From contig NC_019748.1 of the NCBI RefSeq assembly GCF_000317575.1, forward strand, positions 4,174,501-4,238,500: a DNA stretch of 64,000 bases. Direction: 5' to 3'. Positions 1 through 64,000 of the stretch are shown in pieces (position 1 is the stretch's first letter; each line of letters opens with the position of its first letter). Source of the stretch: Stanieria cyanosphaera PCC 7437. Lineage in GTDB: Bacteria; Cyanobacteriota; Cyanobacteriia; Cyanobacteriales; Xenococcaceae. The translations under genes were made by a program, and so were the position numbers. The notes beneath the pieces are model-generated. The model had not been told where the DNA came from, did not search any database, and saw only the letters and a list, made by a program, of their open reading frames with translations.

Positions 1-1041
1 TTGGTCTTCGGCTACTAAGACTAAAGATTGTTTTTCCTCAGCATCAATAAGTAAAACTTTGTCAACTCTGGCAGGACTAAGAGAATTAGCAATATAAGTT
101 GCAGGATCTGGAGACCAGCGAATTACGTCAATTTTTTCTCCTCGTAATTCATTAACTACGGCTTGGATACGAGAACCTCTAGCACCGATACAAGCTCCTA
201 CTGGGTCTACATCTCTTTCTAGGGTATCTACCGCTATTTTGGTGCGAACACCTACATGACGAGAAGGGGGATGAGCTTCACGAGCAACTGCTACAATTCT
301 GACGATTTCTTCTTCGATTTCTGGTACTTCGTTGCTAAATAATTCTACTACTAAGCCAGCAGCAGATCTAGAAACAATTAACTGAGGTCCTCGATGGGGA
401 GTTTCTCGAACTTTTTTCAAATAAACTTTGAAAGTAGTATTAGAACGATAAGTATCGTTAACTAATTGTTCTCGTTTTGGTAATTCGGCTTCAACTTCAG
501 GTTGTCCGACTCCACTGCTGACTGCCATAATAACGGACTGTCTTTCAAACCGTAGTACTCGTGCTTGCAAAAGAGTGTTTTCTAAGTCTTTAAACTCTTC
601 CTGAACTAACTTTCGTTGTTGGTCTCTTAGTTTTTGTAGCAGTACTTGTTTTGTTTGAATTGCTGCCATGCGACCAAAGTCTTTTTGTTCAGGAGTAACA
701 TCAACTAAAACGGTATCTCCTACCTGAAATTCTGAATCTCCTAATTGTTCTTTAACTTCTTTTAAAGGAATTTCGTGGTCGTTGCTCGAAACCTCTTCGA
801 CAATGGTTTTGGTTGTGAGAATTCTAAAACCTTCTTCTTCAATATCTAGCTGGACGTTGAAATTATCAAAGTATTCCTCGCTAAACTGATGACGGTCTAA
901 ACTTTGAGCGCGACGAAACCTTTCATAGCCTTTAAGGAGAGCTTCTCTCAATGCTTCTTGGACTGAGGTTTGGGGTAGATTGTGTCGTTGGCTGATTTGT
1001 TCAATCATATCCCTCAGACCAGGTAAATTTACTATGGTCAT
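1..1041 (-). CDS. nusA: Transcription termination/antitermination factor NusA (C-terminal end cut by window edge)
   Basis: NusA binds RNA polymerase and modulates pausing, termination and antitermination. The first 347 codons are visible and run off the left edge. The start reads MTIVNLPGLRDMIEQISQ, followed by the conserved segment EALREALLKGYERFRRAQ of the N-terminal polymerase-binding domain. The S1 domain lies at about residues 110-200 (FQVGDTVLVDVTPEQKDFGR is its start in the related arrangement). The KH region begins around the GACIGARGSRIQAV motif near residue 300. I chose the ATG at 1041 because AGGAG sits 8 bases upstream; an in-frame ATG at 1047 is only 2 bases from it. rimP lies immediately upstream, the usual rimP-nusA order. 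Confidence 0.95.
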   Translation of the reverse strand, partial: MTIVNLPGLRDMIEQISQRHNLPQTSVQEALREALLKGYERFRRAQSLDRHQFSEEYFDNFNVQLDIEEEGFRILTTKTIVEEVSSNDHEIPLKEVKEQLGDSEFQVGDTVLVDVTPEQKDFGRMAAIQTKQVLLQKLRDQQRKLVQEEFKDLENTLLQARVLRFERQSVIMAVSSGVGQPEVEAELPKREQLVNDTYRSNTTFKVYLKKVRETPHRGPQLIVSRSAAGLVVELFSNEVPEIEEEIVRIVAVAREAHPPSRHVGVRTKIAVDTLERDVDPVGACIGARGSRIQAVVNELRGEKIDVIRWSPDPATYIANSLSPARVDKVLLIDAEEKQSLVLVAEDQ

Positions 1042-1217
1042 AGGCATCACTCCTAAAATTTTGCTTAACTATATGATTAATAGAGATTGAGAACTGTTTT
1101 TTGTATTGATGAAGTTTGGCAATTACCATCAAAGGTAATGCTCACTACTCAGGAATTGTCACCTAGAATTTGATTTAGTGAATTCTGTACCGTCCTTAGA
1201 GGCAAAATACCGATGAT

Positions 1218-1679
1218 TTAATCAGTGTCATCGAGTTGAACTTTGGCAATTAAGTGGCGAGGGATAGCTAAAGCTTTTCCTTTTTGATTGATATAAACTG
1301 CTTGCTCGTCACGTCCTTGAAGTTTACCTTGCCACTCCTTACGTTCTTTATAAGGAGTAAAGGTTTTCACAATAACCGAAAATCCCTTAAAAGAGATAAA
1401 CTCTCTGTCTGTGGTTAATGTACGAGAAATACCAGGGCTAGATATTTCCAATACATAAGAACCAGGAATAATTTCTGTTGTATCGAGTGTTGCTTCTAAT
1501 GCCAAACTCATGCGTTCGCAGTCATCAAGGCTAGTATCCGCACTCAGATTGCGAACATCTATTCTCAGTACTGGTGGTTTTTTATTGGTTTGAAAAACTA
1601 TGTCTACCAATTCTAAGTTTAACTCTTGGGCAAGGGGTGTTGCCAATTCTGCTATTTGAGAAACAAGAGGATGGGTCAT
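1218..1679 (-). CDS. rimP: Ribosome maturation factor RimP
   Basis: RimP assists late assembly of the 30S ribosomal subunit. The roughly 153-residue protein shows the family features: an N-terminal domain with LELVDIVFQ and LRIDVRN, the DDCERMSLALEATLD segment, and the signature LEISSPGISRTL before the C-terminal Sm-like barrel (YKERKEWQGKLQG, then the ending LIAKVQLDD). Length is normal for the family. The longest reading begins at a TTG at 1688, but the ATG at 1679 three codons later is preferred. It is the first gene of the pair with nusA, about 175 bases upstream of it on the same strand; the two are probably cotranscribed. Confidence 0.93.
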   Translation of the reverse strand: MTHPLVSQIAELATPLAQELNLELVDIVFQTNKKPPVLRIDVRNLSADTSLDDCERMSLALEATLDTTEIIPGSYVLEISSPGISRTLTTDREFISFKGFSVIVKTFTPYKERKEWQGKLQGRDEQAVYINQKGKALAIPRHLIAKVQLDDTD

Positions 1680-1878
1680 TGTCTGCAAACAATCGTCAGT
1701 AGTTTTAATGCTTTAGCTAAGAGATTGAAAATTTTTCCAATAAAAAAAGCGGGGTAAACCCACTCTCAATCTACTTAGATGCTAAGGTAGGTGGAAAGAA
1801 GTTTTTTAGGACAATTCTTCCCAAAATTTATCTTATCAACAATTGAGGTTAATTGCCTAGGAAAGATTGGTGGGTTAA

Positions 1879-1914
1879 TTCGCTTCGCTCGAACTGAGTC
1901 CTGAGCGAAGCGAA
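1879..1914. repeat. Perfect 12-bp palindromic repeat
   Basis: TTCGCTTCGCTC at 1879-1890 is exactly complementary to GAGCGAAGCGAA at 1903-1914, with a 12-base loop. No T-run follows directly, so it looks like a dispersed palindromic repeat and not a terminator. Confidence 0.75.
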
Positions 1915-1991
1915 GGAACTGAAGGATCAAAGTAAAAAAGCACAAGGCAAGAGGTTTTAAACCTATTACCTAATTACTTCCTAACAACTGA

Positions 1992-2022
1992 TGTAGAGAT
2001 ATGTCGGCGACACGTCTCTACT
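1992..2022. repeat. REP-like hairpin with GTAGAGA / TCTCTAC ends
   Basis: GTAGAGA near 1993 pairs with TCTCTAC near 2016-2022 across an imperfect stem. Similar ACGTCTCTAC tails occur at about 6290, 53100, 54843 and 60144, so this belongs to a family of small dispersed hairpins. Confidence 0.55.
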
Positions 2023-2045
2023 GGTAACTGATAGCTGGTAACTGG

Positions 2046-3590
2046 TCACTGTTGATGGTGATGGGCGATTTGGCGAATTGAGCGAGTTTGTTCGAGAATC
2101 GCCTCAATATCTTCATGCGAAAGACGCTCAACATAATTAATTTTAATTTCTTCTAATAAATCAATCAGCAGCAGTTCTATTTTGACGATGCTTTGTTTGG
2201 CTTTGATTTCTGAGGAGAAGGATTGAGTTAGATTGGTTAAGAGACTTTCGAGTAATTGATTAAATTTTTCATCTTCTTCTAAGATGGCTTGAAAGGCATC
2301 AGAGAAAATTTGATAAGTTTGTTGTACTAATTGTTGAGTTAAATTAACGATTGTGCGATCGCTTCCTGGTAAAAAACGAATTCCTTGATAAGCTGGAGTT
2401 TGTTTGAGAACTTTTTCGATACTGTATTGAAGTAAGGCTTCGGCTTCTGGTCTAATTTTGGGTAAAACTTGATAAACAAGCAGTTGAGAGAGTATTTTGA
2501 CTATTTCTGCGGTTTCGTTCGTGTTGTTGATATCTATATAGGGATTATTTTGGTGTTGAGATAATAATTTGGTAATTTCTCCTTGACGAATCGAGGTTTG
2601 AATTTGATTAATTATCCGAATCACTACTATTTCCGTTACATCTTCAGCAATAGAAGCAACTACACCTTGACTTATTTGTCTTTGAACAGTGTGAAGATCA
2701 ATTAGTTGAGCTTGATTGAGACGAATTGTTACAGGAATAATGCGTAACCATCGCCAAAAAGGAAGCAGAAACAGGACATCGTACCAACGCCACAGCATTG
2801 CATCGAGCCAGCTAATTCCTGTACGACTGCGACTAATATACCAAGTACGAGCTAAAAATTCTAAACCAAAAATAAGCCCAAACGGAAAATCAATTAAGCC
2901 AAAGTTATCAATATATCTTCCATTTTCACCGATATAACGATAATAGTTACTAGCAATTAAAGGTCTAATTTGTTGGTCAAAAAAGATTAATTCTAATTGA
3001 GCTTTTGCTTGATTTTGAAGATAGTTAGGACTCCAGAATTGCCAGAATGATTGTTTAGCGGATCTAGCTTGATTGGGAAGATGTTCGCGCATTCTATTTT
3101 TGATTCGCTCCAAAGTTCCTATTTTATTTGCTTCGGCAAACGGATTGGTTTGGATCATTTCCAGACTTTGACGACGTAAATCTCCTAAAATTGTGGTGAC
3201 TTCAGGAGAATTAATTTCATTATTTAAAATAACTTGTTTTAATTGATCTACCTTTTCTAAATATTGTTCGGTTTCGCGATTAGGAATTATTCCTTTAAAC
3301 TGGTCGTATTGAGTAATAAATTTAGAAAAATTTTCATTAATAAAATCTACTTTAATTCCCTGTAATTCAACATAGCCAAATTTAAGGTTACCAAGAGTAA
3401 CTTGTCCATCGAACCAAAAATCACGGAGGGGAACATAGGTTAAATTGAAGATTACTAAAATAAAATTAATTGCTGCTAGGAGAGCCATAATCTTTTCAAA
3501 CCAAAGTTTGGCAGGATTTTTTTTGACTCTAATTGCGGGATTTTTTCTGACAATAGTCATTATGTTAGAATTTGCGGTCTCATCAGTCAC
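2046..3590 (-). CDS. Uncharacterized membrane-associated protein, 514 aa
   Basis: I do not recognise a named family. After a basic N-terminus (residues about 15-30) there is one clear membrane segment at about residues 34-55 (MALLAAINFILVIFNL). A long polar, helix-rich region follows to about residue 220. A second hydrophobic stretch at about 230-285 contains FGLIFGLEFLARTWYISRS and LWRWYDVLFLLPFWRWLRIIPV, which loosely recalls the voltage-sensor/pore entrance of ion-channel-like proteins, but no selectivity filter was found. The C-terminal 220 residues are predicted helical, with many Gln, Ile and Leu and no catalytic motif. The gene stands alone between rimP and a convergently placed neighbour set. 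Function unknown. Confidence 0.7.
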   Translation of the reverse strand: MTDETANSNIMTIVRKNPAIRVKKNPAKLWFEKIMALLAAINFILVIFNLTYVPLRDFWFDGQVTLGNLKFGYVELQGIKVDFINENFSKFITQYDQFKGIIPNRETEQYLEKVDQLKQVILNNEINSPEVTTILGDLRRQSLEMIQTNPFAEANKIGTLERIKNRMREHLPNQARSAKQSFWQFWSPNYLQNQAKAQLELIFFDQQIRPLIASNYYRYIGENGRYIDNFGLIDFPFGLIFGLEFLARTWYISRSRTGISWLDAMLWRWYDVLFLLPFWRWLRIIPVTIRLNQAQLIDLHTVQRQISQGVVASIAEDVTEIVVIRIINQIQTSIRQGEITKLLSQHQNNPYIDINNTNETAEIVKILSQLLVYQVLPKIRPEAEALLQYSIEKVLKQTPAYQGIRFLPGSDRTIVNLTQQLVQQTYQIFSDAFQAILEEDEKFNQLLESLLTNLTQSFSSEIKAKQSIVKIELLLIDLLEEIKINYVERLSHEDIEAILEQTRSIRQIAHHHQQ

Positions 3591-3756
3591 CTCTTAAAAT
3601 TTTCGTATATTTCAGTGACAAAAATTAACTAAATTATTCTAGGTAAACACACAAATCAATTTCAAATCAAAACTAATAGCTTTTGTTTCTTCCTGAATAA
3701 TGTGAAGAACTACTGCCTTAACTCAACCAAAGTTTTGGAGAGAAATGCTACGAAAT

Positions 3757-4401
3757 TTACTCTTCTGTACTAGCTAATACGCCGTGAAGAAAAATATCAG
3801 CAATTCCTTCTGCCATTTCTTGAATAGCTTGAGGAGAACCTTGGGGATCGATAATAGTTTGATCGGAAAAACCTGCGATCGCAAACATTCCTAAGAACAC
3901 TTGAGCGACAATTTTAGGATTCATAGGACGATAAATCCCTTTATCCATTGCCGTTTGAAAGAAAGCTTCTGCTACGTCGGTCATTTTAGCAATTACTTCT
4001 GATTGAATTCGTTCTCGTAGTTCGGGATGATATTGTGCTTCAATAAAGCATACCCGCAGGAGATCGCTATTATGTTGTAGATGTAGCATTCGGCGACGCA
4101 TTACCTGAGCTACTGCTTTATAACTACCCATTTCACTCAATTCTGTTAATAAATCGGTCAAAATTTCAATCCAACCTGCGGTAGCAACTTCGGTGAGAAT
4201 TGCTTTTTTATTGGTAAAATGACGAAATAATGTGCCTTCAGCTACATGAGAAGCATTAGCTAAATCCCTAGTTGTAGTAGCATCATAGCCTTGACGTGCA
4301 AATAAACGAAGTGCAGCTTTAAGAATACGAGTGCGGGTATTTTCTTCATTAGCAGAGGATTGATTAGCTGCTACAAAATTCCGTCCTTCAAAAACTTGCA
4401 T
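3757..4401 (-). CDS. TetR/AcrR family transcriptional regulator
   Basis: A one-component repressor-type regulator. Residues about 20-70 form the TetR DNA-binding domain: TRTRILKAALRLFARQGYDA, then TTTRDLANASHVAEGTLFRHF with the helix-turn-helix. The remaining 145 residues are the variable ligand/dimerization domain, so the ligand cannot be predicted. Total length (214 aa) is typical. The start is the ATG at 4401; the extra 18 residues before the helix-turn-helix are polar. The divergently placed M16 peptidase genes begin about 300 bases away, so they are plausible but unproven targets. Confidence 0.9.
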   Translation of the reverse strand: MQVFEGRNFVAANQSSANEENTRTRILKAALRLFARQGYDATTTRDLANASHVAEGTLFRHFTNKKAILTEVATAGWIEILTDLLTELSEMGSYKAVAQVMRRRMLHLQHNSDLLRVCFIEAQYHPELRERIQSEVIAKMTDVAEAFFQTAMDKGIYRPMNPKIVAQVFLGMFAIAGFSDQTIIDPQGSPQAIQEMAEGIADIFLHGVLASTEE

Positions 4402-4698
4402 AATTGTAAAGTGATAATTATTTAGGGACTAAGTTACAATATTTGCCGTGTCACTGTATTTAAATTTACTAAATTAATGCTACTTTTTAATTAATTTTTT
4501 ATAATTTTTCAATTTTATCTAAAAGCCTAATAACTTGAGTTTGAATAATCAAAACGTTGAGATTAATCAACTTATTCTCAAACAATTAGTAATTTTTGTT
4601 GGTTAAGCTTTACAGAACTTATCTCTAAATTGCCGTTTTTCAATAAATAGGCTGTTTGAGATTAATTTATGTTTTAATTACGCCAATCAATCAAACAA

Positions 4699-6261
4699 GT
4701 GATCATGCCCAAAAAATTATTTAGTTACAAAAAAAATTTAATCGGATTGATCCTAGTTGTTTTTTGCCTAGGCTGGAATAGTTTAGTTTTACCAGCTTAT
4801 GGCGATACTGACAATTCGGTTGCTGATAATTCTATTCAACCTTATTTAGCCAAAGTCATCAAAAATGTTACTGAATTTCGGCTTGATAATGGTATGAAGT
4901 TTATTGTGTTAGAAAACCAAGAAGCACCAGTAATTTCCTTTGTTACCTATGCCAATGTGGGTGGTGTCGATGAACCTGATGGTAAGACTGGAGTTGCTCA
5001 TTTTTTAGAGCATTTGGCTTTTAAAGGAACAAAAAAAATCGGAACAACCAGTTATTCGGCAGAAAAACCTTATTTAGATCGTTTAGATCAGATTTTTGCT
5101 GAGATCAAAACTGCTAAAGAAGCAGGAAAACAAGAGCGGATAGCACAACTGACTGAAGAGTTTAATCGTACTCAGTCTCAAGCAAATAAATTTGTTAAAC
5201 AAAACGAATACGGACAAATTGTTGATACTGCTGGTGGAGTGGGTTTAAATGCAGCTACTTCGGCTGATTATACTAGCTATTTTTATAGTTTTCCTGCCAA
5301 TAAATTAGAGCTATGGATGTCTTTAGAGTCGGAAAGATTTTTAGAACCAGTATTTAGGGAATTTTATAAAGAAAAACAGGTAATTTTGGAGGAAAGAAGG
5401 TTAAGAACTGATAATTCTCCTATTGGTAAGATGATTGAAGTTTTTCTAGATACTGCTTTTGTTAAACATCCCTATAAACGTCCAACGATTGGTTATAACG
5501 AAGATATTATTAATCTTACTAGGGAGGATGTTAGTCAGTTTTTTGCTACTTATTATGCTCCCAACAACTTAACAGTAGCAATTGTAGGTGATGTCGATCC
5601 TGAAGAAGTTAAAAGTTTAGCGAAGGTGTATTTTGGACGTTATCAAACTCAAGAAAAGCCTGGCAAGGTAACGATAGTTGAACCACCACAACAAAAAACT
5701 AGAGAGGTTACCTTAGAATTTCCGACTCAACCTTGGTATTTGGAAGGTTATCATATTCCCGCTTTAACTGATCCTGATTATCCAATTTATGAAGTAATTG
5801 CAGATTTAATGAGTAATGGAAGAACTTCTCGTTTATATCAATCTTTGATTGAAAAACAACAAGTTGCTTTGTCTGCCGAAGGTTTTAGTGGGTTTCCTGG
5901 TGATAAATATCCTAATTTACTTTTATTTTATGCTTTAACCGCTCCTGGACATAGTGTGGATGATGTAGCAACTGCACTGAGAGCAGAAATTGAGCGACTC
6001 AAAACCGAGCCAGTGACAGAAGTAGAACTAGAGCGAGTTAAAACAAAGCTAAAAGCAGATTTGTTACGCACTTTGGATTCTAATATGGGAATGGCAAATT
6101 TATTGGCTGAATATGACGCAAAAACTGGTAATTGGCGCAATATATTTGACGAGTTGGATGCGATCGCATCTGTGACGGCTGCTGATATTCAAACAGTGGC
6201 AAAGAAAACTTTTGTGCCTGAAAATCGTACAGTTGGACGTTTGTTGTCGGCGCAAAACTAA
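4699..6261 (+). CDS. M16 family zinc metallopeptidase, catalytic subunit
   Basis: An exported insulinase/pitrilysin-type protease. A signal peptide is visible (KKNLIGLILVVFCLGWNSLVLPAYG). The zinc motif HFLEH at about residues 101-105 is complete, and the downstream glutamate region (EEYGQIVDTAGGVGLNAATSADYT-like context, then LESERF) is present. The protein lacks the substrate-anchoring Arg/Tyr pair near its C-terminal domain (GRTSRLYQSLIEKQQVALSA). It is followed 67 bases later by a second M16 gene with the opposite pattern, which suggests a two-chain M16B protease. The start could be GTG 4699 or ATG 4705; the difference is two residues. Confidence 0.92.
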   Translation: MIMPKKLFSYKKNLIGLILVVFCLGWNSLVLPAYGDTDNSVADNSIQPYLAKVIKNVTEFRLDNGMKFIVLENQEAPVISFVTYANVGGVDEPDGKTGVAHFLEHLAFKGTKKIGTTSYSAEKPYLDRLDQIFAEIKTAKEAGKQERIAQLTEEFNRTQSQANKFVKQNEYGQIVDTAGGVGLNAATSADYTSYFYSFPANKLELWMSLESERFLEPVFREFYKEKQVILEERRLRTDNSPIGKMIEVFLDTAFVKHPYKRPTIGYNEDIINLTREDVSQFFATYYAPNNLTVAIVGDVDPEEVKSLAKVYFGRYQTQEKPGKVTIVEPPQQKTREVTLEFPTQPWYLEGYHIPALTDPDYPIYEVIADLMSNGRTSRLYQSLIEKQQVALSAEGFSGFPGDKYPNLLLFYALTAPGHSVDDVATALRAEIERLKTEPVTEVELERVKTKLKADLLRTLDSNMGMANLLAEYDAKTGNWRNIFDELDAIASVTAADIQTVAKKTFVPENRTVGRLLSAQN

Positions 6262-6328
6262 TAGTAATTTTTGCCTTTTATAACCTGTTACGTCTCTACG
6301 ACTTTTAACTTTTGACTTTTTCTGTAAT

Positions 6329-7801
6329 ATGAATAGCAATCAACCGAAAAAAATTATTAATTGGCTTGGTTTAGGATTGATAACATTTGTTTTACTGTTG
6401 GTTGTGCGTTTACCAGCAACAGCCGAAACACCCAAACATTATACAGAATTGGAATTTGCTCCACCACCAGAGATTCAATTACCAGATTACGATCGCTATC
6501 AACTAGATAATGGCATGATAGTCTATTTGGTAGAAGACCACGATTTACCTTTGGTTAACGGAACGGCTTTAATTCGTACTGGTTCTCGTTTTGAGCCTTC
6601 AGATCAGATAGGGTTGGCAGAGATTACAGGAACGGTAATGCGTAGTGGTGGTACTAAAAGTCATACTGCTGACGAGTTGAATCTGTTGTTAGAACAAAGA
6701 GCAGCTAGCGTAGAAACTGCAATTAATACTACCTCTGGTAGTGCAGGCTTTAATACCCTCACAGAAGATTTAGATACTGTATTTAAGTTATTTGCAGAAG
6801 TGATCCGCGAACCTGCTTTTGCACCAGAAAAATTTGAATTAGCTAAAAATCAACAGCGTGGTGCAATTTCTCGTCGGAATGATGATCCAGGAGATATTGC
6901 CGAACGAGAATTTGATAAATTGATTTATGGTGAAAATAGTCCCTACGCTAGAACAGTAGAGTATGCAACTCTAGATAATATTACTCGTCAAGATGTGATT
7001 GATTTTTATCAACAATATGTTCGTCCTGATGAGATGATCTTAGGTATTGTGGGAGACTTTGAGTCAACCAAAATGAAAGCTGCGATCGCACAAGCGTTTG
7101 GAGATTGGCAAGTTGATCGCTCTAAACCTCAATTAACTATTCCTACTGCTTCTCAAAAATATACTAGTGGTGTTTTCTTAGTTGATCGTCCGCAATTAAC
7201 CCAAAGTAACATTTTGTTGGGACATTTAGGCGGTACTTTGAAAAATCCTGATTATCCTGCTTTGAGTGTTTTAAACGGAGTTATGAATGGCTTTGGTGGC
7301 AGACTATTTAATGAAGTGCGATCGCGTCAAGGATTAGCTTATAGTGTTTATGGTACTTGGAATGGTAATTATGACTATGATGGTACTTTTATGGCTGGTG
7401 GACAAACTCAAACAGAAAGCACTGTTCCTTTTGTTCAATCTGTCTTAATTGAAATTGAAAGATTACGAAATAGTCCTATTACTGAAAAAGAGTTAGCTAA
7501 TGCTAAAGAATCAATTTTGAATTCTTTTGTGTTTAATTTCCAAGATCCTAATCAAACTGTATCTCGTTTAATGCGTTACGAATATTTTGGTTATCCTGAA
7601 GATTTTATTTTTCAATATCAAGAAAAAGTCAAAGCAACCACAGTAGAAGATATTCAAAGAGTTGCTCAAAAATATTTACATCCAGACAAAATAGTTACTC
7701 TGGTAGTTGGTAATCAAAAAGCGATGAATCCACCTTTAAGTAGTTTAAAAGGAACAGTACAAACAGTAGATATTTCTATTCCTCAATCTCAAAATAGTTG
7801 A
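6329..7801 (+). CDS. M16 family peptidase-like protein, non-catalytic subunit
   Basis: Second half of the M16 pair. It has a signal peptide (LGLGLITFVLLLVVRLPATA). The position of the zinc motif reads GLAEITGTVM, so both histidines and the spacing of HxxEH are lost and no zinc site is expected. The C-terminal domain keeps the Arg and Tyr used by this family for binding the substrate backbone (NEVRSRQGLAYSVYG). In described bacterial M16B heterodimers, one chain carries zinc and the other carries the R/Y pair, which is exactly the division seen here. It probably functions in the periplasm as the partner of the upstream product. Confidence 0.9.
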   Translation: MNSNQPKKIINWLGLGLITFVLLLVVRLPATAETPKHYTELEFAPPPEIQLPDYDRYQLDNGMIVYLVEDHDLPLVNGTALIRTGSRFEPSDQIGLAEITGTVMRSGGTKSHTADELNLLLEQRAASVETAINTTSGSAGFNTLTEDLDTVFKLFAEVIREPAFAPEKFELAKNQQRGAISRRNDDPGDIAEREFDKLIYGENSPYARTVEYATLDNITRQDVIDFYQQYVRPDEMILGIVGDFESTKMKAAIAQAFGDWQVDRSKPQLTIPTASQKYTSGVFLVDRPQLTQSNILLGHLGGTLKNPDYPALSVLNGVMNGFGGRLFNEVRSRQGLAYSVYGTWNGNYDYDGTFMAGGQTQTESTVPFVQSVLIEIERLRNSPITEKELANAKESILNSFVFNFQDPNQTVSRLMRYEYFGYPEDFIFQYQEKVKATTVEDIQRVAQKYLHPDKIVTLVVGNQKAMNPPLSSLKGTVQTVDISIPQSQNS

Positions 7802-7817
7802 GTAGCTCTTAAAAGCG

Positions 7818-7853
7818 ATCGCGTTAATTTTTAATTTTAGCGCGATTTTATTT
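7818..7853 (+). terminator. Hairpin terminator between convergent genes
   Basis: ATCGCG at 7818-7823 pairs with CGCGAT at 7841-7846 and is followed by a T-rich tract (TTTTATTT). It lies just after the M16 pair, before the convergent DUF29 gene. The left arm overlaps a GCGATCGC HIP1 site. Confidence 0.5.
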
Positions 7854-7867
7854 CTCAAATTATGATT

Positions 7868-8353
7868 CTACTTTATTTCAGTAAGTGTAAAACTATTTTT
7901 AACTAGATTAAATATCTGCAAAGCATCTGAATGGTATGTTTCATCTATAAGCTTAAAAGTTGTATCTTTGAGGGTTTCTTCATCAATTAAAGTGATTAGT
8001 TCGTCTACATCTATTCCTTCAAAAATTTCTTGAGAGGCTTTGATTAAAGCTCTAGGAAAAGTTTCTGCAAAACTATCTGCCCAATCATTTTGTTTAATAT
8101 AATAAGATTTTTTTCCTAAATGATTGCGTTTTTGAATTTCTAAAAGGCTGTTAATAATAGAGTTGCGCCAACTTTTAGTAACTCTTTTTTCAATTTGAAT
8201 TTTGATTAAATGAACTAGAAGAATAACGAGAAAACTTTGTAAATTATTAATTTTGTCTTGTCTACCCATTTCTTCTAATTCTTCAATTATTGCTAAAGAT
8301 TTTTCCCAATCTCGGTTAATAATTGATTGTTTAAGTTCGATTATTTCTTCCAT
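7868..8353 (-). CDS. DUF29 domain-containing protein
   Basis: A 161-residue protein of the DUF29 type, common in cyanobacteria and of unknown role. The recognisable core is IEELEEMGRQDKINNLQSFL, then ILLVHLIKIQ and the SWRNSIINSLLEI segment. It has no signal peptide or membrane segment. The usual N-terminal stretch of the family (a YD..Y.W motif) is shortened here, so this copy is a little shorter than many relatives. It converges on the M16 pair. Confidence 0.75.
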   Translation of the reverse strand: MEEIIELKQSIINRDWEKSLAIIEELEEMGRQDKINNLQSFLVILLVHLIKIQIEKRVTKSWRNSIINSLLEIQKRNHLGKKSYYIKQNDWADSFAETFPRALIKASQEIFEGIDVDELITLIDEETLKDTTFKLIDETYHSDALQIFNLVKNSFTLTEIK

Positions 8354-8482
8354 AAGATTTCTTGAAATAGATCGTGATGCTGGCGATTGTTCTACACTAG
8401 ATAATCTGGATCATTTAATTCTATTGTAATGCGATCGCTCTAAGATTGTTTTTATAATTAGCCAAAAAATAAATATTAATAA

Positions 8483-9412
8483 ATGACTAATACTGGTTTT
8501 ATCAATTTAAATAAACCTGCTGGGTTTACTTCCCATGATTGCGTTGCTAAAATGCGACGTTTATTAAAAACCAAAAAAATTGGACATGGAGGAACTCTCG
8601 ATCCTTCTGCTACAGGAGTTTTACCTATTGCAGTAGGGAAAGCAACCAGACTATTGCAATTTTTACCAGAACCTAAAGCTTATCGCGCTCGAATTCGTTT
8701 GGGAGTAACTACCACTACCGATGATTTAGAAGGAGAAATAATTAGTTCTCAAACTGTTCAAGATTTAAAACTAGAAAATATTAAGACCTATTTAAATAAA
8801 TTAACAGGAACAATTGAACAAGTTCCTCCAATGTATAGTGCTATCAAACAAGAAGGAAAAAAACTTTATGAATTGGCAAGAAAAGGAAAACAAGTTGATG
8901 TCCCCTCGCGCATAGTTACTATTAACGAGCTAAAAATCATTGAATTTACCTATCAAGATTTTCCTGAATTAGAAATAGAAATTAACTGTAGTCCTGGAAC
9001 TTATATAAGAGCGATCGCACGTGATTTGGGTTCTATGCTGGGAGTTGGTGGAACTTTAGCTAATTTAATCCGCATCGAAAGTTCTGGCATGAAATTATCT
9101 GATAGTTTAACTTTTATAGAGATAGAACAACAATTAGAAGCAGAAACTTTTAATTTAATTCCACCTAGTCAAGCGTTAAATCATTTAGATACAATTAGTT
9201 TAAATAATCAAGATGCTCTGCATTGGTGTCAAGGACAAAAAATTACCATTAAGTTAGAACAATTTGAATCAAAACAATCTTTATCTGCTCCAGAAATGTA
9301 TCTCAAAGTTATTGATGAACACGAAAATTTTTTAGGAATTACTCAACTCATTAATCAAGCAGAAGACCTATTGATTAAACCCAAAATAGTATGTGCTAAC
9401 TTGGAGCAATAG
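8483..9412 (+). CDS. truB: tRNA pseudouridine(55) synthase TruB
   Basis: Converts uridine 55 in the T-loop of tRNAs to pseudouridine. The catalytic aspartate is Asp40 in GHGGTLDPSATGVLP. Further conserved segments are YRARIRLGVTTTTDDLEG, QVPPMYSAIKQEGKKLYELARKG and CSPGTYIRAIARDLG. Length (309 aa) is normal. The start at ATG 8483 gives FINLNKPAGFTSHDC right at the N-terminus, as expected. The histidine kinase gene begins 29 bases after its stop, so readthrough is possible. Confidence 0.97.
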   Translation: MTNTGFINLNKPAGFTSHDCVAKMRRLLKTKKIGHGGTLDPSATGVLPIAVGKATRLLQFLPEPKAYRARIRLGVTTTTDDLEGEIISSQTVQDLKLENIKTYLNKLTGTIEQVPPMYSAIKQEGKKLYELARKGKQVDVPSRIVTINELKIIEFTYQDFPELEIEINCSPGTYIRAIARDLGSMLGVGGTLANLIRIESSGMKLSDSLTFIEIEQQLEAETFNLIPPSQALNHLDTISLNNQDALHWCQGQKITIKLEQFESKQSLSAPEMYLKVIDEHENFLGITQLINQAEDLLIKPKIVCANLEQ

Positions 9413-9441
9413 TTCTAAGTTTTAGAGATAGAGAAGTTTTC

Positions 9442-12400
9442 ATGACCAAGCAAGTTTACCAAATCATCTTGGTAGATGAATCTTTAGAAAATTACCATTT
9501 TATTAATCAATTTTGTGAACAATTAAATCAAACTGCCAATTGTTTTTATCAACTAGATTGGTTAAATACACTAGATTTAGTTAATAACTTATCTGATTCT
9601 CCACTAGAAAAAATTTATATCATTGCTGCTCAACAATTACCATTACTGAATCATTCAACTATTACTGAATTAAAATCTCGTTGTCGTTCAAACTCAATTA
9701 TTATTTTAGTTGATAGTGATCGAACAGGCGCGAATGTAATTAATGCAGGTGCAACCGATTATTTAGATCTAACTCAACTTACCTTATCAACTCTAGAGCG
9801 AAGCTTCAGATTAGCTAAACTTGCTTTAAATCGCTCTACACAAATAGAAGCAAATTTCCAAGCTATCTTTGAACAAGCTGGAGTCGGAATTGCTTTGCTC
9901 GCAACTTCGGGACAATTCCTTCGTGTCAATCGCCGATTGTGTCAATTATTGGGTTACTCAGAAGCAGAATTGTGTTCTCTAACTTTTCAAGATCTTACCT
10001 ATGTTGACGATTTACAAGCTTCTTGGGAATATGTGGAACAAATTTTGTCTAATTCTTCCTCAGTGAAGAGTTTAACTAAAAGATATATCTGCAAAAATGG
10101 TCATCCGAGATGGGTTAACATTACTGCTTCTTTAATCAAAAATTCTCAAGACTATCCATTATATTTAATTACCATAGTAGAAGATTTTCAAGAATCGAAG
10201 CAAACAGAAGAAAAACTTCAACATCGTTTGATTTTACAACAAGCTCTAGCTAAGGCAGCTAAACAACTTACTGGTCAAGAAAAAATTAATTTTACAGAAA
10301 TTTTAGCTTGGATTGGTATTGCTGTTGGAACTAATCATGCTTATTTTGCTACTTTTGCCACAGACAACCCAGAATTTGATGGAATTTGGCAATCTAAAAC
10401 TACCTCTCACCAGATTTATCATTGGTGGGATAGTCAAACTACCGAACCAACAAACTATTTTTTTAATTCCTGTTTAATAGAAAACTTGACTTGGTTTCAA
10501 GAACAGTTTAAGTGTAATCAAAATATTATCATCTCCGATTTAAAGCGATCGCATGAGCTTAACCAACAGCAACAAGATTTATTCAAATCGCTAGAAATAT
10601 GCTCACTCTTAGCTGTCCCCGTCTATACTCCTACTAATCAACTCTGGGGAATTGTGGGTTTAGATACCAGAGGTGATAACTATAAATTTTGGTCAGAAGA
10701 AGAAGTTCAATTACTCAAAATTATCGGCAAAATTCTCTATATTTCCTGCCAACGCCTCAAAACTCAAGCCAAACTGCAAGCTTCAGAAGCACTCTACCAA
10801 AATATTTTTAATCATTCCACTGATGGTATTTTTTTACTAGCAATTCAACCTGATGAACAGTTAATTTATGAAACAATTAATCCTGCTTACGAACAAATTA
10901 TTGGCAAAAACACCACAGAAATAATTGGTAAATCAATCACAGAAGTTCTTTCTTCAGAAATCGTTCATTTATTCCTGAGACAATATCATACCTGTCTTGA
11001 GACTTTTGCTCCCCTTGATTACGAACAAACTTTAGAATTAGCTGGAGAAACTCATACTTGGCGTACTATTTTAATTCCTATCATTAATGAAGAGCAACAA
11101 GTAATTAAGCTACAAGGTAGTATCAGAGATATCACTAAAGAAAAACTTGCCATTGCAACTCAAATTCGCCACACTCGTTATCGTCATCTGTTGCGTTCTA
11201 TTACCCTCAATATTCGACAATCATTAGATTTAACAACCATTCTGCATACTACTGTAACTCAACTACAAACAACTCTTCATGCAGACCGAGTTTTATTGGT
11301 ACAATTTTTACCTGATGGAACAAGTCAAATTACTGAAGAAGAAGTAGTTGATCGTGTTTTCTCGCTTAAAGATCAAGTCGAATTAGATTCTGTTTATTGG
11401 CAACAATTAGCAGAACTATCTGTCAAAGAAAACTTCTATCTTCAACAAGACAAAAATCTTACCCAACTATCTTCTTGTGATCAACAATTTTTACAAACAT
11501 ATCATATTTGCACCAACTTAGTTTTACCAATTTTTCGTCGTCGAACAATTAAAAATAATCAGATTAAATTAGAGCAAGAAATTAATCATCTTTGGGGACT
11601 ATTATGTGTCCAACAATGTAATCAACCGCGCACATGGACTAAAGATGAAATTGAATTATTACAACAACTCGTCGGACAATTAAATCTTGCTCTTTCTCAA
11701 GCAGAATTATTAGAAAGTGAAATCAAACAGCGTCAAGAATTAGCTCGTTCTAATGCAGAATTAGAACAATTTGCTTATATTGCTTCCCATGATTTACAAG
11801 CTCCTTTACAAACAATTTCTAACTATGTGCAATTAATTGAACGTCGCTATGGTGACAAGCTAGACTCGAAAGCAGATAAATATATCAACTATATTGTTGA
11901 TGCTGTTCAAAGAATGCGTACTCAAATTAATGATTTACTGGAATATTCGCGAGTAGGCAGACAAAAAAATACTTTGCGAGCTACAGATTGTAATTTAGTA
12001 CTAGAACAAGCTTTAGCTAATCTAAGAGCAGCAATTGACTACAACCAAGCAATTATTAATTGTGAAAATAATTTACCGACGTTGATTGCTGATTTTAGTC
12101 AATTAGTTGTTCTCTGGCAAAATTTAATTAGTAACAGTATTAAATATCGTTCCTTACAACAGCCTGTAATTATCATTAATGTTCAAGCTCAAGAAAATTA
12201 TTGGCAATTTTCTATCAGCGATAATGGCATTGGAATTGAACCACAATATCAAAAACGTATCTTTCAAATTTTTCAGCGTTTACACACCCAAGAAGAATAT
12301 TCAGGTTCGGGGATCGGTTTAGCTATTTGTCAGAAAATTGTTGAACGGCACGGAGGTCGGATTTGGGTAGAATCGCAATTAGGTCGAGGGGCAACTTTTT

Positions 12401-12450
12401 ATTTTACTATTCCCAATAGTAATCAATTCAGTAACCTAAACAAAACCTAG
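9442..12450 (+). CDS. Multi-sensor histidine kinase (pseudo-receiver, PAS, GAF, PAS, GAF, HisKA, HATPase)
   Basis: A soluble 1002-residue sensor kinase. Residues 1-125 look like a response-regulator fold (YQIILVDES, IIILVDSD, GATDYLDL) but lack the phosphoacceptor aspartate at the expected place (IYIIAAQQ). A PAS domain follows (about 135-255, with IFEQAGVGIALL and NGHPRWVNITASL), then GAF (about 260-435), PAS (about 445-570) and a second GAF (about 585-755). The H-box is ASHDLQAPL with His783. The ATP-binding lobe shows the N-box WQNLISNSIKYR, G1 DNGIGIEP and G2 GSGIGLAIC. The HDLQAPL type is that of phytochrome-like kinases, but no bilin cysteine was identified. The next gene is an Rcp1-type receiver, its likely partner. 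Confidence 0.92.
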   Translation: MTKQVYQIILVDESLENYHFINQFCEQLNQTANCFYQLDWLNTLDLVNNLSDSPLEKIYIIAAQQLPLLNHSTITELKSRCRSNSIIILVDSDRTGANVINAGATDYLDLTQLTLSTLERSFRLAKLALNRSTQIEANFQAIFEQAGVGIALLATSGQFLRVNRRLCQLLGYSEAELCSLTFQDLTYVDDLQASWEYVEQILSNSSSVKSLTKRYICKNGHPRWVNITASLIKNSQDYPLYLITIVEDFQESKQTEEKLQHRLILQQALAKAAKQLTGQEKINFTEILAWIGIAVGTNHAYFATFATDNPEFDGIWQSKTTSHQIYHWWDSQTTEPTNYFFNSCLIENLTWFQEQFKCNQNIIISDLKRSHELNQQQQDLFKSLEICSLLAVPVYTPTNQLWGIVGLDTRGDNYKFWSEEEVQLLKIIGKILYISCQRLKTQAKLQASEALYQNIFNHSTDGIFLLAIQPDEQLIYETINPAYEQIIGKNTTEIIGKSITEVLSSEIVHLFLRQYHTCLETFAPLDYEQTLELAGETHTWRTILIPIINEEQQVIKLQGSIRDITKEKLAIATQIRHTRYRHLLRSITLNIRQSLDLTTILHTTVTQLQTTLHADRVLLVQFLPDGTSQITEEEVVDRVFSLKDQVELDSVYWQQLAELSVKENFYLQQDKNLTQLSSCDQQFLQTYHICTNLVLPIFRRRTIKNNQIKLEQEINHLWGLLCVQQCNQPRTWTKDEIELLQQLVGQLNLALSQAELLESEIKQRQELARSNAELEQFAYIASHDLQAPLQTISNYVQLIERRYGDKLDSKADKYINYIVDAVQRMRTQINDLLEYSRVGRQKNTLRATDCNLVLEQALANLRAAIDYNQAIINCENNLPTLIADFSQLVVLWQNLISNSIKYRSLQQPVIIINVQAQENYWQFSISDNGIGIEPQYQKRIFQIFQRLHTQEEYSGSGIGLAICQKIVERHGGRIWVESQLGRGATFYFTIPNSNQFSNLNKT

Positions 12451-12556
12451 TTGTTGTGCTAACAAAGAGAAAGAAGTTGAGTTATATATTGATAATTATT
12501 TTTCTGTCTACTTCAATCTTTGATTTAAATTGTGCTTAATTTAAAACCTATCCTCA

Positions 12557-13006
12557 ATGATTAATTCTCCCTCATTAAAAAACATTCTTTTAGTAGAAGA
12601 CCTGCCTAGTTATCAAGATTTAATGTCTATTGCCTTTGAAGAAAATAATATACTTCATCATCTACATATCGTCAATAGTGCAGAAGAAGCTCTTTTATTT
12701 CTAAGTCAACGGCAACAATATCATAATGCTCCTCGTCCAGATTTAATTATGCTGGATTTAGATTTGCCAGGAATGCACGGACATGAATTATTAAAAATAA
12801 TTAAAGAAGACCATAAAATCAAATATATCCCAGTAATTGTTTTGAGTACTTCTAATGAACCTAAAGATATTCAACAAAGTTATGCACTCAAAGCTAATTG
12901 CTATATTAGTAAACCTTATGACCTAGAAAATTTTTTAGAAGTCGTCAAAGAAAGTTTAAACTTTTGGCTCAATTGTTCTCAAATTGCTCAAGTACACCTA
13001 AAGTAA
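12557..13006 (+). CDS. Rcp1-like single-domain response regulator
   Basis: A stand-alone receiver of 149 residues with no output domain. It shows the acidic pocket VEDLP, the phosphoacceptor Asp in LIMLDLDLPGMHG, the switch residue in VIVLSTS and the lysine in CYISKPYD. The long insertion around QRQQYHNAPRPD is typical of the Rcp1 class, which works with phytochrome-type kinases. It starts 106 bases after the multi-sensor kinase on the same strand, so the pair probably forms one phosphorelay. Confidence 0.9.
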   Translation: MINSPSLKNILLVEDLPSYQDLMSIAFEENNILHHLHIVNSAEEALLFLSQRQQYHNAPRPDLIMLDLDLPGMHGHELLKIIKEDHKIKYIPVIVLSTSNEPKDIQQSYALKANCYISKPYDLENFLEVVKESLNFWLNCSQIAQVHLK

Positions 13007-13268
13007 ATCAAAATACTTTTCAGTAATTTCCTCAATACTCAAGGTGTCAATTAGAAAAAGATTTTTAAGGTTAAAACGCCAATTTAAGTAAAAATTTATT
13101 ATATTTACTAATAGACTAAATAAAAGCTTAATATTATACTAAGAACATCTCTAAAAAATTTTGATAAAAATAAAAATTAATCATTATTATTCTTTAAATG
13201 TCAAATTAATCTCAATATTTTAACAGTAAATAGTTTGCTAAAATGACTAATTTTGCCCAATTAACTCA

Positions 13269-14963
13269 GTGGATATTAATACTCTTAAAATACTCTTAAT
13301 TGAAGATAACTCAGCTGATGCCGATTGGATCGGAGAAATTTTAATAGAAGAACATTTAACGAAGTCAAAGCAGGCTTCGCCTCAAGTAGATCTCAAACAC
13401 GTCAAACGCGTTCAATCTGCTTTACAACTTATTGCTCAAAATGATTTTGATGTGATTTTATTAGATTTATCTCTTCCTGATAGTCAGGGAATAGATAGTA
13501 TCGCTCAAGTCAAACAAGAAGCTCCAGAATTACCAATTGTGGTTTTGACTGCTCTTGACGATGAAAGCATCGCGATTCAATCTGTACGTCAAGGAGCGCA
13601 AGATTATCTAGTTAAAGGCAGATTTGAAGGAGAATTACTGATTCGTTCAATTTATTATGCCATTGAGCGTCAACGGACTGAGGCAACTCTACGACAACAA
13701 GCCGAACGAGAAAAATTAATGAAAAAAATGTCTGATCGAATTCGTCAGTCATTAGAACTTAAAGAAATCCTCAATACTACAGTAGACGAGGTACGTCATT
13801 TCTTACAAGCCGATCGCGTGGTAATTTATCGTTGCGAATCAGATCAACCTGGAGAAGTCATTGCCGAATCAATAACACTTAACTTTCATCAAGCAGAAGA
13901 AAGTATTGTTCTCAATAGTCAAAATCTCTTTCATCAACTTAGTGCCAATCTGGAACAATTTAATTTAGAGCTTGCAAAAGCTCAAGCTGTTCAAGCAATT
14001 GACGATACCATTACTCATAGGCAAGATGATATTTATGTCTTAGCAGAATCTCAAATTCGAGCAATTCTTACTTTACCAATTTGGCAAACTCAATCCAATC
14101 AACATCTACAGACTAAAGCTGATTTTGGAACACAACTTCGTAACGAGCTTGAAAAACATTCTGTCTTAACTACTAACTCTGTACCAGTTCTTTTTGGTGC
14201 TAAACAGGAAAAGATTGAACAATTCAAACCAAGTTCACTTCTTCAAGAACCCTCTGCCGTTGTTTCAAGGCGGGGAAGCTTCGACCAACTTTGGGGAATG
14301 TTAGTAGCGCAAAACTATCATCATCCTCGTCAATGGCAAAATTGGGAAATAGACTTTCTACAACAATTAGCTACTCAAGTTGCGATCGCTATTCAACAAT
14401 CAGAATTATACACTCAATTACAAATTGCCAATCGTCAATTAGAGCAGTTAGCAATTCTCGATGGTTTGACGGGACTCGCCAATCGTCGTTATTTTGATCG
14501 CATTTTAGACAATGAATGGCATCGTTTGATTAGAGAACAAAAACCTCTTTCATTAATTCTGTGCGACATCGATTATTTTAAAGCTTACAATGATACTTAC
14601 GGACATCCAGAAGGCGATCGTTGTCTGCAAAAAGTAGCTCAGATTCTTAAAACAGCAGTTAAACGACCAGCAGATTTAGTAACTCGTTATGGTGGGGAAG
14701 AATTTGCCTTGATCCTCCCAGATACCAACGCTGAGGGTGCTTTAGTAGTTGCTAATTTTATTCTTAAGCAGGTCAGAAAACTTCGCATTCCTCACCAAGC
14801 TTCTGAGATTTGCAACTATGTTACTCTCAGTATCGGTACAGCTACAAAAATTCCTAACTCTCATCTTGTTGTAGAACATTTAGTTAAAATGAGTGATGAT
14901 GCTCTTTATCAAGCTAAAAAACAAGGTAGAAATCAAATAATTCAATATCAAACTTGTTGCTAG
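13269..14963 (+). CDS. Response regulator with GAF and GGDEF domains (diguanylate cyclase)
   Basis: Makes the second messenger c-di-GMP from two GTP. Residues 1-125 are a receiver (LLIEDNSADADW, phosphoacceptor in VILLDLSLPDSQG, VVLTALD, YLVKGRF). A GAF domain spans about 150-385, with a polar insertion around 280-325. The C-terminal GGDEF domain carries DGLTGLANRRYFD and the active site RYGGEEF. RPAD five residues before it fits the inhibitory I-site (RxxD). No EAL domain is present. The start codon is GTG at 13269. It lies downstream of the kinase and Rcp1-type genes and may take part in the same pathway. Confidence 0.93.
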   Translation: MDINTLKILLIEDNSADADWIGEILIEEHLTKSKQASPQVDLKHVKRVQSALQLIAQNDFDVILLDLSLPDSQGIDSIAQVKQEAPELPIVVLTALDDESIAIQSVRQGAQDYLVKGRFEGELLIRSIYYAIERQRTEATLRQQAEREKLMKKMSDRIRQSLELKEILNTTVDEVRHFLQADRVVIYRCESDQPGEVIAESITLNFHQAEESIVLNSQNLFHQLSANLEQFNLELAKAQAVQAIDDTITHRQDDIYVLAESQIRAILTLPIWQTQSNQHLQTKADFGTQLRNELEKHSVLTTNSVPVLFGAKQEKIEQFKPSSLLQEPSAVVSRRGSFDQLWGMLVAQNYHHPRQWQNWEIDFLQQLATQVAIAIQQSELYTQLQIANRQLEQLAILDGLTGLANRRYFDRILDNEWHRLIREQKPLSLILCDIDYFKAYNDTYGHPEGDRCLQKVAQILKTAVKRPADLVTRYGGEEFALILPDTNAEGALVVANFILKQVRKLRIPHQASEICNYVTLSIGTATKIPNSHLVVEHLVKMSDDALYQAKKQGRNQIIQYQTCC

Positions 14964-15221
14964 AATTAAATAAATTGCTTTTGATTTAATTGTTTAAAAA
15001 TTAAATTTATTGATTAATTAAAATCAAATCCGTCTAAATAGTCGTGATACCTTTTATAGCACTACAGGAAAATATTAAGATATCTTATGTCTTAACCTAA
15101 AAGTGTACTGTCATAGTCTTAATGGTTTTTTCTCTTGTAGGCAAAATTCATGAATTGTTGCTTCTTTATTAAGATAATGGTTATTTAACAGAATTTAATA
15201 TAACTATTGAAATTAGAGATT

Positions 15222-18200
15222 TTAAAATCTCAATTGATACTCTATTCTGCCTTCATTTAAAACATAATCATAAGTTGCCCTAACCGAAGCATCGTTTTTA
15301 ATTTCATAAATACCTTCTAAATAAGGATAAACTCGCAGATAATCTAACCCAATATTTTGACCAACACCAACGACAAAATCTTCTACTCTATAAAAAAGTC
15401 TACGTTGGATGGGAGTAATCACAAATTGAGCCACACCAAAATTTAATAATTCTTCTGCATTACTATTTTGAAGCTCCTCTGCAAAAGATAAAAATTGATT
15501 ACCCAACAAATTAACAATTTCTCCTTGACTACGAGTAGGAGTGCTAGTAAGCTGAACAGCAGGAGAATTAAGTAGATTGCGGTCTCTTTGTCCATTTAAA
15601 GCAGCAACATTAATACAAGTAGCAAGTTGGTTTAGTTCCGTTTGACTATAGTTGACTTCTCCACTAGGAGGAACATTATCAGGACGAACATTGCAGTTAC
15701 TAGCAGTTTGACCCAAAGTGGGTAATAATTCTTCGGCTTCTCCATCAATTATCAAATTAACAGTAATTACCTCTGTTCTTCCTACCTGGGAAATATCATC
15801 AGAAATTTCATTTCTATCTGGTTCTAATTGTCGCAAATTATTCAAATTAGAAACTTCTGTTTTCATCTGAACATCAAGATAAGGATTTAAGAATCCTGCT
15901 TCGGGAGTAAACACAGCAGTATTTTGGCGATTACGCACTAAAGTAAAGTTACTAGAGAGCCAATCTACATTGCCCTTATTTATAAAAATAGTTCCTTTTG
16001 GTTCAATATTACTAACAGTATCAGCAGTTCCGTTGAGGCTCAGATTTCCTTGAACATTAAATTCGTAGAGAGGGGATTGTTCAATTTTGAAATTGTCTAA
16101 GTTTACTTGAAAATTGTTCAGTCTAGTAATGATTGCAGGAGAATCAGCATTATTGTTTCTGATTAAATTAATGTTAGTCGCTACAGTAGAATCATTATCT
16201 TCTTGTTCTGGGATAAAAACTTCACCATCGGTTAAAAATACTTCACCACCAATTATAGGTTCAAGTGCTGCCCCTGTTACAATTACATTTCCTGCCACAT
16301 CTCCTTCATATAATTCTTCTAGGTTGATTTTACCTTCAGGAAGATTAATAGTTAAAGGATTCTCAATACTCGAAACAGAATATAAGATTGGTAATGTTCC
16401 TGTGACAGTAAGGTCTTTTTCAGCGAATTTTCCTGTTAGTTGTTCAACATTAACTAATTGATTATTTAAAGTAGCTTTACCTGTAGCAATTAAAGGTTCG
16501 GAGAAATATTTGTTTTTGACTTGAGCATCTTGTAAGTTGACTTCTCCTGTAGCGTTTAAAGCATAAAGTGGTGTCGCACGATTTAAATCTAAACGCCCTG
16601 TTGCTCTTAGTGTAGCTGTTCCCTCTCCACCAAGCCAAGTCAAATTATCTTGAGTAAAGATACCTAACAGCGAAAAAGCTTCTGTACCCAAATCTAGATT
16701 AGCTGTAATAGTATCGTTTCCTGGTTGAATCGGATAAGGAACAGTGGCATCGACTTGAATTGAAGATGGTTCAGTAGTTGCAAATTGCAACTTATCATCA
16801 GTGTAAATATAATTACCTGCAATTGTTTCTGGTAGTGCTTGTCCATTGTATGCACCATCAGAAAACGTAATATTTCCTTCTAGTTGAGGTTGAGATAAAG
16901 TACCTGTAATTGTGCCATTAGAATTAATTACTCCTGCTATATCAACAGGAATATTGATAAATCTATTAATCACATCAAGGGAAAGATTTTCTATTTGAAA
17001 ACTAGCATTTTCTGGTTGAGCAGGTGATAATTTTCCTTGTAGTGCTACAGTTGCATCTTCAACTTGAATTCTGGCATTATCTAAATTAACAATACTATCT
17101 TGATAAATCCCTTGGAGCAAAATTTGATTAATAGCAATGAACTGAATTTCTTCTTTAATAAATCCTAAAGGTGGCACAATATTAGCGAAAGCAGGTTGAG
17201 GTTGCCATTCCCAATCATTCGCTTCGACACTAAAGTTGATTTGGGGATTAGTTATTGTTCCTGCTAATAAAATTTCTCCCCCATAAGCACCACGAATATC
17301 TAAATCTGTAGGAACTTCTCCTGCTTGTTTTGCTGCTGCCTCAGCTTGAATTTGGTTTTCTATTTGTCTTAATAATTTTAATTTTCTGACTAGAGATTCT
17401 GAGGCGGTTTCTATATTATTAGGAGCAACTTGATTAGCTTGGGCGTAATTAGGCGTTTGAAATAATCTAGTTAAATCTTCTAGAGTAAACCAACGAAATG
17501 TAGTTAAAATATCTTGGACATAAGCTTGAGGAATATTTAGTTCTCCTTCTAATTGTCCTGTTGCTAAATTAACTCCACCATTAAAGTTATATTCACTATT
17601 ACCAAATTCAAGAGAACTAGTTGCTACTTCTGCTAGATTTTGTTCGGGATTATAGTTAAAATTAGCAGCAAACTTTTTAGCTTGAATATAACCAATGGCT
17701 GGTTGTTCTACGGTAACATTTCCTGTAGTTGCTAAAGTAAAAAGATTAGCATTTATTTCTCCTGTCGTTTGACCATTTAATGCACCTTGAATTCCTAACG
17801 GTTCTCCTGGGGCAAGATTAAGTAAAGCTAAAGGAAAGTTTTGAATATCTAAAGAAAAAACATCTCCTTGACGATTTCCTGTGGCAATAACTGGTTGAGA
17901 AGTATTTTCTCCTTGACGTAATTCTAAACTGGTTGGTAAGTAAGGAAAACGACATCGATTTGCTGTACAAGGTTCTGCTGTGGCAGCAATTACATCCTGT
18001 TCTCCTTTTAGATTAACTGCTAATTCGTTAGCTGGGTTAATATTTACTTGACCTGCCATTACAGGGTCGAACACTACATCATTGAAAGCAAAATTATTTA
18101 AGCTTAAATTACCAGTTAAGTTGAGATTTTCTGGATTAGTTGGTGCTGAAATTAAATTGTTACCAACAAATTGTCCTTGAAAGTTTGCCTGTCCATAAAC

Positions 18201-20741
18201 ATTCACACTTTCTGCTAAGAGATCATTGTTATTAGAAGTTTGGGCAATTAATTGATCTATTGGTAATTGTTCAAAATCAAGATTAGCATCAACATTTAAA
18301 TTAACTCGATCTAAATCAGGATTAGTAGTTAAATTAGATAAAATTAAATCACCTTGGGCATTAAGAGATTGTTCTCCTAGTTGTAAAGCAATTTGATTAG
18401 CTTGAATGGGAAGATTAACTTGATTGTTAAGTAAAGGATTGAGACTACCTGCTAACTCAATTTGTCCGTCGAGATTATCTAAATTTAAGTTTTGAAGATT
18501 TTGAGGCGCAAATGTTTGTGCTAATAAATTAGAGTTAAGATTGTTGGCATTAAGATTAGTTTGCCATCGATTATTATTTAAACTTCCTTGAGCATTAATT
18601 GTGCCATTAGCTACAGCTAAATTAGCATCAAGATTTGCCTTAATAGTACTTAGATTAGGATTATCAGCTAAAGTTAATAATTGTTGTAATTGCCCTGAAA
18701 GGTTAATCCTGCTAGATTCTAAAGTAGTAGCTAGAGGTAAACTGGGTATAAATTGATTGAGTGCAATTCTACCTGTGTTAGCTGTTGCTTGTAAGTTACC
18801 TGAAGTGAGTCTACTATCAAGATTAACATCGCTACCATTTACAGCTAGATTTAAATTAGCTATTCCTGTAACTTGATTGGGGTTTAATTGGTCTAATCTA
18901 CCATTTAAATTAATTGTACCTTTTTCTAAAGTAATTGGTCGGTCAAAATTAACTGCTGAGGTATTTAATTGAGATAAAAATGGTGATAAAGCTAAAGCAG
19001 AAGCTGTAATATTAGTTTGCCATTGTTGATTGTTTAAATTAGCGTTTCCTTCAACATTTAATCGACCTTCACCTACTAGAACTTCAGTATCATCAAGTAA
19101 TAATTGATTATCAGCAAATAAAACTGTTCCTGAACCAGAAATATTTTCTACTGTTGTGGTTGAAGCTTGAGGAATTTGCCATTGCAAATTTGCTTGAGGA
19201 TTAGCTAATGTTCCTCTAACTTTTCCTTCGGCGTTGAAAGTATTAACGGCTATTTCTTGAGGAAAATTATAATATGGAGATACTATTTTTTCTGTAGGTA
19301 AAGTAGCTTTAAAGTTAAATGCCAAAGGCATATTCGTAGCATCTATAGCTTGATGATTTTCAAGAGACTGTTGAATGTTAGTGTCGATGATTCCTTGTCC
19401 TTGAATTTGTCCTCCAGCTAAGGGGATAGCTTCTAAATTTTTCAAAACAACTTCACTTAAATTAGCAGCAAAATTAGCTTGAACTGATTTTAATTTGGTT
19501 TGAGCTACAGTTAAAGTTTTAGTATTATTAATTGTGCCTGTTAATAAGGGTTCTTTGATCGCACCTGATAATTGTAATTGGGCTGCTACTTCACCAGCAA
19601 GATCGACAGGAAAAGAGGTATTAAAAGTTTGCTGTAAACCTGATAAACTAAAGGGTAAAACATCTACATTTAAGTCATAACCTTGTTGTAAATCTACTGT
19701 ACCTTTTAACTTAGCAGTAAGATTGCCTAAATTAACTTGAGTATCATTTACTTGGGCATTTCTACCACCAAAATTTAATTGAGATTTAGCTGTTAAAGAT
19801 GAAGATAAATCTTCTACTTCACCTTGCACATTTTGTAAATTAACTTGTCCTTCAATATTAGCAGCAGTAATTTCTTCAAAAGAAGGAATATTAATATCTA
19901 AATCGGCATTCAGCTTACCACTATTAAGATTGATTGGAGAATTAGGGATTAAAGAAGTAACATCAGTTAAAACTAAATCATTAATTTGTAGCTTAGTATT
20001 AGTTTGACCAGAAGCAATGGTAGTTTGTCCTTTGATTTTTGCTTTAGCTTGTTCTATAGCTGCATCTAAATCATATTCTACTAATTGATCGCCAGTGGGA
20101 TTGTACCTACCGCTACCGTCAAGTTGTACTTCAATGGGGGATTGATTATAAGGAACAGCAGTGATATTTCCTTCTTCAACATTTACTGTCAAATCTACAT
20201 AAATAGAAGGTTCTCCATCTTGTGTTTGTAAGTTTAAATCTAACCAAGAATTATCTTTAGCTTGTTCTAAATAAACTTCTGGTTGAACTAAAGTAATTTC
20301 TAAAGGTAAAGTTCGTTTAAAAATAAGAGGTAAGATATTGAAACCGACTTCGACTCGATCAATTGCAACTTTACCAGGATCTGTGGCAGTAGGAGGAACA
20401 GTAAGAGAGTCGAAGGTGATTCCCCTCAGAGAGACACTTTCTACCTCGCCAAAATCTACAGGGCGATTAATTATTTGACTGATTTGTTGTTCTAAGAAAG
20501 AAGGTAATTTTTGTTTGACTAAAACTTTAGTTCCCCAATAACCCAAACCAACTATTGCAAAGGTAGAAAAGCCAATGATTGTTATTTTGGAAGGATGTTT
20601 AATTTTTTCTAAAAACATTTGCCAAAAACTAGAAGGTTCTGGATTGGGAGGGGGATTTTGTAGAAATTTTGTCATTGTCTTAAATACTACAGACAAAGCA
20701 TAGATAATTTTAAATCTCAATTGGTGTAATGATTGAGTCAC
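15222..20741 (-). CDS. Very large TamB-like (DUF490) translocation/assembly protein
   Basis: An 1839-residue envelope protein. The N-terminus has a Pro-rich stretch (NPPPNPEPSS) and one membrane segment at about residues 53-75 (ITIIGFSTFAIVGLGYWG). The rest is a long series of beta-rich segments (repeating patterns such as GxxNLNxGxLxLQG), typical of the AsmA/TamB bridge-like proteins that span the periplasm. The last 350 residues (TNINLIRNN to LPTLGQT to EGIYEIKNDASVRATYDYVLNEGRIEYQLRF) match the conserved TamB/DUF490 C-terminal region. Members of the family assist outer-membrane assembly or lipid transfer. The start is uncertain: GTG 20741, or ATG 20675 beginning MTKFLQNPPPNPE. Confidence 0.88.
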   Translation of the reverse strand: MTQSLHQLRFKIIYALSVVFKTMTKFLQNPPPNPEPSSFWQMFLEKIKHPSKITIIGFSTFAIVGLGYWGTKVLVKQKLPSFLEQQISQIINRPVDFGEVESVSLRGITFDSLTVPPTATDPGKVAIDRVEVGFNILPLIFKRTLPLEITLVQPEVYLEQAKDNSWLDLNLQTQDGEPSIYVDLTVNVEEGNITAVPYNQSPIEVQLDGSGRYNPTGDQLVEYDLDAAIEQAKAKIKGQTTIASGQTNTKLQINDLVLTDVTSLIPNSPINLNSGKLNADLDINIPSFEEITAANIEGQVNLQNVQGEVEDLSSSLTAKSQLNFGGRNAQVNDTQVNLGNLTAKLKGTVDLQQGYDLNVDVLPFSLSGLQQTFNTSFPVDLAGEVAAQLQLSGAIKEPLLTGTINNTKTLTVAQTKLKSVQANFAANLSEVVLKNLEAIPLAGGQIQGQGIIDTNIQQSLENHQAIDATNMPLAFNFKATLPTEKIVSPYYNFPQEIAVNTFNAEGKVRGTLANPQANLQWQIPQASTTTVENISGSGTVLFADNQLLLDDTEVLVGEGRLNVEGNANLNNQQWQTNITASALALSPFLSQLNTSAVNFDRPITLEKGTINLNGRLDQLNPNQVTGIANLNLAVNGSDVNLDSRLTSGNLQATANTGRIALNQFIPSLPLATTLESSRINLSGQLQQLLTLADNPNLSTIKANLDANLAVANGTINAQGSLNNNRWQTNLNANNLNSNLLAQTFAPQNLQNLNLDNLDGQIELAGSLNPLLNNQVNLPIQANQIALQLGEQSLNAQGDLILSNLTTNPDLDRVNLNVDANLDFEQLPIDQLIAQTSNNNDLLAESVNVYGQANFQGQFVGNNLISAPTNPENLNLTGNLSLNNFAFNDVVFDPVMAGQVNINPANELAVNLKGEQDVIAATAEPCTANRCRFPYLPTSLELRQGENTSQPVIATGNRQGDVFSLDIQNFPLALLNLAPGEPLGIQGALNGQTTGEINANLFTLATTGNVTVEQPAIGYIQAKKFAANFNYNPEQNLAEVATSSLEFGNSEYNFNGGVNLATGQLEGELNIPQAYVQDILTTFRWFTLEDLTRLFQTPNYAQANQVAPNNIETASESLVRKLKLLRQIENQIQAEAAAKQAGEVPTDLDIRGAYGGEILLAGTITNPQINFSVEANDWEWQPQPAFANIVPPLGFIKEEIQFIAINQILLQGIYQDSIVNLDNARIQVEDATVALQGKLSPAQPENASFQIENLSLDVINRFINIPVDIAGVINSNGTITGTLSQPQLEGNITFSDGAYNGQALPETIAGNYIYTDDKLQFATTEPSSIQVDATVPYPIQPGNDTITANLDLGTEAFSLLGIFTQDNLTWLGGEGTATLRATGRLDLNRATPLYALNATGEVNLQDAQVKNKYFSEPLIATGKATLNNQLVNVEQLTGKFAEKDLTVTGTLPILYSVSSIENPLTINLPEGKINLEELYEGDVAGNVIVTGAALEPIIGGEVFLTDGEVFIPEQEDNDSTVATNINLIRNNNADSPAIITRLNNFQVNLDNFKIEQSPLYEFNVQGNLSLNGTADTVSNIEPKGTIFINKGNVDWLSSNFTLVRNRQNTAVFTPEAGFLNPYLDVQMKTEVSNLNNLRQLEPDRNEISDDISQVGRTEVITVNLIIDGEAEELLPTLGQTASNCNVRPDNVPPSGEVNYSQTELNQLATCINVAALNGQRDRNLLNSPAVQLTSTPTRSQGEIVNLLGNQFLSFAEELQNSNAEELLNFGVAQFVITPIQRRLFYRVEDFVVGVGQNIGLDYLRVYPYLEGIYEIKNDASVRATYDYVLNEGRIEYQLRF

Positions 20742-21055
20742 ACCTTATCATTATCTTTTTGGTCAAACTTCTTTCCTCCGACAGAAAATAATTAAATTGT
20801 GGTAATTAATTTAAGTTGATATTTATCGCAGAGCAATCCTCAAAAACTACCGACTCAATTTTTGATCAAAAATACCTTTTTTAAGCTCGATTTTGGTGCA
20901 TGGCATATTTTTTACAAGTATATTGCCTACATAATATTTTTAGATATTATCTCACTCTGAGGAAATCTAAATTGATAACTAGCTATAGTATTTCAAGATA
21001 ACCTATAAAAATAAAAAAAAACAAAAGTAAACATTAGGGAGTTAAAAGTTAACCA
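20742..21055. other. AT-rich divergent promoter region
   Basis: No gene seen. The 314 bases separate the divergent tamB-like gene and gloA and must hold promoters for both. AGGGAG lies upstream of the gloA ATG. I see no clear hairpin or repeat family here. Confidence 0.5.
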
Positions 21056-21487
21056 ATGCGAATGCTTCACACTATGCTACGAGTTGGCAACTTAGAGGAA
21101 TCTTTAAAGTTTTATTGCGATGTTTTAGGCATGAAATTACTACGCCAAAAAGACTATCCAGGCGGTGAATTTACTCTTGCTTTTGTGGGATATGGGGACG
21201 AAGCTAACCATACTGTGATTGAGCTAACTTACAATTGGGGTGTTGAACAATACGATCTGGGTAATGCATATGGGCATATTGCTTTGGGTGTAGATGATAT
21301 CTATGGCACTTGTGAAAAAATTAAATCTCTTGGTGGAAAAGTGACTAGAGAACCTGGTCCAATGAAGCATGGTAGTACTGTAATTGCTTTTGTAGAAGAT
21401 CCAGACGGCTATAAAATTGAGTTAATTCAACTAGGAACACAAGGTTCGGCAAAAAAGGCGGAATTAGCTAGTCAAAAAGTATATTAA
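21056..21487 (+). CDS. gloA: Lactoylglutathione lyase (glyoxalase I)
   Basis: Converts the methylglyoxal-glutathione hemithioacetal to S-lactoylglutathione. The 143-residue protein carries the family signatures [54 protein letters not shown] and the C-terminal [15 protein letters not shown]. Metal ligands expected from the family are His5 (MLHTMLRV), Glu56-like (VIELTYNW), His (YGHIALG) and Glu (YKIELI); all are present. This is the short, nickel-type bacterial form. It has no neighbour in the same pathway. Confidence 0.96.
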
Positions 21488-21881
21488 ATTACAAAAATTT
21501 GTGGTGGGTTATGGTATAGAGCAAGATTTTAAATCAGGAGGATTACAATTAAGCTTGCGCCTAATCCACTATACTAAGCTTGTCCTGATCCAAAGGCAAA
21601 GGAACAGATTGAGTTATTGATTGGTAAGAGACAGGAGACAGAAAACGCGAGAGGTTCGCTCTCTTCCTTCGCGATCGCGTAAGGATCGAAGTAAAAAGCA
21701 GAGGCAAGGAGAAAAGGGGACAATAAGCAGCCATAACTGGGTAACTGTTCACTGATAAAGGTTCATTTCTCACAGAGTATTGATCAGCAAAGCTATTGTG
21801 AATTTTTCGGCTACTAGAACAGAGATTTTTTACAATTGGGATAACTTCTTTGGGCTACTGAAGAGCAAGTATTAAGGAAAT
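21488..21881. other. Repeat-rich intergenic region
   Basis: No convincing gene. It holds a GAGAG/CTCTC mini-hairpin at about 21649-21664, a HIP1 site in TTCGCGATCGCG, and a segment (21681-21715) that resembles the one at 1921-1955. The PBP promoter should lie near 21800-21860; AAGGAAAT precedes its ATG. Confidence 0.6.
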
Positions 21882-24152
21882 ATGACTACTAAACCGCCAT
21901 CCAAACCTCCTGCATCAGGTAATTCGACCAAATCTCAATTGAGTAAAATTTTGACTCAAGCGGTTCAAACTATTCAAGCCAAAGTTAATTTTAATGCTCT
22001 GGCGTTGAGATCAGGAACACAAGTACCTGAATTAAAAGTTCAAGATGCTAATTCTCAAGAAAGAGTTTATCCTTTGTTAGGCGATCGCTATTCGATTGGA
22101 CGTAGTTCTCGTTGTGATATTCAAGTTCGTAATCCTGTAGTTAGTCAAGTTCATTTTTCCTTAACCAGAAATAAGAAAAATCCTCGTTCTTTTTTAATCA
22201 AAGACGAAAAATCAACTAATGGTATTTATATCGGTAAAAGAAGAGTTGCCAATTTTGCTCTTTATCACGGCGATCGCTTTACTTTAGGCCCACCAGAGTT
22301 AGCTGCTGCTGTTACTCTTGAGTATTATAATCCTCCTCCGTTATGGCTGAAGATTTTGCGCTACAGTCTTTATGGTACGGGAGGAATGATGAGTTTATTA
22401 ATTCTCTGGATTGGAATTGAATGGGCAAAAACGCCTGTTTATCCTTTACCTAGAGAAGCAACTCGCCCTGTGGTTGTTTACGCTGATGATGGCACTCCAA
22501 TTAACCCAGTTGCCCAAAATACTCACCGCGAACTAAAAAATCTGGCTGACTTTTCTCCTTATCTACCTAAAGCGGTAATTGCTTCTGAAGATAGTAGATA
22601 TTACTGGCATTTGGGCGTAGATCCTTATGGAATTGCTCGGGCGATCGCAGTAAATTTAACTTCTTCGGAATTAAAACAAGGAGCAAGTACAATTACTCAA
22701 CAATTAGCCCGAAGTCTTTTTCCTGAAGTCGGTAGACAAAATACGGCAGGCAGAAAATTGCGAGAGATGCTAGTAGCTTTAAAACTCGAGGCAGTTTATA
22801 GCAAAAAAACAATTTTAAAAACCTATCTCAATCGTGTTTATCTTGGTGTGGGCAGTTATGGTTTTGAAGATGCTGCCCAATTTTATTTTGAAAAGTCCGC
22901 TGCCGATCTCAGTCTCTCAGAAGCAGCTACTCTAGTAGCAATTTTGCCTGCCCCTAATCTTTACAACCCAGTTAAAGATTATGAAACTTCTGTCGCCTTA
23001 CGTAATCGTGTGATTAATCGAATGGTGAAATTAGGCATGGTATCCGAAGCAGAAGCAGACAGAGCAAGGCGATCGCGAATTGAGGTTAGTCCGAACGCCC
23101 GTCAAACCCTTTCTAATACTACTGCTCCCTACTTTTACGCCTATGTTCTCAAAGAACTACAAGCTCTCCTTGGTACAGAAGTAGCCAAAGAAGGAAATTA
23201 CATTGTTGAAACAGGGTTAGCTCTTCAAATACAAACCGAAGCCGAACAATCTCTCAAATATTCAGTAACAGAAGATGGTTCACGCTATGGCTATTCTCAA
23301 GGGGCAATTGTTACTCTCGACAGTGAGACTGGACAGATTATCGCCTTAGTTGGTGGGGCAGATTATAATCAAAGTCAATTTGACCGCGCCACCCAAGCTA
23401 AACGTCAGCCAGGATCGACTTTTAAAATGTTTGCTTATACTTCTGCGATTGAACAAGGAATCAATCCTAATAATAAATATTCCTGCGCTCCCGTCAGTTG
23501 GAAAGGACAAGAATATCGAGGTTGCGAACGTAGTAGTGGTGAAATAAATATGTATCGTGGGTTAGAGCAATCTGAAAATGCAGTTGCTTTACGAGTGGCC
23601 CAAGATATTGGTTTAAATCGAGTTATTGAGATGGCACGACGGTTTGGCATTAACTCTTCTTTAACAGAATCACCAGGTTTAGTTTTGGGAGAAAGTGAAG
23701 TTAGTGTTTTAGAAATGACTGGTGCTTATGGTGCTTTGGCTAATGATGGAATTTGGCATCGTCCCCACGCGATTAATCGAATTCTGGATGGTAGTGATTG
23801 TGAGAATCCTAATGACTGGCAAACTTGTAGAGAAATTTATTCTTTTACTAGCGACAGTCAAAATAGTCGGGAAGTTGTTTCTGAAGCAGTCGCTGAGCGA
23901 ATGACTTATATGCTTAAACAAGTAATTGCCGATGGTACAGGCAAAGCAGCCGATATTTCTCAAGGAGAAGCAGGCAAAACAGGTACAACTGATAATAGTG
24001 TTGATTTATGGTTTATTGGCTATGTACCAAAAAAAAATTTAGTGACAGGGATTTGGTTGGGTAATGACGATAATTCCGCAACTAAAGGTAGCAGTTGGCA
24101 AGCTGCAACTTTGTGGGGTAATTATATGCGCAAAATTATCGATTATCGATAA
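21882..24152 (+). CDS. Class A penicillin-binding protein (PBP1) with an N-terminal FHA domain
   Basis: A bifunctional peptidoglycan synthase. Residues about 50-145 form a forkhead-associated domain (YSIGRSSRCDIQV, QVHFSL, STNGIYIGKRR), which binds phosphothreonine. One membrane helix follows at about 160-178. The glycosyltransferase-51 domain shows EDSRYYWHLGVDPYGIARA and KQGASTITQQLARSLF. The transpeptidase domain has the active serine Ser512 in RQPGSTFK, an SEN motif and KTGTT near 698. The FHA domain is on the cytoplasmic side and implies control by Ser/Thr phosphorylation. The start at 21882 is supported by AAGGAAAT a few bases upstream. Confidence 0.95.
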   Translation: MTTKPPSKPPASGNSTKSQLSKILTQAVQTIQAKVNFNALALRSGTQVPELKVQDANSQERVYPLLGDRYSIGRSSRCDIQVRNPVVSQVHFSLTRNKKNPRSFLIKDEKSTNGIYIGKRRVANFALYHGDRFTLGPPELAAAVTLEYYNPPPLWLKILRYSLYGTGGMMSLLILWIGIEWAKTPVYPLPREATRPVVVYADDGTPINPVAQNTHRELKNLADFSPYLPKAVIASEDSRYYWHLGVDPYGIARAIAVNLTSSELKQGASTITQQLARSLFPEVGRQNTAGRKLREMLVALKLEAVYSKKTILKTYLNRVYLGVGSYGFEDAAQFYFEKSAADLSLSEAATLVAILPAPNLYNPVKDYETSVALRNRVINRMVKLGMVSEAEADRARRSRIEVSPNARQTLSNTTAPYFYAYVLKELQALLGTEVAKEGNYIVETGLALQIQTEAEQSLKYSVTEDGSRYGYSQGAIVTLDSETGQIIALVGGADYNQSQFDRATQAKRQPGSTFKMFAYTSAIEQGINPNNKYSCAPVSWKGQEYRGCERSSGEINMYRGLEQSENAVALRVAQDIGLNRVIEMARRFGINSSLTESPGLVLGESEVSVLEMTGAYGALANDGIWHRPHAINRILDGSDCENPNDWQTCREIYSFTSDSQNSREVVSEAVAERMTYMLKQVIADGTGKAADISQGEAGKTGTTDNSVDLWFIGYVPKKNLVTGIWLGNDDNSATKGSSWQAATLWGNYMRKIIDYR

Positions 24153-24165
24153 ATAAAGATTTAGT

Positions 24166-24357
24166 TTATTGTTCTTCAGTTTCGAGACAGGGATTAATTT
24201 CTAAATCATAAACAATTGCATCGATGAGATGATGCAGCGCAAAAAAGAACAATTGCTCATTACCATGTTCTAAAGCAGTTTTTAAATATTTTCTTCCTTG
24301 TTCTGGATTCATTAACACTTCGTATAAACTTTTTCTCGGGTAATTAATCAAAGACAC
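24166..24357 (-). CDS. Small protein resembling the N-terminal part of an addiction-module antidote
   Basis: A 63-residue product. The central stretch MNPEQGRKYLKTALEHGN, then EQLFFFALHHLIDA, is similar in pattern to the start of HigA-like antidote proteins (DPE..A.YL..AL..GD..LF..AL). The helix-turn-helix half that should follow is absent, and the sequence instead ends in DLEINPCLETEEQ. No toxin gene lies beside it. It could be a trimmed remnant or a genuine short protein. It converges on the PBP gene, 13 bases from its stop. Confidence 0.5.
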   Translation of the reverse strand: MSLINYPRKSLYEVLMNPEQGRKYLKTALEHGNEQLFFFALHHLIDAIVYDLEINPCLETEEQ

Positions 24358-25179
24358 AATTGACCTCTATATTTAACTTTTTTAAAACATTATGAATAAA
24401 ACTCACCTCGAACAATAGATACTTACAAAATTTCTAAAAAAAGCTGAATAGATCTAGCAATATATTAATAGGTTAGGACATTAATTTTGTACAGAGGGAA
24501 TAGAGATTAAGAAAAACGTCCTAACGGTTTCTAGTAATGCTATAAAACTAAAAAACATTAACTTCACACGGTGGTTAATTATGGTGAGGTTTTTTTACCA
24601 TCCTTCACCATCAAAAAAACTAAGTAATTCGTTGATTGTGATCTTTATACAGACCTAGTACTTCTTCTTACTCCTCTCAATCCCCTTGTATCCCTTTTAC
24701 AAGGAGGAAAGACAAAGAAATTAACTTTTAACATTGGAGATAGAACATCTACGCATGGGAATTAATTTTACTGAGCAAAAAGATTAAAAAATTAATTCTT
24801 GGCAAATTTATTAGAGCTATGCTCATTATTGCTTAAATTGATATTTACCAAAATCATCTTTATTAACTCTTAATCAATCTGACAAAGTTTTGACATATTT
24901 GGACAATATTTATTTTGTAAAGTCAATTGGTAGCAAAACTTAAAAATTATAAATTTTTTCACTTGATTCAACTAGTTTAAGTAGCTTGTGATACCTTGAC
25001 GCCAAGATTTATGTTGCTTCAAGCACAAAATAATATCTGGAAAAAATAACAACATTAAGCCAATAATTTATTTTTTGTTTTAGAATTTAGGTTGCCTAGA
25101 CAAGAATAATTATTTAAAAGTTATTTCTTGGTTAGATATATTAAAATAGCAGCAAGTTTTAATCTTAGGAGTAAAACTA
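24358..25179. other. Long intergenic region with possible small RNA
   Basis: No gene seen in 822 bases. Three structures stand out: an 8-bp inverted repeat GTTAGGAC (24472-24479) and GTCCTAAC (24518-24525); a terminator-like hairpin at 24562-24596; and CCTTGTA/TACAAGG at 24684-24704. The last 60 bases carry the promoter and TTAGGAG ribosome site of the next gene. Confidence 0.5.
24562..24611 (+). terminator. Alternative hairpins with T7 tract, possible small-RNA terminator
   Basis: CTTCAC (24562-24567) can pair with GTGAGG (24584-24589), followed by seven T (24590-24596). Alternatively ATGGTGAGG (24581-24589) pairs with CCTTCACCAT (24602-24611) with one bulge, which would sequester the T tract in the loop. 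There is no gene directly upstream on this strand for about 400 bases, so it would end a non-coding transcript. Confidence 0.4.
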
Positions 25180-25530
25180 ATGGCAGAACCTTTTAGATTT
25201 TCAGACGGACAACTAGCTTATAGTGTAGAAGATTTAGTTAAACTGTGTAAGCGATCGCCTGGAGAAGGGATTAACTATTTAATGCGAGCAGATTTTGAAA
25301 ACTGGTTGGCGTATATAGGTAAACCCGATCTCGCCCAAATGACTCAAACAATCCGTCAAGAGCAACTAAGTGAAAGCGAAAAATTAGAACAATTTGTAGC
25401 TAAATGTAAGCTGGCAGTCACAGGCGAACCCAAGTCAATTGCGTCAACTAAGCCAGCCAAATCAAATAATTTTATGAATAATCTGAGTAAATTTTTTCAG
25501 AATTTAATTCCTCAAAAATCAACTAAATAA
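25180..25530 (+). CDS. Uncharacterized small cytoplasmic protein, 116 aa
   Basis: Unknown function. The N-terminal 75 residues form one compact-looking unit (LAYSVEDLVKLCKRSPGEG, then the acidic-aromatic stretch FENWLAYIGKPDLAQM), recalling a short domain that I associate with cyanobacterial kinase and chaperone proteins, but I cannot name it. The C-terminal 35 residues are basic and Ser/Lys-rich (ASTKPAKSNN to LIPQKSTK). There is no signal peptide. The start is well supported by TTAGGAG about 10 bases upstream. It is followed by a hairpin terminator. Confidence 0.75.
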   Translation: MAEPFRFSDGQLAYSVEDLVKLCKRSPGEGINYLMRADFENWLAYIGKPDLAQMTQTIRQEQLSESEKLEQFVAKCKLAVTGEPKSIASTKPAKSNNFMNNLSKFFQNLIPQKSTK

Positions 25531-25565
25531 TCAAAATTTTAAAGATAATTTAGTTTAATTGAATG

Positions 25566-25585
25566 GCGAACTACGGTTCGCTTTT
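25566..25585 (+). terminator. Rho-independent terminator
   Basis: GCGAAC (25566-25571) pairs with GTTCGC (25576-25581) across a TACG tetraloop, followed by TTTT. It sits 35 bases after the 116-aa gene, at the convergent junction with the GH9 gene. Confidence 0.6.
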
Positions 25586-25593
25586 ATCAAAAA

Positions 25594-27549
25594 TTATTCA
25601 CGCGAGTTCGGAACTTCTCCCCAAATTAACTCGCCATTGTTGTATAAACCAATCTGAGTAGCTTTCACTGTTCGGCCAAACGTATACTTCAATCCTTTAA
25701 TTGACCAATCATTGTTATGATTCCATCGATTATTACTGGTAATACGTAAGCCGACAGATTTTTTATAGTGCTCGTTACCACCAGGATAAATGGCTTTTCC
25801 TTGACAATTAATTTCTACATAATAAACTTGTTCGGATACCTGAACAGGTTGACTAGGAGAATTAGGACATTCACTTTCAGTACCAACTACAGAAATATCG
25901 TTAATATCTTGAGAGTCAAGGGTGAAAAAGAAACGAAGCGCAGCATTATCTAAGACTGTAGCAGGAGAAGCTGATTTATTAACTATATCTGCTTGAATTT
26001 CTAAAAAATTAGCTCCACTTTGTTTAATTTTTGCTTCTACATAAATCGATTCTTGTTGGTCGGTAGGAATCGGTATTTCTGGTAAGGGTTCACCACCAAA
26101 TTCTAAATACATTCTAGCCAAAGCTCCTGCTATGCCCCAATTGTAGCCGATCGCGACTTCATTACCTTCCCAATCGTTACGGTCATCTTCCCATTGGTCG
26201 TTTTGATCGGGACCTCCAACTAAAGCACCAACCAGTAAATTACGAGTTTCGCTGGGATTGCTACTATCATTTAGCCAACTGCCGTGAGCAGTACGATGAT
26301 GGGGATTTTTGGGATAATTTTTTTCAAAACCAATAATATAACTACGATGATGGGGATTATTGCCTAAAATATAATGAACTTGACTTACCCCAAAATCAAA
26401 ATAACGGTTAGCTTTTTCGCTTTCTCCTTGATTACGCAACCAATCACTATAGATAAAACCAATAAAAGCAGTACTAGCTGCATAGTTCAAAGAACCCCAT
26501 TGATTTAAAAAAGCTAAACCTCCTGGAGTATAGGTGATTTTTTCGCCTTGATAGCCAATTGTCCAATAATCTAACCAAGCTTCAACACGCTGACGATATT
26601 CTAACTCTCCAGTTTCTTGAGCAAGTAAAACGTATGCCCCATAAGCTTTATCATCGGTAACATGGGTATAATTATAGGGTTTAGACATGGATTGATATTC
26701 AGCGATCGCTTTAGTTAAATATTCTCCTCTATAACCCCAATTTTGAGCGTCTTTAGCTTTATGTAACCAAATTGCGCCCCAAACTATTTCATCTTGATAA
26801 CCACTAAATGATTTATAAAATGGTACTGCTGCACTGATGCAATCAGAATATTTACCGCGATATTGATCGGCAAAGTCATACAATCGTTCTGCTTTCTGCA
26901 CTAACAAATCTGCATAGGCAGTATCTCCATTTTTACGAAAGAAAATTGAAGCTGCGGATAAAGCTGCGGATGTCTCTCCTGCAAGTTCTGAACCAGGACA
27001 ACTAGTATCAATTTTATAAGCAGGTCTTGCCATCTGATAACTAACTGCTTCTGCTGGCCCCCACCATTGGTGGTCTTGATTTCCATCTCCAACTTGTCCA
27101 TAAAAAACATATTGTCCAGGTTGATCATTAGCAAAAGCTTTGAGGAAATAATCAGTTACCCATCGAAGGTTGCGAGATAAATAAGTTAATTGACCTGATT
27201 GTTGATAAGCATCATAATACTCAATGCCACCCCAAGCTAAGTTAGTCGCACTAGCTGCCATCGGAAAACCAAATTTAACATGATCCCCAGCATCAAACCA
27301 ACCTCCACTCAAATCAACACCTACATCTGCACCATCAGTTAAAGTGGCATCACCCCGCCAAGGAATTCGATTCCATGCTGGTAGTTTACCTGCCTGTTGT
27401 GCTTCATAAAAAAGAATTGTTTTTTGTAAAGCTTCGCCATAGTTATATTTACTTTGCGTGCCTAAACAGGGAAAGATTAATAACAAAACTAGAGAAATTG
27501 GAGCGATCGCTATTAAATTTCTCAATTTAAATATTTTTTTGATTGACAT
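25594..27549 (-). CDS. Secreted glycoside hydrolase family 9 (endoglucanase/cellulase) with C-terminal CBM3-like module
   Basis: Predicted to cut beta-1,4-glucans by an inverting mechanism outside the cytoplasm. An export signal occupies residues 1-30 (basic start, then a Leu/Ile-rich core). The GH9 catalytic domain spans about 35-500. DAGDHVKFGFP holds the catalytic-base aspartates Asp86/Asp89. HHRTAHGSW is the conserved histidine signature. WEDDRNDWEGNEVAIGYNW holds the late Asp and the acid Glu in NEVA. Residues about 510-650 form a beta-rich module (NDWSIKGLKYTFG, ITLYNNGELIWGE-like end) that fits a family 3 carbohydrate-binding module. It is last in the polysaccharide gene block, 34 bases from the preceding gene. 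Confidence 0.93.
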   Translation of the reverse strand: MSIKKIFKLRNLIAIAPISLVLLLIFPCLGTQSKYNYGEALQKTILFYEAQQAGKLPAWNRIPWRGDATLTDGADVGVDLSGGWFDAGDHVKFGFPMAASATNLAWGGIEYYDAYQQSGQLTYLSRNLRWVTDYFLKAFANDQPGQYVFYGQVGDGNQDHQWWGPAEAVSYQMARPAYKIDTSCPGSELAGETSAALSAASIFFRKNGDTAYADLLVQKAERLYDFADQYRGKYSDCISAAVPFYKSFSGYQDEIVWGAIWLHKAKDAQNWGYRGEYLTKAIAEYQSMSKPYNYTHVTDDKAYGAYVLLAQETGELEYRQRVEAWLDYWTIGYQGEKITYTPGGLAFLNQWGSLNYAASTAFIGFIYSDWLRNQGESEKANRYFDFGVSQVHYILGNNPHHRSYIIGFEKNYPKNPHHRTAHGSWLNDSSNPSETRNLLVGALVGGPDQNDQWEDDRNDWEGNEVAIGYNWGIAGALARMYLEFGGEPLPEIPIPTDQQESIYVEAKIKQSGANFLEIQADIVNKSASPATVLDNAALRFFFTLDSQDINDISVVGTESECPNSPSQPVQVSEQVYYVEINCQGKAIYPGGNEHYKKSVGLRITSNNRWNHNNDWSIKGLKYTFGRTVKATQIGLYNNGELIWGEVPNSRE

Positions 27550-27583
27550 TTTTAAATAACCAATTTACTTAGTTTGATTACAA

Positions 27584-28675
27584 TTAACCATGCCAGCGTT
27601 GCATTTGATTATTTTCTTTTAAAAATTGTTTAATTGCATCTAAATAAATTTGACGATATTCTGCATAACTGTATTGGTCTATTCTGATTCCAAAACTGTT
27701 TGAGCTACCTTCCATAATTTTAGCCATTTCATCGTTAACTTTAACTGAATAATGACTTCCATCAAAGGTGTTTTTTACATCTTTAGTAACTGCCGAAGGA
27801 ATTGAAAAATCATACATAACATCATACTTCTGTGCCAGTTGATAAAATACTGGTAACTCACATTCTTTAGTTAATTTGCGACCATAGGTATCGTTAACAA
27901 TACTCCAAGCCGAACGAGGAGGAATAAAACCAATAAACTCGGCATTAGGAAAAAATGTTCTTAAATCAGTAAATAAATCAACAATTTTCAAGTCACATTG
28001 CTGTGGTTCTTGAGGCTTATAAAAACCTGGTTGATAAACAGGATATTCTGCAAAATCTGCTCCTTCAAAATTGCGGTCATAATAATTACCAGGATCAGGA
28101 CTAATTCCTAATAAAGTCATTAGAGAAAAAGTCAATATATCAATAGACAAATAAGCATGAAGTGGTGATTTTGTTCGTAAGCTTTTGATATCAAAGGGTT
28201 CAATTGGTTGTCTTTCTTTGACAACAAAATTAAGTCCGTCAACACCAATATATACTTTTTGAGGTTTAAAGCCATGTTCTTGTAAAGAACGAGAGTATTG
28301 AATAAATTCTTTAATTTCTCCTCCTTTAATTGAATAATTAAAACACCGATCTTTCGTAAATTGAGAAGCTCTTAAAGTAATAACTCTAGAACTACCTAAA
28401 ATGAGACAATTATAATTATTTTTATCTTTAGTTCTAAAAAAAAGATTAGTTTTAGAAATACGTTCGTTAAAAGCAAAATTTCGGCCAGTTAAGATGTTAC
28501 CGTGACTATACCAAAGTGGGTCTACTAGCCAATTAATTCCTCCTACTGTAGCTACTAATAAAGAAATTATTGATGAATATAAAACAAAATTAAACTTTTG
28601 ATTTTTCTTTTTAGATAAGCTTGGCTCAATTTTTTTTACTTTAAAAAAGTCTTTGGCAATAGTTTTGATATTCAT
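27584..28675 (-). CDS. SGNH/AlgJ-like membrane-anchored protein of the polysaccharide acetylation pair
   Basis: A 363-residue protein with a single N-terminal membrane anchor (FVLYSSIISLLVATVGGINWLV, about residues 30-52), the rest lying outside. CLILGSSRV near residue 110 fits block I of SGNH hydrolases, and DGSHYSVKVND near 310 fits the C-terminal Asp/His block, so a serine acetyltransferase or esterase fold is likely. It directly follows the MBOAT gene (9-base gap), the same pairing as AlgI with AlgJ/AlgX, in which the MBOAT passes acetyl groups across the membrane and the SGNH partner transfers them to sugar. The overall sequence is not closely like AlgJ. Confidence 0.7.
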   Translation of the reverse strand: MNIKTIAKDFFKVKKIEPSLSKKKNQKFNFVLYSSIISLLVATVGGINWLVDPLWYSHGNILTGRNFAFNERISKTNLFFRTKDKNNYNCLILGSSRVITLRASQFTKDRCFNYSIKGGEIKEFIQYSRSLQEHGFKPQKVYIGVDGLNFVVKERQPIEPFDIKSLRTKSPLHAYLSIDILTFSLMTLLGISPDPGNYYDRNFEGADFAEYPVYQPGFYKPQEPQQCDLKIVDLFTDLRTFFPNAEFIGFIPPRSAWSIVNDTYGRKLTKECELPVFYQLAQKYDVMYDFSIPSAVTKDVKNTFDGSHYSVKVNDEMAKIMEGSSNSFGIRIDQYSYAEYRQIYLDAIKQFLKENNQMQRWHG

Positions 28676-28684
28676 TTTTTTTAT

Positions 28685-30268
28685 TTAAAACTGAAAATAT
28701 AAAAATTCACTAACTCTGGTAAAACACAATAAAGAAGCTGTTGTTATTCCGGCCATAATCACTGTCCAAATATTATTAGGTTTCCAGGTTAAATTTTGCC
28801 AGAACTTGTGCGGCCATTTTTGATAAGGTTCAGAAGTAGATTCGTTTAAAGTTGGATTATAAATACCCATCCATTGTTGAGTATTCGGAGTAAACCATGC
28901 AATTAATAACAATAGAAAAACACCAAAAGTTGCATACTTTTGACTGATACCTACATCCATAGTGAAACCCAAAAATCCTACACCCCAATTTCTCATAAAA
29001 GCTAATTGAGTTTCTAAAAAAGCAGGCAATTGTATTCCATTTAGCCCAATCATTGAACCCAAAATTGATGTAGCAGTAGCAAAACTATCGGCACGGAAAA
29101 ATACCCAAGAAACTACTACGGCAAGAAAAGTAACTAACCAACCAATTCCCTTCAGTAACCAACCATCTTGCTTGAGATTATGTCCCCGAGCTTGACGCCA
29201 AGAACGATATAAATGATTAATAACTAAATAAGCTCCGTGTAAACCACCCCAAAAAACATAAGTCCAACCTGCACCATGCCAAAATCCTCCCAATAGCATA
29301 GTAATCATCAAGTTGCCATGACGTCTTATTTTTCCTTTACGGTTTCCACCTAGAGGAATGTAAAGGTAATCTCTTAAAAAGTTGGATAAAGTAATGTGCC
29401 AACGTCGCCAAAAATCTACAATACTAATAGCTTTATAAGGAGAGTTAAAATTTAGAGGTAGCTTAATTCCAAACATATAAGCTGCCCCAATTGCCATATC
29501 TGAATAACCAGAAAAATCAAAGTACAATTGTAGAGTATAGGCTAATGCTCCTATCCAAGACTCAGAAAAAGTAAGGTTAATACCCTTAGCAGCAGCATTG
29601 AAAGCTAAATTAGCATATTCAGCCATAGAGTCGGCAAAAATTACCTTTTTAAATAAACCTGCTACAAAAATAGTCAAACCAATTGCTAAAATTTGGCTAT
29701 TAAACTGATAGGTTTCTGTTTTTTTGAATTGAGGTAAAATATCTTTGTGATGAACGATTGGACCAGCAATTAATTGAGGAAAATAACTAACAAATAAAAC
29801 ATATTTTAAAAGACTATATTCTTTAGTTTCACCTTGATAAGCATCGACTAAATAGGCAATTTGTTGAAAAGTGAAAAAAGAAATTCCTAGGGGTAATATG
29901 ATTGTTCCTAAATTAAAGTCAGTGCCAATAACCTGATTAAAATTATCGATAAAAAAGTTTGCATATTTATAATAACCAATAAAACCTAAATTAAAACAAA
30001 TTCCTAAAAATAAAATTGTTTTTTTACTAATTTGATTGTTAAGTTTATTCCCTAGTAAATACCCAAGTCCATAATTACATAACATCGAAATTATGATTAG
30101 AGGCAGATTTTTAGGATTCCACCATCCATAGAAAAATAAGGAGGTAATTACCAGCCAAGCAAGAGGAATTTGTTGTCGAATCGCTTGTTTGTTTTTACTG
30201 ATTAAATAAAATCCAATCAGTGTGATAGGTAAAAATAAAAAAACAAATTCAAAAGAATTAAAAAGCAT
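28685..30268 (-). CDS. MBOAT family O-acyltransferase (AlgI/DltB-like)
   Basis: A 527-residue polytopic membrane protein with about ten hydrophobic helices. MBOAT hallmarks are visible: PLGISFFTFQQIAYLVD, YFDFSGYSDMAIG, DFWRRWHITLSNFLRDYLYIP and the two histidines in GGFWHGAGWTYVFWGG and LHGAYL, the second being the invariant catalytic one. Proteins of this type move acetyl groups over the membrane for polysaccharide O-acetylation. The start of the SGNH-like gene is 9 bases downstream and a flippase gene lies upstream, which indicates that the exported polysaccharide is acetylated. Confidence 0.93.
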   Translation of the reverse strand: MLFNSFEFVFLFLPITLIGFYLISKNKQAIRQQIPLAWLVITSLFFYGWWNPKNLPLIIISMLCNYGLGYLLGNKLNNQISKKTILFLGICFNLGFIGYYKYANFFIDNFNQVIGTDFNLGTIILPLGISFFTFQQIAYLVDAYQGETKEYSLLKYVLFVSYFPQLIAGPIVHHKDILPQFKKTETYQFNSQILAIGLTIFVAGLFKKVIFADSMAEYANLAFNAAAKGINLTFSESWIGALAYTLQLYFDFSGYSDMAIGAAYMFGIKLPLNFNSPYKAISIVDFWRRWHITLSNFLRDYLYIPLGGNRKGKIRRHGNLMITMLLGGFWHGAGWTYVFWGGLHGAYLVINHLYRSWRQARGHNLKQDGWLLKGIGWLVTFLAVVVSWVFFRADSFATATSILGSMIGLNGIQLPAFLETQLAFMRNWGVGFLGFTMDVGISQKYATFGVFLLLLIAWFTPNTQQWMGIYNPTLNESTSEPYQKWPHKFWQNLTWKPNNIWTVIMAGITTASLLCFTRVSEFLYFQF

Positions 30269-30418
30269 ACTGTATCATTTAAAACTTTTTAATAATATTT
30301 TTTAATTAACAAATGATGTTGTCAGGGGTTATATGTAAGTATAAATTGCTAATCATTAAGCTCTTGTAAAGATCTTGTAAAGAAGTAAAGTACGTTGTAA
30401 AGCTTTAAGTTATGCAAT

Positions 30419-31708
30419 TTAAGAAGACTTCGCCATCTTGACTTCTTGACGATATAAAACTATGACAATTATCCAAAGTCCAACCATTCTAAAAGAATCT
30501 GAACATAAAGTTGCCCAAGCTGCTCCTTTCCAGGAAAATTGAGGAATTAAAATGAAATTTAACCCCAAATTTAATAAAGCAGCAACCACTTGAACTATAC
30601 TTCTACTTTTTTGAAAACCCGCTCCTGTCAGAGTATCAGCAGCTAACATTTGAAAAGCAGCCAGACAGGGAATAGGAGCTAACCAACGTAAAGCTGCGAT
30701 CGCGTCGGCGTATTCATTTCCTAAAATAATAGGTAAAACTGGGGCAAATACTAAATAACCGATTACCGAAAGTATCCCATATCCAACCACAAAAGGAAAT
30801 AGTTTTTTGGCAAAACCCAAACTACTTCTAATTCCTGAAGAGCCGTGTTGAAAAAATTTAGTATAGGCAGCACCAAATATAGCAAATAAAGGAACATAGC
30901 CAACATCTATAAAACGATAGGCAGAACCATAAATACCTGTCGAAGTCAAAGTTGCCATGCTGCCTAACATTGTTTTGTCCAAACTAGAATTAATGTTATT
31001 AGCAGAAGAACTAATCGAAAAATAAATTCCTGTTTTAATTTCTGATTTTAATTTTGATATGTTAAATTGAGCCGAACCAATGATATGGTTGACAGACAGA
31101 ATTCCTATCAAAGCGATAACTGCGGAACTAATTAAATATAAACAAGCCCAAGTAAGAGTATTAGGATGAGGAAAAAAAATAGCCAAACTAAGCGCAGCTA
31201 AAAGCTTACCACAAGTACTCAAAATTCCCAATTGAGCGAATTTTTTAACAAAATTTGTAGAGATAAAAGCTTTAGAGCTAATATCTAACAAACCTAAACA
31301 AAACAAATCAGCAAGCAAAATAATTAAAATAGTTAGCCAAGAAATATTTTCAGGAAAAATAATTGGCGATAAGATTAAAAGTCCAATAGTCAATAAACTA
31401 CTATTAATTAATAAGAGTAATAATGTATTTCCCCAGTAGATGGGAAAATTTGAGCGATTAATCGCTGTATATTGAACTAAAAGATGTTCGCTACCTAAAG
31501 CAACAAAAGGAAAAACAATTGAAGCTAACGCAGTAACAGCAATAAAAGAACCATAATTTTCTGCTCCTAAAAAACGAGCTACTATTACAAAATAAATAGC
31601 TTGCATTACGACGTTGAATAATTTTGCAAGCAAAATCCAAAGCGTATCTCTAAATAAATTAGCTTTAAATAGTTTACTAATTTGAGATTTTCTGATTTTA
31701 AATTGCAT
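30419..31708 (-). CDS. Polysaccharide flippase, Wzx/MATE-like
   Basis: A 429-residue integral membrane protein with some 12-14 hydrophobic segments and few long loops. It has the beginning typical of polysaccharide-synthase flippases (WILLAKLFNVVMQAIYFVIV, ARFLGAENYGSFIAVTAL). Its expected job is to move lipid-linked oligosaccharide repeat units from the cytoplasmic to the outer face. It stands between a Wzy-like polymerase and the MBOAT gene in the same orientation, consistent with a Wzx/Wzy-dependent pathway. Confidence 0.9.
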   Translation of the reverse strand: MQFKIRKSQISKLFKANLFRDTLWILLAKLFNVVMQAIYFVIVARFLGAENYGSFIAVTALASIVFPFVALGSEHLLVQYTAINRSNFPIYWGNTLLLLLINSSLLTIGLLILSPIIFPENISWLTILIILLADLFCLGLLDISSKAFISTNFVKKFAQLGILSTCGKLLAALSLAIFFPHPNTLTWACLYLISSAVIALIGILSVNHIIGSAQFNISKLKSEIKTGIYFSISSSANNINSSLDKTMLGSMATLTSTGIYGSAYRFIDVGYVPLFAIFGAAYTKFFQHGSSGIRSSLGFAKKLFPFVVGYGILSVIGYLVFAPVLPIILGNEYADAIAALRWLAPIPCLAAFQMLAADTLTGAGFQKSRSIVQVVAALLNLGLNFILIPQFSWKGAAWATLCSDSFRMVGLWIIVIVLYRQEVKMAKSS

Positions 31709-31810
31709 TAGATGTTTTTAAATTTTGTTTAAAAAATAACATTGATAATACAGTTAAATATAAATATATGTCAGCTTTGGTTAACTAATTATTTTTCTAT
31801 TTATTTTATT

Positions 31811-33079
31811 TTATTTTTCAAGAGAATAGTTATTTTCTTGAGCAATTGCCAGAGAAAAATTGAGTGCTACATAAATTGCCCAAAACATATTATCCATTGT
31901 AACGATTGTACCTTCAGAAATATTTGATAACAAAATATAGGTTAAAAACAACAAAGGCCAAAGTCCTTCTACAGTTTTAGTATTGCGTAACAAAGTCAAA
32001 GATTTAATCGCTGTATTGAAAAAACTGACTAAAAAAGTAAAAACTCCAATCAAACCCAAACCTAACCATAAATCTAGAAATCCATTGTGGGCATAAGCCA
32101 CCTGAGTTCTTACTGCTAGTTCTACAAAAGCAGAAGGACCTTCTAAACCTCGCCAAAATGCAGCTAAACCATAACCGAGCCAAAAGCGTCTGTTGATCAT
32201 TTCCAGAACTGCTAACCAAATATCAGTTCGACCAGAAAATGTTGAATCCTTGCCAACAGCAACTAACAATAAATCGGATTCTCCATAGTAGATAAATAAA
32301 AGGATACCAGCAATTCCAATAATTAATCCGAGCAAAATTGCTGTAATCATATATTCATATCGCCATCGGAAGATTCGATAAAGAGCGCACAAGGACAACA
32401 TAATTAATAAATTGCCCAAAGATGTAGTTGAGCGAGACAAAACCACTAAAGCAACAGTAACAGCTAACAATAACCAAAATAGCCAACTTAAACTCTTACC
32501 GTTACTAGCACGAAGCAAAAAGATTACTGCTGCGGGTACCATCACTAAACCAAATTGGTTTTTGTGAGTATAAACACCTCGTACCGCTCCTTCATGAAGT
32601 GCTGCCATAATGCCATAGTGAGGTAAAGCCACCACGAATAAAACACTAAGAACAACACTTAAGATAAAAGTTCCACAAAGAATGTTGAACAGTTGTTGAA
32701 AGGTGTAGCGAGTTGCTAAGTAAATACCAAAAGCAGTTGTACCAATTGCATATATGCTATATCGAAAAGTTTCGCTGGGGGCAACTGACCAAAAAGAAGA
32801 TAAACTAATTACTAAAATAAACGGCCAAATTAATTTATCTTTGGTTAAAATATCAGCTACTTTTTTCCAACGTAACACTAATAAGAGAAAGGAAATTAAA
32901 TAAATTAATATAGAAATTTTTGCATTAATCGAATAATCATAATTTGTAAGATTTATTCCATCTCCTTCACTTGCTCCTCGAATGATTAACAAGGGAATTA
33001 AACCTTGTGATAAATGAAATAAAGCTAAAACAGAAAAAAGATATTCAAAAGAAGTTAGTGATAAAATTTTTTTAAGCAT
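31811..33079 (-). CDS. O-antigen ligase/polymerase family protein (Wzy-like)
   Basis: A 422-residue membrane protein with about ten to eleven helices and one larger periplasmic loop containing YGESDLLLVAVGKDSTFSGR, then TDIWLAVLEMI and WLGYGLAAFWRG. The TFSGRTDIW and AHNGFLDLWLGLG segments are typical of the Wzy_C/O-antigen-ligase family. In this context it should polymerise repeat units delivered by the flippase downstream. Members of this family look alike whether they act as ligase or polymerase, so the exact reaction is inferred from context. Confidence 0.87.
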   Translation of the reverse strand: MLKKILSLTSFEYLFSVLALFHLSQGLIPLLIIRGASEGDGINLTNYDYSINAKISILIYLISFLLLVLRWKKVADILTKDKLIWPFILVISLSSFWSVAPSETFRYSIYAIGTTAFGIYLATRYTFQQLFNILCGTFILSVVLSVLFVVALPHYGIMAALHEGAVRGVYTHKNQFGLVMVPAAVIFLLRASNGKSLSWLFWLLLAVTVALVVLSRSTTSLGNLLIMLSLCALYRIFRWRYEYMITAILLGLIIGIAGILLFIYYGESDLLLVAVGKDSTFSGRTDIWLAVLEMINRRFWLGYGLAAFWRGLEGPSAFVELAVRTQVAYAHNGFLDLWLGLGLIGVFTFLVSFFNTAIKSLTLLRNTKTVEGLWPLLFLTYILLSNISEGTIVTMDNMFWAIYVALNFSLAIAQENNYSLEK

Positions 33080-33274
33080 TAATTCTGCTATTTTTTTATT
33101 TTTAAATTATTATTATATATTTATTTGATTAATCAACTCTATTTACTATAATTAAGATTAATTAGCTTTATTAACGCTAATTTAATTTAGTTGATTATTT
33201 TTTGGAAAAAAATTTTAATTTATTATTGGTAATATTAACCTAAACTACATTAGATAAACAAGTTGCTAGTTTAT

Positions 33275-34279
33275 TTAAACTTGAAACATATTTTTTTGAT
33301 AGCTGATTTTACTATTAGACAATAATAATTGAAAACGACGCTCAATAATTTTGGGTAGTTGAGTAGTAAAATGTTTAAGAAAAATGGGATGAGCAAAGAT
33401 TGCCATTAATCCAGTTAACAGTTGTTTTTGTTTAAAAGGTTCAACTACAGAATAATAATCTAGCCATGTTTGGGTTTCAGTCATTTTTTCCTCAAGAGCA
33501 GCTAACAGTTGAGGATTCTCCTTCAGGTAATCTTGGTGCTGAAGAAAATTAGCAATAGCTCGGCATTCATCTTCTAAACGTTTAATTTTATTACTAGCAA
33601 CCAAAGAACCTGGACGAGAACGATAATAATAATAAGCTTCAGGAATGAGAAAAAACTTGGCTCGATGTAAAAAACAATCCATATCTAGCCAAAAGTCTTG
33701 AGTGACTTTGATGGTTTCATCATATTTAATTTGATGTTGAACTAAAAATTCTCGTTTAAATAAAGGTTTGCTAAAACCAAGACGTAAGCCAACTCTGCCT
33801 TCAATATCTGACTTGACAAAATCGGCTGCAGAAATTTGTTTAACCGAATCAATGATTTGTCCACTACCACCAATTAGAGTTCCCCAGGGACAGACATGAC
33901 CATCTTCAATCAAATAAAGATTATCAGCAATTAAATCAGCTTGATGAACTTGAGCAAGATGAACCAATTTTTCTAACCTTTCGGCAGCATACCAATCATC
34001 AGAATCAAGTACTGCTATCCATTTTCCTGTTGCTGCCCTCAAAGCACGATTACGCGCACCTCCTGCACCCAAATTGGTTTCGTTCACTAACAGTTTGAGC
34101 CGAGAGTCACAAAAACTTTGGATTATTTCAACAGTGTTATCGGTCGAAGCATCATCAACCACAATAACTTCAATATTGTGCAGAGTTTGATTAAGAGCCG
34201 AATCAATTGCATGAGCAATATAATTAGCAGTATTGTAAGCAGGAATGATAACAGATACTATGGCTATGGGTTGATTCAT
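33275..34279 (-). CDS. Glycosyltransferase family 2
   Basis: Transfers a sugar from a nucleotide donor in the cytoplasm. The GT-A fold is evident: VSVIIPAYNTANYIAHAIDS, VIVVDDASTDNT and the metal-binding LDSDDWYAAERLE. The remaining part (about residues 200-334) is variable and sets acceptor specificity, so donor and acceptor are unknown. The ATG at 34279 has AGGAG six bases upstream and is preferred to a TTG one codon earlier. The previous gene stops nine bases before it. It is the only glycosyltransferase in this gene block. Confidence 0.92.
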   Translation of the reverse strand: MNQPIAIVSVIIPAYNTANYIAHAIDSALNQTLHNIEVIVVDDASTDNTVEIIQSFCDSRLKLLVNETNLGAGGARNRALRAATGKWIAVLDSDDWYAAERLEKLVHLAQVHQADLIADNLYLIEDGHVCPWGTLIGGSGQIIDSVKQISAADFVKSDIEGRVGLRLGFSKPLFKREFLVQHQIKYDETIKVTQDFWLDMDCFLHRAKFFLIPEAYYYYRSRPGSLVASNKIKRLEDECRAIANFLQHQDYLKENPQLLAALEEKMTETQTWLDYYSVVEPFKQKQLLTGLMAIFAHPIFLKHFTTQLPKIIERRFQLLLSNSKISYQKNMFQV

Positions 34280-34288
34280 CAATGTCTC

Positions 34289-35956
34289 CTAAGAGATAGT
34301 TAAAACTGGGTCTAGTAAAGGCTTACCATCAAAATAATCAGGGAGTTTTGCTCCCATCAAATTGAGTATAGTCGCACTGAGATCGACTGCTCGACCATCG
34401 ATTAAATCAGAACCTGGTTTGATTCCAGGTCCGGCTGCTAATAAAAAGCCATGTTCTCGATGTCCACCAGGACGATTATAAGTAATAGGTCCAATGCGAC
34501 CAAGATCAGGACTATCGACGACATCAGTAGGAATTTCATGCCAAACTACGATTAAGTCTGGTTCAGGTAACTTGGGATCGTTATCTAAAGGTGATTTGCG
34601 AGTACGAACTACTTGTTTGACTAAAGGTTGTCCGCTTCGACCATCTTTAAGACGATCAAGAACTTCAGTTAATTGATCGCAAAGAGAATCGTATTCAGCC
34701 GGTGTGACAATGCCATCGCGATCGCGTCCTTGAAGATTAATACGAATGTGACCATCAGCATATGCAGGTAAGGCAAAAGCTTTCATTTGTGGCCACAACG
34801 AACTATACCAACGCGCAGGCATCCAACCTAATTCTACTTGTTCGTCTAGAAGAGGGTAAGGAGACAGTAAACCGTGTTTGGAATTTCTTAAGAATTTTTT
34901 ATGTGTCCAAGTGTGCCACAATTTTTTGATTGGATTTGGTTCGTAAATTTTGCCCCAGACTTCTGCTGACCAACCATTTCTAATTTTTTTGCTAATAATT
35001 GGCGGTACAGGTTGATTGAGATCTCCCGCTCCTAGAGCAACTTTACCTGGAAAATTAAACCGATAAAGCACTTCTGGAAGCAACATCATACTAAGTAAAT
35101 CAGTTAGATTTGCACCCATGCCATGAACGGCAAATAACAAAATGTAGGCATTGTCTGGTGCTGCTGCGATAATTTCTCCTACCGCTTGGTCTACTTGTTG
35201 AAATCCTTGCAACATCGGATCTCCCAAAGTTTCCATTTGATTGGTGTAGGGATAGAGGGGATGATCTGGTTGACTGAGATTGTATAAATCATGTCCCAAA
35301 GTATGAGTTTCACCAAAGGCAGTTATAAATAAATCCCAGGGTTCTTGTTGCAGAATTTCTCGGCAAATTTGAGCGCGAGTGGCAACGCTTTCCTTAACTG
35401 CTTGAGTTACCCAATTAAAGTATTTTTTATCCCACCAAATCCCATTATCTTTTCGATACACGGGGTTAGAACCATATTTGGCAACGATTTGTGGTAAAAG
35501 TTCGCTTGGTTGAGATTCGCTTGGATAAAAGGGATGATGCCCACCCCAACCTGTAATCTGAATGCCGTTAACCCCTGGAGATACTCTAGTAACTGGTACA
35601 TCAAAAGCAGCTACTCGATATTTTTCTCCTAACGCATAAAAAGGAAGATACTCTTGATAATCGTATCCACCATAAACAGGATCGCAACGCACTTCATAGG
35701 TGTCAGGATTGTAGGTAATCGTATCCCAAAAGCCAGTTTTATCAGGTAAGCAACCTGTAGTCATCATGACCCAAAGAGGTTCAGTGGAAGAAAATTCGGC
35801 TACTCCTCCTTGATAATTGACTTGATTATGTAAACGACCGTAGATTCCCTGTTGACGAACACGGCTGAGATTGGGCAGATTTCCCTGGGACATCCATTGT
35901 TCTATGAGATTAGGGTCGGCTGCATCTAAACCAATGGCAATAATTGGTGTTTTCAT
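34289..35956 (-). CDS. Alkaline phosphatase superfamily phosphodiesterase/pyrophosphatase-like protein
   Basis: A cytoplasmic-looking 555-residue member of the type I phosphodiesterase/nucleotide pyrophosphatase group. Metal-site motifs are visible: IAIGLDAADPNLIEQW (first Asp), FSSTEPLWVMMTTG (threonine nucleophile region), GETHTLGHD, AVHGMGANL and GGHREHGFLLAAGPG with late His. There is no signal peptide or membrane helix, which argues against a lipid A or teichoic-acid type transferase. Its substrate is unknown. It is placed between the tyrosine autokinase and the glycosyltransferase on the same strand, so a role in nucleotide-sugar or phosphate-linked sugar turnover is possible. Confidence 0.85.
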   Translation of the reverse strand: MKTPIIAIGLDAADPNLIEQWMSQGNLPNLSRVRQQGIYGRLHNQVNYQGGVAEFSSTEPLWVMMTTGCLPDKTGFWDTITYNPDTYEVRCDPVYGGYDYQEYLPFYALGEKYRVAAFDVPVTRVSPGVNGIQITGWGGHHPFYPSESQPSELLPQIVAKYGSNPVYRKDNGIWWDKKYFNWVTQAVKESVATRAQICREILQQEPWDLFITAFGETHTLGHDLYNLSQPDHPLYPYTNQMETLGDPMLQGFQQVDQAVGEIIAAAPDNAYILLFAVHGMGANLTDLLSMMLLPEVLYRFNFPGKVALGAGDLNQPVPPIISKKIRNGWSAEVWGKIYEPNPIKKLWHTWTHKKFLRNSKHGLLSPYPLLDEQVELGWMPARWYSSLWPQMKAFALPAYADGHIRINLQGRDRDGIVTPAEYDSLCDQLTEVLDRLKDGRSGQPLVKQVVRTRKSPLDNDPKLPEPDLIVVWHEIPTDVVDSPDLGRIGPITYNRPGGHREHGFLLAAGPGIKPGSDLIDGRAVDLSATILNLMGAKLPDYFDGKPLLDPVLTIS

Positions 35957-36013
35957 ACCTCGTTTCTAAATAGTATTATGTATTTACGAAAACTTAGAAC
36001 CACTTATGCGGTT

Positions 36014-38245
36014 TTAGACCGGGGCTACTTCCGTGCGATCGCTATTTGAGGGAAGCTTTTTTGAAGAAAAATAACCTTTGGCATATTTAGCGTGATAGGA
36101 ATAACGCTCAAATTCACTGGGTTTGACACCATTAATCACCATGCCTAAAACTCGTTTGTTAATAGTTACTAAAATTTCTTGAGCAAAAGCAGCACTTTCT
36201 TGCTCTACTACGCCTGGACGACTGACAAACAAAAGACCATCAACTAGCTTACTCAAAGTCAAAACATCAGCAGTTATTGGCAAGGGAGGTGCATCGATTA
36301 AAACGAAATCATAATCTTTTTTCGCTTGTGCGATTAACTCGTTCATCTCAATCGAATCTAGTAAAGCCAGAGGATTAGGTGGAACTACTCCTACTGTTAA
36401 TAAATCTAGCCTTTCAATTGGTCGAGCTACAACTTCATGTAAGCTAGTTTTGTGGGTTAAGACGTCTTTAAGTCCCAAGTGATTACTCATATTCCAGAGA
36501 TGATGCTGATTGGCTCTGCGTAAATCACCATCAATTAACAAAACACGACGACCTAATTGAGCGATCGCAGTAGCTAAATTTGCTGCAATAGTAGATTTTC
36601 CTTCTCCTGGTACAGAGCTAGTTACCAAGACAACTTGTGGTGGATTGTCCTGATTGAGAATTTTTAAATTGGCTTGAATCATGCGATAGATTTCGCTGTT
36701 AAAGGAATCTGGCTCTCTTTGCACGACAATCCCATTGGGTTCATCATCTGTATATTGAGGAATTAAACCCAAAACTTTATAAGGAAATCTTTGTTTGATT
36801 TCAGGAATAGTTTTTAAACTACGGTCTTGCATTTCTAACAGTAAAACTGAGAGGTTAGAAAGCAATAATCCTAAGATTAGTCCCAATACCATTAATGCTA
36901 ACCTACCAGAACTACCTTTTTCTGGCAATTGAGCTAATTCAATAATTTGAGCATTACCAGTTGTTTGGTTTTGCAATAATTTTAGTTCTTGCTGACTATC
37001 GAGTAAGTTTTGGTAAACTTTTTCAGCAGCTTCTACTTGACGAAGTAAGTCTTGTTGTTGTTGTTCGATTTGTGGTAGCTGCTTTGCTCGTTGCAGATAC
37101 GCTTGTTGAGATTGAGAAAGAGAAGCTAGTTGTCTTTGTTGACTAATGCGGTCAATTTCTAGGGAAATATATTTTTCTAAGGGATTTTCTTTATTGCCGT
37201 CGCTTCTAAGTAAGCCTTCAGAAATTTTGGTATTTGAACCTACAGTTTCAGTAATTAACCCTTCTAATTTTTGATTGAGGTCTTGTCTTTTTTCCAACAA
37301 ACTTTGTACCATTGGATGGTTATCTCGAAAGCGTTGCCGTTGTTGGGCAAGTTCGGTTTCCACATCAGCTAGATCTTTGAAAATGCTTTCGACAACAGGA
37401 GTCCCTCCTAGTTGATTAGCTGCCAAAGCTTGATTTAGGTTTAAACCCAATTGTTGATTGAGAGTGGCTGTTTGAGCCTGAGTACCCTGAAATTGAGCAG
37501 CAACATTAGCAATTTGTTGATTAAGATTAGCTAACTCAACAACTAAAGTTTCTTTTTCTTTAGCTAAATTGACTACTCGATTGGCTTCTTTGAATCGCCG
37601 TAAATCAGATTCAGCTTGAGATAGTTTTTGTTCTATTTGGGGAAGTTGATTACTAATAAAACCGTCGGCGTTAGCAGTCTCAGCTTGAGTACTTTTAACT
37701 TGTTCATCTAAATAAAGTTTCATCAAAGTATTGATGACATCAGCAGCAGTATAAGGGTCTTGGTCTTGATACCTTAAACTAATTACGTCAGTTCCACTGA
37801 CAATCTCTATTTTCAGTTTCTTGTTTAAAGCTTCTGGTTTGAGTGCCTTACCTTCTTCGTCTTTAAGCTTTAATTTTTCAATGGTTTGAACCAAAATTGG
37901 TTCAGTTTTCATCCGTTCAATTTCAGTTTTTAATGGACTTTGATCATTGAGCAGAGGTTTTAGTTCACCAATCCCTTGACCAACCTTAGTTAAAGACGCA
38001 GTATTATTCTGTTTGAAGAGTAATTTTCCTTCTGCTTGATAACTTTTTTTGAGCAAAGTACTGAGAGCAGCGACTGAGCCTACTGTTAGCAAAAATACTG
38101 CCAGGGCTGGCTTCCAACGTCTTCTTAACTTTTGGAGGTAATTATAGAGATTAACATCAATGTTTTCTCTAGAGGCAGTATAACTGTTATTTAAAGATAA
38201 ATTTTCTGGAGTTTGACCGTTACTCATCCCAGTAAAATTAGACAT
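36014..38245 (-). CDS. Polysaccharide co-polymerase and tyrosine autokinase (Wzc/BY-kinase type)
   Basis: Controls chain length and export of exopolysaccharide. The N-terminal membrane segment (PALAVFLLTVGSVAALSTLL, about residue 55) opens the Wzz domain. A long coiled-coil periplasmic region follows (about 180-430, with repeated SQAESDLRRF- and LASLSQSQQAYLQRAKQL-like patterns). A second membrane segment lies near 455-475. The cytoplasmic kinase domain has Walker A SVPGEGKSTIAANLA, Walker A' VLLIDGDLRR and Walker B DFVLIDAPP. The C-terminus carries a cluster of tyrosines in RYSYHAKYAKGYF, the autophosphorylation region of BY-kinases. It is the first gene of the block. Confidence 0.94.
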   Translation of the reverse strand: MSNFTGMSNGQTPENLSLNNSYTASRENIDVNLYNYLQKLRRRWKPALAVFLLTVGSVAALSTLLKKSYQAEGKLLFKQNNTASLTKVGQGIGELKPLLNDQSPLKTEIERMKTEPILVQTIEKLKLKDEEGKALKPEALNKKLKIEIVSGTDVISLRYQDQDPYTAADVINTLMKLYLDEQVKSTQAETANADGFISNQLPQIEQKLSQAESDLRRFKEANRVVNLAKEKETLVVELANLNQQIANVAAQFQGTQAQTATLNQQLGLNLNQALAANQLGGTPVVESIFKDLADVETELAQQRQRFRDNHPMVQSLLEKRQDLNQKLEGLITETVGSNTKISEGLLRSDGNKENPLEKYISLEIDRISQQRQLASLSQSQQAYLQRAKQLPQIEQQQQDLLRQVEAAEKVYQNLLDSQQELKLLQNQTTGNAQIIELAQLPEKGSSGRLALMVLGLILGLLLSNLSVLLLEMQDRSLKTIPEIKQRFPYKVLGLIPQYTDDEPNGIVVQREPDSFNSEIYRMIQANLKILNQDNPPQVVLVTSSVPGEGKSTIAANLATAIAQLGRRVLLIDGDLRRANQHHLWNMSNHLGLKDVLTHKTSLHEVVARPIERLDLLTVGVVPPNPLALLDSIEMNELIAQAKKDYDFVLIDAPPLPITADVLTLSKLVDGLLFVSRPGVVEQESAAFAQEILVTINKRVLGMVINGVKPSEFERYSYHAKYAKGYFSSKKLPSNSDRTEVAPV

Positions 38246-38619
38246 ATTGATAAACTACTTTTTCTGATTAGTTTAAATTATTTCGTTTTTATATTCCGTT
38301 ATAGAAATATATACGCGATAAAACCTCTACTTACTTTAAAGTTTTTATAAAGTTCAGTAGATAAAATATGAAAGAGATAAAAACTTATTGACTCCTCTAG
38401 TTGAGCCAGGCAAGAAAGGCAGTATTTTTCTTACTGATTAGTTTGAGTGTTTGCTACTGCTAACTAAAATTTTAAAAAAAAGTTTGATCTAGTTGATTAA
38501 TTATACAAAATTTTTTACTTATTCAAATCAACCAGATTTATTGATTGAGTTTGCTTAAGTATTGCTCGATCAATTTTGATTGACCTAGACTAACTATTAT
38601 AAATAAAATAAAAAAGAGT
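38246..38619. other. AT-rich spacer upstream of the polysaccharide block
   Basis: No gene seen. This region should carry the promoter for the Wzc-type gene and the end of the ImmA-type transcript. I see no clear terminator hairpin or repeat. Confidence 0.5.
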
Positions 38620-39258
38620 TTAATGATTTTTTAATAAATAAATTTCTTTTTGTTGGGAATCACAATAAATCCAGCCTAAATCTTGTAAGCGATGAACTAA
38701 ATTGGAGATAGTTACTCCTAGTTGTTCGGCAATTTGGTACAAATGTTGCCACTTAGCTAAATTTTTAGCTTGACTTAATTGTAATAAATAATACTGAGGC
38801 ATTAACAAACAACCTGCAAAATATTGTGCTTGCCATTCAACGCCTTCGGTACTCTCAAGGCTTCGACACAACAAAGGTTCAACTTTAATTGCTAATCCTC
38901 TATGCTTTAATCTGATTTGACGTTCCACTTCGGTGCGATCAATATGCAATACCCAATGCCCAATTTCATGAGCAATAGTTGATTCGCCTAACCCTCCTTG
39001 TAGCTGAGGAATGCGGTCGTTTATTTCAATTAATTTTTCTAGGGGTAAAATTCTGGCAGCAATTGCTCCATATTCGTCATCACTAATAGTATCCCAAACT
39101 ACATCTAATCCTAAAAATTCGGCGACTCGGCTGGCATCTAAAGGAAATTTAGGTAAATAATTGTGCGTTTTTTGCATTTGCAGCAAAATATCTAAAGCAC
39201 AAGCTTCTATAGTGAGCTTGGGGATAAAGCTATAGGGACGAAAAATACTCAAGCTCAT
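38620..39258 (-). CDS. ImmA/IrrE family metallo-endopeptidase
   Basis: A small zinc-peptidase-like protein. The metal motif HEIGH is at about residues 97-101 (IAHEIGHWVLHID), matching ImmA/IrrE proteins that cleave or antagonise repressors. The C-terminal part ends in LHQDLGWIYCDSQQKEIYLL-like text with a possible winged-helix segment (ISNLVHRLQDLGWI). The ATG at 39258 overlaps the upstream TGA as TGATG, so translation is coupled; a GTG at 39261 is an alternative. The XRE-type regulator gene lies directly before it. Such pairs occur as repressor/anti-repressor or toxin-antitoxin sets. Confidence 0.9.
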   Translation of the reverse strand: MSLSIFRPYSFIPKLTIEACALDILLQMQKTHNYLPKFPLDASRVAEFLGLDVVWDTISDDEYGAIAARILPLEKLIEINDRIPQLQGGLGESTIAHEIGHWVLHIDRTEVERQIRLKHRGLAIKVEPLLCRSLESTEGVEWQAQYFAGCLLMPQYYLLQLSQAKNLAKWQHLYQIAEQLGVTISNLVHRLQDLGWIYCDSQQKEIYLLKNH

Positions 39259-39605
39259 CACTCCTGACGATCTGTGCCAACTGCTTCACGAAAAACTTTT
39301 TGAGCAAAGTCAGGATTTTCTCGCATTCGTCGAAATAAAGCTGGCATATCCTTGTAATGTTGTTTAAGTAAATCTTCTTCTTGTTGGGGAATTCTACCAG
39401 CAAGATAGATTAATTGTTCTTCATCTAACTCAAGTTGACGAGCTAAAATCCGAATTGCTTCTTCTTTGGGTGGATAATCAGCCCGATTGTTTTCTAATTT
39501 AGATAAATAGGTAAAGTCTAAGTCAATTAATTTGGCTAATTCCCTTTGAGAGTAACCTTTATTTTTTCGTGCTTGACGAATCAGTTGACCAAAGTTATCT
39601 TCCAC
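39258..39605 (-). CDS. XRE family helix-turn-helix transcriptional regulator
   Basis: A 115-residue DNA-binding protein. Residues 5-62 form the Cro/C1-type helix-turn-helix (IRQARKNKGYSQRELAKL, LDFTYLSKLENNR). The rest, with LIYLAGRIPQ and LLKQHYKDMPALFRRMRENP, resembles the linker of regulators paired with ImmA-type peptidases. It starts with GTG at 39605. The TGA of this gene overlaps the ATG of the peptidase gene. It likely controls its own operon and is itself the target of the peptidase. Confidence 0.9.
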   Translation of the reverse strand: MEDNFGQLIRQARKNKGYSQRELAKLIDLDFTYLSKLENNRADYPPKEEAIRILARQLELDEEQLIYLAGRIPQQEEDLLKQHYKDMPALFRRMRENPDFAQKVFREAVGTDRQE

Positions 39606-40010
39606 TGTTTTCCGCTTTAAGTTAATATTCTATTTAAATCTTATGAGAATTTGAAGAAAACATCAACATAGCTTCGTTATCAGTGACAGAGCTTTTGCTC
39701 TGTTTACCAACAGAGACAATTTTGTTTAATTGCCACTTTTAGTTGTAGCGATTACATATACTTAACTATAATTAGTTTTTCAAGGCAAAAATTGAGAATT
39801 TAATTCAGATTATGGTTTGTTTAATGAATAGCTACTTTAACCCTTTATCTTAAAAATCTGTTAATTAAAATAAATATCAATTAGTTTTAATTTAGATTAA
39901 ATTACTTTATAATCTCTCCAATTATGCTTGCATAAATATTTATTCATGGTCGTAACTATCTTTTAGAATAAAAGTAAAGATGGGGGACTAATGAAAGGAG
40001 CTTACATATT
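39606..40010. other. Intergenic region with a perfect hairpin
   Basis: No gene seen. It holds the divergent promoters of the XRE pair and the COP23 gene. ACAGAGC (39686-39692) pairs perfectly with GCTCTGT (39697-39703) over a TTTT loop. AAAGGAG about 10 bases before 40011 is the ribosome site of the COP23 gene. Confidence 0.55.
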
Positions 40011-40523
40011 ATGAGTATTAAAAATTTATCGCCAATTTTAGCTGCTGGCGCGATCGCGCTTAGTGCTATTCCTGCTTTTGGTGAATCTACTCAATCATCT
40101 AATCGCAATGTTTTTTGCCAAGTAAACAATGGTATTCCAACTACGGTGGCAAACGTTCAAGGAGAAATCAAGTCTATTTTTCACTGGCGTAATGAAGTAT
40201 TGCCAAAATCTGCTAATGCTCAACAGCTTTGTAACAGTGTATCTGCTAAGTTAGCTAACTATTCTAGTTTAAAAGGTTTTGGTGGTCACGACCAAGGTGG
40301 TTTACCTACTATTTGTGCTGAAAACAGTCCGGGAGAATGCAGTTTAGTTCTTTTTACTCTAGCACCAACAGACAACGCTATTGATGAAAGTGAACGTGTT
40401 CTTGCAGGTATTCTCGATTCTGGATTAGCTAAAGATAAGCAAGTATCAAACGCTAGAGGAATACAGTCTACTTACTATCCTGTAGATTTTTGGTATTTGC
40501 TAGGACTCAAGTTCAACAAATAG
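40011..40523 (+). CDS. COP23-domain secreted protein
   Basis: A 170-residue protein of the family named after circadian oscillating protein COP23, typical of cyanobacteria. A signal peptide is visible (LSPILAAGAIALSAIPAFG, cleavage probably after about residue 24). The mature part has the family pattern: FCQVNNGIPTTVA, IFHWRNEVLP, AQQLCNSVSAKL, a GGLPTICA segment and ECSLVLFTLAP. Four cysteines are at positions consistent with two disulfides. The biochemical role of the family is unknown. The start is supported by AAAGGAG. The stop lies 2 bases from the convergent kinase gene's stop. Confidence 0.87.
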   Translation: MSIKNLSPILAAGAIALSAIPAFGESTQSSNRNVFCQVNNGIPTTVANVQGEIKSIFHWRNEVLPKSANAQQLCNSVSAKLANYSSLKGFGGHDQGGLPTICAENSPGECSLVLFTLAPTDNAIDESERVLAGILDSGLAKDKQVSNARGIQSTYYPVDFWYLLGLKFNK

Positions 40524-40525
40524 CT

Positions 40526-42064
40526 TTATTGATTATCTAACTTGCTATTAATTAATTCTAATAACTTGACCGTCGTTTGATGGTCAGGTTGAATTTTTCT
40601 GGCTTCTTCACAGTGTGCTTTAGCATCTTGGTACTGCTGCAATTCATATAAAGCTCTACAAATTTGAGTCCAAGCTAAAAATAAATCTGGTTTAATTGCC
40701 AGTGCTTTTCGAGTTGCAGTAATTGCTTCATCATATCTGTCTAATTCTATTAAAACTTGTCCTTTGTTAAACCAAGCATTCACAAAATCTTGATCGACAG
40801 CTAAGGCTTGATTAAATTCTTGTAAAGCGTCTTCGTATTGTTTTAAATCTGAACGAGCTAAACCTCGGCAATTCCAAGCTTCGGCAAACTTGGGCTGATA
40901 GGAAGTAGCTTGAGCGCAAGAAGAAAATTTTTCTAAATGCCTGCCTAGCTTTCCTTGAGCAAAACCTCGATTAGTCCAAGCTTCAGCAAAGTCTGGTTTA
41001 ATTTTAATTGCTTGATCAAAAGCGTCAATTGCTTCTTCGTATTTACCTTCGTTATTTAAAAGATTGCCTTGATTATAATAATTCATTGCTTTAATCACAG
41101 TCCAAACTCTTGGTCCGAGAAAAACTAATCCCAACAGCAAAGGTATAGCAGCAAACCAAACCCATCGTCGTGCAGGTTTTTTGGGATCGACAAGATTGGG
41201 TTCGGAGGGAGACTTGATTTTTTTTCCTCCTTTACTCAATGATTGTTGTCGCAAGTCATCGAGAACTTCATTAACGTTTTGATAACGTTCTCTAAAGTCA
41301 TTACAGACCATTTTATCGAGGATATTGGCTAGAACATTACTACAATTTCCTGCTCGCTCTCGCCAACTTATTTCTCCAGTTTGAGGATTTCTAGGCAGTT
41401 GATCGGGATGAAATCCAGTAATAGCTTGAATAGCAGTTATTCCCAAAGCATAAATATCACTATTGAAACGCGGATCTCCTCGTTGCTGTTCACTTGCCAT
41501 ATATCCAGGAGTACCAATCGCAACAGTTAAAAGATTTCCTTGTCCTTCAGTTAAAGTCATGTTACTAATTTCTTTAACTGCACCAAAATCAATGAGAACA
41601 ATTTTTTCATCTGTGACTCGCCGAATTAAATTTGAGGGTTTAATATCACGATGAATTACATTATGTTGATGAACAAAAGCTAAAATTTCTAAAACTTCTT
41701 GGAGGAAACTTCTAACTTTTTCTTCACTCCAACGATTATTCGGATGAATTTCTCCTTGAGATAAGTCTTTGCCCTCAATAAATTCCTGAACTAGATAAAA
41801 TTGCTCGTTTACTTCCAAATGAGCTAAGAGCCGAGGAATTTGAGGATGATTGCTCAATCGATAGAGAACATTTGCTTCATTGGTAAATAACCTTCTCGCT
41901 GTTTCCAAAACAAATTCCTCATTAGATTGAGGTTGAAGTTTTTTTACGACACAGCGAGGATAACCAGGAAGTTGCATATCGTGTGCGACATAAGTTTCAC
42001 AAAAGCCAGTCTTCCTTAAGCAATCGATAACTCGATAGCGTCCTCCTATTAACTCATCAGACAT
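40526..42064 (-). CDS. Serine/threonine protein kinase with TPR repeats
   Basis: A Hanks-type kinase. The catalytic residues are intact: VVKKL (ATP lysine), HRDIKPSNL, IDFGAVKE and GTPGYMASEQQ. The glycine-rich loop is unusual: CLRKTGFCETYVA in place of the common LGxGGFGxTY, so at least two glycines are missing. After the kinase domain and a basic linker there is one membrane segment (WVWFAAIPLLLGLVFLG, about residue 320). Four TPR units follow outside (e.g. YEEAIDAFDQAIKIKPDF, YDEAITATRKALAIKPDL). I chose ATG 42064 because the kinase domain begins a few residues later; an in-frame GTG at 42130 would add 22 residues. Confidence 0.93.
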   Translation of the reverse strand: MSDELIGGRYRVIDCLRKTGFCETYVAHDMQLPGYPRCVVKKLQPQSNEEFVLETARRLFTNEANVLYRLSNHPQIPRLLAHLEVNEQFYLVQEFIEGKDLSQGEIHPNNRWSEEKVRSFLQEVLEILAFVHQHNVIHRDIKPSNLIRRVTDEKIVLIDFGAVKEISNMTLTEGQGNLLTVAIGTPGYMASEQQRGDPRFNSDIYALGITAIQAITGFHPDQLPRNPQTGEISWRERAGNCSNVLANILDKMVCNDFRERYQNVNEVLDDLRQQSLSKGGKKIKSPSEPNLVDPKKPARRWVWFAAIPLLLGLVFLGPRVWTVIKAMNYYNQGNLLNNEGKYEEAIDAFDQAIKIKPDFAEAWTNRGFAQGKLGRHLEKFSSCAQATSYQPKFAEAWNCRGLARSDLKQYEDALQEFNQALAVDQDFVNAWFNKGQVLIELDRYDEAITATRKALAIKPDLFLAWTQICRALYELQQYQDAKAHCEEARKIQPDHQTTVKLLELINSKLDNQ

Positions 42065-42280
42065 AAGGTTTGGGAGTTGGGTATAAGTTACTGAATCAAA
42101 AAGTCGGTGGTTAACATTGTTAGGCAACACCGCTATTTATTAATCGTTATAACAGACTATATCAAAGGATTTTAGACATAACATGATTGTTGCCCTTAAT
42201 TATTTTCCAACATATATGTTTGGTAATAGGCAATAGTTATTAAAAATTCAATGATTGTGCCTATTACCAAAATGTTTAAA

Positions 42281-43705
42281 TTAAGAAAAATTGTTAATAA
42301 TTGCTTGAGCAAACTCAGAGCATTTTAGCGGTGGTTCGACAGGAGGAGCCATCAACCTTGCTAAATCGTAAGTAACTTGACCAAGTGCGATCGCGCTTCC
42401 CAAACCTTGCTGAATCAGATCCGCTGCTTCTTGCCAACCCATGTATTCCAACATCATTACTCCTGACAAAATCACCGAACCTGGGTTAATTCGGTCTAAA
42501 CCAGCGTGTTTCGGGGCTGTACCATGAGTAGCCTCAAAGATAGCACAATTATCGCCGATATTTGCCCCAGGACTCATTCCTAGACCACCGACAATAGCAG
42601 CAGCAGCATCGGAAAGATAATCTCCATTCAAATTCATGGTAGCCAGAATTGAATATTCATCAGGACGAGTTTGAATCTGTTGGAAAATGCTATCGGCAAT
42701 GCGATCGTTAACCATCACTTTATTTTGCCATTGACCATGACCATGAGTATCCCAAATCTGCTCAAGAACTTGTTTGACTTCCTGACAAATTTGTTGTTGT
42801 TTTTCGGGAGTTAAAGCATCGTATCCAGGATCGATTTTACGAGCATTTGCTTCAATAGTAAGTTCTGGATTAGCTTCTTGGTTGCTGAGAATCCAAGATT
42901 CTCTTTCTGTAATACATTCGGCACGAAATTCAGTAGTGGCTAGTTCATAACCCCAATCCCGAAACGCTCCTTCGGTATATTTCATAATATTACCTTTGTG
43001 AACCAAAGTAACTTGTTGTTTTGATTGGGGGAGTCGCAAAGCGTGTTGAATAGCTCTTCTGACCAATCTTTGTGAACCAGTTTTGCTAATTGGTTTGATC
43101 CCAATTCCCGAATCTAGGGGAATTTGTTTTTTGCCGTGTTCGGCAGTAGCAGGAATTAAATCAGTGTTGAGAATATTAATGAGTTTGTCAGCAATTTCAC
43201 TTCCTTGTCGCCATTCAATTCCTAAGTAAATATCTTCTGTATTTTCTCGATAAACAATGACATCCAATTTTTCAGGACTTTTGTGAGGGGAAGGAGTTCC
43301 TGCATAATAACGACAAGGACGAACACAAGCATAGAGATTAAAAATTTGCCGTAAAGCAACATTGAGAGAACGAATTCCTCCTCCTACAGGAGTTGTCAGA
43401 GGTCCTTTGATGGCAATACCATATTCTTTAATGGCTTTAAGAGTATCTTCAGGTAAATATTGATAAGTACCATACTTGTCGCAAGCTTCGTCTCCTGCAT
43501 AGACTTTAAACCAATTGATTTGGCGTTTACCACCATATGCAGCACTAACAGCAGCATCAATCACTTTCTCTGTCGCTGGCCAAATATCTACGCCAGTACC
43601 ATCACCCCGAATGAAAGGAATAATTGGATCGTCAGGAACGATTGGTTTCCCATCTTTAAACGTGATTTTTGTTCCTTGAGAAGGTGATGTTAGTTTTTCG
43701 TACAT
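42281..43705 (-). CDS. icd: Isocitrate dehydrogenase, NADP-dependent
   Basis: Oxidises isocitrate to 2-oxoglutarate, the carbon skeleton for nitrogen assimilation in cyanobacteria. The 474-residue protein shows [16 protein letters not shown] at the start, [17 protein letters not shown] with the substrate-contacting serine, the [15 protein letters not shown]-type segment, [23 protein letters not shown], and [23 protein letters not shown] near the C-terminus with the cofactor-binding residues of the NADP type. Compared with the roughly 416-aa E. coli enzyme it carries the additional central insertion usual for cyanobacterial forms. It stands alone on this strand. Confidence 0.96.
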
Positions 43706-43887
43706 AATGAATTACAAAAATTAAATGTAGCTACAATAACAATTAAGTCAAAATAACATTTAAGGCAGTAATACAATTTACTCCTTCAGTTTTTTCTAAA
43801 GATCAATAAAGATAACATAAGAGGAACAATATAATTAGGTCAGTATGTTCAGAGCTATAATAAACCTCTTAAATTGGCATAGACATA

Positions 43888-44586
43888 ATGAAAAAAATTT
43901 TAGTGGTAGATGACGATCACATTCTCCGCAAGGTTTTAAAGCATACTTTGGAACAACAAGGTTATCAAGTTAAAGCAACTGGTTCGGGAGCAGAGGCTTT
44001 GGCAGGGTTTCAAAACGATCTTCCAGATTTGATAGTCTCTGATGTTTCTATGCCAACTATGGATGGTTTTGAATTTTGTCGTCAACTGCGTTCTCAGCCT
44101 TCAGGACAGTTGATCCCCTTTATTTTTCTCTCTGCCAAAAGTGATTTAGATCATCGGATTCAAGGACACCAAATTGGTGCAGATGATTATCTGACTAAAC
44201 CTTTTGAGATGAAAGAATTGCTAGTTAAAATCGAAGCTTTATTAGAGCGATCGCGACGAATTCATAGTGAAATAGTTCATTTATTACAGCAATTAGTTAA
44301 TTCTCAGTCAGTTAATCATTCTTTCGCTGGAATCAACTTAAACATTGCCAATCCTAACGCCAAGGAGTCTAAACCTGAACCTTTACCTCTGACTCCTGCC
44401 GAAGAAAGAGTATTTTGGGAAGTCATTCAAGGTTTTACTAACAAGCAAATCAGTGAGCGTTTGTTTATTAGTCCGAGAACTGTACAAACTCATTTAAGCA
44501 ACATTCTAAATAAACTTAATGTGGAAAATCGTACTCAATTAGTTCGTTTTGCTTACGAACATGGTTATGAAAAAAATGAGAACTAA
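43888..44586 (+). CDS. NarL/LuxR-type response regulator, Rre1/Ycf29-like
   Basis: A 232-residue two-component regulator. Receiver residues: VVDDDHILRKV, phosphoacceptor in LIVSDVSMPTMDG, FLSAKSD and DYLTKPFEM. The C-terminal LuxR-type helix-turn-helix reads PLTPAEERVFWEVIQGF, TNKQISERLFISPRTVQTHL and SNILNKLNVENRTQL. The characteristic VFWEVIQGFTNKQIS spacing points to the Rre1/Ycf29 group of cyanobacterial and plastid stress regulators, which I propose without formal comparison. The gene is single and not next to a kinase. Confidence 0.88.
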   Translation: MKKILVVDDDHILRKVLKHTLEQQGYQVKATGSGAEALAGFQNDLPDLIVSDVSMPTMDGFEFCRQLRSQPSGQLIPFIFLSAKSDLDHRIQGHQIGADDYLTKPFEMKELLVKIEALLERSRRIHSEIVHLLQQLVNSQSVNHSFAGINLNIANPNAKESKPEPLPLTPAEERVFWEVIQGFTNKQISERLFISPRTVQTHLSNILNKLNVENRTQLVRFAYEHGYEKNEN

Positions 44587-44924
44587 TAATTAAGACCACT
44601 AAAAAAAATTCTTTCTGTGGAGATTAATTTAAAATTTTTAGCTTAGTATAACTTCAACAGAGTAACCAAAGTTCTGTCTTGCCAATCAATTCAGTACTGA
44701 TGTATTAATCAAGTCTTAAATCACTGTCTAGATGTGCAATTGAACCGATCACATTAATCTCTATAATTCTTAAATTTCAATTCCTAAATCATGATAGGAT
44801 TGACCTTAAGACCGATAGCTAAGTAAAAACACTCAGATATCGCTCTCAACAGAAAGTAAAAAACCTTTCTACCTATTTAATCATTTTTGATCAAGAAAAA
44901 TAATCGCTGCAACAGTAATTTTGT
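44587..44924. other. Intergenic region upstream of the GUN4 gene
   Basis: No gene, repeat family or clear hairpin seen in these 338 AT-rich bases. They presumably carry the GUN4-gene promoter. Confidence 0.5.
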
Positions 44925-45620
44925 ATGGAAGAGATTAGCGATTTAATCAGTCAGTTTCAAACCGAATCAGAAAAAAACCAACTTCAACTTGTACCTCAGC
45001 TAGTTGCCAGAGGAGAATCTGGTTTAGAAGTATTGATGAATTTTTTACACTCTCGTCAATCAGAACCAGTTAATCTAGTGATGGGAAAAGCTTATCAGGC
45101 TCTGCTTCAAACTGATAATCCTAAAGTTCAAGAATTTCTTAAAACCTATTTCCCCACTGGTGTAGTTCCTCTCAAATCGGAAAGAAATATTGACTATCAA
45201 CCGCTACAACAACTTTTAGCAAAACAGGATTTTTTAGGTGCTGATGTTCTTACCTTACAAAAGCTATGCGAAATAGCAGGGGAAGCTGCCATTAAGCGAA
45301 AATGGTTGTATTTTACAGAGGCTGAAAATCTTCCCAAGACAGACCTATCTACTTTAGACCAACTGTGGTTAATTTATTCGGAAGGTAAATTTGGTTTTTC
45401 TGTTCAAAGACAAATTTGGCTATCTCTAGGTCAAGACTTTGCTCAACTTTGGTATAAAATTGGTTGGAAATCAGGAAATAATTGGACTCGTTACCCCAAA
45501 GATTTTACCTGGGATTTAACTGCACCCAAAGGACATTTACCTTTATCTAATCAGTTAAGGGGAGTTAGGGTAATTGCTTCAATTTTTGCTCATCCAGTTT
45601 GGTCAACTGACTCTAATTAA
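44925..45620 (+). CDS. GUN4 domain-containing protein
   Basis: GUN4 proteins bind protoporphyrin IX/Mg-protoporphyrin and stimulate Mg-chelatase in chlorophyll synthesis. The 231-residue protein has the two-part layout of the stand-alone cyanobacterial form: an N-terminal helical bundle (residues about 1-80, LVPQLVARGESGLEVLMNFL) and the GUN4 domain (YQPLQQLLAKQDFLGAD, LCEIAGEAAIKRKWLYF, the GKFGFSVQRQIWLSL segment, and WDLTAPKGHLPLSNQLRG). This two-part layout favours the chelatase partner itself over kinase-fused GUN4 proteins. Confidence 0.93.
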   Translation: MEEISDLISQFQTESEKNQLQLVPQLVARGESGLEVLMNFLHSRQSEPVNLVMGKAYQALLQTDNPKVQEFLKTYFPTGVVPLKSERNIDYQPLQQLLAKQDFLGADVLTLQKLCEIAGEAAIKRKWLYFTEAENLPKTDLSTLDQLWLIYSEGKFGFSVQRQIWLSLGQDFAQLWYKIGWKSGNNWTRYPKDFTWDLTAPKGHLPLSNQLRGVRVIASIFAHPVWSTDSN

Positions 45621-45922
45621 TCAATTTTTTTCAGAATTCTTTGGAAGACTCAGAATAAACTGAGAGCTTAAATTAAAGGAAATCTTAGTTTTTTAGCAAA
45701 CATAATCTCAAGAATCTCTGCTTAAAATGTTCGTTCAGAGAGTTTTTCGGGAACTTTAAGTGTAACAACTTTGAGAGAGACGCCAATAGTTATCTTTTTC
45801 TCAAGCTTATGGCTTTAGAGAGATAAAAAGTCGCTCTGCTCTCTAGGTTGTCGACAAAACAATCTAATTAAAATTCAGTGATAGAAGTGCAAGCAGTAGA
45901 TTTAGGGATAAGAGTCACTAAT

Positions 45923-47443
45923 ATGACTAAACCAATAAATAGACTCTTTTGCCGTTTAGATGGTCTTTCTTCTGCGGCTAAAGAACAAAAAAGACTGAGC
46001 ATTCTAAGTAAACTAGGTTTGTTAGCAGCAGAAACAGTTCCCGTTTTTGATGAAGCGACACAAACTGCTTCTAGTTATCTAGATGCACCAATTTGTATTT
46101 TAGGTTTAGCAGTTGAAAATGAACTATGGTTTAAAGCAGCAGTAGGGTTATCAAAAATTGGTTTAATGAATCAATTAGCCTCGGATCGAAAAATTCAACT
46201 CCATGAATCTTTTAGTACTTATATTATTGATAGCGAGCAGGCTTTAGCAATTGAAAATACTACTGTGAACCCTGTTTTTACTAATACCAGTTTAGTTCAG
46301 CATTATGGAATCAAATCTTATCTTGGTGTTCCTTTAATTAGTCCAGAAGGCTATTGCATTGGTACGTTAGAAGTGATGGATTTGCAAACTAGAGAGTTTA
46401 GCAATCGAGATTTAGATTTTTTAGCTTTAACTGCTCGTTGGTGTTTAAGAGAGTTTGAACGAGATTATTTAATCAAAACTCAATCCTCAAAAACTACTGA
46501 GAATTTGGGTAATTTACCTGTTCTCAGTCCCACTCAACCAGCTTGGCAAGCACCAATACCAACAAAATTAGAAGTAATTAATCCTGCAACTGATAATTTA
46601 TCTTCTACTAATTTAATTAAAGTTAAATTACTGGCTCAACTAACTCAAGAATTAAGAACTCCTCTAACTTCTGTGATTGGAATGGCAAGTGTACTGCGCA
46701 GAGAAGTATATGGTCCTTTAACAACTAAACAAAGAGAATATCTCGAAATTATTCATAACAGTGGTCAAAATTTAATTACTTTAGTTGATGAAATTGTCAA
46801 TTTGGGCGTTTTAAATGAGCAAGATATTAATCTTCAAATTGCCTCAATAGATATTGAGATGCTTTGTCAACAGGTTGTAAATAGTTTAATCGATTTTGCT
46901 AAACAACAGCAGCAAACACTACGTTTATCAGTAGAACCAGGACAACGAATTTGGCCTTTAGATAAAGAAAAAATTAGGCAAGCTCTTTATTATTTAATCA
47001 TTAGTGTTTTAGAGATGTCTGAAGCTGGTGGAGAAGTACGCGTTCATGTGTCTCATCGCCATAAGGGTTTAAATATTGCTGTCTGGTTAACTCATCCTTG
47101 GCTAGGAGATGGTTTACCACAAATAGAATTGTATTCTCAATCAGTCACTAAAGCTTTAGCTCTAAATGGTTCTTCTGGAGGACATAATTTTGAGCAGAGT
47201 GTGGGAGATGTTTTATTGGGCAATCAAATTTTGACCTGTGCTGCTTTGATGACAGTGTTAAATGGAGGAGAAAATAATAATCATAAACATACTAATAAAA
47301 TTTCACGAGACTTATTAGGGTTATTACTGAGTTGTCATTTAATTGAGCTTCATCACGGTCAAATTGCCGTTCAAGGCTCATCTGAGTCTGGTTATCGTTA
47401 TATTTTACAATTACCAACTGTTGAATCAGAAGAAGAATATTAA
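45923..47443 (+). CDS. GAF-domain histidine-kinase-like protein with degenerate catalytic motifs
   Basis: A cytoplasmic protein of about 506 residues. Residues about 30-180 form a GAF domain (ETVPVFDEATQTASSYLDAP, ESFSTYIID, YLGVPLISPEGYCIGTLEVMD). A HisKA-like helical pair follows, but the H-box reads LTQELRTPLTSVIG: Gln242 stands where the phosphorylated His should be. The ATPase-like part is also weak: the N-box reads DKEKIRQALYYLIISVLEMSE without the Mg-binding asparagine, and no DxGxG was found. It is therefore probably a sensor-scaffold and not an active kinase. The ATG at 45923 is preferred to a GTG at 45878. Confidence 0.88.
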   Translation: MTKPINRLFCRLDGLSSAAKEQKRLSILSKLGLLAAETVPVFDEATQTASSYLDAPICILGLAVENELWFKAAVGLSKIGLMNQLASDRKIQLHESFSTYIIDSEQALAIENTTVNPVFTNTSLVQHYGIKSYLGVPLISPEGYCIGTLEVMDLQTREFSNRDLDFLALTARWCLREFERDYLIKTQSSKTTENLGNLPVLSPTQPAWQAPIPTKLEVINPATDNLSSTNLIKVKLLAQLTQELRTPLTSVIGMASVLRREVYGPLTTKQREYLEIIHNSGQNLITLVDEIVNLGVLNEQDINLQIASIDIEMLCQQVVNSLIDFAKQQQQTLRLSVEPGQRIWPLDKEKIRQALYYLIISVLEMSEAGGEVRVHVSHRHKGLNIAVWLTHPWLGDGLPQIELYSQSVTKALALNGSSGGHNFEQSVGDVLLGNQILTCAALMTVLNGGENNNHKHTNKISRDLLGLLLSCHLIELHHGQIAVQGSSESGYRYILQLPTVESEEEY

Positions 47444-47550
47444 GATTCAGATACAATGAGCCGTGTTCTGGAAATTCAGAATTTAAAGTTTAGAATTATC
47501 TTGGTTAGTCAATCTCAGATTTAACTATCAGTTATTTTTAGGCTTTATTC

Positions 47551-48966
47551 ATGAAATCGGCTTGGACAAAAATAGTACTTTCCGACTTGAGTTTATATCA
47601 ATGGCACAGTACCAGCTATCTTTATCGTTTTATAGGTTGGTTTTCTTCTTGGCGACAAGGAAGCTGGTTGTTGCAGTGGGGTGAAGCTCTTGGGGCTGCT
47701 TTACTAAGTGTTTTGTTTGTGCTTGCTCCTTTTGTATCTACCAGTCTGCTTGGTCTTCTTTTAGTAGCTTTGGCTGGATATTGGATAATTTTTACAATTT
47801 CAGAAGAACAACAATTAGAAGTAACGCCAATACATTTGGTAGTTTTGGTTTATTGGTGTATCGCTACAGTTGCGACTGCTTTCTCGCCAGTTAAAGCTGA
47901 GGCTTTGTCTGGCTGGATGATCCTGACTTTATATCTAGTGATGTTTGCTTTAGCTGCTAGGGTTTTACGCTCGCCTCGTATTTGTAATGGAGTAATTACT
48001 GTTTTTTTGTTAGTTGCTTTGTGGGTAAGTACTTATGGCGTGCGTCAGCAAGTTTTTGGAGTAGCGCAATTAGCCACTTGGAACGATCCCAATTCTCCTT
48101 TAGCGCAGGATACTAGAGTTTATAGTTATCTGGGTAATCCTAATTTATTGGGAGGATATTTATTACCTGCGATCGCTTTAAGTATTGGTGCAGTTTTGAT
48201 CTGGCGGGGTTGGCTGCAAAAAATTCTTGCTTTCATGATGGTAGGAGTTAATTCTGCTTGTTTGTATTTTACCGATAGTCGTGGTGCTTGGTTAGCCATG
48301 CTAGCTTTAATGACAGTGTTGTTATTATTGCTTTACTACTGGTGGAGAGATTATTTACCTCGTTTTTGGCAGGTTTGGTTGTTACCACTAGTATTTGGGA
48401 CATTAGCAGGATTGATTATTGCTGCAATTGTTCTGGTAGAGCCTTTAAGATTAAGGTTTTTGAGTATTTTTGCTGGTCGCGAAGATAGTAGTAATAATTT
48501 TCGCATTAATGTTTGGGAAGCAGTTTTTAAAATGATTCGTGATTATCCTTTAACGGGGATCGGTCCCGGTCATGAGGCTTTTAATAAAGTATATCCACGT
48601 TACATGAACAGCCGTTATCCTGCCCTTAGTGCTTATTCGGTTTTTTTAGAGCATTTGGTAGAAATGGGTTATTTAGGCTTAATCTGTTTTATTTGGTTGA
48701 TTGTAGTGACTATTGATAGTGGTATCAGGCAAATTGAACGTTTTAAACTGAGTAGTAATCGTCAAGGATTGTGGTTGATTAGTGCGATCGCAGCAATTGC
48801 AGGTTTATCAGTTCATGGTTTGGTTGACACAGTTTGGTATCGACCTCAAATCAGTACTTTATGGTGGTTGATGCTTGCGATCGTGGCGAGTCAAATTCGG
48901 AGATTTCCCGTTAAACAGGCAAATACAGAATTTTCCCAAGCCAAGCTATCTCAGGAGCAATTTTAA
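47551..48966 (+). CDS. ictB: IctB family putative bicarbonate transporter (O-antigen ligase superfamily)
   Basis: A 471-residue membrane protein with about ten to eleven hydrophobic helices. It follows the cyanobacterial IctB pattern: an N-terminal WFSSWRQGSWLLQWGEALGA stretch, AYWIIFTISE-like first loop, NLLGGYLLPAIALS, DSRGAWLAMLALM and the large loop with FRINVWEAVFKMIRDYPLTGIGPGHEAFNKVYP. It was proposed to take part in inorganic carbon accumulation but belongs to the Wzy/O-antigen-ligase fold, so the transport role is not settled. Its last four bases overlap the convergent smpB. Confidence 0.88.
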   Translation: MKSAWTKIVLSDLSLYQWHSTSYLYRFIGWFSSWRQGSWLLQWGEALGAALLSVLFVLAPFVSTSLLGLLLVALAGYWIIFTISEEQQLEVTPIHLVVLVYWCIATVATAFSPVKAEALSGWMILTLYLVMFALAARVLRSPRICNGVITVFLLVALWVSTYGVRQQVFGVAQLATWNDPNSPLAQDTRVYSYLGNPNLLGGYLLPAIALSIGAVLIWRGWLQKILAFMMVGVNSACLYFTDSRGAWLAMLALMTVLLLLLYYWWRDYLPRFWQVWLLPLVFGTLAGLIIAAIVLVEPLRLRFLSIFAGREDSSNNFRINVWEAVFKMIRDYPLTGIGPGHEAFNKVYPRYMNSRYPALSAYSVFLEHLVEMGYLGLICFIWLIVVTIDSGIRQIERFKLSSNRQGLWLISAIAAIAGLSVHGLVDTVWYRPQISTLWWLMLAIVASQIRRFPVKQANTEFSQAKLSQEQF

Positions 48967-49430
48967 TATCTTTTCATCGCTCTCTCTATTTCTCTTTGGT
49001 CTTGGCGACGTTTCATTGTTTCTCTTTTATCATGTAGTTTTTTACCTTTAGCTAACCCAATACTGACCTTAATCCAGCCATTTTTAAAATATAATTTGAG
49101 CGGGACTAAGGTTAAGCCTTTTTGTTCAACTTGTCCAATCAGTTTGCTAATTTCTTGACGATGTAAAAGTAGTTTACGAGTTCGGCGTGGTTCATGGTTA
49201 AAATATTGACCACTAGCTTGATAAGGAGATATGTGGACATTGATTAACCACGCTTCACCATTACGAATCAAAGCATAACCATCTTTCAAGTTAGCTTTGC
49301 CTTCACGAATTGACTTAACTTCTGTTCCTGTTAGTTGAATACCAGCTTCATAAGTCTCTAATATTTCATAAAGATAACGAGCTTGACGATTATCGCTGAT
49401 AATTTTAATGCCTGCATCTTTGTCGCCCAT
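48963..49430 (-). CDS. smpB: SsrA-binding protein SmpB
   Basis: Binds tmRNA and brings it to stalled ribosomes for trans-translation. The 155-residue protein shows NRQARYLYEILETYEAGIQLTG and TEVKSIREGKANLKDGYALI, then HEPRRTRKLLLHRQEISKL and the basic C-terminal tail GLAKGKKLHDKRETMKRRQ. The ATG at 49430 is preferred; the in-frame GTG at 49442 adds only MSRS. Its stop overlaps the ictB stop in TTAA. The tmRNA gene was not found in this window. Confidence 0.96.
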   Translation of the reverse strand: MGDKDAGIKIISDNRQARYLYEILETYEAGIQLTGTEVKSIREGKANLKDGYALIRNGEAWLINVHISPYQASGQYFNHEPRRTRKLLLHRQEISKLIGQVEQKGLTLVPLKLYFKNGWIKVSIGLAKGKKLHDKRETMKRRQDQREIERAMKRY

Positions 49431-49557
49431 ACTTCTTGACACTGCTATATACAGTATTTTTTATCTAATAACTTTATTTAATTCGTAGAATAACACTCTA
49501 GTAGTTTTAAACAAAATTCTTCTTTTTGTCTCATCTAAAATTAATGTCAATTGTCTT

Positions 49558-50193
49558 ATGCTAACTCTAGATTCTCATCAATATGCTCTTGCTCTTCACA
49601 CTACTACACCTCAATTGGGTATTGCAATTAGTAATTTTGCACAAGATCATCGTAGTCAAGTTTGGCATTTAGGACACGATCTGTCTTCTCATCTTCATCA
49701 ATATCTTGGCGAAATTATACACCCGCAAACATGGCAAGATTTAAAATTTATTGCCGTTGCTAAAGGACCTGGTGGTTTTACTGGTACTAGAATTGGTGTA
49801 GTAACTGCTCGTACTTTAGCACAACAGTTAGAAATTCCTTTATATGGTGTTTCTACTTTAGCTGCCGTTGTTTGGTCGCAAAAAACTCAATTTGAACCTG
49901 ATTCTCTTGTAGCTGTACAAATGCCAGCTAACCGAGGTCAATTTTTTGTAGGTATTTATCACTTTTCTCAAACTAATTATCAAAAAATTTATCTACCTGA
50001 TACGGTTATGACACCTGAAGCTTGGCAAGAAACTTTAAAAAATTTAAGTTTACCTTATCAATTAATTGAAACTCCCGTTAATCTTGCCCAGACTGTCACT
50101 AATATTCTTCAACTTGGTTATTTACAATGGCAACAAGGACATTTTAATCAATGGTCGGAAGTTGTTCCTTTTTATGGTCAGAATCCAGTTTAA
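49558..50193 (+). CDS. tsaB: tRNA threonylcarbamoyladenosine biosynthesis protein TsaB
   Basis: Partner of TsaD and TsaE for the t6A37 modification of ANN-decoding tRNAs. The 211-residue protein has the ASKHA-type beginning ALALHTTTPQLGIAISN and the family signature AVAKGPGGFTGTRIGVVTARTLAQ, followed by LYGVSTLAAV and VQMPANRGQFFVGIY. It has no metal-binding histidines, as expected for TsaB in contrast to TsaD. It is divergent from smpB. Confidence 0.93.
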   Translation: MLTLDSHQYALALHTTTPQLGIAISNFAQDHRSQVWHLGHDLSSHLHQYLGEIIHPQTWQDLKFIAVAKGPGGFTGTRIGVVTARTLAQQLEIPLYGVSTLAAVVWSQKTQFEPDSLVAVQMPANRGQFFVGIYHFSQTNYQKIYLPDTVMTPEAWQETLKNLSLPYQLIETPVNLAQTVTNILQLGYLQWQQGHFNQWSEVVPFYGQNPV

Positions 50194-50535
50194 TAAACTA
50201 AGTTAATCTAATCTTTATTTTAAAAGTAACTAATTTCAAGATTTAGTTAAATTTTGGATTCAATCCAGCCATTTCTAATTTATTATGCCATATTAATAAT
50301 AACTCTCTTGTTTAAAACTAAATGATTTGACTTTATCAATTATAGTTAGAAAAAATATATATAACTAAACTGGTAAAATAATTGTCAAACAAATGGTTTT
50401 TAACTTGCTCATGGTCATGACTAGCCATGAGTTTTTTTTTGCTAGATAATTATTTATAAATCTTACCTAATCTTGTCAAAATTATTAATTGAAATGATAA
50501 AATTTTTAACACTTGGCTTCATCACTATCTAATTT
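50194..50535. other. Intergenic region with a strong terminator
   Basis: No gene seen. It holds a hairpin terminator at 50408-50440, 215 bases after tsaB and 96 bases before dndE. The distance leaves room for a small transcript between the two. Confidence 0.55.
50408..50440 (+). terminator. Rho-independent terminator
   Basis: CTCATGG (50408-50414) pairs perfectly with CCATGAG (50425-50431) over a 10-base loop, followed by nine T. It ends either the tsaB transcript or an unannotated small RNA. Confidence 0.8.
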
Positions 50536-50961
50536 ATGAATACACCAATAGAACGCATTCGTTTATCGACAACGGCTAAAGAACAACTAATAAAACTCAA
50601 ACGTATTACTAAAATTGAACAGTGGAATATTTTGTGTAGATGGGCATTTTGTTATTCTCTAGCTGAACCTAGTATTCCTACTTCTGTGCCAATCAATTTA
50701 GATAGTAATGTCGAAATGAATTGGAATGTTTTTGGTGGAGAAATCGCAGATATTTTGCTATTAGCTCTTAAAAAAAGATGCGACCGCGATGGTTTAGAGA
50801 CAAATCAAGAAACTCTTAAAATGCAATTTATTTTGCATCTTCATCGAGGAATTAGTTATTTAGCTGGTGAATTGGATTTTAAAAATATTGACGATTTAAT
50901 TGCGATGGCTGTTCAACCAACCACAACTTTACAAACTGTTACTGAATCTAAATCTGATTAG
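50536..50961 (+). CDS. dndE: DNA phosphorothioation-associated protein DndE (orphan)
   Basis: A 141-residue protein matching DndE along its length: IERIRLSTTAKEQLIKLKRIT, then the core QWNILCRWAFCYSLAEPS, DSNVEMNWNVFGGEIADI, LKKRCDRDGL and FILHLHRGISYLAGEL. DndE belongs to the dndABCDE system that exchanges a backbone oxygen of DNA for sulfur and is reported to bind nicked DNA. No dndA, B, C, D or F/G/H restriction gene lies within the window, so the gene stands alone. A repeat begins directly after its stop. Confidence 0.85.
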   Translation: MNTPIERIRLSTTAKEQLIKLKRITKIEQWNILCRWAFCYSLAEPSIPTSVPINLDSNVEMNWNVFGGEIADILLLALKKRCDRDGLETNQETLKMQFILHLHRGISYLAGELDFKNIDDLIAMAVQPTTTLQTVTESKSD

Positions 50962-51018
50962 AGCGTTTCTTAATTAAATAAGATACAGCCAATAACCTAG
51001 TTTTTGTTGATTGTTCAC
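50962..51018 (+). repeat. Composite repeat family, copy 1 (partial)
   Basis: Begins AGCGTTTCTTAATTAA right after the dndE stop and reaches TTTTTGTTGATTGTT. It aligns with the starts of the copies at 52889 and 54588, which also begin at or near a stop codon. Confidence 0.65.
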
Positions 51019-51029
51019 CCACATTTTTA

Positions 51030-51335
51030 ATGTCAACAGTTAAGATAAAAATTAAAAGTCTTAATCATAAAACTATGCCACGTTTAAATCTTCATAGTTT
51101 ATCAATGCAAATAAGTCGGATGTACGAGCAGGGACAATCTTTATTTTGTACGATTAAAGTACAAGATTGGCTTAAAGAACGTAATTACGACCCTAACGAA
51201 TACGATATTATTTTTCATCATAAACCTGCGCCACCAGAATCAGGCTTAATTCAAATGGTGGAAATTGAATTGCGTCGCAAAAATGGACAACCTGTAGATA
51301 CGTGGTTACAAACGGAAGTTAATCGTTATAGTTAG
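51030..51335 (+). CDS. Uncharacterized small protein, 101 aa
   Basis: Not recognised. The sequence is basic at the N-terminus (MSTVKIKIKSLNHK), then polar, with YEQGQSLFCTIKVQDWLKER and the pattern YDIIFHHKPAPPESGLIQMVEIELRRKNG, and no membrane segment or signal. It sits 68 bases after dndE and before gdhA on the same strand. Codon use looks like that of its neighbours. Its regular beginning and fully open frame make it a probable real gene, but the function is unknown. Confidence 0.65.
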   Translation: MSTVKIKIKSLNHKTMPRLNLHSLSMQISRMYEQGQSLFCTIKVQDWLKERNYDPNEYDIIFHHKPAPPESGLIQMVEIELRRKNGQPVDTWLQTEVNRYS

Positions 51336-51522
51336 TAAACAATTATTAAAAAGTAGCAATTTATACTGTTTTGATCTGATTCAATAGAAATATATCCTCC
51401 CATCATTGTTTTTCTCCCCTCAGCAACAGTTTGAGAGTAAAGCAAGTTGGCTGGTCAATACGGTGATTAGAGAAGGTGAGGTTTTCTTGCCGTCTCTCAC
51501 CAGCATAATTTGTGGTGACACT

Positions 51523-52890
51523 ATGGCTAAAATTATTGTTTCCGATCAAGATCTTGCCTATCCTCTACCTCATCAAGTAGAACAAGTAAAGACTTTTCAA
51601 ACTAATCAATCTTTATTCGCTGATGCCAGTCAAAGATTAGAAAAAGCTTTAAAGTATGTATCTATTTCTGAAGATGCAATTCAACGCTTGAGATATCCCA
51701 AAACTAGCTTGAGTGTTTCAATTCCGATCCGAATGGATGATGGTTCACTGCGGATTTTCTCAGGTTACCGTGTTCGTTACGATGATACTAGAGGACCGGG
51801 AAAAGGAGGAGTCCGCTATCATCCCAACGTTACTTTAGATGAAGTGCAATCTCTGGCTTTTTGGATGACTTTTAAATGTGCCTTGTTGGATTTACCTTTT
51901 GGAGGTGCTAAAGGCGGAATTACAGTTAATCCTAAAGAATTATCTAAGTCGGAATTAGAAAGATTGAGTCGTGGTTATATTGATGCGATCGCAGATTTTA
52001 TTGGACCTGATGTAGATATTCTCGCACCTGATGTCTACACTAATGCCACGATTATGGGTTGGATGATGGATCAGTATGGCATTATTAAGCGTCAACTTAG
52101 TCGGGGAGTAGTAACGGGAAAACCTTTAACCTTGGGTGGTAGTCAAGGAAGAGATGCAGCAACAGCAACGGGTGCTTATTACGTAATTCAAACAGTTTTA
52201 CCCAAATTTAAAAAAATTCCCCAAAAAACAACTGTAGCAGTCCAAGGTTTTGGTAATGCAGGCTCGATTTTAGCCGAATTACTCGATCAAGCTGGTTATC
52301 AAGTGGTAGCGGTAAGCGATTCTCAAGGAGGAATTTATGCACCTCAAGGATTAGATATTCCGAGTATTCGTGAGTATAAAACCAGCCGTCGGGGAATTAA
52401 GGCAGTTTATTGTCAAGATAGTGTTTGTAATATTGTAGAACACAAAATAATTACTAATCAAGAGTTGCTGGCTTTAGATGTTGATGTTTTGATTCCAGCA
52501 GCTTTAGAAAATCAAATTACGATTGATAATGCAGCAACAGTCAAAGCTAAATTTATCTTTGAGGTTGCTAATGGCCCTATTTCTTCGGCAGCAGACGAAA
52601 TTTTAACCGAAAAAGGGATTTATGTCTTTCCCGATATTTTGGTTAATGCAGGTGGTGTAACTGTTAGCTATTTTGAATGGGTACAAAATCGTAATGGTTG
52701 GTATTGGACGTTAGAAGAAGTTAATCAACGTTTACAAACAAAAATGGAAGCAGAAACCGAAAAAACTTGGTCTCTTGCCCAAGAATTAAATTTGGATTTA
52801 CGTACGGCTGCTTACGTTCATGGTTTAAATCGTCTGGGAGAAGCTTTGGATGCCAAAGGAACGAGAGATTACTATAGCAATCATCAATAG
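51523..52890 (+). CDS. gdhA: Glutamate dehydrogenase family protein (Glu/Leu/Phe/Val dehydrogenase)
   Basis: Reversibly deaminates glutamate to 2-oxoglutarate and ammonium. Substrate-site segments are visible: RYDDTRGPGKGGVRYHP, MTFKCALLDLPFGGAKGGI with the catalytic lysines, and PDVYTNATIMGWMMDQYG with the catalytic Asp. The nucleotide-binding fold has VAVQGFGNAGSILAELL. The final segment ANAGGVTVSYFEWVQN-like (written VNAGGVTVSYFEWVQNRNGWYW) is typical. The ATG at 51523 gives a normal length (456 aa). A longer frame from TTG 51406 adds 39 residues without homology to the family. Sequence alone does not decide NAD or NADP. Confidence 0.93.
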   Translation: MAKIIVSDQDLAYPLPHQVEQVKTFQTNQSLFADASQRLEKALKYVSISEDAIQRLRYPKTSLSVSIPIRMDDGSLRIFSGYRVRYDDTRGPGKGGVRYHPNVTLDEVQSLAFWMTFKCALLDLPFGGAKGGITVNPKELSKSELERLSRGYIDAIADFIGPDVDILAPDVYTNATIMGWMMDQYGIIKRQLSRGVVTGKPLTLGGSQGRDAATATGAYYVIQTVLPKFKKIPQKTTVAVQGFGNAGSILAELLDQAGYQVVAVSDSQGGIYAPQGLDIPSIREYKTSRRGIKAVYCQDSVCNIVEHKIITNQELLALDVDVLIPAALENQITIDNAATVKAKFIFEVANGPISSAADEILTEKGIYVFPDILVNAGGVTVSYFEWVQNRNGWYWTLEEVNQRLQTKMEAETEKTWSLAQELNLDLRTAAYVHGLNRLGEALDAKGTRDYYSNHQ

Positions 52891-53115
52891 CGTTTCTTAA
52901 TTAATTGAGATGCAGTCAATACTCTGGTTTTTTGTTGATAGTTGATTGTGTGTCCACGCCTTTACACTGATGAACATAGATGGAGATTATCGGTTGGTGG
53001 TGTTTTTTGTTGATAATTGATGGTTGGTCGCTACGCGCACCTTCGGTGAGGTTAATTGTTACTTGCTACTTTGTAACTGGTGTACAGACATAACATGGTA
53101 CGTCTCTACCGATAA
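52889..53115 (+). repeat. Composite repeat family, copy 2 (full)
   Basis: Starts at the gdhA stop with AGCGTTTCTTAATTAA and continues through TTTTTTGTTGATAGTTGATTG. A 34-base block at 53020-53053 is identical to 54651-54684. GTAACTGGTGTACAGA at 53073-53088 is identical to 54721-54736, and ACGTCTCTACCGATA at 53100-53114 is identical to 54843-54857. Confidence 0.8.
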
Positions 53116-53229
53116 CTGATATCCTCAATTATCTTTTTTTAATAACTATTGATAGATAATAAGTGACTCAATCTCGCTAAAATTAAAAAGTAAGATTGAT
53201 AAATTTGGTATTGCTAAATAGTAATAATA
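52891..53229. other. Intergenic region filled by composite repeat
   Basis: No gene seen. Most of the region is repeat copy 2; the last 110 bases before mqo are AT-rich and should hold its promoter. Confidence 0.65.
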
Positions 53230-54579
53230 ATGAATAATCAACAGAATACTTATGAAGTAGCAATTATTGGTGCGGGTGTTTGTGGAACTGCTTTACTTTA
53301 TACGTTGAGCAAATATACTAATATTAATAAAATTGCCTTAATCGAAAAAAATACAGATGTAGCTTTAGTTAATTCTCATAAAAATAGTAATAGTCAAACA
53401 CTTCATTTCGGTGATATTGAAACCAATTACACTTTAGCCAAAGCGGAAAAAGTTAATCAGGCAGCAAGCTTAGTTAAATATTATCTTTTGAATAATGATC
53501 CTCAACAAAAGATTTATACTAAATATCACAAAATGGTTTTAGCTGTTGGTAAAGAACAAGTAGCTAAACTTCAAGAAAGATATCAAGAGTTTAAACAATT
53601 ATTTCCAGAGCTAAAATTAATTGATCGCACAGAAATTGCTCAAATTGAACCTCGGGTTTTACAAGGAAGAGATACACAAGAACAAATTTTAGCTTTATAT
53701 ACACCTGAAGGTTATACAATTGATTTTCAAAAATTGGCTCAATCTTTTTTAAACAATGCTTTAAATAATAAGACAAAAACCATTGATTTGATGATGGGAA
53801 AAAAAGTTACTCAAATTATTAAACAAGGAAATTATTATTATTTAAATATTGAGGGAAAAACTATTATTACTAAAGCGATCGCAGTAATGGCAGGAGCGCA
53901 CAGTCTTTTATTTGCTAAATCTTTGGGATATGGTTTAGATTATGCACTTTTAAGTGTAGCTGGTAGTTTTTATTTTGCTCCCGAAGTTCTCAACGGTAAA
54001 GTTTATACTGTTCAATTACAAAAATTACCTTTTGCAGCTATTCATGGCGATCCTGAAGTGGACGATCTCACTAGAACTAGATTTGGTCCAACGGCAAAAG
54101 TTTTACCCATGTTAGAACGTCATAATTATACGACTGTTTGGGAATATTTTCAAACCGCAGGATTAAGTATTAAGGCGATTACTAGCTTTTTAAAAATTCT
54201 GGCTGACCCGATTATTTTTAGATATATTGTTTTAAATTTTATCTACGATTTACCCTTCATTGGTAAAAGATTATTTATCAAAGAAGTTAGAAAAATTATT
54301 CCGACAATTCAATTAAAAGATTTAGAATTTGCTCAAGGATACGGTGGAATTCGACCACAAATTGTCAATTTGAAAACCCAAAGTTTAGAAATGGGCGAAG
54401 CTAAACTAACAGGCGATCGCGCTATTTTTAATATTACTCCTTCTCCAGGTGCATCGACTTGTTTACAAAATGCTTACGATGATACGGAGAAGTTAATTGT
54501 TTTTTTGGGTGGTGAATATAGTTTTAATAAAAAACAATTTTTAGATGATTTATTAGTTAATCAAGTTATGAGTAAATAA
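53230..54579 (+). CDS. mqo: Malate:quinone oxidoreductase-like FAD protein
   Basis: Oxidises malate and passes electrons to membrane quinone. The FAD-binding start VAIIGAGVCGTALLYTLSK is followed by a family-typical NSQTLHFGDIETNYTLAKA stretch, PRVLQGRDTQEQILALYTPEGYTIDFQKLAQSFL, AGAHSLLFAKSLGYG, TRTRFGPTAKVLPMLER and the late QIVNLKTQSLEMGEAKL, ITPSPGASTCLQNAY. At 449 residues it is shorter than the usual 490-550, so it may belong to a divergent subgroup. The gene is flanked on both sides by copies of the same composite repeat and carries no obvious neighbour in its pathway. Confidence 0.83.
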   Translation: MNNQQNTYEVAIIGAGVCGTALLYTLSKYTNINKIALIEKNTDVALVNSHKNSNSQTLHFGDIETNYTLAKAEKVNQAASLVKYYLLNNDPQQKIYTKYHKMVLAVGKEQVAKLQERYQEFKQLFPELKLIDRTEIAQIEPRVLQGRDTQEQILALYTPEGYTIDFQKLAQSFLNNALNNKTKTIDLMMGKKVTQIIKQGNYYYLNIEGKTIITKAIAVMAGAHSLLFAKSLGYGLDYALLSVAGSFYFAPEVLNGKVYTVQLQKLPFAAIHGDPEVDDLTRTRFGPTAKVLPMLERHNYTTVWEYFQTAGLSIKAITSFLKILADPIIFRYIVLNFIYDLPFIGKRLFIKEVRKIIPTIQLKDLEFAQGYGGIRPQIVNLKTQSLEMGEAKLTGDRAIFNITPSPGASTCLQNAYDDTEKLIVFLGGEYSFNKKQFLDDLLVNQVMSK

Positions 54580-54587
54580 GATTATAT

Positions 54588-54860
54588 AGCGTTTGTCAAT
54601 TAAATGAAACACAGGCGAAAGTAGTGGTTTTTGTTGATAGTTAATTGTTAATGGTTGGTCGCTACGCGCACCTTCGGTGAGGTTGATTGTTGATTATTAA
54701 TCTCTCATAATTAGTAATTAGTAACTGGTGTACAGATGTAACATGTTGCGGTGAGACCCTGCGCCACGCCAGTCGCTCCACTTGGGGATACTCCAAGACC
54801 GCGCTGGCTCACCTGCGGGCGCAAAGGAACGCTCACCAAGACACGTCTCTACCGATAAAT
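54588..54860 (+). repeat. Composite repeat family, copy 3, interrupted by a GC-rich insert
   Basis: Same block order as copy 2: AGCGTTT, then TTTTTGTTGATAG, the identical 34-base block at 54651-54684, GTAACTGGTGTACAGA at 54721-54736 and ACGTCTCTACCGATA at 54843-54857. Between the last two blocks there are about 97 extra bases that copy 2 lacks. Confidence 0.8.
54746..54842. repeat. GC-rich structured insert inside repeat copy 3
   Basis: Much richer in G and C than its surroundings. Ends carry GGTGAG (54750-54755) and CTCACC (54832-54837) in inverted order; an internal stem CTTGGGG/CTCCAAG (54781-54797) has a 3-base loop. The corresponding position in copy 2 has only two bases. Confidence 0.65.
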
Positions 54861-54896
54861 GTTCATAGATGTACCTCACTAAGAGCGAGAAAGGCT

Positions 54897-55014
54897 AGAT
54901 CAAATCCGTTTAATTAGTCATAATTTGTAGTGCGACTAATAAAAGTTGTGGGCGAGACGGATGCACCATCCGCGCACGCACTAGTTATTGAGGTTATTGA
55001 ATCGGATTTGATCT
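54897..55014. mobile_element. MITE-like element, 118 bp with perfect 12-bp terminal inverted repeats
   Basis: AGATCAAATCCG at 54897-54908 is exactly mirrored by CGGATTTGATCT at 55003-55014. No open frame lies inside; a GGATG/CATCC mini-hairpin is present around 54958-54971. TA flanks or borders both ends, which would suit a TA-targeting transposase family, but a target duplication is not certain. Confidence 0.55.
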
Positions 55015-55035
55015 TAGAATTAGCAGGAGTAAGAT

Positions 55036-55554
55036 TTATTCACCTACTTGCTCTTGGTCAATAGGTACTAGTTTATAAAGCGTTCCATTGATATTGGCTT
55101 GTTTAGTGCTAGTTTCGTTGCTAGTTGGACTAGATTGAACATTATAGTTAATCGGGTTTTTAACAACATTTACAGCATCTTTAACAGTCGCATTAACGTC
55201 CACAGCGGTAACTGCTATTGTACGTTCCACATCCCGATAAGTATCATTAACACCTGTCGCGACACTCTGAACCGCATCACCAATATCTTGTATGGTGTCA
55301 TTAATGTTTATCGCTGTTTTTTTGACGGTATTGCCAATATCTTTGATGTTTTTATTGATGCGAGCAACAGAATTTTTATTAGTTAAAATACTAGCTATTC
55401 CTCCTAAAGTTGCACCAATTATTACGCCAGATATTAACCTATTCAGCCCATTGTTGGGTGTTGTCTGTGTATTGTATTGCTCGGTAGTTGCTTGGTATGT
55501 CGATTCTGTAAAATTGTTTTGCTCATCAATTAGAGGTTGATTGCTACTAGTCAT
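55036..55554 (-). CDS. Glycine-zipper protein with amphipathic helical repeats, 172 aa
   Basis: Function unknown. The first 35 residues are polar and Gln/Asn/Thr-rich. A short hydrophobic glycine-zipper-like stretch follows (LISGVIIGATLGGIASIL, about 40-58). The long remaining part has spaced helical units such as INKNIKDIGNTVKKTA, ININDTIQDIGDAVQSVA and VDVNATVKDAVNVVKN. The same plan is seen in the gene 320 bases upstream on the same strand, so the two appear to be paralogues. The pattern resembles stress or LEA-like amphipathic helices attached to a membrane-inserting hairpin. Confidence 0.7.
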   Translation of the reverse strand: MTSSNQPLIDEQNNFTESTYQATTEQYNTQTTPNNGLNRLISGVIIGATLGGIASILTNKNSVARINKNIKDIGNTVKKTAININDTIQDIGDAVQSVATGVNDTYRDVERTIAVTAVDVNATVKDAVNVVKNPINYNVQSSPTSNETSTKQANINGTLYKLVPIDQEQVGE

Positions 55555-55876
55555 TTTTCATTTCCTTGCATACAATTGATTAGTTTTTTTGTTGATCAAA
55601 GAATAGAATTGAAGCTAAAATTATCAGGTTTTGAGATTGGTGAATGATTGCCAAGTTGGAAATATATTGATCAGTCTGGAAAATAATTCAATTTACGAAA
55701 TTAGAGGAGGCAAGAGGCGAGAATCTCTTCCCGCCTTTAAGTTTCGTCTGCCATCTCACGGTGGTAATCCTACCGCGCCAATTTAATGTCGTTACTTAAA
55801 ACTCAATCGAAAGAATTTGAACGATTGATAGTGATTTGGCATCTCAAATTAACTCGGCCTCTCTTGGCATCGCTCT
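55555..55876. other. Spacer between the two glycine-zipper genes
   Basis: No gene seen. A hairpin at 55715-55736 (see separate entry) lies in the middle. The rest is unremarkable. Confidence 0.5.
55715..55736 (-). terminator. Hairpin, possible terminator of the upstream glycine-zipper gene
   Basis: AGGCGAGAA and TTCCCGCCT can pair with one mismatch over a TCTC loop. On the minus strand no long T tract follows, so termination is only possible. Confidence 0.35.
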
Positions 55877-56614
55877 TTAATAAGATTCGGGAGGGTTAGG
55901 AGGGTTATATGAGAGGGGATTTTCATAATCCGTTTGGAAAACTTCTTCTTCAAAGCGTTGATTTTCTAGAGATTGGTCGGCATCTTCCGCAGCATTTTTG
56001 ACAGAATCTGCTACATTATTTATCTTTTGTGTACTAGTTTCGCTAGAATTTTTGACAGAATCTGCTACGTTATTTACTGTTTGTGTGAGATTTTCGCTGG
56101 AAGTTTTGACGGAATTAGTCGTTCCTTTGACAACTTGGTTAATATCTTCGGCAGTACTTTGTACAGCATCTGCTGCCTGCTTTGTTCCTTCATTTATTCC
56201 CCGTGCTACTTCCTTGGTGCTACCAACCACAGCATAAGTCACACCTTCACCAACACTCTTAACTACGTTTCCTAAACCTTTTGCTGTCTCCCCTAGACCT
56301 TCACCAACGGTTTTGATGCCATCTCCTACCCCTTTTACAGTATGGTTAAAGCCTTGAGAAGCTTTTTTACCTCCAAAAAGACCAGTTAATGCGCCTACAG
56401 AAACACCGATTAGTCCTCCCAATAATGCCCCTGCTAAAATGGGATTGAGATTTTTGTCTTCTGACCTACCTTCAAAGTCGCGCTTATTAGCAAACGACTC
56501 TTGTTTTGGTTCGATTGGACGAGAAACTGTTGAACGAGCATAAGATTGCTCTGTATCGATTGGTTGATAATATTCGTCATCGCGAACTGTTGAAGGTCGG
56601 TTGTTGCTAATCAT
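55877..56614 (-). CDS. Glycine-zipper protein with 18-residue tandem repeats, 245 aa
   Basis: Function unknown. The N-terminal 60 residues are polar. A glycine-zipper segment (ILAGALLGGLIGVSVGALTG, about 57-78) could form a membrane hairpin. The rest is a long amphipathic, Lys/Gly/Val-rich series (VKGVGDGIKTVGEGLGETAK, NVVKSVGEG) and then near-identical units around NVADSVKNSSE. At DNA level three copies of a 54-base unit occur from about 55994 to 56120. The tail is acidic and Pro/Tyr-rich. The ribosome site AAGG lies near the ATG. A shorter relative lies just downstream. Confidence 0.72.
   Translation of the reverse strand: MISNNRPSTVRDDEYYQPIDTEQSYARSTVSRPIEPKQESFANKRDFEGRSEDKNLNPILAGALLGGLIGVSVGALTGLFGGKKASQGFNHTVKGVGDGIKTVGEGLGETAKGLGNVVKSVGEGVTYAVVGSTKEVARGINEGTKQAADAVQSTAEDINQVVKGTTNSVKTSSENLTQTVNNVADSVKNSSETSTQKINNVADSVKNAAEDADQSLENQRFEEEVFQTDYENPLSYNPPNPPESY
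55994..56120 (-). repeat. 54-bp tandem coding repeat (18 residues)
   Basis: ACAGAATCTG starts at 56001 and 56055, and the related ACGGAATTAG at 56109, a period of 54 bases that keeps the reading frame. The third unit has diverged. Confidence 0.7.
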
Positions 56615-56789
56615 AATTGTTACCTTGGATGAGCGATTGATTACTTACTAATAAATTAGTAAGCCAGTGAAAGAAGCTAATCGCTCTTTAGTCGTAGATA
56701 AAACTCCAACTTTAGTCAGGCGTTATGAAAAATTTTTTGCTGAGTATTGATACCAATATCTTAACTTGGGTTATGCTACAAAATAGTAG

Positions 56790-57947
56790 TTATAGTTTAA
56801 CTAAAGTCAAAATCTGACTAGCAGCGCGATCGCATACTCCTTCTTCTCCTAATAAAGAACGCATTTGTTGATAATCTTGTTGCAGTTTACGCTGATTTTT
56901 TTCATTTAAAAGTAAGTTTAAAGTTTCAGTAACAACTGCTGTAGAAGTAGCTTCTTCCTGTTGTAATTCTGGAACAATTTTTTGATTAACTAATAAATTA
57001 GTTGGTGACATTAAAGGAATTTTAAACTTGAGCAAACTGCGAGCGAGCCAAGCAGTAAATGGATGAATCCGATACAAAACTACTTGAGGAATATTAAGTA
57101 AAGCAATTTCTAAATTAACTGTACCTGATTTAGTAATAGCTAAATCGGCTGCCGCGATCGCTGATAAAGTTTGATTTTTTAATAAAGTTGCCGATAAATT
57201 ATATTGTTGTACGGCTGTTGCAATTTTTTGTTCATAATCTGTTAAAACCACAGGAATTAAGAAATGAACATCAGGTAATTTATTTTGAATTTCTCGTGCT
57301 GCTGTCAAAATTACGGGCAGTAAATATTTTAATTCTTGTCTTCTCGAAGCAGGCAGTAAAGTAATAATTAATTGTTTCGATTTGATACCTAATAATTCCC
57401 GCGCTTGTTGACGATTGGGAGCAGTTTTGATGCGGTCTAATAAGGGATGACCAACCCATTTTACATCTATTCCTTGGGACTGAAAATAATCAGCTTCCGC
57501 AGGAAAAATTGCCAAAATTCGATCTACAATTTTTTCCAGATGTTTGGCATGACCTAACATTGGCACCGCCCAATCTTGAGGAGCAATATAATAAATTATT
57601 TTGACGTTTGGTAGATTGGCGCGGACATATTTCCCAATTACTAAATTGGGTCCCGGATAATCAATTAGAATTAAAATATCTGGAGGATTAGCTTGCAAAT
57701 ATTTTTTAGCACGCTTTTGAACTTCTAAGGTTGGCAGAATAAAAGGTACAGCTTCCAACAAACCAATTGAACTAATTTTGGTAGTATCTGCGAGTAAATT
57801 AGCCCCCGCTGCTGCCATGCGACTACCACCTAAAGCGGTAATTTCTAGAGGAATGTTTTTCGCTCTTGCCTGACGTTGAAGAGCATCGATTAACATCGCC
57901 CCTTGCAAATCCCCAGAAATTTCTCCAGTACTAATAAAAATACGCAT
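56790..57947 (-). CDS. lpxB: Lipid-A-disaccharide synthase LpxB
   Basis: Joins UDP-diacylglucosamine and lipid X to the lipid A disaccharide at the inner face of the cytoplasmic membrane (GT19). The 385-residue protein starts RIFISTGEISGDLQGAMLI and shows ITALGGSRMAAAGANLLADT, LILIDYPGPNLVIG, KIIYYIAPQDWA, VGHPLLDRI, LLPASRRQELKYLLPV and ITKSGTVNLEIALLNIPQVV. Final gene of the lipid A block, with its start 3 bases after lpxA. Confidence 0.95.
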   Translation of the reverse strand: MRIFISTGEISGDLQGAMLIDALQRQARAKNIPLEITALGGSRMAAAGANLLADTTKISSIGLLEAVPFILPTLEVQKRAKKYLQANPPDILILIDYPGPNLVIGKYVRANLPNVKIIYYIAPQDWAVPMLGHAKHLEKIVDRILAIFPAEADYFQSQGIDVKWVGHPLLDRIKTAPNRQQARELLGIKSKQLIITLLPASRRQELKYLLPVILTAAREIQNKLPDVHFLIPVVLTDYEQKIATAVQQYNLSATLLKNQTLSAIAAADLAITKSGTVNLEIALLNIPQVVLYRIHPFTAWLARSLLKFKIPLMSPTNLLVNQKIVPELQQEEATSTAVVTETLNLLLNEKNQRKLQQDYQQMRSLLGEEGVCDRAASQILTLVKL

Positions 57948-57950
57948 TAT

Positions 57951-58757
57951 TTATTTTTGTCCGGGAATTAAACCTCTTCTACCATCAGCAATAGAACTCT
58001 GAAGAAAATCTCTTAGGTGTCCAATTGCTTCACTTTCAGTCAGTATTTCTAATTGTGCGATCGCTTTATCTAAAGGAATACCTTCATGATAGAGTAAACG
58101 AAAAGCTTGTTTTAACTTACTAATTTCCGAATGAGAAAAACCCCTTCTTTTCAGTGCCACCAAATTTAGCGATCGCACTCGCGCAGGATTTCCTTCTACT
58201 AACATATAAGGAGGAACATCGCGACTAATCCGACTCATTCCCGCCACCATTGCCATTCGTCCAACATGAACGAATTGATGAACTCCCAAGACTCCACTAA
58301 TCACTGCCATTGATTCAATTTTGACATGACCAGCCATTGCCACATTATTAGCAATAATGACGTCATTTTCAATGATGCAATTGTGGGCAACATGGGAATA
58401 AGCCATCAAAAGATTGTCATTACCGATGATAGTTGCTTCATCCTCCTCCGTAGCCCGATTAATCGTAACATACTCACGGATGCGATTGCGATCGCCAATA
58501 ATCACTTTACTTTTTGCCCCTTGATATTTTAAATCTTGAGGTTCTAAACCAATCGCAGCCCCTGGAAAAATTTGATTATGTTTGCCTATTTCGGTTGGTC
58601 CTTCGATAATGGCATGAGAACCAACCACAGTATTTGCCCCAATTTTAACGTCAGCCCCAATTACAGCATAGGGTTTGACCTGAACTGTGGAATCTAGTTC
58701 AGCTTTGGGGTCAATTACAGCAGTAGGATGAATTAAGCCACTCAAGAGAGTAATCAA
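57951..58757 (-). CDS. lpxA: Acyl-ACP--UDP-N-acetylglucosamine O-acyltransferase LpxA
   Basis: First step of lipid A synthesis. Left-handed beta-helix hexapeptides are evident (IHPTAVIDPKAELDST, VVGSHAIIEGPTEIGK, IIGNDNLLMAYSHVAHNC with the catalytic His region, VIIANNVAMAGHVKIES). The C-terminal helical part has SRDVPPYMLVEGNPARVRSLN. No ATG fits the family start; the open frame begins with TTG at 58757 (MITLLSGLIHPTAV), or a second TTG four codons later, and no clear ribosome site is seen. Located between fabZ and lpxB. Confidence 0.93.
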   Translation of the reverse strand: MITLLSGLIHPTAVIDPKAELDSTVQVKPYAVIGADVKIGANTVVGSHAIIEGPTEIGKHNQIFPGAAIGLEPQDLKYQGAKSKVIIGDRNRIREYVTINRATEEDEATIIGNDNLLMAYSHVAHNCIIENDVIIANNVAMAGHVKIESMAVISGVLGVHQFVHVGRMAMVAGMSRISRDVPPYMLVEGNPARVRSLNLVALKRRGFSHSEISKLKQAFRLLYHEGIPLDKAIAQLEILTESEAIGHLRDFLQSSIADGRRGLIPGQK

Positions 58758-58801
58758 TTTTATTAAGAAAAATTACAGCTAACAGCTTACAGGAGAAAAG
58801 A

Positions 58802-59275
58802 TTAATCAATCAAGGAAAACATCATATCCCCTTGAACCGCAAGTTGACCGTCTACTTCTCCTTTTCCCTGCATTTTGGCAATACGATTCTGTTTAAAGGA
58901 TAAAAGTTCCACAGTCATAATTAATTGATCTCCAGGAATAACTGGACGACGAAAACGCACCTTATCAATTCCTGCAAAAGCAAAGAATTTACCCTCCATA
59001 CCAGGTAATTGTACGAGAACGATTCCTCCTACTTGTGCCATTGCTTCTACCATTAAAACCCCAGGCATCAAAGGACGGCTAGGAATGTGTCCAGGAAAAT
59101 AAGGTTCATTAAAAGTAACATTTTTCAGTCCTACTGCTTTTTGACCAGGTACATACTCAAGAATACGGTCGACCAAAGCAAACGGATAACGATGAGGTAA
59201 TAGACGGTGAATTTCCTCAATGGTCAGAGTTGTTTGAGTAGCAGTTATTTGATTATTTTCAGTAACAGTTGACAT
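58802..59275 (-). CDS. fabZ: 3-hydroxyacyl-ACP dehydratase FabZ
   Basis: Dehydrates 3-hydroxyacyl-ACP in fatty acid elongation and so balances the 3-hydroxy acids used for lipid A. The hot-dog fold shows [37 protein letters not shown] with the active-site histidine, and [15 protein letters not shown] with the catalytic Glu. Length 157 is usual. It starts six bases after the lpxC stop. Confidence 0.96.
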
Positions 59276-59281
59276 TTTAAA

Positions 59282-60127
59282 TTAATTTAATTGATCAAGA
59301 TCAGCCAAAGTTCTTGCCAGTTGAATATGTAACTTATGACTTGCTTTATAAGCAAGAAAATGAGCTTGAGGAAATCTGCCCAGTAAACTCAGATCTCCTA
59401 CTAAATCTAATAGTTTATGACGGGCTGGTTCATTCGTAAATCTTAAAGGGGGATTGAGCCACCCTGACTTACTACAAACCAAAGCATTTTCTAAACTACC
59501 ACCTCGAATTAAACCAGCTTGTTGTAGATGTTCAATCTGTTCTGCCAAGCCAAAAGTCCTAGCTGGGGCTACTTCTTGAGCAAAATTACCTTCCTGGCAA
59601 CTCCAACTATGCCATTGATTAGCGATCGCACTATAAGGAAAGTCAATGCCATAAGTAAAACGAGTTTCTGGACTAGGTAAGGCAGCCACAAAAGCATCTC
59701 CTTCTTGAATCCAGATAGGTTGTCGCAGTAACCAAGGAGAACGATCACAAACAGAAGAAACAATTCCCACAGCAGCGATCGCTTCTAGCCATAACTTTGC
59801 CGAACCATCTAACAAAGGAACTTCTGCCCCATCAATTTCGATACGAGCATCATCAACTCCACTTGCTGCTAAAGATGCTAGTAAGTGTTCAACCGTTCTC
59901 ACTTTAGCTTCTCCTTGAGCTAATTCAGTGGAAAGAGTTGTCTGACTCACAGCTTGAACTGTAGCTGGAATAATAGGTTGATTAGGTAAATCGACTCGGA
60001 CAAAATATCTTCCCTGATTAGATTCATCAGGAAGAACTTTAACAGTGGTAGTTTCACCCGAATGCAAACCCACCCCTGACAATTCAAAAGCTGTTTTTAA
60101 TGTATTACCCATTGATATAAGCAACAT
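59282..60127 (-). CDS. lpxC: UDP-3-O-acyl-N-acetylglucosamine deacetylase LpxC
   Basis: Zinc-dependent committed step of lipid A synthesis. Zinc residues: [15 protein letters not shown] (first His) and [16 protein letters not shown] (His and Asp). [17 protein letters not shown] and [11 protein letters not shown] are also typical. The longest start is ATG 60127; a second ATG five codons later ([13 protein letters not shown]) fits the family just as well. The spacer to bamA is only 38 bases and is mostly a hairpin repeat. Confidence 0.95.
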
Positions 60128-60128
60128 G

Positions 60129-60153
60129 TGTAGGGACGCCTGCTACGTCTCTA
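60129..60153. repeat. Hairpin repeat at the bamA-lpxC junction
   Basis: GTAGGGACG pairs with CGTCTCTAC with one G-T pair over a 7-base loop. It fills most of the gap between the bamA stop and lpxC start and belongs to the ACGTCTCTAC family seen elsewhere in the window. Confidence 0.6.
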
Positions 60154-60165
60154 CTAAATAACTGA

Positions 60166-62358
60166 TTAAAACCTCTCGCCAATACCAAAATGAATCCGAT
60201 TATCTCCCTCATCGTTAATGGCATAATCAACCCTAATTTGACCAAGAGGAGATTGTACCCTAACACCAGCACCATAACCAAAACCGCTTCCAGGTAAATC
60301 TCTAACTTGTGAAGGTTCGCCAGGAACAGCACCATCTGAACCGAGAGTAGTACCATAATCTAAAAATAAAGCACCACCGACAATCGAGAAGATTGGAAAA
60401 CGATATTCTGCTGTAGCTTGGACATAACTGCGTCCGCTACCAACTTCCCCCTCTGCATAACCTCGTACCGAATTACTACCACCAAGAACAAAAGCCTCAT
60501 AAGGAGGTAAATCGCCTAATACCGTCCCTGCTTGAAGATTCAAAGCTAAAGCTTGAGGGCCTTCACTAAAACTAATAAAATCGATCGGAATATAATAACT
60601 GTAACTACCTCTAATTCGATTAAACAAAATACTACCTGAACCAATCGGAATAGTTTGGTCTACTCCTAATCGCAACAAAGAACCTTGAGTAGGTTGTAAA
60701 TTATTATTACGGCGATCGCGTGTAGCTCCAAAACGCAGAGTAAAAAGATCGTCTTCTCCACTGTCACTGAAAGCTAAATTCTGACTTCCATCTTGTGGCC
60801 TAGACAGAGGTGCAATCTCACCATCGGCATTTTCAATCTGAACCCGTTGATATTGAAACCCAGTTGATAAAGTCCAATCTGCCTTTTTAAAAGGATCTCT
60901 CGAAAGAGGACGAGAAAAATTAATTCCTCCGCCAGTACGTACAACTCTAGGACTATCATCTTCGTTAGCAGTCCTAATATCATTCTCATCACCATCAAAT
61001 ACCAGAGAAATAGAACGACGACGAAAAGCATTTACTGTATAAGAAGTACGGAAAGGATCTCCTCCAATCCAAGGATCACTAAAACTAACATCAAATAATA
61101 ATTCTCTTTGCCCTAGTTGTACCTCTGCACCAAGGGTTTGATTATTTCCGCCTAGATTTTTTTGTTGATAACTAACAGTACCAAATAAACCACTAGAAGA
61201 ACTAAAACCCGCCCCTGCTGCTACTGAACCCGTATTACTTTCAACTACATCAACATTAACTACTACTTTACGGGGGTCTTCTCCTGGACTAAAAGAAAAA
61301 CGAGCATCTTCAAAAATACCCAAGCCAAACACTCGTTGTAAATCTCTTTGCGCCGTATCCCGTTTGAAGACATCTCCAGGTTCTAATTCAATTTCGCGAG
61401 TAATAATAAAATCACGAGTTTTCCCATCGATTGGTTCGTCTTCTTCATCAAAATATCTTACTTGAATATCTTCGATAACCCCTTCAGCTACCACCAAAGT
61501 GACTGTACCATCAGGAGAAACTTGCGGTGCGCCAACCACCTGAGCTAGTTCATAACCATTTTGGGTATACCATTGATTTAATTGCTTAATTCCGTTTTGC
61601 AAATCTCTGAGATTCAGAATTCTACCGTAGTTATTAGCGAAAATTTTATCTACTTGTTCTGCTGGTAAAACTCGATTTCCTTCTGGGGGAACAGTTTCGA
61701 TTACGACTTGGTTGAGAATGGGATTGGGTTGAACTGCAAAAGTAATTCTGACTCCCAAAGGTGTATCTTCTGGTGTGACTTGTACGTCTTGGAAGAATCC
61801 TGTTGCATAAACTGCATTAACATCTTCTTGTAGTTGAGAACGAGTAGTAGTTCTTCCTGGTTGAGTGTTAATCGTTTCGTAAACAATATCTTCTAGTTCA
61901 TCATCAGCACCTACCACAGAAACTTCAGCTACTAACACACGAGGTTCTGGTGCTTGTGCTGGTGTTTGTTCGGTATCATTTGGTTGAGTTTGATTTGGAG
62001 GCGTTGGTTGATTTTCAGTCGGTGGTGTTTGATTCTCTATTTGGGGAGGTTGTTGTTCGGAATCAGGTACATTTGGAGGTTGACCATTATCAAGCGGAAT
62101 TTCGAGTTGAGGAGATTGATTATCAGGAAAATCAGTCTGGGCAAGATAATTAGTCTTGTTTGTGGAGATGATAACTTGTGGCTTAAGTGGTTTGTTGAGA
62201 ATAGGAATTTTTGCTTGATTTTCCCTTTGACTAATAACGGAATTTGGCACGACTTCCCCTCTAGCAGCTAAAGGCAAACTTAGGGAATAAGAGGTTGCCA
62301 TGAGAATTGCTAAAGCAGGGGACAAACTAAAGTTTCTTGGTTTTTCTATCACTTCCAC
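60166..62358 (-). CDS. bamA: Outer-membrane assembly protein BamA/Omp85
   Basis: Inserts beta-barrel proteins into the outer membrane; the cyanobacterial form is the relative of chloroplast Toc75. An export signal covers about residues 1-33 (FSLSPALAILMATSYSLSLP). A Pro/Gln/Thr-rich linker (about 75-135) precedes POTRA domains (LEDIVYETINTQPGRTTT, FAVQPNPILNQVVIETVP, EGVIEDIQVRYFDEEDEP). The 16-stranded barrel follows from about 370, with VRGYAEGEVGSG as the conserved lid motif and terminal NRIHFGIGERF. The start is GTG at 62358 because it keeps the basic region of the signal peptide. First gene of the lipid A/outer-membrane block. Confidence 0.94.
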   Translation of the reverse strand: MEVIEKPRNFSLSPALAILMATSYSLSLPLAARGEVVPNSVISQRENQAKIPILNKPLKPQVIISTNKTNYLAQTDFPDNQSPQLEIPLDNGQPPNVPDSEQQPPQIENQTPPTENQPTPPNQTQPNDTEQTPAQAPEPRVLVAEVSVVGADDELEDIVYETINTQPGRTTTRSQLQEDVNAVYATGFFQDVQVTPEDTPLGVRITFAVQPNPILNQVVIETVPPEGNRVLPAEQVDKIFANNYGRILNLRDLQNGIKQLNQWYTQNGYELAQVVGAPQVSPDGTVTLVVAEGVIEDIQVRYFDEEDEPIDGKTRDFIITREIELEPGDVFKRDTAQRDLQRVFGLGIFEDARFSFSPGEDPRKVVVNVDVVESNTGSVAAGAGFSSSSGLFGTVSYQQKNLGGNNQTLGAEVQLGQRELLFDVSFSDPWIGGDPFRTSYTVNAFRRRSISLVFDGDENDIRTANEDDSPRVVRTGGGINFSRPLSRDPFKKADWTLSTGFQYQRVQIENADGEIAPLSRPQDGSQNLAFSDSGEDDLFTLRFGATRDRRNNNLQPTQGSLLRLGVDQTIPIGSGSILFNRIRGSYSYYIPIDFISFSEGPQALALNLQAGTVLGDLPPYEAFVLGGSNSVRGYAEGEVGSGRSYVQATAEYRFPIFSIVGGALFLDYGTTLGSDGAVPGEPSQVRDLPGSGFGYGAGVRVQSPLGQIRVDYAINDEGDNRIHFGIGERF

Positions 62359-62668
62359 ACACCCAATTGAGCGATCAATAATGTAGCAGTTTTTATCCTG
62401 AGTTAACTCAAGATCTTGGCTTGGTTTGGTTGTATCTGTAGCTAAACATTGAAAAATATTTTTGTTTGAGTGTGGTCTTCAACATAAACATATAGGTTTA
62501 GCATCATACTTAGTCCAAGATGTGAGATAACCAATTTTACCCAAATGACTCCACAGGAAATAATTAGTTTCCTTTTTGTTACCAGACTACATTTTTAGGT
62601 CATAAAAGAAAAAAAACAGTAAAAGATAAAAATCTCTACTAAAAGATCAGCTAAGATTAACTGCTTGT
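62359..62668. other. Promoter region of the bamA-lpx block
   Basis: No gene seen. A perfect 12-bp palindrome TGAGTTAACTCA at 62399-62410, about 40 bases before the bamA start, could be an operator or a chance site. Confidence 0.45.
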
Positions 62669-63424
62669 TTACTGCTGAGGGGTTGAGTTTCGGATTTGTT
62701 CGATCTGAGCTAAAACTCTTGCTTGTACTTGTTGATAAGCAGATTCTATTTGTCCCAAATCTTTCCGAAAACGATCTTTATCCATTACTCTGGCTTGGGG
62801 ATCGCTTTCTTTTTGATCCCAAAGACGACAAGTATCAGGACTAATTTCGTCAGCTAAGAGAATTTTTTGTTCCGCATCGTGACCAAATTCTAATTTAAAA
62901 TCAACCAAAGTAATTTCGCAACGATTAAAAAAATCTTGGAGATATTGATTAATTTTTAATGCTATCTCCTCAATTTCTTGTAGTTGTTCCTGAGTAACAA
63001 TCTCTAATAAGAAAATGCGATCGCGTGTTAATAAAGGATCTCCTAATTGATCGTTTTTTAGATAATACTCTACTAAAGGAACAGGTAACACTTGACCTTC
63101 TGGTAATCCTGTTTGACGACAAAGGCTACCCGCAGCAATATTTCTCACTACTACCTCAAGGGGTATTATTTTGACCGCCTTGACTCGCATTTGATTGGGT
63201 GCTGGCGTGTCGATGTAATGAGTTGGAATCCCGAACGACTCTAACCACTCAAACAAGGCTGCTGCTATGTTACAGTTAATTGCTCCTTTACCGTAAATTT
63301 GTCCTTTTTTCTGTGCATTAAACGCAGTAGCATCATCTTTATAAACACTCAGTAGTATGAAAGGGTCTTTTGTCTGATAAAGAATTTTAGCTTTGCCTTC
63401 GTAAAGTTTTTCTGTCTGCAACAT
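62669..63424 (-). CDS. purC: SAICAR synthase PurC
   Basis: Joins CAIR and aspartate in purine synthesis. The 251-residue protein has LYEGKAKILYQTKDPFILLS with the nucleotide loop, VYKDDATAFNAQKKGQIYGKG, GIPTHYIDTPAPNQMRVKAV, EVVVRNIAAGSLCRQTGLPEG, then LVDFKLEFGHD and LLADEISPDTCRLWD. It is upstream of bamA on the same strand, with its own 310-base spacer between. Confidence 0.97.
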   Translation of the reverse strand: MLQTEKLYEGKAKILYQTKDPFILLSVYKDDATAFNAQKKGQIYGKGAINCNIAAALFEWLESFGIPTHYIDTPAPNQMRVKAVKIIPLEVVVRNIAAGSLCRQTGLPEGQVLPVPLVEYYLKNDQLGDPLLTRDRIFLLEIVTQEQLQEIEEIALKINQYLQDFFNRCEITLVDFKLEFGHDAEQKILLADEISPDTCRLWDQKESDPQARVMDKDRFRKDLGQIESAYQQVQARVLAQIEQIRNSTPQQ

Positions 63425-63701
63425 AGTTATCTAGTTTATTTGTCTGACTTTGTTTTAATCTTTGCTTAACCACAGGTTAAGAAAAAGTTAACATGACATT
63501 AGCTGGAGCAAATAATATACTCATTAAGGAAACTGATTTTTTCCCGATGCATTTTATGTCAGTAAGCATTATAAGTAAATGTAGAACGCTACAGTTTCGG
63601 TAGCCAACACTCATCTATCTAAATTAGGTAATCGTCATAATTAAAAAGTTAGCGTAGTACAAGTTAATAAAAACAAATTTACTTAATATAGGAAATTAAC
63701 A

Positions 63702-63968
63702 ATGGCAGATAATCACGATAAATATAATTTTCTTTATCCTCGCAACTCATATCACGGTCAAGTTCAACCCGAAAATCTTGTTTTTAACGCTAATTTGCAA
63801 GAGTTTGCTCATAAAGTCAGTTATATTTGTAATTTGGAAACTGGAGGTAAGCTACCTTCTGAAGAAGCTTACAAACAAATTAAATCTTTGTGGAAACAAC
63901 TCAAACGCAGCAAAAAAGAATTAGGCATTGGCAAAAAACCGTTTGATCATGACCAAGAATTGGAGTAA
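63702..63968 (+). CDS. Small conserved cyanobacterial protein (DUF7219-like)
   Basis: An 88-residue cytoplasmic protein with a pattern I associate with a small family confined to cyanobacteria: NFLYPRNSYHGQVQPENLVF, NANLQEFAHKVSYICNLETG, GKLPSEEAYKQIKSLWKQLK. The C-terminal end is Lys-rich. No function is known. It is divergent from purC; AGGAAATT precedes its ATG. The assignment to DUF7219 is from memory of the pattern and needs a profile search. Confidence 0.75.
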   Translation: MADNHDKYNFLYPRNSYHGQVQPENLVFNANLQEFAHKVSYICNLETGGKLPSEEAYKQIKSLWKQLKRSKKELGIGKKPFDHDQELE

Positions 63969-64000
63969 AACTTAATTGTCATTAATTGATTGTTAATGGT

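Follow-up and report, generated by a model that had tools for sequence, protein, structure and literature searches.

A detached dndE gene in Stanieria cyanosphaera and the dispersal of dnd genes among cyanobacteria

Introduction

Why does a full-length dndE gene stand in a cyanobacterial chromosome with none of its usual partners beside it? The gene encodes one component of the machinery that introduces sulfur into the backbone of DNA. According to PMC4182426, phosphorothioation was lost when dndE was deleted in frame from a Salmonella dndBCDE cluster carried on a plasmid, and DndE is described as binding the coiled coil of DndD and, in a predicted DndCDE complex, lining the channel for DNA (PMC12193691). 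It is also reported to prefer nicked DNA in vitro (PMC9239217), and a review states that DndD and DndE are always linked (PMC10853773). The window analyzed here is a stretch of 64,000 nucleotides of Stanieria cyanosphaera PCC 7437 (C1:4174501-4238500, C1 being a single contig of 5,041,209 bases). An original prediction had read its gene as a DndE without the rest of the phosphorothioation system, which might act with unlinked genes or have another role as a binder of nicked DNA.

Results

The dndE open reading frame occupies positions 50536..50961 of the window on the + strand (C1:4225036-4225461 of the chromosome), starts with ATG and encodes 141 amino acids. Its product matched Pfam PF08870 with 149.7 bits (cut-off 25) over profile positions 1-110 of 111, the NCBIfam equivalog TIGR03184 with 128.3 bits (cut-off 71.85) over positions 1-103 of 104, and the PADLOC DndE model with 60.1 bits. 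The predicted full length was borne out by these matches and, judged by the three libraries, the product is a full, ordinary DndE. The closest solved structure by sequence was the archaeal DndE 7x4e (E 1.7e-5). A Foldseek search with a weak DndE model (mean pLDDT 66) also ranked 7x4e at the top (prob 1.00, E 0.04, query TM 0.48), followed by 4lrv (prob 0.98, E 0.31, query TM 0.44). The window gene was the single PF08870 match in the whole genome (5,544,990 bases, 6 contigs).

One flank of dndE holds tsaB; the other holds a 101-aa ORF (window 51030-51335, +, 68 bases downstream of dndE) and then a glutamate dehydrogenase gene. The 101-aa ORF matched nothing in Pfam, NCBIfam or PADLOC and had no homologue among the dndE loci compared. 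Between tsaB and dndE, a terminator-like stem of 9 pairs followed by a T-run (50407..50432, +) suggests that transcription from tsaB would not read through into dndE; it is a weak signal, with 1 seen against 0.5 expected (sd 0.9) in shuffles. A new conserved operon around dndE was considered and ruled out: tsaB, smpB, the 101-aa ORF, the glutamate dehydrogenase gene and ictB were absent at the other loci compared, the sole exception being one ictB homologue at L083, a locus holding dndD and dndE together. When the window was searched by tblastn with the DndB-like, HNH, DndC, 313-aa (X), DndD, PbeA-like, PbeC and methyltransferase proteins of the same genome, none was present; the dnd_assoc_4 protein of genome G191 gave no match as a query, and no match to the DndC, DndD and desulfurase family profiles was found inside the window. 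For the dnd and Pbe proteins searched, restriction-type partners included, the claim that no partner lies in the window held.

That claim did not extend to the genome. Profile searches recovered dndC (C1:2833213-2834823, -, 717.5 bits) and dndD (C1:2829967-2831949, -, 651.4 bits), both above their family cut-offs and free of internal stops, at 2.83 Mb on the same contig, with 1,390,309 bases between dndC and dndE. The PF08870 search of the genome placed no dndE in this cluster. A dnd cluster of this kind, elsewhere in the genome and without a dndE, is the very outcome that the original prediction had set as its refutation. An orphan dndE is ruled out by these searches, the description of a DndE without the rest of its system is refuted at genome level, and the isolation of the window gene is positional. 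The cluster (L041) runs DndB-like gene, HNH gene, dndC, an unassigned 313-aa gene (X) and dndD. The DndB-like gene (574 aa) is a weak match to PF14072 (30.7 bits, cut-off 29.1), and the HNH gene beside dndC encodes 315 aa. This pair (L041:14840-17526, -), upstream of dndC, had homologues among the loci compared only at L144 and L148, where they adjoin dndC in two genomes from a different order. The HNH protein weakly matched IscB/Cas9 HNH domains. The top cysteine desulfurase of the genome scored 435.4 bits over positions 1-352 of 353, and none reached the DndA cut-off of 480. In the canonical dndBCDE layout dndC and dndE both adjoin dndD; here a 313-aa gene separates dndC from dndD and dndE is far away, and we file the arrangement as a dispersed variant, not a canonical operon.

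Restriction-type partners, the PbeA-like gene and PbeC, likewise exist elsewhere on the chromosome. Three loci beyond the dndC/dndD cluster hold a PbeA-like helicase (C1:2718459-2719946, +; TIGR04095, 648 bits, cut-off 600), a phosphorothioation-associated methyltransferase (C1:2753084-2754970, -; TIGR04096, 628 bits, or 780 bits for the entire protein, above cut-off) and a PbeB-like/PbeC pair; neither of the first two genes has an internal stop. PbeC (C1:1886932-1889010, +) carries the CIC motif and matched the PADLOC PbeC model with 931 bits over 648/648 positions. A small ORF overlaps the start of its gene; its position and size make it a putative PbeB-like gene, and it matched no NCBIfam or PADLOC model. 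The PbeA-like protein covers just positions 241-681 of the 682-position PbeA model, its N-terminal part being absent, and its gene lies ~0.83 Mb from PbeC, so that PbeA-B-C-D do not form a single cluster. No TIGR04062 (PbeD-like) gene was found within the loci read, which cover part of the genome. The profile TIGR03238 (dnd_assoc_3), which we take to belong to the DndFGH restriction module, matched nothing in this genome, nor in the control genomes. We saw no shared motif upstream of the dispersed genes, the best 12- and 16-mers being no better than those of 12 shuffles.

To place this arrangement, we surveyed 388 genomes of the same class (G-numbers label genomes, L-numbers loci). DndE was present in 97, DndC above cut-off in 77 and both in 75. 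The two genes lay within 10 kb in 26 of 50 same-order genomes versus 25 of 25 from other orders; in 14 of the 24 unlinked cases the genes were distant from each other on a shared contig, and in the other 10 they were on separate contigs. A DndD profile search was run on 72 chosen genomes. From 71 with DndE extracted we drew a set of 63 in which all three proteins were read, used for trees and distances and including 12 of the 25 linked other-order genomes; DndC of G006 and G162 and DndD of G198, G149 and G162 were dropped as short or of low identity. All three genes were together in 39 of the 63; dndC-dndD stood with dndE elsewhere in 10 (including this genome), the three were all apart in 10, and dndD-dndE stood with dndC elsewhere in 4. 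dndD and dndE were thus unlinked in 20/63, all of them among the 50 same-order genomes, which contradicts the "always" of PMC10853773.

A tree built from the three proteins concatenated implied 9 changes of D-E linkage (range 7-10 in 1000 bootstrap trees) and 5 of C-D linkage (5-7), counted on an unrooted gene tree. The flanks of relocated dndE were common to small sets of genomes only: the 25 dndE genes without adjacent dndD (G149 left out) occupied about 17 neighborhoods, as judged by reading the flank comparison. Because the sampled genomes of other orders are linked, we take linkage as the ancestral state; on the gene tree, related cyanobacteria appear to have acquired the split form repeatedly. 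A separate named collection scanned for dndE yielded five loci (L073-L077). L073 holds dndC, dndD and dndE together; L074 and L075, from two Xenococcaceae MAGs with the same neighbors, and L076 showed neither dndC nor dndD within the DNA read, up to 10 kb on each side; L077 is a partial dndE match near a contig end.

Other features were seen in these genomes along the way. Many other-order genomes carry a second DndC-like protein (~400 aa, up to ~140 bits to TIGR03183) on the opposite strand near dndE (L144, L146, L147, L148, L151, L152, L154, L155, L156, L157). G296 has two nearby dndE copies (C1:7944-8273 and 10204-10533, -), one with an internal stop. Two decaying systems retain a full dndE, one with dndD in two pieces ~8.4 kb apart (L154, G162) and one with a dndD without its N-terminal part (L103, G149).

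The dispersal extends to the Pbe-type and methyltransferase genes. We tabulated by hand, for 18 genomes and with a clustering distance of 20 kb, the loci occupied by six genes (TIGR04095, PbeC, dndC, dndD, dndE and the methyltransferase). In G191 and G171 all six fit within a single locus of 13-15 kb. G252, G277 and G129 have them at two loci, G381, G266 and G348 at four, and the Stanieria genome, G022, G184, G327 and G150 at five; in four genomes of another family (G157, G300, G323, G387) they occupy six. In G351, five genes were at five loci. Besides dndE, linked clusters contain a dnd_assoc_4 gene in its own right (TIGR04062, scoring 209.8 bits in G191), with homologues in 38 of the loci read; size and place suggest that it is PbeD, PADLOC giving it no name. 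This weakened a further idea, that a single DndE serves both DndD and PbeC, which the single copy seen by PF08870 had brought up. In G191 an HNH protein gene (L166:5096-6073, +) stands between dndC and the dnd_assoc_4 gene; its product scored 124.9 bits against NF045808, a phosphorothioated-DNA-binding restriction endonuclease family, below the cut-off of 180.

Dispersed as they are, the dnd genes are largely kept or lost together. Among the 62 genomes of the same order, this genome and its family included, 50 had dndC, dndD and dndE above cut-off, 8 had none and 4 were partial. Of the partial ones, G198 has dndE and a dndD cut by a contig end but no dndC, G051 has dndC and a dndD 471 bases from a contig end but no dndE, G164 has part of dndC and a piece of dndD, and G372 is the one genome with dndE only. 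The association between dndE and dndD gave a Fisher p of 5e-9, a value that is too small since the genomes are related. A second DndD-type ATPase match (E up to 1e-30) was found in 47 of the 50 complete genomes (absent from G231, G351 and G360), and none at E up to 1e-15 in the 8 negative genomes. By score and place it is mostly PbeC-like, in G271 being another paralogue, and 32 of 33 PbeC-type loci read had the CIC motif, the remaining one lacking a readable start.

The methyltransferase and helicase followed the same pattern in samples of 36 and 38 chosen, non-random genomes, respectively, which covered 23 of the 24 unlinked genomes (all but G271), a number of linked genomes and 6 of the 8 negatives. 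TIGR04096 was above cut-off in 30/30 DndE genomes tested and 1/6 negatives, G372 showing pieces only, and TIGR04095 in 28/29 same-order dnd genomes versus 1/6 negatives. The methyltransferase occurs in two sizes, ~485-511 aa beside dndE and ~611-823 aa when unlinked (L188:4085-5971, -), the larger form having an extra copy of its C-terminal part in front.

Could the detached DndE instead do something unrelated to phosphorothioation, nicked-DNA binding for example? The E. coli and archaeal proteins are reported to bind nicked DNA in vitro (PMC9239217, PMC4182426), and the class-wide counts are asymmetric: 22 of 97 DndE genomes had no DndC above cut-off, versus 2 of 77 the other way. In 17 of these 22 the DndE match was near full (E < 1e-38), and 9 of the 17 also lacked DndD above cut-off; G372 keeps a full dndE with no dndC or dndD match above cut-off, and in G149 dndE lies beside a truncated dndD. 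However, 8 of the 9 DndD-less genomes still showed a sub-cut-off piece of dndD, so that their systems look decaying or fragmented, and of the genes dndE presents by far the smallest target to decay. The methyltransferase of G372 is in pieces as well, and apart from G372 every same-order genome lacking both dndC and dndD above cut-off (8 of 9) also lacked dndE. An independent function is thus quite unlikely, and the separate nicked-DNA role allowed for in the original prediction found no specific support, though there are cyanobacteria in which dndC and dndD have decayed and dndE is still full.

We examined the divergence of the three proteins. For dndE, dN/dS was 0.02-0.27 in 13 of 14 pairs, the remaining pair being saturated, and 0.11-0.26 between the window gene and three relatives. 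Distances of DndE and DndD were correlated (r = 0.80), in split and linked sets alike. With DndC distances held constant the correlation was 0.69 in the split and 0.45 in the linked set, against label-shuffle maxima of 0.41 and 0.39. Such correlation would fit continued interaction, but also shared ancestry. In split genomes the E/D distance ratio was 0.594 versus 0.548 in linked ones (p 7e-4) and the E/C ratio 0.967 versus 0.830 (p 3.5e-5); the D/C ratio was likewise higher, 1.632 versus 1.511 (p 0.002). DndE of split genomes thus appears to evolve modestly faster. Of the columns invariant in linked DndE, 71% were kept in all split DndE, compared with 88% in random splits. DndD (66% vs 82%) and DndC (72% vs 83%) dropped similarly, so the loss of DndE columns is confounded by phylogeny. 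In 6 hand-picked triplets the split-genome DndE was further from the outgroup in 6/6 (by 0.008-0.182), with DndD and DndC mixed. Because of this confounding and the choice of triplets by hand, we do not press the case for faster evolution after detachment.

The slightly faster DndE might also be read as a sign of decay throughout the system, with the relocated dndE and the distant cluster as relics out of use, and the 313-aa gene between dndC and dndD would fit this. So would broken pieces in relatives: dndC in two frames in G381, the TIGR04095 gene in two parts with stops in G150, and a methyltransferase match with internal stops in two dispersed genomes, G300 and G157. Against it, dndC, dndD, dndE, the methyltransferase and the TIGR04095 gene of the Stanieria genome all score above their cut-offs with no internal stops, its PbeC model is fully covered, the dN/dS values of dndE are low in all but the saturated pair, and the fully dispersed G157, G300, G323 and G387 keep dndC, dndD and dndE above cut-off without stops. 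We regard general decay as a shade less probable even than an independent job for DndE. An assembly error is scarcely credible as the source of the separation: 10 of the 24 unlinked cases do fall on different contigs, but the other 14 lie on one, including the single-contig genomes G022, G184, G327, G381 and G387, and the Stanieria dndE sits within one contig between tsaB and, past the 101-aa ORF, the glutamate dehydrogenase gene.

Discussion

We consider it very probable, from sequence comparison, that the window gene encodes an ordinary DndE that has been relocated from its operon and acts in trans with DndC and DndD in the known type of complex for DNA phosphorothioation, with a presumed role for PbeA, PbeB and PbeC. 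The part of the original prediction in which a lone dndE acts with unlinked genes gains from co-retention, purifying selection and the correlated divergence with DndD. DndE made at the window locus would join DndC and DndD made 1.39 Mb away. In such a complex DndD would be the ATPase, DndC would transfer sulfur and DndE would be the DNA-binding subunit, a housekeeping cysteine desulfurase would also take part, and PbeA/B/C would form the restriction side. A broader proposition seems to us evenly balanced: that several Cyanobacteriales-type lineages hold phosphorothioation with Pbe-type restriction as a fixed chromosomal system, no longer a compact mobile defense island, whose genes occupy as many as six loci and are for the most part retained or lost jointly, and that such a fixed system can do without linkage, whether of DndD with DndE or of modification with restriction.

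Neighborhood-based surveys would miss such dispersed systems or count them as incomplete, partial or primitive. The survey method described in PMC6459918 takes dndC and dndD within 5 kb, with 20 kb flanks, and that described in PMC8569181 takes clusters with all genes adjacent. The dispersed state amounts to a natural experiment on which components need linkage, and it speaks against describing DndD and DndE as an obligate linked pair. It also makes a prediction: phosphorothioate should persist in strains whose dnd genes are spread over five or six loci. Partial splitting of dnd genes is already known; in the literature searched we saw no report of recurrent DndD-DndE splitting or of dispersal over five or six loci.

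Compared with DndABCDE systems, the Stanieria genome is alike in having full DndC, DndD and DndE and a DndB-like protein, and may be so in having no DndA above cut-off but a near cysteine desulfurase, as where IscS substitutes; it differs in the distance of dndE from dndC. It resembles PbeABCD, the CxC ABC-ATPase system, in its PbeC with the CIC motif, the small ORF overlapping the PbeC start and the PbeA-like helicase. It differs in that this helicase lacks its N-terminal part and is remote from PbeC, and in that a PbeD-like gene was not located in the loci read. Among cyanobacteria, toxic Microcoleus is described as having dndBC separated from dndDE by 40 kb or more (PMC8546630), and thus shares dnd genes on separate loci; that text keeps dndDE together, a legend being ambiguously worded, whereas our genome splits dndD from dndE and disperses the wider set of genes as well. 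Microcystis PCC 7806, as described in PMC2442094, also has dndC, dndD and dndE without a clear dndB, but there the three are still clustered despite low synteny. Cyanobacterial dnd configurations are called varied and incomplete in PMC8569181, which reads them as primitive or as the outcome of long vertical evolution. Our data fit long vertical evolution better than a primitive state: the genes have moved and are not missing.
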